From the NCBI GenBank assembly GCA_944324235.1, contig CALUVN010000016.1:1-41768 (forward strand): 41,768 nt of DNA, read 5' to 3'. The notes below the pieces were generated by a model. That model ran no database searches. It saw only the letters and a list, made by a program, of their open reading frames with translations, and was not told where the DNA came from. Source of the stretch: Candidatus Gastranaerophilales bacterium. GTDB taxonomy: Bacteria; Cyanobacteriota; Vampirovibrionia; Gastranaerophilales; Gastranaerophilaceae. A program made the position numbers and the translations under genes. Below, in pieces: positions 1-41,768 of this stretch; position 1 is the stretch's first letter; the number at the start of each line of letters is the position of its first letter.

Positions 1-184
1 TACTCATGTTTTCGGCTTTTCTTTACTTTTTCTTTAATTTTTTATCCTTTTTTGTTAAGTTTTTGTTACAATTATAAATCATAAAATAGCAAAGAATGGC
101 AATATTATTGAGTTTTCAGATTTTTACATCGATATACAATATATATATAAATATTAATAAATAATTAAAGGTTAACATATTTGC

Positions 185-213
185 TTGCTTAGTTAATTTG
201 TTTGGTGTATAAC
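185..213 (+). promoter_or_regulatory. Probable gapA promoter
   Basis: TTGCTT (185-190) and TATAAC (208-213) are separated by 17 bases, and the transcript would start about 35 bases before gapA. A strong ribosome binding site, AAGGAG at 241-246, sits nine bases before the ATG at 256. The rest of 1-184 is very AT-rich with no supported gene; it may hold control elements for a gene to the left. Confidence 0.45.
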
Positions 214-249
214 AACCATGTTATAAGTTTACAGAATAAGAAGGAGTAA

Positions 250-1260
<1,011 letters not shown>

Positions 1261-1280
1261 TTGATAATTTAGACAGACTA

Positions 1281-1310
1281 AAAAAGCTCCGATTAATTCG
1301 GAGCTTTTTT
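1281..1310. terminator. Bidirectional intrinsic terminator between gapA and the facing unknown gene
   Basis: A 12-bp stem AAAAAGCTCCGA / TCGGAGCTTTTT with a 5-base loop, with a T run on each strand. It lies between the stop of gapA and the stop of the minus-strand gene at 1312, so it can serve both. Confidence 0.9.
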
Positions 1311-1311
1311 A

Positions 1312-2598
1312 TTATCTTTTTTTGTTATCAATATTGATTAAGCCCGGCTCAAGCTTTGAACCTGTAAAGAGTTCTCTCAGCGCAAACTGTGTTTTCGGGA
1401 GAACGTATGACAATAAGAAACTGCTCAGAGCCACGTTTGATATAATATTACCCGATTTAACGCGCAGAGCTTTTTTAGCAAATTTAGTTAAATTTTTAGA
1501 ATTCAGGGCATCTTTAGAAAACGAAAATATATCTTTTCCAAAGTTTTCCAAATCCTTTATATCAACAAAAATTCTCGGATCACGGCTATCTTGTGTGAGC
1601 ATTGTAACCTTTTTAAACATTGACGCATATTTTGTAAAAGGGCTCTGCGGGTTATTGTCAATGTATTCAAGCATCTGAGCGCCATTCATGCGGCCAAGAA
1701 AATCAAAACGGTTATTTTCCACATCAGATATGAATTCTTTGTTATTAAGCAGTTTAGGATCAAGATTCACATTGCTTTTGAAGATTCTGGCAGAAGTGAA
1801 ATTAAACAACTTTTCAATCTGTTTTGGTGCTACATAATTTAAATACAGCATACCGGCCATTTTAAAAGCGATGTCAAAGGGTTCATAACCTTTACGCGCA
1901 GTTAGCACCCTACCGACAGCATAACCGCCGTCAATTGCAGCCATTTTATCCGGAGTGGTAAGAGTTGCAACAGTTGAGGCAAACCCTGTAAATGATACGT
2001 CTTTCTTCTGTCCGAAAGTGGTTATATCAGACATGCCTAAGATATCAGAGTAATCCGGCTGATTTTGTTTTTCTTTTTCTGCAATTTTACGGGAAAGTGC
2101 AAATATACATTTAGGAATGATAAAACCGATTAAAGCCATCGGGATTGCGACAGCTGCCGTGAATTTTTTGGATACTAAACTTTCAAATGCTTTTTTATTG
2201 TCTCTAACTTTAATCAAATCTGCAACTGCTGCTTGCACTTCTTTTGATGTTGAATTAGCAAATTTTTTGATATTAAATTCAATCCCCTGAACAGGATTTT
2301 TAACAGCGTCTTCTTTAAAGAGCCTTGCACTAATTTTAGGGTTGTAACCTTTTTTAGATATAAACATATCTGAAGCAGCCTCAACAACAGGAATAGCCCC
2401 GAGCCAGACCGCAGACGTAGTGTATTCATCAATTGTGCGCTCACGCACTGCATAACGAGCTACTTTTGGCGATTCATCTATATTTTGCTTATACGTCAAC
2501 GCAATCTTAATAGGGTTTTCAACCCCGCAATCTCTGACCAGTAAGGGGTAAACAGAATTATTATTTCCAATTGCCGAAATTATATTAACTAGTGACAT
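1312..2598 (-). CDS. Conserved-type membrane protein of unknown function under a leader-peptide attenuator
   Basis: I do not recognise this protein of 428 residues. Two hydrophobic helices can be seen: one near residues 147-167 (IPMALIGFIIPKCIFAL) and one near the C-terminus (ISNVALSSFLLSYVLP). The rest is mixed helical, lysine-rich sequence without cysteine clusters or known motifs. The start is set at the ATG at 2598. A TTG six codons upstream is in frame, but it overlaps the ribosome binding site GGAGG at 2610-2614, which sits 11 bases before the ATG. The gene is alone on its transcript: a terminator follows it and a 190-base leader with a histidine-rich ORF precedes it. Nothing in the protein suggests a histidine biosynthetic enzyme or His-tRNA synthetase. 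A transporter or membrane-associated role is possible but not shown. Confidence 0.75.
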   Translation of the reverse strand: MSLVNIISAIGNNNSVYPLLVRDCGVENPIKIALTYKQNIDESPKVARYAVRERTIDEYTTSAVWLGAIPVVEAASDMFISKKGYNPKISARLFKEDAVKNPVQGIEFNIKKFANSTSKEVQAAVADLIKVRDNKKAFESLVSKKFTAAVAIPMALIGFIIPKCIFALSRKIAEKEKQNQPDYSDILGMSDITTFGQKKDVSFTGFASTVATLTTPDKMAAIDGGYAVGRVLTARKGYEPFDIAFKMAGMLYLNYVAPKQIEKLFNFTSARIFKSNVNLDPKLLNNKEFISDVENNRFDFLGRMNGAQMLEYIDNNPQSPFTKYASMFKKVTMLTQDSRDPRIFVDIKDLENFGKDIFSFSKDALNSKNLTKFAKKALRVKSGNIISNVALSSFLLSYVLPKTQFALRELFTGSKLEPGLINIDNKKR

Positions 2599-2630
2599 TA
2601 TTTTTTTAACCTCCAATTCATCAATAAAAT

Positions 2631-2660
2631 AACCTCTTACGCTTTTATCCCGAAGAGGCT
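2631..2660 (-). terminator. Terminator hairpin of the leader (attenuator)
   Basis: Read on the minus strand, AGCCTCTT (2653-2660) pairs with AAGAGGTT (2631-2638), eight pairs including one G-U, followed by ATTTTATT. The U tract is imperfect. The hairpin lies between the histidine-rich leader ORF and the ribosome binding site of the unknown gene, where an attenuator belongs. Its left arm can instead pair with the end of the leader ORF. Confidence 0.55.
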
Positions 2661-2707
2661 ACTTATTTTAGAATTGAATTATTAATTAAAACCGCGCATC
2701 ATCAATT

Positions 2708-2770
2708 CTATAGCCCCTTCAGGAAGCTATGATGTTGATGATGATGTAATTGTGCAGTTCTTAAAATCAT
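2708..2770 (-). CDS. Histidine-rich leader peptide (20 aa)
   Basis: A 20-codon ORF with an ATG at 2768-2770, a ribosome binding site AAGGT six bases upstream (2776-2780) and a TAG stop at 2708-2710. Residues 9-14 read HHHQHH, so five of six consecutive codons are CAT. It lies about 110 bases before the start of the unknown membrane-protein gene on the same strand and overlaps RNA segments that can pair with a downstream terminator arm. This is the layout of amino-acid biosynthetic leader peptides, whose translation, not product, does the work. The alternative is a chance reading of a CAT-rich repeat; the ribosome binding site, the stop position and the matching RNA arms argue against that. 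Confidence 0.6.
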   Translation of the reverse strand: MILRTAQLHHHQHHSFLKGL

Positions 2771-2834
2771 ATTTTACCTTTAAATAAATCTGTTACTATA
2801 ATGTTAACAATAAAAATTTTAAATTGCAATACCC

Positions 2835-3119
2835 TCACTCATTTAATGAAAATATTTCTTTAATCCTATTTATTTTATCCACGTCATCAGTTTTAAACAA
2901 GACAGTTTTATCTTTTGAAGTTTCTCCTCTAACTATATCAATAGAAGTTTTTGGGATTTTAAAGGTTTTAGAAAGAAATTCAATAAGAGCCTTGTTAGCC
3001 TTTCCGTCGACAGGTTGCGCCGTAATTTTAACTTTTATACTGCCGTCATCACTTTTAATAATCTCATTCTTAGATGCGTTTGGCGAAATTCTCAAATTCA
3101 GTAAAAAACCTTTTTCCAT
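2835..3119 (-). CDS. YggU / DUF167 (UPF0235) family protein
   Basis: A 94-residue protein matching the small, widespread YggU (DUF167) family in length and pattern: the N-terminal strand LNLRISPNASKNE, the central KVKITAQPVDGKANKALIEF block and the C-terminal IVRGETSKDKTV block. The molecular role of this family is not established. The gene is divergent from the Rel gene, with 93 bases between the two starts. There is no convincing ribosome binding site. A possible -10 box, TATGAT, about 11 bases before the ATG with a weak TTCATA 17 bases further up, would give a very short leader. The next gene downstream is the attenuated unknown gene, so readthrough into its leader is possible. Confidence 0.85.
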   Translation of the reverse strand: MEKGFLLNLRISPNASKNEIIKSDDGSIKVKITAQPVDGKANKALIEFLSKTFKIPKTSIDIVRGETSKDKTVLFKTDDVDKINRIKEIFSLNE

Positions 3120-3174
3120 AGAGCAATATTATCATAAAAACGTAGTCTTAATGTATGAAATTAAACGATTTTAC

Positions 3175-3203
3175 TTGAAAAAAAGAAATAAAATCTGTAT
3201 GAT
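3175..3203 (+). promoter_or_regulatory. Rel promoter giving a near-leaderless mRNA
   Basis: TTGAAA (3175-3180), 17 bases, TATGAT (3198-3203). Both boxes match consensus well. The start of transcription would fall at about 3210-3211, only two or three bases before the ATG at 3213. No ribosome binding site can be seen, which fits leaderless translation. Confidence 0.6.
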
Positions 3204-3212
3204 AAATTTACT

Positions 3213-5435
3213 ATGACAGAAAAACCGCTATTCGACGATATAAGACAAAAATTAATAGATCAGCACAGAGACGATGAAGAAATTAAACAAATAGAAAAAG
3301 CCTTTGAATTTGCAAAACGCCTTCACGAAGGGCAATACAGAATTTCAGAAGAGCCTTATATCATTCACCCTGTCGAAGTAGCAAAAATTCTAATAGATTT
3401 AAAAGTAGACTCACACACACTTCAAGCCGCATTTTTGCACGATATACTCGAAGATACGGATACAAAACCTGAAGAAATCCGTGAATTGTTCGGAGATGAT
3501 GTTTTAAACCTCGTTCAAGGGGTAACAAAACTCGGAAAATTACAGTTTAAATCAAAAGAAGAACGTCAGGCAGAGAATTTCAGACGTCTTTTTATTGCAA
3601 TGGCAAGCGATATAAGAATAATTTTTCTTAAACTTGCAGATAGACTGCACAATATGCGAACCCTGAATTTTATGTCGGTCAACAAACAGCAAAAAATAGC
3701 AAAAGAGACCTTAGATATCTTTGCGCCGCTTGCAAACCGCTTAGGTATCGGGAAAATTAAGGCCGAACTTGAAGATTTATCACTGAGATACCTTGAACCT
3801 GATAAATACTTTGAAATAGCCCAGCTGGTCTCCCAGAAAAAAGCCGAACGCGAAATGACTGTCAATATGCTGATTGAAAAAATTTCAAATGACGTCAAAA
3901 AAAGCGGAATAAACGCACAAATTACGGGACGCGCAAAGCACTATTACAGCATCTACAGCAAAATGAAGCGCTTGAACATAGCGTTTCACGACTTATACGA
4001 CATCACAGCCGTACGCGTAATAGTCGATACGGAAAAAGAATGCTACGAAGTTTTAGGGCTTATTCACTCCCAATTTAAACCAATCCCCGGAAGATTTAAA
4101 GATTACATCGCAATGCCGAAAGGCAACCTGTACCAATCTTTGCACACTTCAGTCATCGGTCCTCGTTCAAAACCGCTGGAAGTTCAAATAAGAACATGGC
4201 AAATGCATGAAGTCGCTGAATACGGGGTTGCGGCGCACTGGAGATATAAAGAAAAAGGTTCTCAAAAAGCAGATAAGGCATCTGATTTACAATTTTCGTG
4301 GATGAGAAAGCTCGTCGAATATGACAAAGACATGACAAATGCCGAAGATTACGTGAATTCGGTAAAACTGGATTTATTTTCCGATCAGGTTTTTGCATTC
4401 ACCCCGAACGGCGACGTCATAGATTTACCTGTTAATGCAACCCCTGTTGATTTTGCATACAGAATTCACTCTGATGTCGGAAGCAAAACAATTGGTGCTC
4501 TTATCAACGGACGTATCGCACAGCTTGATACAAAACTGAATAACGGCGACATAGTAGAAATTATAACATCTAAAACCCCTGCGCCGCGTCTGGACTGGTT
4601 GAACTTTGTTGTCACAAAGCAGGCTTCCTCTAAAATTCGTCAGTGGTTTAAAAAGAACAAACGCGAAGACCACGTTGAAATGGGCAAAACAATGCTTGAA
4701 CGCGAATTGACCAAAGCCGTTTTTGACGATTATGTAAAAAAAGAAGAGTTTGAAAAAGTTGCGAAAATTATGAATTATCAGAGCGCGGAAGATTTATTCG
4801 CAGCTCTCGGCTACGGTGAAACCACAGTTAACAAAATAGTAAATAAACTTAAAAAGCCGCAGCCTAAAACACCTGAACAGACATTCACAGGTCACACACA
4901 TAAAAAATCAGAAAAAGATATCGTTGGGCTCGAAGGTATGCTTTATTCCTTTGCCCGCTGCTGTTCACCGATTCCGGGAGAACCTATCGTCGGCGTTGTA
5001 ACAAGATCTAAAGGGGTTTCTGTCCACCGTCTGGATTGCAAAACTCTTGATTCAATTCCGCCGGAAAGATTAATGGACATACACTGGTCTGGTGATAACA
5101 CAAGCCGAACCTACACAACCACCATACGTGTTGAAACCGCAGAAAAAATAGGTTTGTTAAAAGATATTGTCGGAGCTGTATCAGACAACAACTCAAATAT
5201 TATTTCTGCAAACGTTAAATCAAAAGCCGGTAAGGTAGGTATTATTGAACTCAGCATTGAACTTGATAATATTGATACGTTTAAAAAAGTTATCAACAGC
5301 ATCCAATCCATACCAGATGTTTACAGCGTAAAGAGAATTCAAACATCAGCGCACCATACGTCACAAGGCCGAAACAAAAATAACAGCAATTCAAACAGTC
5401 AAAAAAACAGACCCCAAAAGAAAAAATCAAAATAA
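3213..5435 (+). CDS. rel: Bifunctional (p)ppGpp synthetase/hydrolase, RelA/SpoT family
   Basis: Makes and degrades the starvation alarmone (p)ppGpp. The 740 residues carry the full long-RSH order: HD hydrolase domain (about 25-190, with HDILEDT giving H76-D77), synthetase domain (about 230-345, YSIYSKM and GNLYQSLH), TGS domain (about 390-450), a conserved cysteine block (FARCCSPIPG, about 575) and a C-terminal ACT domain (about 645-715). The synthetase motif at 294-297 is RFKD, the RxKD form of bifunctional Rel enzymes rather than the ExDD of synthetase-only RelA, so both activities are predicted. The last 30 residues are a low-complexity tail rich in Asn, Ser, Gln and Lys, beyond the usual end of the ACT domain. 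It has its own promoter. A histidine-responsive leader lies just upstream on the other strand. Confidence 0.96.
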   Translation: MTEKPLFDDIRQKLIDQHRDDEEIKQIEKAFEFAKRLHEGQYRISEEPYIIHPVEVAKILIDLKVDSHTLQAAFLHDILEDTDTKPEEIRELFGDDVLNLVQGVTKLGKLQFKSKEERQAENFRRLFIAMASDIRIIFLKLADRLHNMRTLNFMSVNKQQKIAKETLDIFAPLANRLGIGKIKAELEDLSLRYLEPDKYFEIAQLVSQKKAEREMTVNMLIEKISNDVKKSGINAQITGRAKHYYSIYSKMKRLNIAFHDLYDITAVRVIVDTEKECYEVLGLIHSQFKPIPGRFKDYIAMPKGNLYQSLHTSVIGPRSKPLEVQIRTWQMHEVAEYGVAAHWRYKEKGSQKADKASDLQFSWMRKLVEYDKDMTNAEDYVNSVKLDLFSDQVFAFTPNGDVIDLPVNATPVDFAYRIHSDVGSKTIGALINGRIAQLDTKLNNGDIVEIITSKTPAPRLDWLNFVVTKQASSKIRQWFKKNKREDHVEMGKTMLERELTKAVFDDYVKKEEFEKVAKIMNYQSAEDLFAALGYGETTVNKIVNKLKKPQPKTPEQTFTGHTHKKSEKDIVGLEGMLYSFARCCSPIPGEPIVGVVTRSKGVSVHRLDCKTLDSIPPERLMDIHWSGDNTSRTYTTTIRVETAEKIGLLKDIVGAVSDNNSNIISANVKSKAGKVGIIELSIELDNIDTFKKVINSIQSIPDVYSVKRIQTSAHHTSQGRNKNNSNSNSQKNRPQKKKSK

Positions 5436-5496
5436 TACCACGTCAAAAAACTTAAAGAATTTGCATATATCTAAATACTTGCTAACATAGTATTGT

Positions 5497-7176
5497 ATGA
5501 TAAAGATATTGTTTGTAAGTGAAAATACAGAAGAAATTGCCCGCTTAAGCACGATTTTCAGCAAAAATCAGTTTGAGTTTTCGGTGCTGTATACAGAAAT
5601 GCAGGTAATAGATATACTGCAAATCGGCGGCCCCGATATTATCATTCTTGACAGCGGGCTTGAATGCATAAAATCTCTTACAAAAAAAATCAAATCGTTT
5701 TCTGATAGCAACACAATTATATTATATATAACTAACACCCCTGAACAGGAAATCCTGAAATACGCAAATGCATATATGACAAAAGAGATGTCGGATTATC
5801 TTATAGCTTCGACTATTAACGTATATTTAAAAACCAAAAATTCACTGGAAAAGCTTTCTAATACAAACAAAGATCTGGCAGACAGTTTGTACAGACTTAA
5901 TGCACTGTACAGCACAAGTTCAAATTTTGCGGAAACTCTTGATAAAGAAAAGCTGCTTTCTTATATGATTGAAGGACTTGATAAGGCATTGAGTTTTTCT
6001 CTTACCTGCACACTGTCATTTTGTACGGAAGATGAGCCTGTATTGATGTTAAACTCATTGTACGAAATATCGGATGAAATTTTAAGTGCATTGAAACTCA
6101 GGACGATTTTAAATTACAAAAATGCGTTTGAAAATCCGCCTTATGAAATAGATGAAGAAAACCTCAAAGTAATTAAAACCGTCAAATATCCGGGGAATCG
6201 GTTTACATTCAGCCTGTTTCAGTATGATAATATGTTTGCGCCGATTAGTCTCGGGGAAAATGTTTTCGGATGCGTGGAAATTTTTAAGGATTCATCGTTC
6301 TCCTCAGAAGACGCAACCTGTTTCCAAACTATAGCAAGACAGGTAGCACTGCCTTTGAAAAACGCGACACTATATCAGGAAATAAAAGAAACTAACCATA
6401 AACTTGAAAAACTTGAACGCCTAAAATCAGAATTCATTTCAATTGTTTCTCACGAACTGCGTACACCTTTGACATCAATTAAAAATTCGCTTGATATACT
6501 CCTTAGCGGCAAGTGCGGAGAAGTGACAAATAATATGGAAAAATTCCTGAATATGGCAAGCAGAAACGTTCAGCGGCTTTCAGGAATTATTAACGATTTG
6601 CTTGATTTGTCCAAAATCGAAGCAGGTAAGATGGATTTTGTATTCAAGAATATGAATATCCATTCTGTTGTTGATTATGTAAAATCTGCGCTCTCGGAAG
6701 TTGCCAAAGAACACGGGCTGACGCTAAATTCAGAAGAGACAGCAAACCTTCCGGATATCTATGCTGACAGCCAGCGGCTTGAACAGGTTTTGACAAATCT
6801 TGTATCTAACGCAATAAAATTTACTCCGGAGGGCAAAAACATAACAATAAAAACAGAACTGATAAATGCGTCAGACATAAAATGTCATCCGTATTTTGAG
6901 GAAGATATCAAAAAGCTTAACGGCGAATATATAATGGTGAGTGTCGCTGATGAAGGAATAGGAATAGCCGAAAAAGACCTCTTACACGCTTTTGACAAAT
7001 TCGCGCAGCTTGAAAATTCATTATCAAGAAAAGTCGGAGGTTCAGGATTAGGTCTGCCTATCGCCAAACAATTACTGGAAGCGCATCAGGGCACAATCTG
7101 GTGTGACAGCACTCCTGATGTCGGCTCAACTTTCCACTTTGTAATACCTGTTGCAAAAGTTCCTGTAACTGTATAA
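5497..7176 (+). CDS. Sensor histidine kinase with N-terminal pseudo-receiver and GAF-like domain
   Basis: Autophosphorylates on histidine and passes the phosphate to a response regulator, probably the one encoded next. The 559 residues contain a receiver-like domain (about 1-115), a GAF-like region (about 145-300), a short coiled coil, the HisKA dimerisation box (SHELRTPLTSIKNSLD, His319), and an ATPase with N box (NLVSNAIKF, about 434), G1 (DEGIGIAEKD), F (FDKFAQLENS) and G2 (GGSGLGLPIAK, about 513). There are no membrane helices, so it is cytoplasmic. The receiver-like domain keeps an Asp at 52, but the acidic pair that should follow the first strand reads SEN, so it is probably not phosphorylated normally. 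The start lacks a ribosome binding site. The gap to the next gene holds an inverted repeat and a separate promoter. Confidence 0.93.
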   Translation: MIKILFVSENTEEIARLSTIFSKNQFEFSVLYTEMQVIDILQIGGPDIIILDSGLECIKSLTKKIKSFSDSNTIILYITNTPEQEILKYANAYMTKEMSDYLIASTINVYLKTKNSLEKLSNTNKDLADSLYRLNALYSTSSNFAETLDKEKLLSYMIEGLDKALSFSLTCTLSFCTEDEPVLMLNSLYEISDEILSALKLRTILNYKNAFENPPYEIDEENLKVIKTVKYPGNRFTFSLFQYDNMFAPISLGENVFGCVEIFKDSSFSSEDATCFQTIARQVALPLKNATLYQEIKETNHKLEKLERLKSEFISIVSHELRTPLTSIKNSLDILLSGKCGEVTNNMEKFLNMASRNVQRLSGIINDLLDLSKIEAGKMDFVFKNMNIHSVVDYVKSALSEVAKEHGLTLNSEETANLPDIYADSQRLEQVLTNLVSNAIKFTPEGKNITIKTELINASDIKCHPYFEEDIKKLNGEYIMVSVADEGIGIAEKDLLHAFDKFAQLENSLSRKVGGSGLGLPIAKQLLEAHQGTIWCDSTPDVGSTFHFVIPVAKVPVTV

Positions 7177-7181
7177 GTACA

Positions 7182-7218
7182 CCACAACTTTTAATTTTTA
7201 TGCAATAAAGAGTTGTGG
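7182..7218. other. Imperfect inverted repeat after the kinase gene
   Basis: CCACAACT (7182-7189) and AGTTGTGG (7211-7218) can form a stem, extended by AAA/TTT after one mismatch. No T run follows on either strand, so it is a weak terminator at best, and it could be a protein-binding site near the response regulator promoter. Confidence 0.35.
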
Positions 7219-7261
7219 CTACATTAAAAAAACGTTACAATAGCATTGCCCCACAAAAATA

Positions 7262-7270
7262 TGCTATAAT
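7262..7270 (+). promoter_or_regulatory. Extended -10 promoter for the response regulator
   Basis: TGCTATAAT is a perfect TATAAT with the upstream TGn of an extended -10. No good -35 is seen at 17 bases. Transcription would begin at about 7277, with an AGAGG ribosome binding site before the ATG at 7298. Confidence 0.55.
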
Positions 7271-7297
7271 AGAATTGGGTATATTGTAGAGGAAATT

Positions 7298-7675
7298 ATG
7301 AAAAAGATTTTAATCGTTGATGATGAACAGGATATTGTAGAAAGTCTAAAATTTGTGCTGGAAGTTGCAAATTACACCTGCTACTGCGCATACAACGGAG
7401 AAGACGGACTTAAACTGGCAAAAGAAATTATGCCTGATTTAATAATTCTTGACGTTATGATGCCGAAAATTAACGGTTATAAAATCAGCAGACTTTTGAA
7501 ATACGACAACAAATACAAAAATATCCCTATACTTATGGTAACAGCCCGCTCGCAGGAGGAAGACAAACTCATAGGTGAAGAAACAGGGGTTGACGAATAT
7601 ATCACAAAACCTTTTGACCTCGATGAAGTTGTTAAAAAAGTTGATCAGTATTTAGGCTCTCAGGTAGAAAAATAA
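7298..7675 (+). CDS. Single-domain response regulator (CheY-like receiver)
   Basis: A stand-alone receiver of 125 residues, the normal size of one domain, with no output domain. The acidic pair D8-D9, the phosphorylated D52 (IILDVMMP), the Thr in MVTARS and the Lys in TKPF are all present, so it should be a functional phosphate acceptor. It follows the hybrid-like kinase and precedes a PilB-like ATPase whose start lies one base after this stop (TAAGATG), so the two are cotranscribed and probably translationally coupled. Without an output domain it must act by protein contact; the adjacent ATPase is the obvious candidate partner, which is inference. Confidence 0.93.
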   Translation: MKKILIVDDEQDIVESLKFVLEVANYTCYCAYNGEDGLKLAKEIMPDLIILDVMMPKINGYKISRLLKYDNKYKNIPILMVTARSQEEDKLIGEETGVDEYITKPFDLDEVVKKVDQYLGSQVEK

Positions 7676-7676
7676 G

Positions 7677-9065
7677 ATGGAAACAGTTACAAACAAAACC
7701 CTCGAAAAACTAAAATATGATCTTGTAAGAGCCGGACTTGTTCCGTTTGAGACATTGGAACAGGCGCAGGAAATTGCTGCAGCCCAGAATATTAATATAG
7801 GGCAGGCTTTAATCAACTCGGGAATTCTTACAGAAGATGCCCTGATTAATTTTCTTGAGTCAAAACTACATATACCGTCAGTTAACCTGAACGATTACAC
7901 TCTTGATACAAAATGCCTTAAATATATCAATATAACTGACGCAAAACGTTATAAAATTATTCCGTTGTTTAAAATTGAAGATACTCTGACTGTTGCAATG
8001 GCTGACCCGCTGGATTTATTTGCAATAGATAAAATTGTCGAATCCGCAGAGTGCTCAATTGAACCGGTCATTTCTTCAGAAACCAGTATATTGAAAAAGA
8101 TTGACGAATATTATAAAACTGATGCTGTTGTCGGTGATATTTTCACGTCAGATGAAAATGCAGGCTATAACTGGCTTGACGAACTTCACAGCGAAGATTT
8201 GAGCGACGGCCACATCCAAAAAATAATAAGAGCAATCCTTAAACAGGCTATAATTGAAAATGTGCATGAAGTAAGTTTTCAATGTGAAGACAACGGTTTG
8301 ACAGTTAATTTCAAAAAAAACGGAGAACTTCAAAACAAAGGTGCTATCCCGACAGTTTTGACGGGGTCATTTGTATCAAAACTAAAAACACTTGCAAAAC
8401 TTGACCCGTCTGTCAGTGAAGTTCCGCAGCTCGGCAAACTTTCGTTTAAAGTTGACGACATAAACCTGATTGCAAGTATCTCTACATTTCCTACGATTAT
8501 GGGGGAAAGAATTTTTCTCAAAATCTACAAGCCGCCGCTTGAATTATCTAAAATAATTACTGATGCAAAAAGTCTGAATAAAGTTAAAAAAGCATTGGAT
8601 TCAGCCGGCATAATAATAGTATGCGGTTCTCCGCTGAGCGGAAAAACACACGTTATATATTCACTTCTGCTCGATGCCGCAACCAGAAATACTAATAAAA
8701 ATATAATGACTCTGGAAAGTATTTCAAAATATAATTTGAAAAACGTTAACCAGTGCGAACTCAATGAAAACGTCGGATTTAACATGGATAAAGCAGCCCG
8801 CTTTATTGAATTCCAATCACCTGATATTATCTATATGGAAGGTGTTAAGACAAAAGAATCTTTTGACTATTTTTCAACTCTTGTATTTGATAACAAAACA
8901 ATTATCATGGAATTTCTTGCGAACAACATGGAAGATTTGCGCAACAAACTGGCATTTTCGGACTTTGAAACGCTTAAATCTCTTATATCCTGCATGATAT
9001 TTATCCACTCGAAAGACAGTATTGAAGTATTTGACAAAGCAACAATGCAAAAATATCTGGCATAA
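7677..9065 (+). CDS. Divergent GspE/PilB-like ATPase with MshEN-type N-terminal domain
   Basis: The 462 residues resemble type II secretion and type IV pilus assembly ATPases, but diverged. The N-terminal part (about 1-150) follows the T2SSE_N/MshEN pattern: the NIGQALINSGILTEDALINFL block, then a YKIIPLF...TLTVAMADPLD block. The C-terminal part has a complete Walker A (GSPLSGKT, 317-324, K323) and a Walker B-like DIIYMEG. It lacks the four-cysteine zinc element common in PilB, and the usual Asp/His box regions are poorly conserved. In the MshEN motif known to bind c-di-GMP in other proteins, the first Arg is Asn and the last Gln is Lys. It sits in an operon with a response regulator. It could be a regulatory paralog or a weak motor; no other pilus genes are in the window. 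Confidence 0.8.
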   Translation: METVTNKTLEKLKYDLVRAGLVPFETLEQAQEIAAAQNINIGQALINSGILTEDALINFLESKLHIPSVNLNDYTLDTKCLKYINITDAKRYKIIPLFKIEDTLTVAMADPLDLFAIDKIVESAECSIEPVISSETSILKKIDEYYKTDAVVGDIFTSDENAGYNWLDELHSEDLSDGHIQKIIRAILKQAIIENVHEVSFQCEDNGLTVNFKKNGELQNKGAIPTVLTGSFVSKLKTLAKLDPSVSEVPQLGKLSFKVDDINLIASISTFPTIMGERIFLKIYKPPLELSKIITDAKSLNKVKKALDSAGIIIVCGSPLSGKTHVIYSLLLDAATRNTNKNIMTLESISKYNLKNVNQCELNENVGFNMDKAARFIEFQSPDIIYMEGVKTKESFDYFSTLVFDNKTIIMEFLANNMEDLRNKLAFSDFETLKSLISCMIFIHSKDSIEVFDKATMQKYLA

Positions 9066-9126
9066 AATTATCGCACAGCAATCTTAAAATGCCATAAATT
9101 CTGCTGCACAGCAAAAATTGAAGCCT

Positions 9127-9798
9127 TTAATCCAAAATACCTGTGTCCAGAATTTCCTGAACATGGTGTTTCATCTCATTATGAATTTCTTCAATTGATT
9201 TAGTACCGTCAATGCTGATAAAACCGTATTCCGATTTCATACGATTATATTCTTCAAGACATCTGTTCTGATAAATTTCAAAACTCTTGTAAAAGTCTGT
9301 AGAAAAACCTACGTCTCTTCCGCTTTCGTAAAAATCAAGTCCTGTTGTACCTATTATACGTTTCAAAAGAATATCAACGGGCATATCAAGATAGAACACC
9401 AAATCAGGTTCCGGCGCAAATTCATAGAGGTTCTTAACCCATTCAATATCCTGACCGCGCACAACATCACGGGCTAACGCTGTATAATAATATCTATCCA
9501 GAAGCACGATAAATCCGGCGTTTAGAGCAGGTATAATCTGGTTTTCCAATCTGTCTGCAAAATCAGCCGCATACAAAAGGCTGTAAGTTGAAGCATTCAA
9601 AAGATTACGTTCCTTTGCTTCATCAATAACTTTTGCTATCAGTCTTGAAGTTTTCCACTCTGATACCATAACACCGTATGACATATCCTGCATATAACGT
9701 TTCAGAAGTTCAAGCTGGGTAGATTTTCCGGAACCGTCAGTACCTTCAATAACAACAAGGAGTCCTTCGTAATCGTGTTTTCTTTTGAAATTTTCCAT
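9127..9798 (-). CDS. Thymidylate-kinase-like P-loop kinase, copy 1
   Basis: The 223 residues have the dTMP kinase fold signature: Walker A GTDGSGKST near residue 20, the LLDRYYYTALARD segment corresponding to the DRY..S motif, and a lid-like region before the C-terminal helices. The usual REPGGT loop is replaced by VSEWKTSRL, so the phosphate acceptor may differ from dTMP. It is the last gene of the operon and starts three bases after its paralog stops. Its AGAGG ribosome binding site lies in the final codons of that paralog (GAG GTG TAG), which suggests translational coupling. A deoxynucleoside or other small-substrate kinase is an alternative. Confidence 0.75.
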   Translation of the reverse strand: MENFKRKHDYEGLLVVIEGTDGSGKSTQLELLKRYMQDMSYGVMVSEWKTSRLIAKVIDEAKERNLLNASTYSLLYAADFADRLENQIIPALNAGFIVLLDRYYYTALARDVVRGQDIEWVKNLYEFAPEPDLVFYLDMPVDILLKRIIGTTGLDFYESGRDVGFSTDFYKSFEIYQNRCLEEYNRMKSEYGFISIDGTKSIEEIHNEMKHHVQEILDTGILD

Positions 9799-9801
9799 AA
9801 T

Positions 9802-10476
9802 CTACACCTCTATCCCTTTTTCTTTGAGAATTTCTCTCAGCAAAGTTCTGATTGCAACCTGTTTTGAGTGAATAGAATCATCCGCATCAAGTTTAACCAG
9901 CCCGAATTCATCCACCATACTCTGATACTCTTTAATAACTCTTGATTGGAATATTAAATAACTTTCGTAAGGATCGTTACTCAATTTCAAATCCATGCCG
10001 GCCTCATAAAACTTTGGTGCACGGTTAGAACAAATTCTTTTCATTGCAGTTTCTGGTTTTATATCAAAATAAACAGCCAAATCAGGCCTGATAGCGAAAT
10101 CATAAACTTTTCGAACCCATTGTCTGTCAACACCTCTTGCAACGTCGCGCGCAAAAGCAGTATAAGCATATCTGTCAGCAAGAACTATAAAACCGGCCTT
10201 GAGAGCAGGTTCAATAATCTGTTTAAGTCTGTCAGCAAAATCAACGGCGTGCAACAGGCTGAATGTACGCGGAGAAAGCAAATTTTTCTTTTTCGCTAAC
10301 TTTGTTGTCTGCGAAATCAGCATTGAAGAATTCCACTCGGTGAAGATGACATCCTGTCCGATAGATTTCAGCCAGTCACGCAAAAGAGCAAGCTGGGTAG
10401 ATTTTCCTGAGCCGTCTATTCCTTCAACGCAAATTAAAGTACCTTTTAAATTGTGTTTTTCAGTCAATTTTGCCAA
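9802..10476 (-). CDS. Thymidylate-kinase-like P-loop kinase, copy 2
   Basis: A 224-residue paralog of the following gene, with Walker A GIDGSGKST and the segment LADRYAYTAFARDVARG matching the same block in its neighbour. The dTMP kinase REPGGT loop is again absent, replaced by FTEWNSSML. The likely start is TTG at 10476, supported by an AGAGG seven bases upstream that overlaps the end of the YhaM-like gene (GAG GTG TAA). Two tandem kinases with conserved but unusual substrate loops suggest a duplication followed by specialisation, or subunits of one hetero-dimer; both are inference. A standard tmk is not seen elsewhere in the window, so one copy may supply dTMP kinase activity. Confidence 0.75.
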   Translation of the reverse strand: MAKLTEKHNLKGTLICVEGIDGSGKSTQLALLRDWLKSIGQDVIFTEWNSSMLISQTTKLAKKKNLLSPRTFSLLHAVDFADRLKQIIEPALKAGFIVLADRYAYTAFARDVARGVDRQWVRKVYDFAIRPDLAVYFDIKPETAMKRICSNRAPKFYEAGMDLKLSNDPYESYLIFQSRVIKEYQSMVDEFGLVKLDADDSIHSKQVAIRTLLREILKEKGIEV

Positions 10477-10478
10477 CG

Positions 10479-11321
10479 TTACACCTCTTTCTTTTCCAGA
10501 AGCGAAATATTAATTTTACCGAATTTAGCAGAAAGGTTATCAACAAGATGGATGAAATACAATTCCGGCTCCAAATCTTTCTCGTTCAGATCAATAATTG
10601 CGCCCCATTCTGCTCGGCCGTGGTGAGCGGCAATCATACGGGCAATTTTATTAAAACCGTTTGCCATACATACGGAAAAACCGTATTGTGAGTGCGTAAT
10701 CCATTCTTTTTGGAAACCTTCCGCGTAATCAACAAGACCTGTTTCTACATCAATTGTGTACTCAAAAATTTTGCCTATATCGTGTAAAATACAAGCTCCG
10801 TAGATATCATCTTCATTCAGCGGATGGGCAAATAATGCCATATTAATTTCAGCAAACTGCAAACATTCAAAAATATGCTGCAGCAGTCCTCCGATATAAT
10901 TATGATGCATAAGCTTTGCCGCAGGCATTACCATAATTAAATCTTTATGTTCTTCAAAATAGTTCAGAATAAAAGTTTTTAATTTTTCATTTTTAAAATT
11001 ATTAACATAGGAGAGGATTTCTCCGTAGAGTTTTTCACGTTCAGCCAAATCCAATCCGGTCTTAGCTTCTTTTACAAGTTCCAGTGCTGAAATAAGGCAG
11101 TTATTAAATTTCTCGTTAAAAGAACCTGACACAATTCTCAATTGATTTCCTGTGCGGAAAAGTTTTGAATCCATTCTGTTCAATGCTTCTTCCCACAATA
11201 TACAATTTAAGACACTGTCATCTTTAGTATCTTTTAACTGTAATTTACCCATTTTAGTACCGGCTTTTGTATCACCGATAGAAAACACAACGACTTCATA
11301 GATATCTTCAGTGCTGAACAT
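10479..11321 (-). CDS. YhaM-type 3'-5' exoribonuclease (OB-fold plus HD domain)
   Basis: The 280 residues match the YhaM layout: an N-terminal OB-fold nucleic-acid-binding domain (about 8-85) and a metal-dependent HD domain (about 135-265). Visible metal ligands and motifs are MHHNYIGG (H139-H140), LLQHIFE (H149), ILHDIGK (H180-D181), AHHGRAEWG and HLVDNLSAK, all characteristic of YhaM. The family trims RNA or single-stranded DNA from the 3' end. It is slightly shorter than the Bacillus protein (about 314). It lies in an operon, 13 bases after ilvC and two bases before the kinase pair; nucleotides released by an exonuclease could feed nucleotide kinases, which is inference. Confidence 0.88.
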   Translation of the reverse strand: MFSTEDIYEVVVFSIGDTKAGTKMGKLQLKDTKDDSVLNCILWEEALNRMDSKLFRTGNQLRIVSGSFNEKFNNCLISALELVKEAKTGLDLAEREKLYGEILSYVNNFKNEKLKTFILNYFEEHKDLIMVMPAAKLMHHNYIGGLLQHIFECLQFAEINMALFAHPLNEDDIYGACILHDIGKIFEYTIDVETGLVDYAEGFQKEWITHSQYGFSVCMANGFNKIARMIAAHHGRAEWGAIIDLNEKDLEPELYFIHLVDNLSAKFGKINISLLEKKEV

Positions 11322-11334
11322 TTTACCCCTTTAC

Positions 11335-12360
11335 CTAGTTTTTGTTTCTGTCAATAATTTTATCGTTACCGCCCCAGATAAATGATGAGCGGATTTCTTC
11401 TCCGATTTTCTCAATCAGATGCTCCTGATTTTCTTTTCTTAATCTGTTGAATTCAGGACACCCCGATTTCATTTCAGTCAAAAATTCTTCTGCGAATGCG
11501 CCGGATTGAATATCTTTTAAAAGAGCGCGCATAGCAGCTTTTGATTCTTCACCTATAACTTTAGGACCTCTTGTCATATCGCCGTATTCTGCAGTATTGG
11601 AAATTGAATAGCGCATATCTTTAAGCCCGCCCTGAAAGAACAAATCAACAATAAGTTTCATTTCATGGAGTACTTCAAAATAAGCCATATAAGGAGAATA
11701 TCCTGCTTCTACCAGAACATCAAACCCAGCTTTTATAAGTGCTGAAACACCGCCGCAGATAACAGCCTGTTCACCGAACAAATCCGTTTCGGTTTCTTCA
11801 CGGAAAGTAGTTTCTATAATACCTGCTCTACCGGCACCGATTGCCGCAGCGTAAGAAAGTGCAACGTCTTTAGCGTCTCCTGACGGATTTTGATATACTG
11901 CAATTAATGACGGAACGCCTCTGCCTGTTTGGTATTCGCTTCTGACGGTATGCCCCGGACCTTTTGGCGCAACCATAATTACATTAACATCATCAGGTGC
12001 AACAATTTTTTTATAGTGGATATTAAACCCGTGTGAAAACATCAAATACTGACCTTTTTTCATATACGGTTTAATTTCTTCTTCATAAACTTTAGCCTGT
12101 ACCTCATCAGGAATAAGAATTTGAACTATATCAGCCCACTGAACGGCATCTTTTATTGCCATAGTTTTAAAGCCGTAATCCTTAGCTTTAACATCGGAAC
12201 TTCCGCCCAAACGCAAGCCGAGTACAACGTCACACCCTGAATCTTTTAAATTCATGGACTGACCGTACCCTTGAGATCCAAAACCTATCACTGCAATTTT
12301 TTTCGTTTTAATTAATCCGCAATCAATATCTTTATCAAGATAAATTTTAAGCTTATCCAT
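11335..12360 (-). CDS. ilvC: Ketol-acid reductoisomerase
   Basis: Second common step of valine and isoleucine synthesis: isomerises and reduces acetolactate or acetohydroxybutyrate with NAD(P)H and magnesium. The 341 residues fit the short class I enzyme. The Rossmann motif GFGSQGYGQ (about 26-34), the APKGPGHTVR block and the metal-binding ETETDLFGEQ segment are clear. The cofactor loop after the second strand reads GLRLGGSSD, where many relatives have a Trp at the Asp position; the effect on NADPH versus NADH use is uncertain. A good AGAGG ribosome binding site precedes the ATG. No other branched-chain biosynthetic gene is near, so ilvC is separated from its pathway and shares a transcript with nucleotide genes. 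Confidence 0.97.
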   Translation of the reverse strand: MDKLKIYLDKDIDCGLIKTKKIAVIGFGSQGYGQSMNLKDSGCDVVLGLRLGGSSDVKAKDYGFKTMAIKDAVQWADIVQILIPDEVQAKVYEEEIKPYMKKGQYLMFSHGFNIHYKKIVAPDDVNVIMVAPKGPGHTVRSEYQTGRGVPSLIAVYQNPSGDAKDVALSYAAAIGAGRAGIIETTFREETETDLFGEQAVICGGVSALIKAGFDVLVEAGYSPYMAYFEVLHEMKLIVDLFFQGGLKDMRYSISNTAEYGDMTRGPKVIGEESKAAMRALLKDIQSGAFAEEFLTEMKSGCPEFNRLRKENQEHLIEKIGEEIRSSFIWGGNDKIIDRNKN

Positions 12361-12422
12361 AAGCGCCTCTTTTCTTTATACTCCTACGTAAAATCTTAAC
12401 ACAAATAAGAAAAAATTATAAA

Positions 12423-13400
12423 TTAATTTGCGGTAATCCTGTTTTCACCGAATAAAAATACCTGCAGGGCATTTTGCTCCTGTTTAACAGGTCTGTAGAA
12501 ATCTTTAACAAGAACAAGCTGTGTTTGAATACACTGACATTTTTTTGAGTGAAGATAATCTTCAAATTTGCCTGAAGATTTTGTATACTGCTTTTGCTTA
12601 ACAAAAGGATAGAATACGGTTTTTCTGTGTGAGATTTCCCTGACCGCAAAACCTAATATTTCATCATAATTGAAATCATAGCCGGAATTCTGCGTTAAAT
12701 CTATTATATAATTAAGGTTGTCAGTTGTTGTCAGGGACATATATGCAATAATTTTGCGTTTAACGGAATCTTCCAGCACATAACGATTTTTATAAAAATT
12801 TGTGACACCTTCAAAAAACGGTTCTTTAAACTCGTTTTTGACACGTTTTAAGGAATGTTTAAACATATCAATCAATTCACTGTTATACAACTCTGAGACT
12901 TCCGCCGCGTCCGAATTTTGAAAATATCTGAAAGATGATACCCTCTCAGGGAATTCCAGCCCGCCGAGTTTCCATAAATTTTCATAAGAACAATGTCTGA
13001 AACCGCAGCCGTTTATAAAAAGATTGATAAGCTCATCATGACACTGGTCAACAGCAACAGTAAATGAAACCGCACCTTTTGCAGCGTATTTTGAAGTTAC
13101 AAATTCAATAAGCTGTTTTCCTGCATCATAAAAATTTTTATCAAAAACCAGTCGGGTAATATTAAGCTTATATGGATTACCCAGAGTTGGAGCAACAGTA
13201 ACCAGTCCGAGAATTTCTTTTCCATCTAAAAGGATGTAAGATTCCGGCATAAAGCGATATTTCAAAGGAAAATAACGATGCACAAATCGGAATGCTTCAC
13301 TCATCAAATCTTTTCTGAGGTTTTCGCCGCTCTCAAGATAAAATATCATTTTTTTAAGCTTAGGAGAATCCCAAAAATTTAATCTTCTGATTGTGCTCAT
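12423..13400 (-). CDS. GNAT-like acetyltransferase-fold protein, substrate unknown
   Basis: The 325 residues have an N-terminal half with a GNAT-like arrangement: helix-rich start, strand YILLDGKEILGLVTVAP, then ITRLVFDKNFYDAGKQLIEFVTSKYAAKGA, followed by a strand and a helix with FINGCGFRHCSYENLWKL, resembling the end of an acetyltransferase domain. The second half may be a weaker repeat of the same fold (SSFRYFQNSDAAEVSELYN...). The acetyl-CoA loop is not clear, so activity is uncertain. It heads the minus-strand operon leading to ilvC. Its promoter places the transcript start at the ATG itself and no ribosome binding site is visible, so it is a candidate leaderless gene. Confidence 0.6.
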   Translation of the reverse strand: MSTIRRLNFWDSPKLKKMIFYLESGENLRKDLMSEAFRFVHRYFPLKYRFMPESYILLDGKEILGLVTVAPTLGNPYKLNITRLVFDKNFYDAGKQLIEFVTSKYAAKGAVSFTVAVDQCHDELINLFINGCGFRHCSYENLWKLGGLEFPERVSSFRYFQNSDAAEVSELYNSELIDMFKHSLKRVKNEFKEPFFEGVTNFYKNRYVLEDSVKRKIIAYMSLTTTDNLNYIIDLTQNSGYDFNYDEILGFAVREISHRKTVFYPFVKQKQYTKSSGKFEDYLHSKKCQCIQTQLVLVKDFYRPVKQEQNALQVFLFGENRITAN

Positions 13401-13406
13401 ATATTT

Positions 13407-13435
13407 ATTATATAATCTATTTAGATAAATCGCAA
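13407..13435 (-). promoter_or_regulatory. Promoter of the GNAT-like gene and ilvC operon, leaderless type
   Basis: On the minus strand TTGCGA (13430-13435), 17 bases, TATAAT (13407-13412), then six bases to the ATG at 13400. The predicted first transcribed base is the A of the start codon or adjacent to it. There is no ribosome binding site. Confidence 0.65.
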
Positions 13436-13444
13436 GATTGTTTG

Positions 13445-13453
13445 TGCTAAAAT
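13445..13453 (+). promoter_or_regulatory. Extended -10 for the first dehydrogenase gene
   Basis: TGCTAAAAT is a good extended -10. It lies ten bases from the divergent promoter on the minus strand, so the two may compete. A GAAGAGG ribosome binding site follows at 13458-13464. Confidence 0.4.
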
Positions 13454-13472
13454 TTTTGAAGAGGTGAAATTT

Positions 13473-14480
13473 ATGGAAACAGCCATCTTAAAAAACGACA
13501 AGATAGAAATTGAAGAGAGAGAAAATATTACGCTTGATAATCGCAAAGGTGCTATAGTAAAGCTTCTCGGATGCGGATTGTGCGGGTCAGATATAGTAAA
13601 ACTGCAGCACAAACTTGTCCCTGACGGAACTGTTTTAGGGCACGAAATTGTCGCTCAAATTGTTGATATAAATTCGTCTACACGATTTAAAAAAGATGAT
13701 ATTATTATAACCTCCCACCATATTCCGTGCGGCAAATGTATTTATTGCAGAAACGGCAATGTTTCCATGTGCGAACACTTCAAAAAAACTAACCTGCAAC
13801 CGGGAGGTTTCAGCGAATATATTTTTGTATCGGAAGAACACTTGAAAAATGTAGCGCATCTCAAACCTAAAAATTTGACAGAAATCGAAGCCTCATTTTA
13901 CGAACCGCTTGCCTGCTGCATAAGAGCCGTAAAAAGAGCTCAAATGAAAAAAGGAGAAACAGCTCTTGTCATAGGTTTAGGTTCAATAGGAATCCTGATG
14001 GCTCAAGCGCTCCATGCAATGGGCGTAAACGTAATCGGCTGTGATTTACTTGATGACAGAATTCAAATTCTGAAACAATTCGGCATCGGGGCTTTCAATT
14101 CAAAAGACAGAGATTACACAAGACAATATGTAAAATTAAAAACAGATAATTACGGCGCAGATGCAGTATTTATGACATCAGGCGCAGACAAAACAATAGA
14201 TGTAGCACTTGATACGGTAAGAAACGGCGGCAAAATTCTTGTCTTTGCAAGCACTCCGCAAAACCGCGGCTATGCAAACAATGAAATTTACTACAGAGAA
14301 TTAACAGTTTTAGGAAGTTACTCTCCGGCTATTGAAGATTTGAAAGATTCTCTCAGACTTCTTGAATCCGGAAGAGTTAATGTAAAAGGGATTTCAACAG
14401 TCTACGAGTTTGAAAATATAGAGCAAGCCGTTGAAGATACAGTGAGCAACAAAATATTAAAAGCTTACATAAAATTTTAA
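13473..14480 (+). CDS. Zinc-dependent medium-chain dehydrogenase, sorbitol/threonine dehydrogenase-like
   Basis: The 335 residues contain the catalytic zinc ligands (CGLCGSD, GHE) and the structural zinc site with four cysteines (PCGKCIYCRN...C), followed by EPLAC and the Rossmann motif GLGSIG. The second Rossmann strand ends in an acid (GCDLLDD), which suggests NAD. The start is placed at the ATG at 13473: a GTG nine bases upstream is in frame but overlaps the ribosome binding site GAAGAGG, which is eight bases from the ATG. Substrate cannot be read from sequence; polyol or secondary alcohol is likely. A second dehydrogenase of the same family follows nine bases downstream, so the two are cotranscribed. 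Confidence 0.85.
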   Translation: METAILKNDKIEIEERENITLDNRKGAIVKLLGCGLCGSDIVKLQHKLVPDGTVLGHEIVAQIVDINSSTRFKKDDIIITSHHIPCGKCIYCRNGNVSMCEHFKKTNLQPGGFSEYIFVSEEHLKNVAHLKPKNLTEIEASFYEPLACCIRAVKRAQMKKGETALVIGLGSIGILMAQALHAMGVNVIGCDLLDDRIQILKQFGIGAFNSKDRDYTRQYVKLKTDNYGADAVFMTSGADKTIDVALDTVRNGGKILVFASTPQNRGYANNEIYYRELTVLGSYSPAIEDLKDSLRLLESGRVNVKGISTVYEFENIEQAVEDTVSNKILKAYIKF

Positions 14481-14489
14481 GGGATAAAT

Positions 14490-15527
14490 ATGAAAGCTAT
14501 ACAATACTACGGACCGCAAAACATAAAATATGAAGAAGTTATGGTAAAACCTCCGGAAGAAGGCGAGATTGTCGTAAAAGTAATGTCTGCCCTCACCTGC
14601 GGAACTGATGTCAAAACATTTCGCCGCGGACATCCTGTTTTGATAAAGAACATCCCGTCAGGATTCGGACACGAATTTGCCGGTATAGTAGAAAAAGTCG
14701 GCAGAAATGTAGACAATGTAAAAGTCGGTGACCGCGTAGTTGCCGCAAATTCCGCACCGTGCGGAGAATGTTTTTTCTGCAAACGCGAAGAATATAACCT
14801 TTGCGAAAACCTTGACCTTTTAAACGGTGCTTATGCTGAATATATAACTGTTCCGGCAAGAATCGTAAAAAAGAATACTCTTATTCTTCCTGACAATCTT
14901 AGTTTTGATAAAGCCGCATTTTGCGAACCGCTTGCAAATGTTGTTCACGGTGTAGAAAGAACCGGAATAAAAGAAGGACAAACTGTCGGAATTATAGGGA
15001 TAGGACCTATAGGCCTGATGTTTGCAAGACTTGCAAAATTAAAAGGCGCTAAAGTAATCGTTGCAGGCAGAAATCCGCTAAAACTTCAAATGGCTGATGA
15101 ATTTGCACACGCCGATGAAATTGTGGATTTGAAAAAATATCCTAACCCTGAAAAAATCTTCCTTGATTTCACAGAAGAAGGAAAAGGGCTTGATGTTGCA
15201 GTAGAATGCGTCGGCCTGCCGGAAATCTGGGAAAGAATTTTCACATTTGTCAGACCCGGAGGCACAGTACATTTCTTTGGCGGCTGCAAATCAGGTTCTA
15301 AAGTAACCTTTGATACAACTAAAATGCACTACGGTGATATTAGATTAATGAGCGTATTCCACCATACCCCGAAATATTTCCGTCAGGCTCTTGATTATAT
15401 AGCATCAGGTGATGTTGAAGTAGAAAAATTAATAACAAAAACAATCGGATTAAAAGATATTGAATGGGCTATGAACCAGCATATAGAAGGCAAAGCCATC
15501 AAGTTTCTTGTAAAACCGTGGGAATAA
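14490..15527 (+). CDS. Zinc-dependent medium-chain dehydrogenase, second of a tandem pair
   Basis: The 345 residues belong to the same family as the upstream gene: TCGTD and GHE for catalytic zinc, PCGECFFCKREEYNLC for structural zinc, EPLAN, then GIGPIG. Here the second Rossmann strand ends AGRNPLK, with a basic residue where NAD enzymes carry an acid, which suggests NADP. The pair thus may couple two different cofactors, or act in sequence on one substrate; this is inference. The sequences are clearly distinct, so the duplication is old or they were recruited separately. The gene ends 117 bases before the lytic transglycosylase gene, and that gap holds no clear terminator. Confidence 0.85.
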   Translation: MKAIQYYGPQNIKYEEVMVKPPEEGEIVVKVMSALTCGTDVKTFRRGHPVLIKNIPSGFGHEFAGIVEKVGRNVDNVKVGDRVVAANSAPCGECFFCKREEYNLCENLDLLNGAYAEYITVPARIVKKNTLILPDNLSFDKAAFCEPLANVVHGVERTGIKEGQTVGIIGIGPIGLMFARLAKLKGAKVIVAGRNPLKLQMADEFAHADEIVDLKKYPNPEKIFLDFTEEGKGLDVAVECVGLPEIWERIFTFVRPGGTVHFFGGCKSGSKVTFDTTKMHYGDIRLMSVFHHTPKYFRQALDYIASGDVEVEKLITKTIGLKDIEWAMNQHIEGKAIKFLVKPWE

Positions 15528-15644
15528 TTAGTCTAACATCAAGTTTGTAATTGACTTTGTGAGAAAAATCATTAATTCATATAGAGGATACGGAATAAAA
15601 CATTTAACTGTAGAATAGAGTTAAATAAAAGGGTATTTAGGTAT

Positions 15645-16388
15645 ATGTTCTCACAATTTATACAAAGAATGTTATCATCCGGCGGACAAACCGCAGCAAT
15701 GCAACGGGCTATGCAGTTAAACAGCTACGTAAACAGCATGAATGCAAAAATGAACCCGACGCAGGCGCCGACATCCACAGCTTACGCAAACGGTGCAACA
15801 ACTATCGCCCCGCCGCCTAATAATGTTCAATCTTTTGATAAAGTAATGCAATCATATCAAAATGTTAATTTTGGTTCATTACTTTTAAACCCTGCTGCCA
15901 AAAACGTTAATGCAAACATTATTAAAAATTCGGTAGAAAATGCCGGAACAGAAGAAATCAAACCGCAATCAATTCCTGTAAATAATGTCAGCAACGCTAA
16001 TATAAATTCTACAAAATCACAAATTCTTGACGTGGTATCACAAATTTCTAAAAAACACGGCGTCGATGAAAATTTAATAAAAGCAGTAATCAAACAGGAA
16101 TCAGGCTTTAACCCGAAAGCAAAATCAAAAGTCGGAGCTATGGGACTGATGCAGTTGATGCCTGCAACAGCAAAAGGATTAGGCGTTCAAGATCCGTATA
16201 ATATCGTCCAAAACGTAGACGGCGGAGTCAGATACCTTAAATCAATGCTTGATAAATACAACGGGAATGTAATTTTAGCCCTTGCCGCATACAATGCAGG
16301 CCCTGGTGCAGTTGATAAGTACGACGGAGTTCCGCCATACAAAGAAACTCAAAATTACGTAAAAAATATTTTATCAAATTATCTGTAA
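15645..16388 (+). CDS. SLT-type lytic transglycosylase
   Basis: Cleaves the glycan strand of peptidoglycan. The catalytic domain occupies about 125-247 of 247 residues: KQESGFNP with the catalytic Glu152, [13 protein letters not shown], and AYNAGPGAV. The first 125 residues are low-complexity, rich in Asn, Ala, Gln and Pro, with no clear signal peptide or membrane helix: the N-terminus reads [14 protein letters not shown]. The protein may therefore leave the cytoplasm by a non-Sec route or be loaded by a machine such as a flagellar or secretion apparatus; this is inference. The ribosome binding site is weak (AGG, five bases from the ATG). Confidence 0.9.
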
Positions 16389-16443
16389 TTACCAATATAA
16401 AAGCATTACGCCGATTGTAGTACAGATTAGAATGTTAAAAACT

Positions 16444-16471
16444 TTACATTATTTTTTATTTTCTGTAATAT
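16444..16471 (+). promoter_or_regulatory. Possible promoter of the MCE-lpxK-nth operon
   Basis: TTACAT (16444-16449), 16 bases, TAATAT (16466-16471). The transcript would start about 30 bases before the MCE gene, leaving room for its GGGGA ribosome binding site. Confidence 0.35.
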
Positions 16472-16509
16472 TAAAAAGTAGATATTGTAATCAGGGGAAA
16501 TAGAAAATA

Positions 16510-17868
16510 ATGAAATTCTCATCGTCTTTTAAGGTTGGGCTTTTAACTCTCATATCACTGAGTTTGCTTATAGTAGTTGTATTGAGAGTAAAAGGACGCG
16601 CCTTCTCATCTGCAGACAGAATTGAAATCCAATTTAAAGACGTAAACGGCATGAGACCAGGCGCCGGTGTACAGATGATGGGGTTAAAAGTCGGACAGGT
16701 TGAAGAAATCGTTCCTGTAATCGACGGCGAAGAAAACCATGTCAATGTAAAATTTGTTATTACAAACCCTGATATTTCAATTCCGACAGCATCTACATTT
16801 TCTATTCAACAGTCAGGTTTGATTGGAGAACTTTTCCTTGAAATCACCCCTCCGATGACAAGAACAATATATATCCCTATGCTGGATAAAAATGTTCTGT
16901 ATCAGGATGACCCTGTTGAGATGAAATTAGACGACAAATTTTATGATGTCGGTAAAATTAAAAATATAGAAGTTCTTTCTAAAGACGCTGTGCCTTACAA
17001 CTTTAAAGAATACATCAACACAAACAGCGCATATAAAGTTGACTATGTAGTAAATCTTCCCGGGCTTATCTTACCGGAATTTATGAAAGGGAAAACAGTT
17101 TCGGAAAACGGTGTTAAAAAACTGAGAATATCAACTCTTGATGATGTAACCCTTCCTTATCCGAAACAGGATTCACCGTATACAATCATTGAACCTATGA
17201 GAATAGCAGACTTTATGGACTGGCAGTACAGAGCTGCAGAATCTCTGACTGAAACTAACAGAAAAATCAACGAACTTCTCTCTGACGACGTAATCACGGA
17301 TTTAAAAACTTCTGTCAGCAATATCAACAGTCTGACAACGCAGACGACACAAACTATGTCTAAAGTCGATGCACTTCTGGATTCATCAAGAGAAGATTTA
17401 GATAAATTGATGGCAATGATGGAACAGGCTACAAATGACTTTTCTGAAATTTCCGCAAATATCAATAATATCATCGGAGATAAAGAGTTTAAAGAAGATT
17501 TAAAAACAACAACAAAATCAATTGAACAGCTTTCAAACAACCTGAATACACTTATGGGTAACGGAAATGCTGAAGCTCTGGCAGAAGATTTGAGGGTAAT
17601 TTCCCATAACATCAACGAAATCAGTACATACGTAAACGGTATGACAAAAGACGACCAGTTGAAAAAAGATCTCACCAATACAGTTGCTAACATAAATAAA
17701 GCAATGACCGATATTTCTACAAGTCTTGCATCCGTCAACAAACTGGGTCCTGATCAGAGAACAGAGCTTGATAGAATTATTGAAAATACGGAAGCTACAA
17801 CATGCAATCTCAGAAAATTCTCTGAAAAACTTAACAAACGCTTCCTGTTATTCAGACTTATGTTTTAA
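16510..17868 (+). CDS. MCE/MlaD-family lipid transport protein
   Basis: MCE proteins form hexameric rings or tubes that carry lipids between inner and outer membranes. The 452 residues have an N-terminal membrane anchor (about 8-27, KVGLLTLISLSLLIVVVL), an MCE domain (about 35-120, with FKDVNGMRPGAGVQMMGLKVGQVEEI), a middle region, and from about 245 a long helical, coiled-coil-like C-terminus rich in Asn, Thr and Asp that may build a periplasmic tube. Longer than proteobacterial MlaD (about 180) and in the range of cyanobacterial and other multi-part MCE proteins. The permease and ATPase partners are not in the window. The next gene, lpxK, supports a role in outer-membrane lipids. Confidence 0.88.
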   Translation: MKFSSSFKVGLLTLISLSLLIVVVLRVKGRAFSSADRIEIQFKDVNGMRPGAGVQMMGLKVGQVEEIVPVIDGEENHVNVKFVITNPDISIPTASTFSIQQSGLIGELFLEITPPMTRTIYIPMLDKNVLYQDDPVEMKLDDKFYDVGKIKNIEVLSKDAVPYNFKEYINTNSAYKVDYVVNLPGLILPEFMKGKTVSENGVKKLRISTLDDVTLPYPKQDSPYTIIEPMRIADFMDWQYRAAESLTETNRKINELLSDDVITDLKTSVSNINSLTTQTTQTMSKVDALLDSSREDLDKLMAMMEQATNDFSEISANINNIIGDKEFKEDLKTTTKSIEQLSNNLNTLMGNGNAEALAEDLRVISHNINEISTYVNGMTKDDQLKKDLTNTVANINKAMTDISTSLASVNKLGPDQRTELDRIIENTEATTCNLRKFSEKLNKRFLLFRLMF

Positions 17869-17877
17869 TATTAGAGT

Positions 17878-18897
17878 ATGAAAAAACTTAAAACAGAAAT
17901 CACTAAAATTCACTACGACAAAAATGCAAAAGGACCGTTGTTTAATGTTCTGAAATTCTGTTCGTTGTTTTACGGACTGGGGAGCGGATTAAAAAATAAG
18001 CTTTATGATAACGGAATATTAAAACCGAAAAAAGTTAATGCATACGTTATTTCAATAGGGAATCTTACCACCGGCGGAGTAGGAAAAACTCCGGTGGTTG
18101 CAGAACTTGCCAAATACCTGATAGAAAAAGGCGAAAAAACAGCAATCGTATCACGCGGCTACGGCGGGAAATTATCAAATAAAAATATCAACGTAATTTC
18201 AGACGGAAAAGAAATTTTTCATACTGCAGAAATGGCAGGAGATGAACCGTTCTGGCTGGCTCAAAATACAAAAGCAGTTGTTATTACATCCAAAAACAGA
18301 ATTGCGGCATCAGAGTTTGCAATAAAAAACTTCGGCGTAACCAAAATCATTCTGGATGACGGATTCCAACACAGAAAACTGCACAGAGATTTAGATATAG
18401 TTTTAATGGACAGTGAAAAAGGGTTCGGAAACGAAAATCTTCTTCCTGCAGGACCGCTAAGAGAGGGAACAGAAGCCTTTTCGCGGGTAGACAGACTTGT
18501 TGTTGTAAGCAAAAATACAGACCATACAAGAGCAGAAAAATTAGCAAAAATAATGGGGAAAAAACTAAAATTAAAAACACAGGTAGCGAAAGCCGAACCT
18601 GATATTGTCTACAATATAAAAACAGGGGAAGAACTTTCAAAAAATGCACAAGCCTGCGCAATGAGTGCAATAGGTCAGCCTGAACAATTTTATGCATTTT
18701 TAAAAGATTATGATATCAAATCAACAGTAACATTTGACGACCACCACCAATATACAAAAGATGAAATCTCCGAAATACAAGGAAACATAATAACAACGGA
18801 AAAAGACGCGGTTAAACTCAAACCTTTCGGTTTTGACAATATTTACGCTCTTCGTTTGAAAACTGTAATAAATTGCGGGGATTTACTGAATGATTGA
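17878..18897 (+). CDS. lpxK: Tetraacyldisaccharide 4'-kinase (lipid A synthesis)
   Basis: Phosphorylates the 4' position of the lipid A disaccharide at the inner membrane. The 339 residues show the N-terminal membrane-associated helix, the P-loop GNLTTGGVGKTP (about 61-72, K70), AIVSRGYGGKL and the DDGFQHRKLHRDLDIVL block that marks the family. Its presence implies a lipopolysaccharide-bearing outer membrane. It starts nine bases after the MCE gene and overlaps the start of nth by eight bases, so the three genes form one operon. No clear ribosome binding site is seen, in keeping with coupling to the upstream gene. Confidence 0.95.
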   Translation: MKKLKTEITKIHYDKNAKGPLFNVLKFCSLFYGLGSGLKNKLYDNGILKPKKVNAYVISIGNLTTGGVGKTPVVAELAKYLIEKGEKTAIVSRGYGGKLSNKNINVISDGKEIFHTAEMAGDEPFWLAQNTKAVVITSKNRIAASEFAIKNFGVTKIILDDGFQHRKLHRDLDIVLMDSEKGFGNENLLPAGPLREGTEAFSRVDRLVVVSKNTDHTRAEKLAKIMGKKLKLKTQVAKAEPDIVYNIKTGEELSKNAQACAMSAIGQPEQFYAFLKDYDIKSTVTFDDHHQYTKDEISEIQGNIITTEKDAVKLKPFGFDNIYALRLKTVINCGDLLND

Positions 18898-19537
18898 TAT
18901 AGATAAAATAGTCGAAAATTTGAAATCCGCAAACCAAAAACGCAGCGAATTTGTAGAATTTATGGAAAATTACAAAGACCCGTTTATTGTACTTATCGCC
19001 TGTATCCTGAGTTTGCGAACCAACGACAGAACAACATATCCGGCAACGGTCAGAATGCTTAAATTAGGAAAAACTCCTGAAGATTTTGCAAAATGCGATG
19101 TAAAAGAATTAGAAAAAGCAATTTATCCCGTAGGATTTTATGCGAACAAAGCTAAACAAATAGTCGAACTTTCAAAAGAACTTGTTGAAAAATACAATTC
19201 AAAAGTTCCTGATACAATAGAAGAACTTGTAAAATTTAACGGTGTCGGCAGAAAGACAGCCAACCTGACACTGGCTAAAGGTCACAATATTCCCGCGATT
19301 TGCGTGGATGTGCATGTCCATAGAATTTTTAATCGAATCGGGTATGTAAAAACAAAAACTCCGGAAGAAACAGAATTTGCGCTTAGAGAAAAACTTCCGA
19401 AAAAATACTGGCTTGATATTAATACACTTCTTGTCACTCACGGTCAAAATATCTGTAAACCAATAAATCCCAAATGTACAGAATGCCCGATAGCGGAATA
19501 CTGTATGAAAATCGGGGTTAAAAATAAAGGAAAATAA
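18890..19537 (+). CDS. nth: Endonuclease III, DNA glycosylase/AP lyase
   Basis: Removes oxidised pyrimidines from DNA and nicks the abasic site. The 215 residues carry the helix-hairpin-helix FNGVGRKTAN with catalytic Lys122, the catalytic Asp140 in VDVHVHR, and the four cysteines of the iron-sulphur cluster in the spacing C-x6-C-x2-C-x5-C at the C-terminus (about 188-204). Every key residue is present and the length is normal. The ATG overlaps the end of lpxK (ATGATTGA). A GGGGA ribosome binding site is in the lpxK coding sequence. Its placement in an envelope operon looks like chance. Confidence 0.97.
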   Translation: MIDIDKIVENLKSANQKRSEFVEFMENYKDPFIVLIACILSLRTNDRTTYPATVRMLKLGKTPEDFAKCDVKELEKAIYPVGFYANKAKQIVELSKELVEKYNSKVPDTIEELVKFNGVGRKTANLTLAKGHNIPAICVDVHVHRIFNRIGYVKTKTPEETEFALREKLPKKYWLDINTLLVTHGQNICKPINPKCTECPIAEYCMKIGVKNKGK

Positions 19538-19540
19538 TTT

Positions 19541-21262
19541 ATGGAAATAAATAATTTTATAGGTACATTAACGCTAATACTTGCTTTGTGGGTATTTGTT
19601 ATGCAATTAAAGTTAAATGAACTGTCCTATACGCTGAAAAAATTAACTAAAAATAATTCCATCAGTACTCCTGCGTCAACAGAACAGACCGCAGAGAATG
19701 ATAATCACCAAAACACAGAAGAACCCAAAACAGCGCAGAGAATTCAACGGGCTACAAAATGTGAAAATAAAAAAGAAAAAGCAGATGGAAATGATAATTT
19801 TGAAAAACTTTTTCTCGGGAATTTGTTTAACAAAATCGGTGCAATTGCAATAATTATTGCAATCGGAATATTTATAAAACTCATATATCCACTTGTAATT
19901 TTCACTCCGGTAATGAAAACGAGTCTAGGATTTTTGGCGGGGCTTGTGATGCTTTTGATATCAGCAAAACTCCATAAAGGGAATATGAAAAATTACGCAG
20001 AAGTTCTTATGGGGACAGGAACAGCTGTACTGTTTATCACAACTTACTGCTCATACTGCATTTTGCATACATTGTCAATGCCAGCTGCTGTTACTATCGG
20101 TTCAATTATACTTATAGGAACGTATTTTGCTGCAGACAAACTGAAAACAACTTCAATGTTGACTATCGGATTAATAGGAGGATATCTTAACCCTGTTTTT
20201 TTAAATTCTAATGCATCAGCAAATTTTGTTTTCGGATATCTGATATTTTTAAACGCTTTATCACTGGTGTATACACACAGAAATACTGAAAAATCGATGG
20301 TGAATATTATAAATTTACCGCTCACACTCTGTTTTGCTTTTTACTACTCAACAAAAACAGAGTTGTCCGAGTTTTTACCCTATATTCTCTGGGCACTTTA
20401 TCTTGTATTTGACTTGTTTTCACTCAGTAAAAACCGGGTCAACACAACTCTTGGCTGGCTAAATTACGGATTTTTGACATGTTTTACAATTAAATTTTTT
20501 GACGGAGAAAAAACAATCCTCGGTATTGTACTGGGCATAACTTCCATAGTATACGCCCTGCTTGCAGGATTATATTCAAAACGGAACACTGCTGTATTTA
20601 AAAATTATACAGAGTCAGTGGTTATAAATATATGGCTTGCCGTATATTTTCTTACGACAGATATACAGAGTATTTTCATCTGGTCCGGAGAAGCCCTAAC
20701 TCTTGCATGGTTAGCAACAAGAAACCGAATTTTCTGTAGTCTTAATAAGTTTGCAATAGGAATATTCCTAACAGTATTTATCGGAATATTTATGACAAAA
20801 TACGATAACACCCTCTGCATAACAGCAAATTATCCTCTGCTGTGGAATATGAGACTGCCGCTTTTCGGGGTACCTCTGGCGGCTCTGCTTATATCAGGAA
20901 CTCTGGCAGAAAATAGCAGTGATTTTAAAGAAAATCTCTACAAATACCTTGCCGTACTTTTAGGTTTTGTATACTTTCACTTTGAAACGGCGACCTTTGT
21001 TGCGAATAATCAAACTCTGAATATAGACTACCTGACATCACTCATTTGGATTCTTTATGCAGGTATAACTGTTACTGCAGGAATTTTGAAAAAGAATGAA
21101 ATTTTGAGGACTTCAGGCATCTGGCTGTGTCTGCTGGCTATTGCAAGAATTTTCTTCTACGACATTGCCTCACTTGAAACTGTTTACAAACTTTTGGCAT
21201 TCGCTGTTCTAGGAATTATTCTGATGATAGTTTCTTATTTCTATATAAAAAGAGAAAAATAA
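19541..21262 (+). CDS. DUF2339 polytopic membrane protein
   Basis: The 573 residues are mostly hydrophobic helices: one at the N-terminus (about 7-25), a polar linker (about 30-80), then many more from about 95 to the C-terminus. FNKIGAIAIIIAIGIFIKLIYP after the linker and the repeated glycine-rich helices match the DUF2339 pattern. Its function is unknown; proteins of this family sit in the inner membrane. It starts three bases after nth, with AAAGGA upstream, so it belongs to the MCE-lpxK-nth operon. That location gives a weak hint of an envelope role. No convincing terminator is seen after it. Confidence 0.8.
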   Translation: MEINNFIGTLTLILALWVFVMQLKLNELSYTLKKLTKNNSISTPASTEQTAENDNHQNTEEPKTAQRIQRATKCENKKEKADGNDNFEKLFLGNLFNKIGAIAIIIAIGIFIKLIYPLVIFTPVMKTSLGFLAGLVMLLISAKLHKGNMKNYAEVLMGTGTAVLFITTYCSYCILHTLSMPAAVTIGSIILIGTYFAADKLKTTSMLTIGLIGGYLNPVFLNSNASANFVFGYLIFLNALSLVYTHRNTEKSMVNIINLPLTLCFAFYYSTKTELSEFLPYILWALYLVFDLFSLSKNRVNTTLGWLNYGFLTCFTIKFFDGEKTILGIVLGITSIVYALLAGLYSKRNTAVFKNYTESVVINIWLAVYFLTTDIQSIFIWSGEALTLAWLATRNRIFCSLNKFAIGIFLTVFIGIFMTKYDNTLCITANYPLLWNMRLPLFGVPLAALLISGTLAENSSDFKENLYKYLAVLLGFVYFHFETATFVANNQTLNIDYLTSLIWILYAGITVTAGILKKNEILRTSGIWLCLLAIARIFFYDIASLETVYKLLAFAVLGIILMIVSYFYIKREK

Positions 21263-21321
21263 CACACCATTCAAAACAGCCTGTCAGCCTCCTCCGAATA
21301 ACGGTTTTTCGTAAAATCAGC

Positions 21322-21350
21322 TTGATTTAAAAGCACGTATGTGCGATAAT
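21322..21350 (+). promoter_or_regulatory. Hydrogenase operon promoter with palindrome in the spacer
   Basis: TTGATT (21322-21327), 17 bases, GATAAT (21345-21350) preceded by TGC as an extended -10. The spacer contains the inverted repeat GCAC-GTAT-GTGC (21333-21344), a possible operator. It does not match the Rex consensus. The mRNA leader would be about 65 bases. Confidence 0.5.
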
Positions 21351-21421
21351 TTATGTGGGGTTATCATTTTTTGACTGCATTGGTAACCTTTGACCATACA
21401 CACAAGAAATAGGAGTTTAAG

Positions 21422-21916
21422 ATGAGTGTAGAGAATCCCAACAAAATCGACACATCTAAACTGGATAAAATTATAGAATCCTATGATTCAAAAAAATCCA
21501 ATTTGATAGCGATTTTACAAAAAGTACAGGAAGTTTACCGGTATTTACCTGAAGAAGCTTTAACCTATATCGGTACAAAAATGGAAGGTCTGTCTCCCGC
21601 AACAGTATATGGTGTAGCAACATTCTATGCACAATTTTCACTTGAGCCGAAAGGCAAATATGAAATTAAAGTTTGCGACGGTACAGCCTGCCACGTAAGA
21701 GGCTCAATGCCTGTTCTTAATGCTATTAAAGCCAGATTAAACCTTACAGACGGTCAATTAACCACCCACGACGGCTTATTCTCACTTGAAACTGTAAGCT
21801 GTCTCGGGGCGTGCGGACTTGCTCCTGTCGTTGTAATTAACGGCAAAGTATACCCGCAAATGACTTCTGATGCAATCAAAATAGTGTTAGACACACTTTT
21901 AAAAGAGGAAAACTAA
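21422..21916 (+). CDS. [FeFe] hydrogenase NuoE-like subunit (thioredoxin-like [2Fe-2S])
   Basis: The 164 residues are a NuoE/HoxE-type electron carrier. An N-terminal helical part (with ATVYGVATFYAQF) is followed by a thioredoxin-like fold whose four cysteines hold a [2Fe-2S] cluster: CDGTAC and, further on, SCLGACGLAP. In trimeric bifurcating hydrogenases (often called HydC) it works with a NuoF-like and a HydA subunit to run NADH and reduced ferredoxin to hydrogen. Here it is the first gene, with a good AGGAG ribosome binding site and its stop one base before the next start. Respiratory complex I is an alternative family context, but no other nuo gene is present. Confidence 0.93.
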   Translation: MSVENPNKIDTSKLDKIIESYDSKKSNLIAILQKVQEVYRYLPEEALTYIGTKMEGLSPATVYGVATFYAQFSLEPKGKYEIKVCDGTACHVRGSMPVLNAIKARLNLTDGQLTTHDGLFSLETVSCLGACGLAPVVVINGKVYPQMTSDAIKIVLDTLLKEEN

Positions 21917-21917
21917 T

Positions 21918-23780
21918 ATGGAAAAAACAGCATTAAACATAAATATAAAAGAAGAACAGGCAAAAGCACAGGAACTGATAAAACAACAGGGGTTAAGAGT
22001 TCTTGTATGCGCAGGAACAGGATGCGTTGCAAACGGTTCGCTAAAAGTAATTGAAAAATTCAAAGAACTCGGTGCAAATGTATCAGTACTGTCAGATTAT
22101 GACAAAATGACAACAGTCCCGACAGGATGCCATGGTTTTTGCGAACAGGGTGTTCTCGTTATTATTCCTGACAAACACGTAACTTACGTAAAAGTAAAAG
22201 TGGAAGATGTAGAAGAAATTTACGAAAGCCACATAAAAAATAACCAGCCTGTAGAAAGACTTCTTTATACAGACCCGAAAACTCATGAACACGTTCACAA
22301 AAACGAAGATATAAATTTCTATGCAAAACAGACAAGAACTGCTCTTGCAAACTGCGGTCATATAAATGCGGAGTGCATAGATGAGGCAATAGCCGTAAGA
22401 GGTTATGAAGCTTTAGCAAATGTTCTTGAAGCAAATAATCCTGATGCGGTTATCGAAGAAATCGAAAAATCAGGTCTCCGCGGAAGAGGCGGCGGCGGAT
22501 TCCCGACAGGTAAAAAATGGAGATTTACGGCAGCAAACAGAGGCGGTAAATCTTACGTTGTATGTAACGGCGATGAAGGCGATCCGGGAGCATTTATGGA
22601 CAGAAGTATTATGGAGGGTGATCCGCATAAACTACTTGAAGGTATGGCTATCGCAGCTTTTGCAATCGGTGCTGACGAAGGATATATCTACGTTCGTGCG
22701 GAATATCCGCTTGCAATTAAACGTCTTCGAAAAGCAATAGCTGACGCGGAAGAACGTCATTTCCTCGGTGAAAATATTATGGGTAGCAATTTCTCATTCA
22801 CTCTGCATATCAAAGAAGGCGCAGGAGCATTTGTTTGCGGTGAAGAAACAGCTTTGATAGCATCAATCGAGGGTGAACGCGGTATGCCTAGACCAAAACC
22901 GCCATTCCCTGCAAATAAAGGTTTGTTCGGACGCCCTACGCTTATCAACAACGTAGAAACTCTTGCAAACGTACCTGTAATTATGCTTAAAGGTGCTGAC
23001 TGGTTTGCGCAAATGGGTACGGAAACATCAAAAGGTACAAAAACATTTGCTCTTACAGGTGAAGTTAATAACACAGGACTTATAGAAGTGCCTATGGGAA
23101 CAACTTTAAGAGAAATCGTCTTTGATATAGGCGGCGGAATCCGCGGCGGTAAAAAATTCAAAGCAGTCCAAATCGGAGGTCCTTCAGGCGGATGTTTAAC
23201 TGAAGAACATCTGGACTTGCCTATGGATTACGACAGCCTGATAAAAGCCGGTGCAATGGTAGGCTCAGGCGGTCTGGTTGTAATGGCAGAGAACACCTGT
23301 ATCGTTGAAGTTGCAAGATTCTTTATGAACTTCACCCAGAACGAAAGCTGCGGAAAATGCGTACCGTGCCGCGAAGGTACAAAAAATATGCTTAAAATCC
23401 TTGAAAAAATAGTTGCAGGCAAAGGTGAAATGTCTGACCTTGATACGCTGGAAGAACTCGCTCACGCAGTAAAAGACGGTTCTCTCTGCGGACTCGGTAA
23501 AACAGCACCAAACCCGGTATTATCTACTTTAAAATACTTTAGAGATGAATATATAGCTCACATAAAAGACAAAAAATGTCCGGCAGGCGTTTGTACAGCA
23601 ATGAAAAAGATTGTAATTCAACCTGATTTATGCAAAGGCTGTACAAAATGCGCAAGAATTTGTCCTGTCGGAGCTATTGAAGGAACTGTTAAGCAGCCTC
23701 ACCACATTAATCCTGAAAAATGTATTAAATGTGAAGCCTGCCTGACAAATTGTCCGTTCAGAGCCATTGTACTAGAGTAA
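21918..23780 (+). CDS. [FeFe] hydrogenase NuoF-like subunit (NADH- and FMN-binding)
   Basis: The 620 residues join three parts: an N-terminal thioredoxin-like [2Fe-2S] domain (about 28-110, CAGTGC and TGCHGFC), a NuoF core with FMN loop GRGGGGFPTG, glycine-rich GAGAFVCGEETA and the [4Fe-4S] motif SCGKCVPC plus SLCGLG, and a C-terminal ferredoxin domain with two four-cysteine motifs (CKGCTKCARICP, CIKCEACLTNCP). This is the HydB type of subunit of electron-bifurcating hydrogenases; complex I NuoF lacks both end domains. The flavin site here is where NADH electrons enter. It is cotranscribed with the NuoE-like and HydA genes. Confidence 0.94.
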   Translation: MEKTALNINIKEEQAKAQELIKQQGLRVLVCAGTGCVANGSLKVIEKFKELGANVSVLSDYDKMTTVPTGCHGFCEQGVLVIIPDKHVTYVKVKVEDVEEIYESHIKNNQPVERLLYTDPKTHEHVHKNEDINFYAKQTRTALANCGHINAECIDEAIAVRGYEALANVLEANNPDAVIEEIEKSGLRGRGGGGFPTGKKWRFTAANRGGKSYVVCNGDEGDPGAFMDRSIMEGDPHKLLEGMAIAAFAIGADEGYIYVRAEYPLAIKRLRKAIADAEERHFLGENIMGSNFSFTLHIKEGAGAFVCGEETALIASIEGERGMPRPKPPFPANKGLFGRPTLINNVETLANVPVIMLKGADWFAQMGTETSKGTKTFALTGEVNNTGLIEVPMGTTLREIVFDIGGGIRGGKKFKAVQIGGPSGGCLTEEHLDLPMDYDSLIKAGAMVGSGGLVVMAENTCIVEVARFFMNFTQNESCGKCVPCREGTKNMLKILEKIVAGKGEMSDLDTLEELAHAVKDGSLCGLGKTAPNPVLSTLKYFRDEYIAHIKDKKCPAGVCTAMKKIVIQPDLCKGCTKCARICPVGAIEGTVKQPHHINPEKCIKCEACLTNCPFRAIVLE

Positions 23781-23811
23781 AACAAGTTGATAAACAAAAG
23801 GAATATAAATT

Positions 23812-25563
23812 ATGACAGATAAAAAAACATTATTCATAGACGGCAGAGAGGTTGAATACACTGATGAACCGAATCTGCTTGAAATTATCAGAAAAGCAGG
23901 AATGAATGTTCCGACATTCTGCTACAGACCCGATTTAACATCATTCGGTGCATGCAGAATGTGCGTTGTGGAAGTTGAAGGGAGAGGCATTCAATCCTCC
24001 TGCACAATGCCGCCGGAACCTGGATTAAAAATCCATTTGAACACAGACAGAACAAGAAGAATCAGAAAAACAGTTCTTGAACTTCTTCTTGCTAACCACG
24101 ATAAAGAATGCTTAACCTGCGAAAAATCAGGCAACTGCGAACTTCAACAGTACGCGGAAGAATACGGCATAAGAAAAATCCGTTATCCGGAAAAGCCGCT
24201 GGAAGACTATCTTCCTATAGACGACAGCAGCCCTTCAATAGTAAGAGATCCTAACAAATGTATTCTGTGCGGAGCCTGTGTAAGAGCCTGCGCGGAATTT
24301 CAGGGACACGCTGTTCTCGGTTTTGCAAACAGAGGTTCAAAAACAGTAGTCCAACCTATGGCAGGAAAACCGCTCGGACAGGTAGACTGCGTAAATTGCG
24401 GACAGTGTGCAGCAGTTTGCCCTACAGGCGCTTTAACAATTAAATCTGATGTTGAAGCCGTATGGTCTGAAATTACCAATAAAGATAAAAAAGTTGTAGT
24501 CCAGATGGCACCTGCAACAAGGGTTGCAATCGGCGAAATGTTCGGTCTTAAACCGGGTGAAAATTCAATAGGTCTGATGAACGCAGCTCTCAGAAGAATC
24601 GGTTTTGATATGATATTCGACACAAACTTCTCTGCCGATTTGACTATTATGGAAGAAGCCAGTGAATTTCTTGAAAGACTTAAATCAGGTGAAAACCTGC
24701 CGTTGTTCACCTCCTGCTGTCCTGCATGGATTAAATATATTGAAACTGAACATCCGGAAATGCTTAAACACCTTTCAAGCTGCAAATCACCGATGTCAAT
24801 GCTGTCCCCTGTACTGGTGGAACTCGTACCGCAACAGCTCGGCATTGATAGAGACAACCTTGTAGTTGTTGCAATTATGCCTTGTACCGCTAAAAAATAC
24901 GAGTGCAAACGTCCTGAACTTACGCATAACGGACGCCCTGACACAGATTATGTTCTGACAACACAGGAACTCGGAAGAATGATACGCGAAGCGGGCATTG
25001 ACTTCAACGCACTTGAACCTGAGCAGGCAGACTCTCCGTTTGGGGAATATACAGGAGCAGGAACAATTTTCGGGGCATCCGGCGGTGTTGCGGAAGCTGC
25101 CGTTAGAACAGCCTACGAATTTGCAACCGGCGAAGTTCTGCAAGATGTTGATATAAAAGAAATGCGCGGAACTACAAACCGCTGCCGCGATATAGAACTT
25201 GACCTCAAAGGAACAAAACTTGTGGTAAGAGTTGTATCAACACTTAAAGAAGCCGAAAAATCACTTAAAGAAATAAAAGAAGGCAAAGCGCAATTCCAGA
25301 TGCTGGAAGTCATGGCCTGCCCTGGAGGCTGTATCAACGGAGGCGGACAGCCGAGAAGCTGCGACGACAGCAAGATAAAAGCTGAACGTGCCGCTGGTCT
25401 TTATAAAGAAGACAGCGAACTGCCGCAAAGAAAATCCCACATGAATCCGTCAATCCAAAAGCTTTATCAGGAATTTCTGGAACACCCTAATTCCCATAAA
25501 GCTCACGAAATCCTGCACACAGTATATACAGACAGGTTTGCCGGTTCATATAAGGATGTGTAA
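23812..25563 (+). CDS. hydA: [FeFe] hydrogenase catalytic subunit
   Basis: Reduces protons to hydrogen, or the reverse, at the H-cluster. In 583 residues: N-terminal plant-type [2Fe-2S] domain, the His-ligated [4Fe-4S] site (HDKECLTCEKSGNC), two [4Fe-4S] motifs (CILCGACVRAC, CVNCGQCAAVCP), then the H-cluster domain. All three signatures are complete: TSCCPAW (C302 proton relay, C303), MPCTAKKYE (C358) and MACPGGCINGGGQP (C503, C507). It ends with the small-subunit-like C-terminal helix region. Third gene of the operon, 31 bases after the NuoF-like gene, with AAGGA upstream; a strong terminator follows. The maturases HydE, HydF and HydG are not in the window and must be elsewhere for activity. 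Confidence 0.97.
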   Translation: MTDKKTLFIDGREVEYTDEPNLLEIIRKAGMNVPTFCYRPDLTSFGACRMCVVEVEGRGIQSSCTMPPEPGLKIHLNTDRTRRIRKTVLELLLANHDKECLTCEKSGNCELQQYAEEYGIRKIRYPEKPLEDYLPIDDSSPSIVRDPNKCILCGACVRACAEFQGHAVLGFANRGSKTVVQPMAGKPLGQVDCVNCGQCAAVCPTGALTIKSDVEAVWSEITNKDKKVVVQMAPATRVAIGEMFGLKPGENSIGLMNAALRRIGFDMIFDTNFSADLTIMEEASEFLERLKSGENLPLFTSCCPAWIKYIETEHPEMLKHLSSCKSPMSMLSPVLVELVPQQLGIDRDNLVVVAIMPCTAKKYECKRPELTHNGRPDTDYVLTTQELGRMIREAGIDFNALEPEQADSPFGEYTGAGTIFGASGGVAEAAVRTAYEFATGEVLQDVDIKEMRGTTNRCRDIELDLKGTKLVVRVVSTLKEAEKSLKEIKEGKAQFQMLEVMACPGGCINGGGQPRSCDDSKIKAERAAGLYKEDSELPQRKSHMNPSIQKLYQEFLEHPNSHKAHEILHTVYTDRFAGSYKDV

Positions 25564-25570
25564 AACGCAA

Positions 25571-25599
25571 AAGCCTCTCTTAAATCGAGAGGCTTTTTT
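25571..25599 (+). terminator. Intrinsic terminator of the hydrogenase operon
   Basis: Stem AAGCCTCTC / GAGAGGCTT with a 7-base loop and a run of T, directly after the hydA stop. Confidence 0.9.
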
Positions 25600-25623
25600 A
25601 AATTAATAAACTTCTGCAAAACA

Positions 25624-25658
25624 AAAACTCCGCTGCAACAAAAGAACAACGGAGTTTT
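25624..25658 (-). terminator. Terminator of the Skp/OmpH gene
   Basis: On the minus strand, a 9-bp stem AAAACTCCG / CGGAGTTTT with a 17-base loop, continuing into a T-rich stretch. It lies 22 bases after the stop of the Skp-like gene. Weaker than its neighbour because of the long loop. Confidence 0.65.
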
Positions 25659-25680
25659 GTTTATAAATGACTATAATTTA

Positions 25681-26175
25681 TTATTTTTTAGCAGCAACAG
25701 CTTTTTTAACATCGTTAGTTAAATCTGCACCGCCGTAAAGCACAGCACCTTTGGCAACAACTACTGTATAACCTTTAGCTTTTGCAGTTTCTTCTATAGT
25801 TTTAGAAATAGAAGAGTCTATTTGAGACAATTTAGCAGTGTAAGATTTTTCAAATTTTTCTCTTTTAGAAACTAACTCTTTGTTATACTTTTCTTCAAGT
25901 GATTTTTTCTTACTTTCATCAGTAGTTGCAGCAACATCTTTTCTTGCTTTTTCAATGAAAGTAATCAATTCTTTAGCATTGGCTTCCTGTTCTTTTTTCA
26001 AAGCCTGAACAGCAGGTGAAGCATTAACAACAGCTTGGACATCAACAACTGCAACAGTAGCCGGTGCAGGTGCAGCCGGAGCGGCAGCATTAGAAGCAGT
26101 ATCAGCAAGAGCAACAGAAGCACAAAGTGTACATGCAACAACACCGCTTAACAAAAATTTGAATTTGTTTGTCAT
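25681..26175 (-). CDS. Skp/OmpH-family periplasmic chaperone
   Basis: Holds unfolded outer-membrane proteins in the periplasm. The 164 residues have a Sec signal peptide (about 1-24, cut after VALA), an Ala/Pro linker, the conserved strand VAVVDVQAVVNASPAVQ, a long charged coiled coil (about 60-125) forming the tentacle, and the closing strand block GYTVVVAKGAVLYGGADLTNDV, the OmpH pattern. Length is normal. AGGAG precedes the ATG. It is divergent from the outer-membrane TpsB-like gene across 262 bases, a functional pairing that fits client and chaperone; this is inference. Confidence 0.88.
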   Translation of the reverse strand: MTNKFKFLLSGVVACTLCASVALADTASNAAAPAAPAPATVAVVDVQAVVNASPAVQALKKEQEANAKELITFIEKARKDVAATTDESKKKSLEEKYNKELVSKREKFEKSYTAKLSQIDSSISKTIEETAKAKGYTVVVAKGAVLYGGADLTNDVKKAVAAKK

Positions 26176-26201
26176 AATCTTTCTCCTTTTTATAATAAAA
26201 A

Positions 26202-26284
26202 TTGTCTCTCTAATCGTAAAAAAGCTAAGTAATGCATTTTATTGATTTTTTTGTTAACTTCTTTACAAAGATAGTTGTCTCTCT
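26202..26284. repeat. Direct repeat TTGTCTCTCT in the divergent promoter region
   Basis: Two exact 10-base copies, at 26202-26211 and 26275-26284, start 73 bases apart, about seven helical turns. They lie between the Skp-like and TpsB-like genes and might bind a shared regulator. The rest of 26176-26437 is AT-rich with several possible -10 boxes and no further gene. Confidence 0.4.
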
Positions 26285-26437
26285 TATAATAATAACAGGC
26301 AAAGTGGAAATGTTAACAAAAGATAAATTTTTGTTAATAAATTGTAATAAAAGTTCAAAAATTATTTTCTTTTGTTTTTATAGATATAACAATAAAAATG
26401 TAGCTAACAAAATATAACTTTCTATAGAAGGATAACC

Positions 26438-28405
26438 ATGGAAAAGATGAAATCAACAAAAAATATTAAAAAGGCGATATTATGCATATCGGCCTTATGC
26501 GCGTTTTCTTATGCAGCCTCTGCCCCGACACTAGCTGCTCCGCCTGCAGGTATTGATCCTGCGCTTATTCAACAAGGGCAATCCGAAGTCGGCGGTCTAT
26601 ATAATGACTTTAACAACTTGCGTTACAAAACTCGTGATCACGGCATTTCAGATGATTATCAGTATTACGAAGAACGTAAACAAATAGAACGTGATCCTAA
26701 TGCAGGCAATCAACTTATCAAAAATGATATTCCTGTACCTGAAACACAACAGGCAACAGTAGAAGAAATTGACACAAAAGGCGTTTTTGTAAATTCGATT
26801 GAGGTTTCACCTTCTGAAATTTTGACGCAGGAAGAAATTTCAAATATTACAAAACCTCTTGTCGGTAAAAATGTTTTCATTAGCGATATACAAAAAGCTA
26901 TAGATGAAATAAACCACTTATATGCAGAAAAAGGATATGTAACAGCAAGAGCATTCTTGCCTGAACAGACAGTACAAAACGGCAATATCTTCATTGAACT
27001 TATCGAATCTAAAATCGGTAATATTACAGTAGAAAATAACCGCTGGACAAAAGATAAATATATCTTGGACAGAATGCCGCAAAAACAATACCAGTTGTTT
27101 GATATTGTTGATTTGGAAAAAGACATTCTGGACTTTAACAGATATAATGAAGGTGTAAACCTTACTGCAAACTTAAAAGCAGGTACTGAAAAAAATACAA
27201 CGGATATTGAATTCAGTACAAAAGAAAAATTACCTTGGCACTTGAGATTAATGATGGATAACCAAGGCCGTCAATCAATCGGACCTATCAGAGGCGGTGC
27301 AATGATTACGGCAGACAGCTTGTTCGGATATCGTGACCAGATGAACATCGGTACATATTTCAGCAAATACTCTGTCAGCCCGTTCTTTGACTACAGCGTA
27401 CCTGTAAACAAACGCGACGGACGTATCGGTTTCGGATTCTATTCAGGTTTTGCTAAAGTAGGTGCAGGTGATGCAAGAGACTTTAATATTAAAAGTAGAA
27501 CATACAATTATGCTTTGTACTATTCACAACCTCTTATCAGAAAACCTGGATTGGAATTAAAATCTGTTTCATCTTTGAACTACAAACGTGCCCGTGTTAC
27601 GGCTAACTCAGGTTTCGGGCCTTTAGATGACTATTTGGGCAGACTCGACGAAGTAACAAGTGTTGAAACAGCATTACAACTGAGAAAAGATACTAAATAC
27701 GGTATCTGGTATTTGAGTCAGGGCGTCGGATATGCAGCTCCGCTATTTGATGAAAAATCAAATTACTTCAAAATTAACGGTAGTGCAGTCAGATTACACG
27801 ACTTCTCTCACGGCGTAATCGGTATTTTACGTGGTAACTATCAAGTTATTCCTGGAAGAGCAAATGATCAAGTTCCATACTTAGACCAATTCCAAACCGG
27901 TGGTATGATGACTGTTAGAGGTTACAACGAAGGTATCATGATTGGTAAAAACGGTTACTTCTTAAGCGGTGAATTGGAATTCCCACTTATGCCGAGAGAA
28001 ATCACAAGCCCTCGTTCAGGAGAAAAAATACCGTTCATCGGAAAATATGTTAAAGGTGCATTATTCGCTGACCACTCAGGTGTATTCCCTAGTGCAAGAA
28101 CAGGTGAAGATGTTTACGGCGGCAGCTACTTCTTAGCATCAATCGGTTTAGGATTAAAAGTTGCATTGCCGGGTGATTTAAGTGCAAGATTATACTGGGG
28201 CTATCCGTTAGTTAATAACGCTTATGAATACGACAGAAAATATGGTAGATTCCACTTTGAACTTGCGTTAGAACCTAACTTTGATGCACTTCTTAGAAAC
28301 AGAAGTACCGCAAGACCTGCTAAGAAAGAAGTGGATGCAGACTTCATTAACAACTATGATGACGTAAGACACTACGACTACTTTATTGACCGCGGTGCGC
28401 TTTAA
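26438..28405 (+). CDS. TpsB/ShlB-type outer-membrane translocation porin
   Basis: Two-partner secretion porins of the Omp85 superfamily export one large partner protein. The 655 residues show a signal peptide (about 1-34), a polar linker, two POTRA-like domains (about 112-260, the first with GKNVFISDIQKAIDEINHLYAEKGYVTARAF), and a beta-barrel with the DNQG...GG entry typical of ShlB and the lid motif VRGYNEG near residue 493. Longer than usual TpsB (about 550-590). Instead of ending at the last barrel strand (FELALEPNF) it continues for about 40 residues rich in charged and aromatic residues. AAGGA precedes the ATG. No secreted TpsA partner is in the window; a general Omp85 role is an alternative. 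Confidence 0.85.
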   Translation: MEKMKSTKNIKKAILCISALCAFSYAASAPTLAAPPAGIDPALIQQGQSEVGGLYNDFNNLRYKTRDHGISDDYQYYEERKQIERDPNAGNQLIKNDIPVPETQQATVEEIDTKGVFVNSIEVSPSEILTQEEISNITKPLVGKNVFISDIQKAIDEINHLYAEKGYVTARAFLPEQTVQNGNIFIELIESKIGNITVENNRWTKDKYILDRMPQKQYQLFDIVDLEKDILDFNRYNEGVNLTANLKAGTEKNTTDIEFSTKEKLPWHLRLMMDNQGRQSIGPIRGGAMITADSLFGYRDQMNIGTYFSKYSVSPFFDYSVPVNKRDGRIGFGFYSGFAKVGAGDARDFNIKSRTYNYALYYSQPLIRKPGLELKSVSSLNYKRARVTANSGFGPLDDYLGRLDEVTSVETALQLRKDTKYGIWYLSQGVGYAAPLFDEKSNYFKINGSAVRLHDFSHGVIGILRGNYQVIPGRANDQVPYLDQFQTGGMMTVRGYNEGIMIGKNGYFLSGELEFPLMPREITSPRSGEKIPFIGKYVKGALFADHSGVFPSARTGEDVYGGSYFLASIGLGLKVALPGDLSARLYWGYPLVNNAYEYDRKYGRFHFELALEPNFDALLRNRSTARPAKKEVDADFINNYDDVRHYDYFIDRGAL

Positions 28406-28428
28406 TCAGAAAATAACAATATCAGACG

Positions 28429-28460
28429 TATGCGATAACTCTCAAAAGGGTTATCGCATA
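28429..28460 (+). terminator. Hairpin between the TpsB-like gene and bioD
   Basis: A perfect 11-bp stem TATGCGATAAC / GTTATCGCATA with a 10-base loop, followed only by GTTTTAG. It is probably the terminator of the upstream gene. It sits 17 bases before bioD and could also act as an operator, but it does not match the known BirA operator TTGTnAACC type. Confidence 0.55.
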
Positions 28461-28477
28461 GTTTTAGAAGAGGGATT

Positions 28478-29167
28478 ATGACAAAAGGAATCTTTGTAAC
28501 TGCAACAGGAACAGACATAGGAAAAACATTTATCTCGGGTTTATTAGTAAAAAAAATGAGAGATTTAGGTTTTAACTGCGGTTACTACAAACCAGCACTG
28601 AGCGGGGCTTACCCAAATACAGAAGGAGAATTGATGCCCGGAGATGCAGAATTCGTACTAAAAACTGCAGGAATAAAACGAGCACCGAAAGAAGTTGTTT
28701 CATATATTTATGAAGAAGCAGTTTCACCCCACCTTGCAGCAGCAAGAGCTGGCAACCTTATATATCTTGATAAAATAAAACAGGATTTTAACAGATTAAA
28801 ACAGGAATACGACTATCTTCTGACAGAAGGCTGCGGCGGAATTGTCTGTCCTATTAATCTATCCGATAAAAAACTCCTGCTGGAAGATATCATAAAAGGG
28901 CTGAATCTTGATGTTATAATAGTTGCAGACGGAGGACTCGGTACGATTAATTCAACCGTTTTAACCGTAGAATACGCAAGACATCACAGTATTAACGTAA
29001 AAGGAATCATCCTGAACAATTTTGATGAAAACAACTTTATGCATCAGGATAACCTTATTCAAACAGAAAATCTTACAGGAATAAAAGTTATCGGTACTGC
29101 ATCAAAAAATGCAGCAGAATTGAAAATCGAAAAAGATACATTGCTTTCGATATTTAAGGAGATATAA
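28478..29167 (+). CDS. bioD: Dethiobiotin synthetase
   Basis: Closes the ureido ring of biotin from diaminopelargonate, carbon dioxide and ATP. The 229 residues have the N-terminal P-loop variant FVTATGTDIGKT, the substrate block GYYKPALSG, the EAVSPHLAA segment and TEGCGGIVCPI, all characteristic of BioD. Length is normal. A clear AGAGG lies before the ATG. Its stop is two bases before bioA, whose AAGGAG ribosome binding site is in the final bioD codons. bioB and bioF are not in the window. Confidence 0.96.
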   Translation: MTKGIFVTATGTDIGKTFISGLLVKKMRDLGFNCGYYKPALSGAYPNTEGELMPGDAEFVLKTAGIKRAPKEVVSYIYEEAVSPHLAAARAGNLIYLDKIKQDFNRLKQEYDYLLTEGCGGIVCPINLSDKKLLLEDIIKGLNLDVIIVADGGLGTINSTVLTVEYARHHSINVKGIILNNFDENNFMHQDNLIQTENLTGIKVIGTASKNAAELKIEKDTLLSIFKEI

Positions 29168-29169
29168 AA

Positions 29170-30510
29170 ATGGATTGGGCTGAAAAAGATTTAAAGTACA
29201 TCTGGCATCCGTGCTCACAAATGAAAGATTATGAAGAATTAAAGCCAATAGTTATAGACCACGCACAGGGAATAAATTTGTATGATATAGACGGAAATGT
29301 GTATAAAGATGTTGTAAGTTCGTGGTGGTGCAACCTTTTAGGGCACTGCAATCCGAGAATCAACGCAGCAGTCAAAAAACAAATTGATACGCTTGAGCAC
29401 GTAATCTTTGCAAATTTCAGCCACAAAACCGCAATAACTCTATGCGAAAAATTGTCAAAAGTTCTTCCGGAAGGTCTATGTAAATTCAATTTTACGGATA
29501 ACGGCTCTTCAGCAATAGAAGCCGCAATGAAAGTAAGTTTTCAGTATCATTATCAGACCGGAAATCCGCAGAAAAAAAGATTTATGGCACTATCGGATGC
29601 CTACCACGGAGAAACAATAGGTGCACTCTCTGTCGGCGGAGTTGATTTGTATTCTGAAATATATAAACCAATTCTGCTTGATATATCAAGAATACAAGGC
29701 CCTGACTGCTTCCGCTGCCCTTATGGCAAGGATAGAGACCACTGCAACTGTGAATGCATAGAACATGCTGAAAAAACTTTTGAAAAATACGGGAACGAAA
29801 CCTGCGCCCTCCTTGTTGAGCCGCTTTTACAAGGTTCTGCCGGAATGAAAATTTATCCGCCTTTATATCTGAAAAAACTTCGCGAACTGTGCGATGAATA
29901 CAATGTGCATCTAATTGCAGATGAAATAGCTACAGGATACGGAAGAACAGGAAAAATGTTTGCCTGCAATCACGCAAATATTACTCCTGATATAATGTGT
30001 CTTTCTAAAGGGCTGACAGGAGGCTACATGCCAATGGCAATATTTGTTACTACACAGAAAATTTACGACGCCTTCTATGCAGACTATAACAGCGGGAAAG
30101 CTTTTATGCACAGCCACACCTATAGCGGCAATCCTTTAGCATGCTCGGCAGCAATTGAGGTTTTAAATATCCTTGAAGATGAAAAAATTATTGAAAAAGC
30201 ATGCGAAAAAGCTATATATTTTAACCAATTAATTAAAGAAACATTCCTCCCACACAAAAATGTCGGAGAAGTACGCTCTATCGGGCTTATAAATGCAATA
30301 GAACTCGTTAAAAATAAAAATACGAAAGAACCTTTTGACAGTAAATTAAGAACAGGTTATCAAATATATAAAAAAGCACTTAAAAACGGCGTACTTTTAC
30401 GTCCGCTCGGTGATGTAATTTATTTCAATCCGCCATTAATTATTGAAAAAAATGATATGGATTTTGTAGTAGAAAAAGCCTATAAGTGTATGAAAGACGT
30501 TTTAGAATAA
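29170..30510 (+). CDS. bioA: Adenosylmethionine-8-amino-7-oxononanoate aminotransferase
   Basis: PLP-dependent transamination of 7-keto-8-aminopelargonate to diaminopelargonate, the step before BioD. The 446 residues have IWHPCSQMKDYEE at the start, SSWWCNLLGHCNP, the DNGSSAIEAAMK cofactor loop, YHGETIGALS, the ADEIATGYGRTGKMF block and the PLP lysine in LSKGLTGGYMP (K280). A cysteine-rich stretch (CFRCPYGKDRDHCNCEC, near 178-194) also occurs in some relatives of this enzyme. Cotranscribed with bioD. A weak terminator follows. Identification is firm. Confidence 0.96.
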   Translation: MDWAEKDLKYIWHPCSQMKDYEELKPIVIDHAQGINLYDIDGNVYKDVVSSWWCNLLGHCNPRINAAVKKQIDTLEHVIFANFSHKTAITLCEKLSKVLPEGLCKFNFTDNGSSAIEAAMKVSFQYHYQTGNPQKKRFMALSDAYHGETIGALSVGGVDLYSEIYKPILLDISRIQGPDCFRCPYGKDRDHCNCECIEHAEKTFEKYGNETCALLVEPLLQGSAGMKIYPPLYLKKLRELCDEYNVHLIADEIATGYGRTGKMFACNHANITPDIMCLSKGLTGGYMPMAIFVTTQKIYDAFYADYNSGKAFMHSHTYSGNPLACSAAIEVLNILEDEKIIEKACEKAIYFNQLIKETFLPHKNVGEVRSIGLINAIELVKNKNTKEPFDSKLRTGYQIYKKALKNGVLLRPLGDVIYFNPPLIIEKNDMDFVVEKAYKCMKDVLE

Positions 30511-30533
30511 TCATTTTTCAAACATAAAGAAAA

Positions 30534-30549
30534 GAGCCCTTTCGGGCTC
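30534..30549 (+). terminator. Weak hairpin after bioA
   Basis: GAGCCC (30534-30539), loop TTTC, GGGCTC (30544-30549). The stem is strong but only GTTGG follows, so termination may be partial. Confidence 0.45.
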
Positions 30550-30750
30550 GTTGGAATTAAGAATAGCTGGAAGTATGAAAAAGATTAATTATATTAAACG
30601 TAAATAACACACCTAAAACAATTACCCGATTGCGCTATTTTAGGGGTTGACAGGCAAATTTTCTTGTGCAAAAATTTAGCTGCATTTATTTAGTGTTTAT
30701 TAAAAAATAAATAAAGAATTGTAACAAAAAACGAGGAGAAATTTTTTGCA

Positions 30751-30810
30751 ATGGCAAAAAATATTATTTACGGCTTTTTAAACATAAGCGTGTGTACATA
30801 TATAAAATAA
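30751..30810 (+). CDS. Possible 19-residue leader ORF
   Basis: An ATG at 30751 with AGGAG at 30734-30738, 12 bases upstream, runs 19 codons to TAA at 30810, ten bases before the start of the glycosyltransferase gene. It contains no run of one amino acid. Translation could affect the next gene through coupling. The long spacing and the small size make this uncertain. Confidence 0.25.
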   Translation: MAKNIIYGFLNISVCTYIK

Positions 30811-30820
30811 GGGTAAACGA

Positions 30821-33715
30821 ATGAGCAATGACATCACAACAAACACAAACCTTTTAAGCTCTTCTGCGTTCAAAAAATTTCAACAGACAGAGACTCCACA
30901 ACAAACGTCACCGGTAACAACACCTGTAGTACAACAGCAGCAGCCGTCACCTCAAATACAGCCGCAGCCACAGGTTGATACTTTCAATCAAAAAACTCTA
31001 AATGGAGCACAAAAATCATCTTTTGCGAAAATAGCAGAAAAATACAGCGGACCGGCAGCATTATTAGTTTCTGTCATCGGACTCCCGGTAGTTTACACGC
31101 AAGCAAAAAAATCAAATGCTAAAGCAGCTAAATCTATGCAAAATCTTCTCGATGAAATGAAAAATTTAAATATCGAGAAAAAAATTGAAGAAGCAGTTTC
31201 TAAAATAAATCTGCCAAAACCGGAAGCCGGCAGCAGCGCGCCTGCAGGTAATAACGCATTTCCAGCAAGCACGGTTCTTACAAGTTTATTTGTAGGTATA
31301 GGTTCTGCTCTCGGCATAAATGAATTCGTGAAAAACAATAAAGAAACACTGAAACAAAACGGATATAAAGAAGAAGATATTAATACCGCATCACAAAAAG
31401 CAAGTGAAATTTTAAATAAATCAGAAAATGCCCTCAATACAGCAAACGGCATAGCAGGAGCTGCAAGCGAAGCAAAAGCCATTGCTTATGAAGCCAAAAA
31501 TGCGGCTTATGGTGCACAAAATACCGTAAACAGCTTTGACCAGCGAATTAATGAAGCAAATAACAGAGCAACCGATGCAATAAAAGCTACTGAATTAGGT
31601 CTTGACCCTTTGATGCAGCAATATACGGTAAGACACTTTGACCTTAACCTCTTACAGGTGCTGGACTACGCTAAGAAAATTGACAACAAAAAAACAGCAC
31701 AAGCTCTCGATAGCATTCACAACGCAGCAATTACCCGCTTAGACAGAACAGCAGCTCAAACTGTCCGTGACATAAAAGCTTATAAAGAAAAATTCCCTGA
31801 ATTAACAGCAACCTGGTCACTAACCGCTGAATATGCTCCGATTAAAACAGGCGGACTCGGTGTTGTTCCTGTAGACCTGCAAGATAACTTTATGCAGCTC
31901 GGTATAGATACACCTACATTTATTCCGATGTATCTGAAGAAAAATCAATCCGAATTTATTGAATACCCGCAAGGCGAATATAAATATGTATATAACGGCA
32001 AAACATTCAATCTCAAAAAAGCTGCGGAAACAACAACACACGTATTCAGAAACGGACAAACAAAACCTGAAAAAATTGAATACTACGTAACAGAAGAAAG
32101 TATTCCTGACAGCGATAAAAAGAAAACTCTCGTATTTGTAAAATCAAGAGACTACTTTAATGATAATATCTATGATTCAACAACAAACGCAGAAGAAACT
32201 GAAAGATTTGCACTGTTTACAAAATCAGTATACAACCTGGCAAAACTTAAAGTTAATATGGCTCTCACAGATCCTAACGAGAAAAACCCTAAAACCGGTA
32301 TTTCTAACCTGAAAATTTGTGATAAGGAAGCTTTTGATAAAATCAAAGCACCAAATTCAATGGTACTTAACGATTGGCACGCAGGCTCAATGGCAAGCTT
32401 GCTGAGATACCGCGCACCAATGGAATATAACTACAATGAAATTCCTAAAAAGACATTTGAAGCCCTTAAAGATATGCCTCTGTTGATGATAGGACACAAC
32501 CTGAGCTGTCAGGGTAATTCAAATGCCGGCAGCGGTTCACTGTTAAGCAAAAACAGAGTTACAGAAAACATTATTAATACACTATATGACAGCTACGCTA
32601 TTGCTATCACCGAACACGCTCACAGCGGAATATCCGGTGAAAACGATGATATGTGCAATACAATATTAATGAAACGCCGCACAGGTGATAAACACTTTAA
32701 CCACCTCTTCAACGGTGTTGCACTTTCTGACTGGTTCGTTCCTGTATCCAAGAATTACACTACCGAAGTTATAAATGACCCTATGAAATCCGGAATCTTA
32801 TATCCGCTGCTCCAAAGACGTCAAAATAGCGGTACTATCAGCGGTATCATCAACGGTCTTGATAAAAATAAAGTTGATATGAAAGCTGTTTCTCATAAAA
32901 ACTTTGTAAAAGACCTTGAACTTGCTGAATATGACCAAAATACAGGCATCGACAGAGTTATGGAACTGAGAACCGAAAACAAAGGCCGTTTCTATAACGC
33001 ATTTGTAAAACCTATTATGGACGGAACTCTTGATAAACCTGAAGTTGTAGGAAATAATGTCAATATATCGGAACAGGATTTTGTAGATGCACCTGTTATT
33101 TCTTTTGCACACAGATTAACAAATCAGAAGGGTCTGTCAATAATGAAAGGAGCAATCTTCAGATTGTTTGACAACTGGGATGAATTATTCCCTGGAAAGA
33201 AAATGCCTTTCTTTATTGTGGGCGGACCTGCTGAAGCTGCAGACGAATTACAGCACCTCTACGATTTGAAAAACGGCGACTACGGCAAAAATAAAGAACG
33301 TCTTAACCACGTACTCGCACTCAAAGGTAATATGCCAAACCCTGCAATTATGGCAGCAAGTACATTCTTCTGTGCACCATCCACTTATGAACCTTGCGGC
33401 TTAACTCAAGGTGAATGTTTTGCTAAAGGTACACCTGTTATCACAACTGATGTCGGCGGATTCCACGATACAATTATCGACGGCAAAACCGGATTCCTTG
33501 CACCTCACGTCAGCGAAGAATCCTTCTACAATAAACTTGTTGAAGCTCTCAAAATGTACTATGAAAGACCTGAAGATTACAAGAAAATGGTTCAAAACGA
33601 CCTTGAAATCGACTTCAGCTGGGTACAAAAAGATAAGCAAGGACCAATCTTCGAATACACTGACAAACTCGGCTTTGACAGAAAAGATTTACCTGATATT
33701 GCAAAAGCAGCTTAG
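30821..33715 (+). CDS. GT5 starch/glycogen synthase with long anchored N-terminal extension
   Basis: The C-terminal two thirds of 964 residues match glycogen/starch synthases, which add glucose from ADP-glucose to alpha-1,4-glucan: YAPIKTGGLGVVP with the sugar-nucleotide lysine K342, FAHRLTNQKGL in the second lobe, and STYEPCGLTQGE with E857, then TDVGGFHDTI. Ordinary enzymes have about 480 residues. Here the first 320 form an extra region: a Pro/Gln/Thr-rich start (about 20-52), two hydrophobic segments (about 77-93 and 148-166), and an Ala/Asn-rich coiled coil (about 180-255). Membrane anchoring of glucan synthesis is inferred. Insertions also widen the catalytic part. No branching enzyme or ADP-glucose pyrophosphorylase lies nearby. 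A strong terminator follows. Confidence 0.85.
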   Translation: MSNDITTNTNLLSSSAFKKFQQTETPQQTSPVTTPVVQQQQPSPQIQPQPQVDTFNQKTLNGAQKSSFAKIAEKYSGPAALLVSVIGLPVVYTQAKKSNAKAAKSMQNLLDEMKNLNIEKKIEEAVSKINLPKPEAGSSAPAGNNAFPASTVLTSLFVGIGSALGINEFVKNNKETLKQNGYKEEDINTASQKASEILNKSENALNTANGIAGAASEAKAIAYEAKNAAYGAQNTVNSFDQRINEANNRATDAIKATELGLDPLMQQYTVRHFDLNLLQVLDYAKKIDNKKTAQALDSIHNAAITRLDRTAAQTVRDIKAYKEKFPELTATWSLTAEYAPIKTGGLGVVPVDLQDNFMQLGIDTPTFIPMYLKKNQSEFIEYPQGEYKYVYNGKTFNLKKAAETTTHVFRNGQTKPEKIEYYVTEESIPDSDKKKTLVFVKSRDYFNDNIYDSTTNAEETERFALFTKSVYNLAKLKVNMALTDPNEKNPKTGISNLKICDKEAFDKIKAPNSMVLNDWHAGSMASLLRYRAPMEYNYNEIPKKTFEALKDMPLLMIGHNLSCQGNSNAGSGSLLSKNRVTENIINTLYDSYAIAITEHAHSGISGENDDMCNTILMKRRTGDKHFNHLFNGVALSDWFVPVSKNYTTEVINDPMKSGILYPLLQRRQNSGTISGIINGLDKNKVDMKAVSHKNFVKDLELAEYDQNTGIDRVMELRTENKGRFYNAFVKPIMDGTLDKPEVVGNNVNISEQDFVDAPVISFAHRLTNQKGLSIMKGAIFRLFDNWDELFPGKKMPFFIVGGPAEAADELQHLYDLKNGDYGKNKERLNHVLALKGNMPNPAIMAASTFFCAPSTYEPCGLTQGECFAKGTPVITTDVGGFHDTIIDGKTGFLAPHVSEESFYNKLVEALKMYYERPEDYKKMVQNDLEIDFSWVQKDKQGPIFEYTDKLGFDRKDLPDIAKAA

Positions 33716-33744
33716 TATAAGATTAACTTTTTATACATTTTATG

Positions 33745-33774
33745 AAAAAAGGAGTATTTTTATACTCCTTTTTT
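33745..33774 (+). terminator. Strong intrinsic terminator after the glycosyltransferase gene
   Basis: A 13-bp stem AAAAAAGGAGTAT / ATACTCCTTTTTT with a 4-base loop. A TATAAT for the next gene follows at 33776-33781. Confidence 0.92.
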
Positions 33775-33808
33775 GTATAATTAAGTTGTAAACAAGATAT
33801 GAGGTTGT

Positions 33809-35089
33809 ATGGATAGATTTTTCGGAATTTTTGGGATTATATTAATATTCGGAATAGCCTTTTTGATGTCGAACAACAGAAAAGCTATCAATTATAAAAC
33901 CGTCGGTACAGGATTTGCTCTTCAAATTCTTCTTGCAGTATTTGTTTTTAAAGTACCTCTCGGACGAGCACTGTTTTTGAATATCGGATTATTTATCCAA
34001 AAGATTCTTGACTTCGCAAAAGAAGGAGGAGCTTTCGTTTTCGGTCACCTGATAGATAACGTAAAACTCGGAGAACTTTTCGGAGCAGGAGCAAACGTAT
34101 TTGCACTGCAGCTTGTAAGTTCCTTAATCTTTATGATGATACTCGTAAATATTCTTTATTACTATGGAATTATGCAGCGGGTTGTACCAATATTCGGAAA
34201 AGCCATGAATAAGCTTATGTCTGTTTCAGGCGCAGAAGCCTTATCAAACGTAGCAAGTGCGTTTGTCGGACAAATAGCTGCCCAAATAATGATAAGACCT
34301 TATCTGGCAAAACTTACACGCTCGGAACTTCTTGCATCTATGGCAGGCAGTATGGCATGTATCTCTGGCGCGACAATGCCGATTTATATAGGTCTTGGAA
34401 TTCCGGCACAGTATCTGCTTGCATCTTCAATAATGGCAGCTCCGGGGGCGCTTGTTTTATCAAAAATAATTTATCCGGAAACCCATCAAACAGAAACAAG
34501 TGAAGATTTTACAATTACATACAGCAAACGTAAAAAGCCTTATATAAACGTGTTTGATGCAATTTCCGCTGGAGCATCGGAAGGGATGAAAGTTGCAATA
34601 AACGTTATTGCAATGATTCTGGCACTTGTTGCACTTGTTGCTATGATTGACTGGTTTCTTGGCGGGTTAGGAAATTTAATCGTAAAATATTTGCATATTA
34701 ATTTTGCATCATTTGACTTAACTCAATTATCATTAAGACTAATTTTAGGTAAAATATTTGCAGTATTCGCATTCTTTATGGGTGTACCAATGCATGAAGC
34801 AACCACCGTCGGAAGCCTTATGGGGACAAAACTTGTTTTAAATGAAATGGTCGCATACGTTGACCTGACCCAATTACCTCAACAATTATCCGATAAAGCA
34901 TACCTGATAGCATGCTTTGCGTTATGCAGCTTTGGTAACTTCGGCTCGATTGCAATCCAGTTGGGCGGTATCGGAGAATTAGCACAAAACCAACGCAAAA
35001 ATCTTGCTAGGTTAGGAGTCAGAGCACTAATTTGCGGGACGCTGACCTGCTATATGTCAGCCGCCATTGTAGGCATTTTATTTAATTAA
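33809..35089 (+). CDS. Concentrative nucleoside transporter (CNT/NupC family)
   Basis: Imports nucleosides across the inner membrane with sodium or protons. The 426 residues have the CNT order: N-terminal helices with GIILIFGIAFLMSNNRKAINYKTV, the re-entrant region ALQLVSSLIFMMILVNILYYYG, the GAEALSNVASAFVGQIAAQ substrate motif, SMACISGATMPIYIGLGIP, and the C-terminal FCALCSFGNFGSIAIQLGG-like block (ALCSFGNFGSIAIQ). The length is typical of bacterial NupC. TATAAT at 33776-33781, directly after the preceding terminator, and a GAGG ribosome binding site support independent expression. Nucleoside uptake fits the nucleotide kinase genes at 9-10 kb. Confidence 0.95.
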   Translation: MDRFFGIFGIILIFGIAFLMSNNRKAINYKTVGTGFALQILLAVFVFKVPLGRALFLNIGLFIQKILDFAKEGGAFVFGHLIDNVKLGELFGAGANVFALQLVSSLIFMMILVNILYYYGIMQRVVPIFGKAMNKLMSVSGAEALSNVASAFVGQIAAQIMIRPYLAKLTRSELLASMAGSMACISGATMPIYIGLGIPAQYLLASSIMAAPGALVLSKIIYPETHQTETSEDFTITYSKRKKPYINVFDAISAGASEGMKVAINVIAMILALVALVAMIDWFLGGLGNLIVKYLHINFASFDLTQLSLRLILGKIFAVFAFFMGVPMHEATTVGSLMGTKLVLNEMVAYVDLTQLPQQLSDKAYLIACFALCSFGNFGSIAIQLGGIGELAQNQRKNLARLGVRALICGTLTCYMSAAIVGILFN

Positions 35090-35110
35090 AAATTTAAACT
35101 ATAACCTGAC

Positions 35111-35138
35111 AAAACGACAGTCTTAAAACTGTCGTTTT
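35111..35138 (+). terminator. Intrinsic terminator of the nucleoside transporter gene
   Basis: An 11-bp stem AAAACGACAGT / ACTGTCGTTTT with a 6-base loop and a T end. The remaining bases to 35293 are AT-rich with no clear feature. Confidence 0.88.
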
Positions 35139-35293
35139 TGTCATATAAATCCATATTAATAAGAATATAGCAGCTTTTATACACCTTTATGTCCTTGATT
35201 TAACTGTGTTTTACATATCACAATTATTACAAATTCATAAAATATGTGGATTATTTGAGTATAAGTTGGAAGATGTGAAAGGAGTTGTATTTT

Positions 35294-35836
35294 ATGAATA
35301 TTGTTGAACCGATAAGGAGCATAAAAGACTTGAGAAAAATTGAAAAATTTTTAGCAAAACAAAGTCTTAGAGATTTATTAATCTTTACCATTGGCACGAA
35401 CTGCGGACTAAGAATTTCAGACATTTTGAACCTAAATGTAAGCGACGTGAAAGGTAAAAACTATATTACAATTATAGAAAAGAAAACCGGTAAATATAAA
35501 CGTTTTCCTATAAATAACAAACTCCAACCTATGATTAAAGAATTTACAGATAAAAGAAAAGGAGATGAACCGCTGTTTCTTACAAGATTTCAAAACCGCA
35601 TGGACAGGAGTCAGTGCTACAGAATAATAAACTATGCCTGCAAAACCTTAGGCATTGAATATAACGTCGGCACACATACTCTTAGAAAAACTTTCGGATA
35701 CCATCACTACCAAAAATTTAAAGATGTCGTTATCCTGCAAAAAATTTTTAACCATTCTGCGCCGCAAATTACACTGCATTATATTGGAATTGATCAGGAT
35801 ATAATAGATAAAAGTTATCACGATTTTGTTTTGTAA
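35294..35836 (+). CDS. Minimal tyrosine recombinase (catalytic domain only)
   Basis: The 180 residues hold all catalytic residues of the tyrosine recombinase family: Arg in CGLRISDIL, Lys in EKKTGK, HTLR, His in FNHSAP and the nucleophile Tyr in LHYIGI. The N-terminal DNA core-binding domain of XerC/D and phage integrases (usually 100 or more residues) is missing. The start is the ATG at 35294, with AAAGGAG nine bases upstream; a TTG nine bases earlier is in frame but overlaps that site. No phage or conjugation gene, and no attachment-site repeat, was seen nearby. It may act on an inverting promoter or at an element elsewhere. It is convergent with the zinc-ribbon gene. Confidence 0.85.
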   Translation: MNIVEPIRSIKDLRKIEKFLAKQSLRDLLIFTIGTNCGLRISDILNLNVSDVKGKNYITIIEKKTGKYKRFPINNKLQPMIKEFTDKRKGDEPLFLTRFQNRMDRSQCYRIINYACKTLGIEYNVGTHTLRKTFGYHHYQKFKDVVILQKIFNHSAPQITLHYIGIDQDIIDKSYHDFVL

Positions 35837-35847
35837 GAGCATAAAGT

Positions 35848-36165
35848 CTAATTTATCTTAGGCAAATGTTCATGCCAGTGTTCATCTAAATCGCGTATAA
35901 ACCTGTGCGCATCAATTACATCATCGTATGTAATAGGTTCCGGGCCGTCCTGTACTTCTAGCGGCTCTATTTGAGGTTCTTTTACGTCCAAATCATTTAT
36001 CCCGACAAAGGCGACACCAAAATTCTTACCGCAATGAGTACAGGATAAATTAATAACCAGCAGACCGTCTTCCTGACGCTTTATCGTTATAGACTCCTCT
36101 TCAAATCCGTTTTTACATACGGAACAACATAAATTTTCAAATAATACCTTTAATTTCTTTTTCAT
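35848..36165 (-). CDS. Small zinc-ribbon protein of unknown function
   Basis: The 105 residues have two CxxC knuckles, CSVC (about residues 14-17) and CTHC (about 42-45), separated by 24 residues of beta-like sequence, as in a zinc ribbon. After this comes an acidic linker with EPQIEPLEVQDGPEP and a helix ending with HWHEHLP. No known family could be assigned. The ribosome binding site AGAGGA precedes the ATG. It could bind nucleic acid or a partner protein through the ribbon. The stop faces the recombinase gene 11 bases away. Confidence 0.7.
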   Translation of the reverse strand: MKKKLKVLFENLCCSVCKNGFEEESITIKRQEDGLLVINLSCTHCGKNFGVAFVGINDLDVKEPQIEPLEVQDGPEPITYDDVIDAHRFIRDLDEHWHEHLPKIN

Positions 36166-36297
36166 CTATTCCTCTTTCTTCATTATATAACAAATTTAGT
36201 TTAATAAAACTTAACGAAATGATATAAGATTAATTCATGGTTGTTAGAAAAGGGCAGAAAATGGGCATAATATACATGTAAGCCATAGGAGGTTTAT

Positions 36298-36393
36298 ATG
36301 GAAGCAATTAACTTAATCTTATTTGGTTTTATCGTTTACACAGCGTTAATCGTAGTTCCGAGCATCTGGGAAGAATTAACAACTGAAGGATAA
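36298..36393 (+). CDS. 31-residue single-helix membrane microprotein
   Basis: A perfect AGGAGG lies six bases before the ATG at 36298; the ORF runs 31 codons to TAA at 36391. The product has a hydrophobic helix (residues about 4-23: NLILFGFIVYTALIVVPSIW), a short N-terminus and an acidic C-terminus ending EELTTEG, so it should span the membrane once. CATAAT at 36266-36271 may be a -10 box. The ribosome binding site is among the best in the window. No homolog is recognised; such small proteins often modulate a larger membrane complex. Standard gene finders with length limits would miss it. Confidence 0.6.
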   Translation: MEAINLILFGFIVYTALIVVPSIWEELTTEG

Positions 36394-36442
36394 TTCCTGT
36401 CAAATTAAATGACGCAAGATATAGACGAGTTGTTCCCCTAAT

Positions 36443-36512
36443 AATTTCGCCGGTTAGTGTTTTACAAGTCAGAAAAAGTGTTAAGCATACGTTTATTATC
36501 AAACGCGAAATT
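36443..36512. other. Spaced inverted repeat in an otherwise empty stretch
   Basis: AATTTCGC (36443-36450) and GCGAAATT (36505-36512) are exact inverse copies 54 bases apart, between the microprotein and the small repeat protein (36394-36535). The interior can form smaller stems. It may be a folded 3' region of the minus-strand gene. I see no gene here. Confidence 0.3.
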
Positions 36513-36535
36513 TTGTAGTGCAAAAATAATGAATG

Positions 36536-36856
36536 TTAATCAAAGTAAGTTTTAACGGTTTCCTCGCCTAATACACGAACACGGGCATCGCGAATGCGTT
36601 TGTCATAGCTTTCGACAGGAAGTCCGGCTTTTTGCGCAATTTGTTTCATCGCAGAAAATTGTTTAATCTCAACTTCCAGAACATCTAAATTAGTGTCAAG
36701 ATTATACCCATTTTGCAGAGCCTGTTCCATAAACTCATCATGTGCAGATTCAAGAATTTCTATCTGGCGCCGGCACAGACCTATTACAGGTAAACCTGCA
36801 GATTCTGCCTGACGTATTGCCATATTTAATTTTTTCATTTCTTCTTTATTATCCAT
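36536..36856 (-). CDS. Small helical protein with an internal AGLPV repeat
   Basis: The 106 residues are predicted helical and carry two related blocks 57 residues apart: AESAGLPV (17-24) and AQKAGLPV (74-81), each followed six or seven residues later by a basic residue and Ile (RRQI, KRI). This suggests duplication of a short helix-turn unit. No family is recognised. The ATG at 36856 lies eight bases after the giant protease gene stops, so it may be in that operon. It also has its own possible leaderless promoter. GAGG is 14 bases from the ATG, too far for a usual ribosome binding site. Confidence 0.65.
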   Translation of the reverse strand: MDNKEEMKKLNMAIRQAESAGLPVIGLCRRQIEILESAHDEFMEQALQNGYNLDTNLDVLEVEIKQFSAMKQIAQKAGLPVESYDKRIRDARVRVLGEETVKTYFD

Positions 36857-36863
36857 AGATATT

Positions 36864-36893
36864 ATTATAACCTCATGTAGTTTATGTATTCAA
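36864..36893 (-). promoter_or_regulatory. Possible promoter of the AGLPV-repeat gene inside the protease gene's end
   Basis: On the minus strand TTGAAT (36888-36893), 18 bases, TATAAT (36864-36869), then seven bases to the ATG at 36856. Transcription would start at or next to the ATG. The -10 overlaps the stop of the upstream gene, so readthrough plus coupling is an alternative. Confidence 0.45.
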
Positions 36894-39800
36894 TATGTTT
36901 CAGGAATGTATAGACATCCATTTCAACAACAGTATTGGAATTCCACGGGTTTGTAAAATAAATCATACCGCGTTCATCATCATAACCTTTAATTGAATAA
37001 GCATGTCTGCTGTATAAATCAAATGCAGGACTTAAATCTTCTTCAAATCTGTTTCCGGAACCTTCCTTATTGCGTGTTGCCGCACACAGCAATATTTTAT
37101 CATCGTTTGCCTCAGATTTAATTAGCGGTAATACAGCATTCAAATTTCTGGCAGGTGATATCCCCCCGCCAACGATATTGCCGGAAACATCAAAATAATT
37201 ATTATTGTTATCTTGCGTGTAACCCAATATTGATGCAATAAATTCACGAGAATGCCCGCCTGTCAAACTGTTCATCTGCGCTGAAACATCAGCAAGTTCT
37301 TCAAACTCATACGGAGTCATGCTTGGTTGATTTCCGCTGCGTTTTACTGAATATGCAAATTCCAACATTTTCACACCATCACATGCCTGAACCTGTTTAT
37401 CACCGTTATTCGGAATTTTGCCATTGTGAAGTTTTATTATATATGGATCTTCTACAAGTTTAGGAGCGCCCATTTCATAAATTCCGTCAGGGGTTAATTG
37501 AGGTGTATAAACCTGAGATTTATTAGGAAGTGTAATAACTATATCATTTCCGTCTTGAGAAAACATCTGATAAATTTTTGCACGTCCTGCCGGCAAATCC
37601 ATAAGGTTGTCAATTGCTGAAATAAGCCAGCAGTCACCAAGCCCTTTTTGGTGTGTATTAAATCTGCCCTCAAGCGGGAATAACCTTTCAAAAGTTTCTT
37701 TATCAAGTTTCAGTTCTATCATTTGTCCGTTGTCATTGACATAGAGTTTTCCGTCAACAGAGCCAACTTCACCCGCCGGTACTGATTTTGAAAGAGTTTG
37801 AATGTCTGTGCCTGATGGAAATTCTTTGACCAGAGGCTCACCGTTTGATAGACGTTTTACATCCTCAAGATAGTGTTTTGAGAAGAATTTATTTGTGCCT
37901 ATATTTTTAACCAGATCATTAATATCAACTTTTCGCTGCATAGCCAGCTCAAAATAGCCTGATTCAACAAGTCTTACAAATCTGTTTGGATCTTTATTTA
38001 CCAAATCTTTTAAATAATTAAAAAGCGGACCTTGATAATTTGCCGGAAGTAATTGCCATACTTCACTATTCATTATTTTTTCGTATTGTGCTCTAAATTC
38101 CCCGTGTTCTCCAAACGGATATTCGTATGTATCATTTAAAGAAATGGACTTACCTTTTATATTATCAATGATTTGTTTTGTAGTTATATCAGGATAATCT
38201 GCAATAAGATTACGGACATAATTCATAGTATTTTGTTGACCGCCGGCAGCCTCCAGTATTGCATCAATACCATATTTACTAAATTTATAAGTACCTTTAT
38301 CCCCCTTTACAGCACCTGTATAAAGAATAAAGTCCATAACTTCGCGGTCATAATTTTTTTCCGTATAATCTGATAATTCTCTGATTAAATCAGGGGCAAC
38401 ATCTTTATCTATAGCCTGCAGCATTACATTTTTCAAATCTGATGAGGCGGATCTGTGATATGCACCTAAAATTGCACTCATTTCCAACGGTGTAATCTGT
38501 GCAACTACCTTGCCGTTATTTGAGTTAAAGCTTTTAGAAGATCGTTCCAGCATTTTACTTAAAATTTCAATGCTTTCAGGAGTTGTGGCCTGTGTTAGAG
38601 AATATAAGACATTTGAGTCATCAACAAATAATTTAATTGCATCTGTTGCTATAGCTTCAAACGCTTTTGGTTTTACTGACACATTGATATTATGACAGAC
38701 CATACCTATTGCTCGCCAGTTTATTTCCTGGATTTTATTGAATCCTTTTGTCAATTGTGTTATAAGAAATTCAGATTTACTATCTTTAACATAATCAAGT
38801 ATTTCTCTTAATGGTATCTCCATATTCTTAGTATGAGTACCGCTGAATTTAGGAATTAAATTTATTAAAAATTCTTTTTGTGAAGGATTTTCGACCATAT
38901 AATTCATTAAGTTTTCAATAGTATCAAGATTGAATACAGGGGCATTATTAGCATTTTTAACTTCCAGAGCTGAAGTCAAAACTCTTGCGGAATTTATATC
39001 TTTTACATTTTTCAAAATATTATTTAAATCATCATCACTTATATACTGGAATCGTTGTTGCAGCTCAGTTCTAAGCCTGTCAAACTTTGATTCTGAAACA
39101 GGCAGTCTAAAACCTTTCCAGCCGGTCATATCAAACTTGTCAAATGTCTTTAGATTAATAACCGGTATTCCGTTTTCATCTTTCATTTTGAATGCAGCTT
39201 CGATATCAAAACTGTCAAAACCTTTTTCTTCCATGCTGCGAACAGCATACAAAATATTATGAATATTTTTCAGAAAATCATTGTCCCCTTCGGCAGCAAT
39301 ATTCATCAATTTTTTCATTGAATCTATCTCATTTGCTTTTAGGTTAAAGAAAATATCCACGTATTGAGCATCAAGTATTTTATCGGGCTCGGATTTAAAG
39401 TTCAGAACATCTTCAACGAACTGAAAATCTTTTGTTTGTTTGAAATACGGACTAGTAATGATTGACGTAAAGGAGTTATAAACATTAACGTCAGGGAATT
39501 TTCCGGTTCTGTAAAACTCATGAAGCTTATCTATAACTTTATCAAGACGCTGGATATCCTGAGAGGTGTAGTTTTCTTTTATAAAATTCATCTCAGCATC
39601 CGAAAACATACTATTGCCGTCGACATCTTTGAGGGCAAGCATTTTATCACGAAGCGAAGCTATAGCAGAATTTGAATTTTCACTTTTTAATGTTGCTGCA
39701 ACGCCGCGGTCTTCGGCTTGAAAATCACGAACAGGAGTTTGATGTGTTGTTATGCCGTAATCGTTTTCAAAAGATGTATTGATTTTTACAGCTGTTGCGG

Positions 39801-41768
39801 AAGACATGATATTAGATAGTTCATAGAGTGGAATTTTTATTTCTTTACCTGTATTCCACGGGTTAACAATACCGACGGTTTGGGTTGCGGCATCATAAGA
39901 AGATATACGGTATGCGTGTCCGTATACGAGCCCTCTTTTAGCATCATCAACAGTAAACCCTGTAAATAAAACTGTATTTTTATCATTTTTTTCAAGCGCC
40001 TTAATAAAATCATCAAAGGATTCGCCTTTTTGCTTATGATAATCGGCATTACTGCAATAGAAAGTTGTACTTTCGGAATTTTCACGTTTTGTAATATCTT
40101 TTACGCATGCTTCTGAATGACCGCTTTCCAATTTCTGCATCTCGCGTGTCATGAAAAAGATATCGTTTGCATTTTTAACACCCTGATCTCTATAGTTATT
40201 TCGTTGGAGAGCATAGGCTTGTTCTAGAATTTTCACGCCGTCACACCCGTCTACCTGACGCTTGCCGATAAAAGTAGAAACACTGCCTCTGTCTTTATGT
40301 ATTCCGACAGAAGACAACCATACAGGTTTGCTGTCATTGAATTTAATTGTTAAACCGGATTCCGGAAATTTTACATACATATCGCCGTCTTTTTCTTCAA
40401 ACAAACGATAAATAGAAACTCTTCCTTTTGGAGTATTCATCAGTGCATCAACTGCTGATACAAAATAACAGTCACCTACCATTCCCTGATGCATTTCAAA
40501 TTTATCTTTTTGAGGGAACAATCTCTCAAAAGTTTCTTTTTTCATTTTAATTTCGACAAGATTTCCCTCGCCGTCATTTGCATATAATTTACCGCCGATT
40601 TGCGCGACCTCACCGGCAGGAACACCTTTTAATACTGTTTCTTTCGGAGTATTTAACGGATAGTCTTTTATTACGTAATTTTCATTTGCTCTTGCTTCAA
40701 TCTTTTCGCCTTTAATTTTATATGATGATGTCAGGTCGGATTTCTTCAGTTTTGATTTATTTTGTAAAGCATCTAACACCTGTGCTTTTTTCTCTGCAGA
40801 TTGCATTATTTCAAGAATTTGGCTTGAATTATACTCGTATCCGTTGACACCTTTTGTTGCGACAAGATACTTCAAAACCTCTGTATCTTTTTCATCTTTG
40901 ATACAGGACAACATTTCCTGAATTGTAACCTCTCCAAAACGGTGTTTTGTTTTTGAAGCAGAGTTATTTTCTAATACATGTTTGAGAACATCAGTCGGGA
41001 TATTATTTTTGTAACATGTAACCCAATAATCAATAATATATCCTCCGCAATTCTCTAATAATTCAGGTGAATCCTTGACAAATTGGACAAGACCATTAAA
41101 CTCTTCCGGCTTCATATCAGGAAAAACATTCAAATGAAGTGTGCTTGATAAATCCATACCGGCACCGGCAAGTGCTATCATCTGATCTTTAAACTTAGAC
41201 TCAAGAACCTTATCAGGATAGTAAAGATTACCTTTCATATTGCCGCGTTGTTTTATTATATCCAGATAAAACTTATGATATTCATGATTATTATACGCGT
41301 AGAAAGCAAGCTTATCGTAGCCGTCTTTATCAAGTTGTCCGGTAATAGCCAGTACATCTTTTACAAATTGCTTAGACTTTGCATCCATTCCATCATATTC
41401 TTTCTGAAATGCTTTACTGAATTTAGGCAGCGGAGTGTCTGTTTTCTTTGTGCCAACACTTTCATCATTACTTACATGCTGTGATGTATTACGTCTTGAA
41501 CTAACCTCTTCAGCAAGACGGGTCATTCGGGCAGCATCTGCTCTTGATATAGGAATGTCTGATAAATCAATCTTAGGTATTTCAGTTTTAGGCGCTTTAG
41601 GGTCGAGTCTGTAGGACAACTTACCTATGTCAGCTACATCAGAACTTGTTCCTACAATAATACCCATCAGGTTAGCTTTCAGTAAAGATTCCCAATCATC
41701 GTGAGTATCCAGAACACCCATCATCGCAAGATCGCCTGCGTAAGATACCAAGAAATCAGTTCCAATCT
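36865..41768 (-). CDS. Giant protein with two calpain-like cysteine protease domains (5' end cut by window)
   Basis: The reading frame is open to the right window edge, so the N-terminus is missing; the TTG at 41751 is not a supported start. At least 1,630 residues remain. Two peptidase C2-like domains are complete. In the first, GMVGDCYF carries Cys (codon 40468-40470), GHAYRI the His (39916-39918) and VNPWN the Asn (39862-39864). In the second, GLGDCWL carries Cys (37630-37632), SRHAYSI the His (37003-37005) and TNPWN the Asn (36949-36951). Each is preceded by a matching PAGEV...GKLY...KETFERLFP segment, so the unit was duplicated. About 750 mostly helical residues lie between them, and a helical region precedes the first. 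No calcium-binding or membrane segment is seen in the visible part. Target and location are unknown. Confidence 0.85.
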   Translation of the reverse strand, partial: IGTDFLVSYAGDLAMMGVLDTHDDWESLLKANLMGIIVGTSSDVADIGKLSYRLDPKAPKTEIPKIDLSDIPISRADAARMTRLAEEVSSRRNTSQHVSNDESVGTKKTDTPLPKFSKAFQKEYDGMDAKSKQFVKDVLAITGQLDKDGYDKLAFYAYNNHEYHKFYLDIIKQRGNMKGNLYYPDKVLESKFKDQMIALAGAGMDLSSTLHLNVFPDMKPEEFNGLVQFVKDSPELLENCGGYIIDYWVTCYKNNIPTDVLKHVLENNSASKTKHRFGEVTIQEMLSCIKDEKDTEVLKYLVATKGVNGYEYNSSQILEIMQSAEKKAQVLDALQNKSKLKKSDLTSSYKIKGEKIEARANENYVIKDYPLNTPKETVLKGVPAGEVAQIGGKLYANDGEGNLVEIKMKKETFERLFPQKDKFEMHQGMVGDCYFVSAVDALMNTPKGRVSIYRLFEEKDGDMYVKFPESGLTIKFNDSKPVWLSSVGIHKDRGSVSTFIGKRQVDGCDGVKILEQAYALQRNNYRDQGVKNANDIFFMTREMQKLESGHSEACVKDITKRENSESTTFYCSNADYHKQKGESFDDFIKALEKNDKNTVLFTGFTVDDAKRGLVYGHAYRISSYDAATQTVGIVNPWNTGKEIKIPLYELSNIMSSATAVKINTSFENDYGITTHQTPVRDFQAEDRGVAATLKSENSNSAIASLRDKMLALKDVDGNSMFSDAEMNFIKENYTSQDIQRLDKVIDKLHEFYRTGKFPDVNVYNSFTSIITSPYFKQTKDFQFVEDVLNFKSEPDKILDAQYVDIFFNLKANEIDSMKKLMNIAAEGDNDFLKNIHNILYAVRSMEEKGFDSFDIEAAFKMKDENGIPVINLKTFDKFDMTGWKGFRLPVSESKFDRLRTELQQRFQYISDDDLNNILKNVKDINSARVLTSALEVKNANNAPVFNLDTIENLMNYMVENPSQKEFLINLIPKFSGTHTKNMEIPLREILDYVKDSKSEFLITQLTKGFNKIQEINWRAIGMVCHNINVSVKPKAFEAIATDAIKLFVDDSNVLYSLTQATTPESIEILSKMLERSSKSFNSNNGKVVAQITPLEMSAILGAYHRSASSDLKNVMLQAIDKDVAPDLIRELSDYTEKNYDREVMDFILYTGAVKGDKGTYKFSKYGIDAILEAAGGQQNTMNYVRNLIADYPDITTKQIIDNIKGKSISLNDTYEYPFGEHGEFRAQYEKIMNSEVWQLLPANYQGPLFNYLKDLVNKDPNRFVRLVESGYFELAMQRKVDINDLVKNIGTNKFFSKHYLEDVKRLSNGEPLVKEFPSGTDIQTLSKSVPAGEVGSVDGKLYVNDNGQMIELKLDKETFERLFPLEGRFNTHQKGLGDCWLISAIDNLMDLPAGRAKIYQMFSQDGNDIVITLPNKSQVYTPQLTPDGIYEMGAPKLVEDPYIIKLHNGKIPNNGDKQVQACDGVKMLEFAYSVKRSGNQPSMTPYEFEELADVSAQMNSLTGGHSREFIASILGYTQDNNNNYFDVSGNIVGGGISPARNLNAVLPLIKSEANDDKILLCAATRNKEGSGNRFEEDLSPAFDLYSRHAYSIKGYDDERGMIYFTNPWNSNTVVEMDVYTFLKHIEYINYMRL

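Follow-up and report, generated by a model that had tools for sequence, protein, structure and literature searches.

A putative histidine-codon attenuator preceding the gene for a histidine-free orphan protein in Gastranaerophilales

The closest described counterpart of the switch reported here is the attenuator of the enterobacterial his operon (Rfam family RF00514, His_leader), which relies on the same kind of His-rich peptide and the same logic of protector, antiterminator and terminator. His-leader attenuators have also been described in Firmicutes (in the Bacillus cereus group, the Peptostreptococcaceae and the Erysipelotrichales), and the passages of PMC9413887 that concern them report alternative structures and a short leader that has three to five His codons, features that recur at the locus studied here. 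Attenuators that hide a ribosome binding site rather than terminating transcription are known as well (as outlined in part of PMC9413887), and biosynthetic enzymes induced by starvation are low in the cognate amino acid (Alves and Savageau 2005, as cited in a passage of PMC4209129). We present evidence that, in a Candidatus Gastranaerophilales bacterium, a His-specific ribosome-mediated attenuator controls an orphan gene whose product probably aids histidine acquisition, a reading to which we assign a probability of roughly 80%.

The window, by which we mean the whole stretch of DNA analysed (41,768 nucleotides), is contig C16 of a 1.94 Mb genome in 80 contigs with a completeness of 99.82%. 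Leader and target gene lie on its reverse strand (Table 1), flanked by a GAPDH gene (256-1260, +) and a RelA/SpoT-type gene (3213-5435, +). The target gene begins with an ATG at 2598 preceded by GGAGG (2614-2610), its nearest public relatives are found in Candidatus Gastranaerophilales bacterium MAGs (92, 83 and 82% identity), and in most cases it is a unit of its own, next to which a convergent gene often lies. The original prediction had remarked on the proximity of a (p)ppGpp gene. Within flanks of 1.5 kb, a RelA/SpoT-type gene lies near the leader at 17 of 41 orthologous loci, the window included (the others being L003, L004, L005, L009-L011, L015, L017, L044-L047, L049-L051 and L055); it is thus a partly conserved neighbour, and it is outside the transcription unit of the target. 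We also note a small ORF on the same strand as the leader (2835-3119, (-), MEKGFLLNLRISPNASKNE...), which ends just before the leader promoter and which we take to resemble the DUF167/YggU family.

Table 1. Elements of the leader region and the target gene, in positions of the window
Feature	Positions	Strand	Remarks
-35-like element, TTGCAA	2824-2829	(-)	likely promoter; by eye; 17-nt spacing to 2801-2806
-10-like element, TAACAT	2801-2806	(-)	likely promoter; by eye
Leader ORF	2708-2770	(-)	20 codons, MILRTAQLHHHQHHSFLKGL then stop; ribosome binding site AAGG just upstream
Segment A	2729-2746	(-)	His control codons CAT CAT CAT CAA CAT CAT
Segment B	2712-2723	(-)	CCTGAAGGGGCT; end of leader ORF; pairs with E (ON); covariation, shuffles
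Segment C	2697-2708	(-)	GAATTGATGATG; starts at last base of stop codon; pairs with His codons or D
Segment D	2671-2678	(-)	TTCAATTC; partner C in ON, ribosome binding site of target in OFF
Segment E	2649-2660	(-)	AGCCTCTTCGGG; partner B in ON, F in OFF
Segment F	2631-2638	(-)	AAGAGGTT; 3' arm of hairpin, then U-rich tract 2630-2622
Segment G	2610-2619	(-)	GAATTGGAGG; ribosome binding site of target; 5' part pairs with D (OFF)
Target gene	1312-2598	(-)	428 aa; all-helical, hydrophobic segments, zero His, orphan family

The leader ORF had been predicted to hold 20 codons, with five CAT codons among six and a stop at 2708, and both its coordinates and its codons agree with the sequence; its His run reads HHHQHH. 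The search for the target protein covered 59 relatives at first and was then extended to 288 family genomes, and for each of 121 orthologs (42-93% identity, about 25 genera) we examined the 400 bases upstream. Every one of these (121/121) is preceded by a short, His-rich leader ORF with three to six His per eight codons, in runs that include HHHHHH, HHTHHH, HHHNHHHCH, HRHHH and HHIHHH, and over the 121 leaders His is encoded by CAT 503 times and by CAC 34 times. The original prediction had staked itself on orthologs retaining the His codons and the paired arms; across relatives the His-codon run is indeed conserved, and both alternative structures covary. The promoter layout (TTGC.., 17 nt, TATGAT/TATTAT) recurs, by eye, at three orthologous loci (L003-L005).

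Downstream of the His codons the leader RNA can form two mutually exclusive structures. The pairing of 12 bases that had been proposed between the end of the ORF (B) and the left arm of the terminator (E) is present, with two G-U pairs among its 12 bp, and it excludes the hairpin as proposed. That hairpin (AGCCTCTT, 2660-2653, with AAGAGGTT, 2638-2631) exists too, and the T-rich tail that had been noted behind it (ATTTTATTG) amounts to a mediocre U-tract in the window. The His codons pair exactly with segment C, again as anticipated, TTGATGATG (2705-2697) being the exact complement of CATCATCAA (2743-2735). Segment D alternates between GAATTGA (2708-2702) and GAATTGG (2619-2613), the latter within the ribosome binding site of the gene; the control logic first suggested was right in setting the ORF end against the terminator arm and missed this sequestration. 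Segment C has two roles, as a protector with the His codons and, via 2708-2702, as the partner of D in the ON structure.

Covariation was counted in alignment A1, which comprises 57 non-redundant sequences. For the OFF structure (D:G and E:F), 87.9% of cells are paired, a value that falls to 50-60% when the pairing is slid by one column; 12 of 19 pairs are changed on both sides, and there are 113 double-change cells against 36.4±8.2 in shuffles. The ON structure (B:E and C:D) is paired in 89.9% of cells, with 12 of 21 pairs changed on both sides and 125 double-change cells (39.3±7.8 in shuffles). Both-side changes occur in nine pairs of the B:E helix, which has 14 pairs in the alignment, and in 8/10 pairs of the E:F hairpin, and RNAalifold, unaided, predicts part of B:E. 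When compared with dinucleotide shuffles of 80 non-redundant sequences, the duplex between the ORF end and its downstream partner is better in 76 (p<=0.05; median z -4.6), that between the His codons and C in 43 (p<=0.05), and that between the ribosome binding site and its upstream partner is significant in 37. Outlier genera that cannot be aligned keep the plan with different sequences, as in genus g25, where CTCCTTTA stands opposite TAAAGGAG of the gene's ribosome binding site.

These structures suggest a mechanism by which the supply of histidine could be sensed. If histidine is plentiful, the ribosome would reach the leader stop and cover B and most of C; E could then pair with F, and D with the ribosome binding site of the gene (OFF). 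If histidine is scarce, the ribosome would stall at the early His codons and leave B free; because the His codons under the ribosome cannot then pair with C, B would pair with E and C with D (ON), which would exclude both the hairpin and the sequestering helix and allow the gene to be transcribed through and translated. Were the leader not translated at all, the His codons would pair with C and the OFF structure would form. Folding of the window RNA predicts the ON structure (-41.5 kcal/mol) with a ribosome masked at the second His codon, the OFF structure with a ribosome masked at the stop codon, and the protector together with the OFF structure for the naked RNA, while a ribosome stalled as late as the last His codons should by prediction have no effect. 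The predicted accessibility of the ribosome binding site in the stalled as against the terminated state shifts as expected, by over 0.2, in 33 of the 121 leaders and the opposite way in 3, the expected shift being seen in just 33 because AT-rich RNA folds diffusely; since mean accessibility discriminates poorly, we used duplex tests specific to each helix together with covariation. Judged by sequence comparison, the gene is almost certainly regulated by histidine through an attenuator.

The output of the switch differs in part from what had been envisaged. The hairpin is followed by at least six T in eight nucleotides in 40 of 57 orthologs, and in genus g11 (L006, L033, L036 and L054) the U-tract is missing and D:G, which covaries, is kept. 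As the U-tract can be missing where D:G is kept, sequestration would be the constant output and termination an optional one; a terminator, which the original prediction took as the output, is plausible in many orthologs and absent from others. The best explanation appears to be that the switch acts on one gene, chiefly by making its ribosome binding site inaccessible or accessible.

Only one gene appears to be under this switch. A covariance model (R1) recovers no site but that of the window in the genome to which the window belongs, and a single clear site in every gene-bearing relative with any score; nor did we find other leaders: the genome contains nine HH.HH codon patterns, among which the window's alone is plausible as a leader, hisS of the same genome has no His leader, and the hisD loci of relatives have no convincing one. 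We therefore dropped the idea of a wider His regulon.

The target had been described as no known histidine gene, and this holds: the protein has no match above cut-off in Pfam or NCBIfam and no meaningful sequence match in the PDB, nor is it similar to the known families of histidine transporters (HisXYZ*/HisJQMP ABC, YuiF). An AlphaFold2 model built from 55 sequences is all helical (pLDDT 80.5, pTM 0.74). Foldseek searches with this model gave no convincing fold (best E 0.62), and VIA-align gave a best Z of 6.3, with an rmsd of 7.3 over 159 residues, a score of a kind common for helical models. About three or four hydrophobic segments are predicted, which is few for a classical permease; on account of some three such segments it is plausible that the target is a membrane protein. 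Several orthologs (L009, L014, L041 and others) have an in-frame stop within the aligned stretch and perhaps have a shorter C-terminus or are pseudogenes.

What sets the protein apart is its lack of histidine. The window protein has none, 41 orthologs together have 6 His in 17,584 residues, and with seven more proteins behind a His leader the count is 10 in 20,857 (0.05%), 39 of the 48 having no His at all. By comparison, His makes up 1.06% of 22 sister proteins with another leader, 0.96% of four proteins with no recognised leader and 1.50% of neighbouring proteins; each sister protein has at least two His and each His-leader protein at most two. No other amino acid is comparably depleted between the His-leader and the sister proteins. 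The best explanation we can offer is that histidine has been purged from the target to allow its synthesis under histidine starvation. We note a second His-free ORF in the window (25681-26175, (-), 164 aa, MTNKFKFLLSGVVACTLCASVALAD...), apparently encoding an exported protein with a signal peptide.

The distribution of the gene also points to histidine. The genome of the window has hisS, and a search of it for histidinol dehydrogenase gave no match. Among the 288 family genomes the gene is present in 167 and hisD in 81; 5 have both, 162 only the gene, 76 only hisD and 45 neither (Fisher p=3e-31), and after removal of genomes bearing trpA or argG the counts are 5/161/31/43 in the same order (p=8e-14). 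As the loss of trp and arg genes correlates with that of hisD, confounding by lifestyle is thereby reduced rather than removed. Stratified by genus, co-occurrence is observed in 5 genomes against 13.5 expected (z=-5.3), the strata being approximate, with genus unlisted for some genomes that have neither gene. In genus g22, 8 genomes have only the gene and 10 only hisD, with zero overlap, and the sole genome of g57 that carries the gene is without hisD. With hisD alone as the marker of the his pathway, the gene thus shows phylogenetic complementarity with histidine biosynthesis: the host group has probably mostly lost histidine synthesis, and the gene is almost confined to genomes without hisD; given the 5 genomes with both and the 45 with neither, the gene cannot be the sole solution to auxotrophy. 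We note that one hisD in a gene-bearing genome (G190:C10:29542-30756) scores about 90 bits above every other hisD of the family and could possibly reflect contamination or recent transfer.

The original prediction, that a His attenuator precedes a gene of unknown function, is therefore borne out by the conservation among orthologs, the covariation, the His-free target and the anticorrelation with hisD. As for the function of the target, its near-exclusive presence in genomes without hisD and its alternation with hisD inside genera suggest acquisition that replaces biosynthesis, and we see about even odds that the protein contributes to the supply of histidine, whether as an importer or as a component of a scavenging system. 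Were it truly an importer, a candidate role already raised by the original prediction, it would be a novel type and would account for the way in which these auxotrophs get their histidine. Rather less probable, and still a serious contender, is that the same starvation control acts on a protein with no part in uptake, such as one for envelope remodelling, dormancy or peptide release, which would have lost its His for no other reason than that it has to be made at such times. Control of a transporter alone is nevertheless known, from the HisR regulon of histidine auxotrophic Actinobacteria (as described in part of PMC9413887). The target has no transporter fold or family and few hydrophobic segments, and its paralogs have a different leader and a normal His content, all of which would suit such a protein; the near-exclusive association with genomes that lack hisD, and the alternation within genera, would not. 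His-rich peptides bind metals, and the leader peptide might accordingly sense Zn, Ni or Cu, with the metal rather than charged tRNA-His governing the progress of the ribosome; we regard this as very improbable, as it predicts neither a target purged of His nor an absence from hisD genomes, and the length and interruptions of the His run vary in the way expected of control codons. Least probable of all is that the short ORF is a by-product of RNA structure in which CATCAT is conserved for its pairing with GATGATG rather than for histidine, for although the preference for CAT over CAC (503:34) and the pairing of the His codons with segment C in many genomes would fit, A:C beats shuffles in just 43 of 80 sequences when the His run is found in 121 of 121, genera such as g25 have the run without A:C pairing (L053, p=0.85; L078, p=0.67), and the His depletion of the target requires histidine itself.

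Upstream of paralogs of the target stands another kind of short ORF, likewise conserved, that ends in (M/A/L)NLxWGL and a stop, usually with RR near its start (L002, at G000:C15 near 38061; L019-L021, L023-L030, L201, L203, L205-L207, L209-L212 and L215). The corresponding DNA pattern occurs at most once in each of 13 genomes and, where checked, directly before a paralog. At L019, ATAACTCAAG lies opposite CTTGAGTTAT just before the GGAGG of the gene, a pairing that may resemble, by analogy, that of a translational attenuator or arrest peptide. Neither Arg nor Trp proved to be depleted in the paralogs that carry this leader. A distant paralog, L022 (G034:C93, 26% identity), has two His-rich short ORFs (MNTLFTQAERHHHHN and MFLIYNLHFNHHHHCEHH...) upstream of 1486 and 1 His in 461 residues, and possibly represents an independent or very divergent His switch. 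Tentatively, and at somewhat less than even odds, we suggest that the target represents a novel class of proteins for histidine acquisition, His-free so as to be produced in deep histidine starvation, and that it is one branch of a larger family whose other branches use the conserved RR..NLxWGL leader, with different leader signals tuning the members of a single family for nutrient acquisition.

Lastly, we consider how this switch relates to those already described. A search of the window at Rfam gathering thresholds gave no match and a permissive search placed His_leader and Thr_leader far below threshold, RF00514 being the top-scoring family over the stretch (15.8 bits, E 2.6, against a gathering score of 49). 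Our literature search returned no paper on leader peptides in Gastranaerophilales, and the abstracts of papers on auxotrophy in the group seemingly do not cover such a switch. Histidine attenuation is thus extended to a lineage with no earlier report in the papers searched, and an orphan family widespread in Gastranaerophilales, the non-photosynthetic gut relatives of cyanobacteria, gains a testable function. The pairing of a leader rich in one amino acid with a protein purged of the same amino acid may also offer a route for finding genes of nutrient starvation. Unlike RF00514, which precedes histidine biosynthesis genes, the attenuator here precedes a single orphan gene rather than the his operon, sequesters a ribosome binding site in addition and occurs in hosts that are mostly without hisD. 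The Firmicutes leaders belong to a different phylum and, in the relevant passages of PMC9413887, have as targets his biosynthesis operons and/or the HisXYZ* ABC transporter, with no His-free target described there. As in the attenuators that hide a ribosome binding site in part of PMC9413887, D:G hides that of the regulated gene; here a facultative terminator is added, its U-tract depending on the genus. Compared with the cognate bias discussed in a passage of PMC4209129, the depletion is near-total (0.05%) and affects a protein that is no known biosynthetic enzyme. The kind of switch is therefore known, whereas the target family, the lineage and the His-free protein appear to be new.
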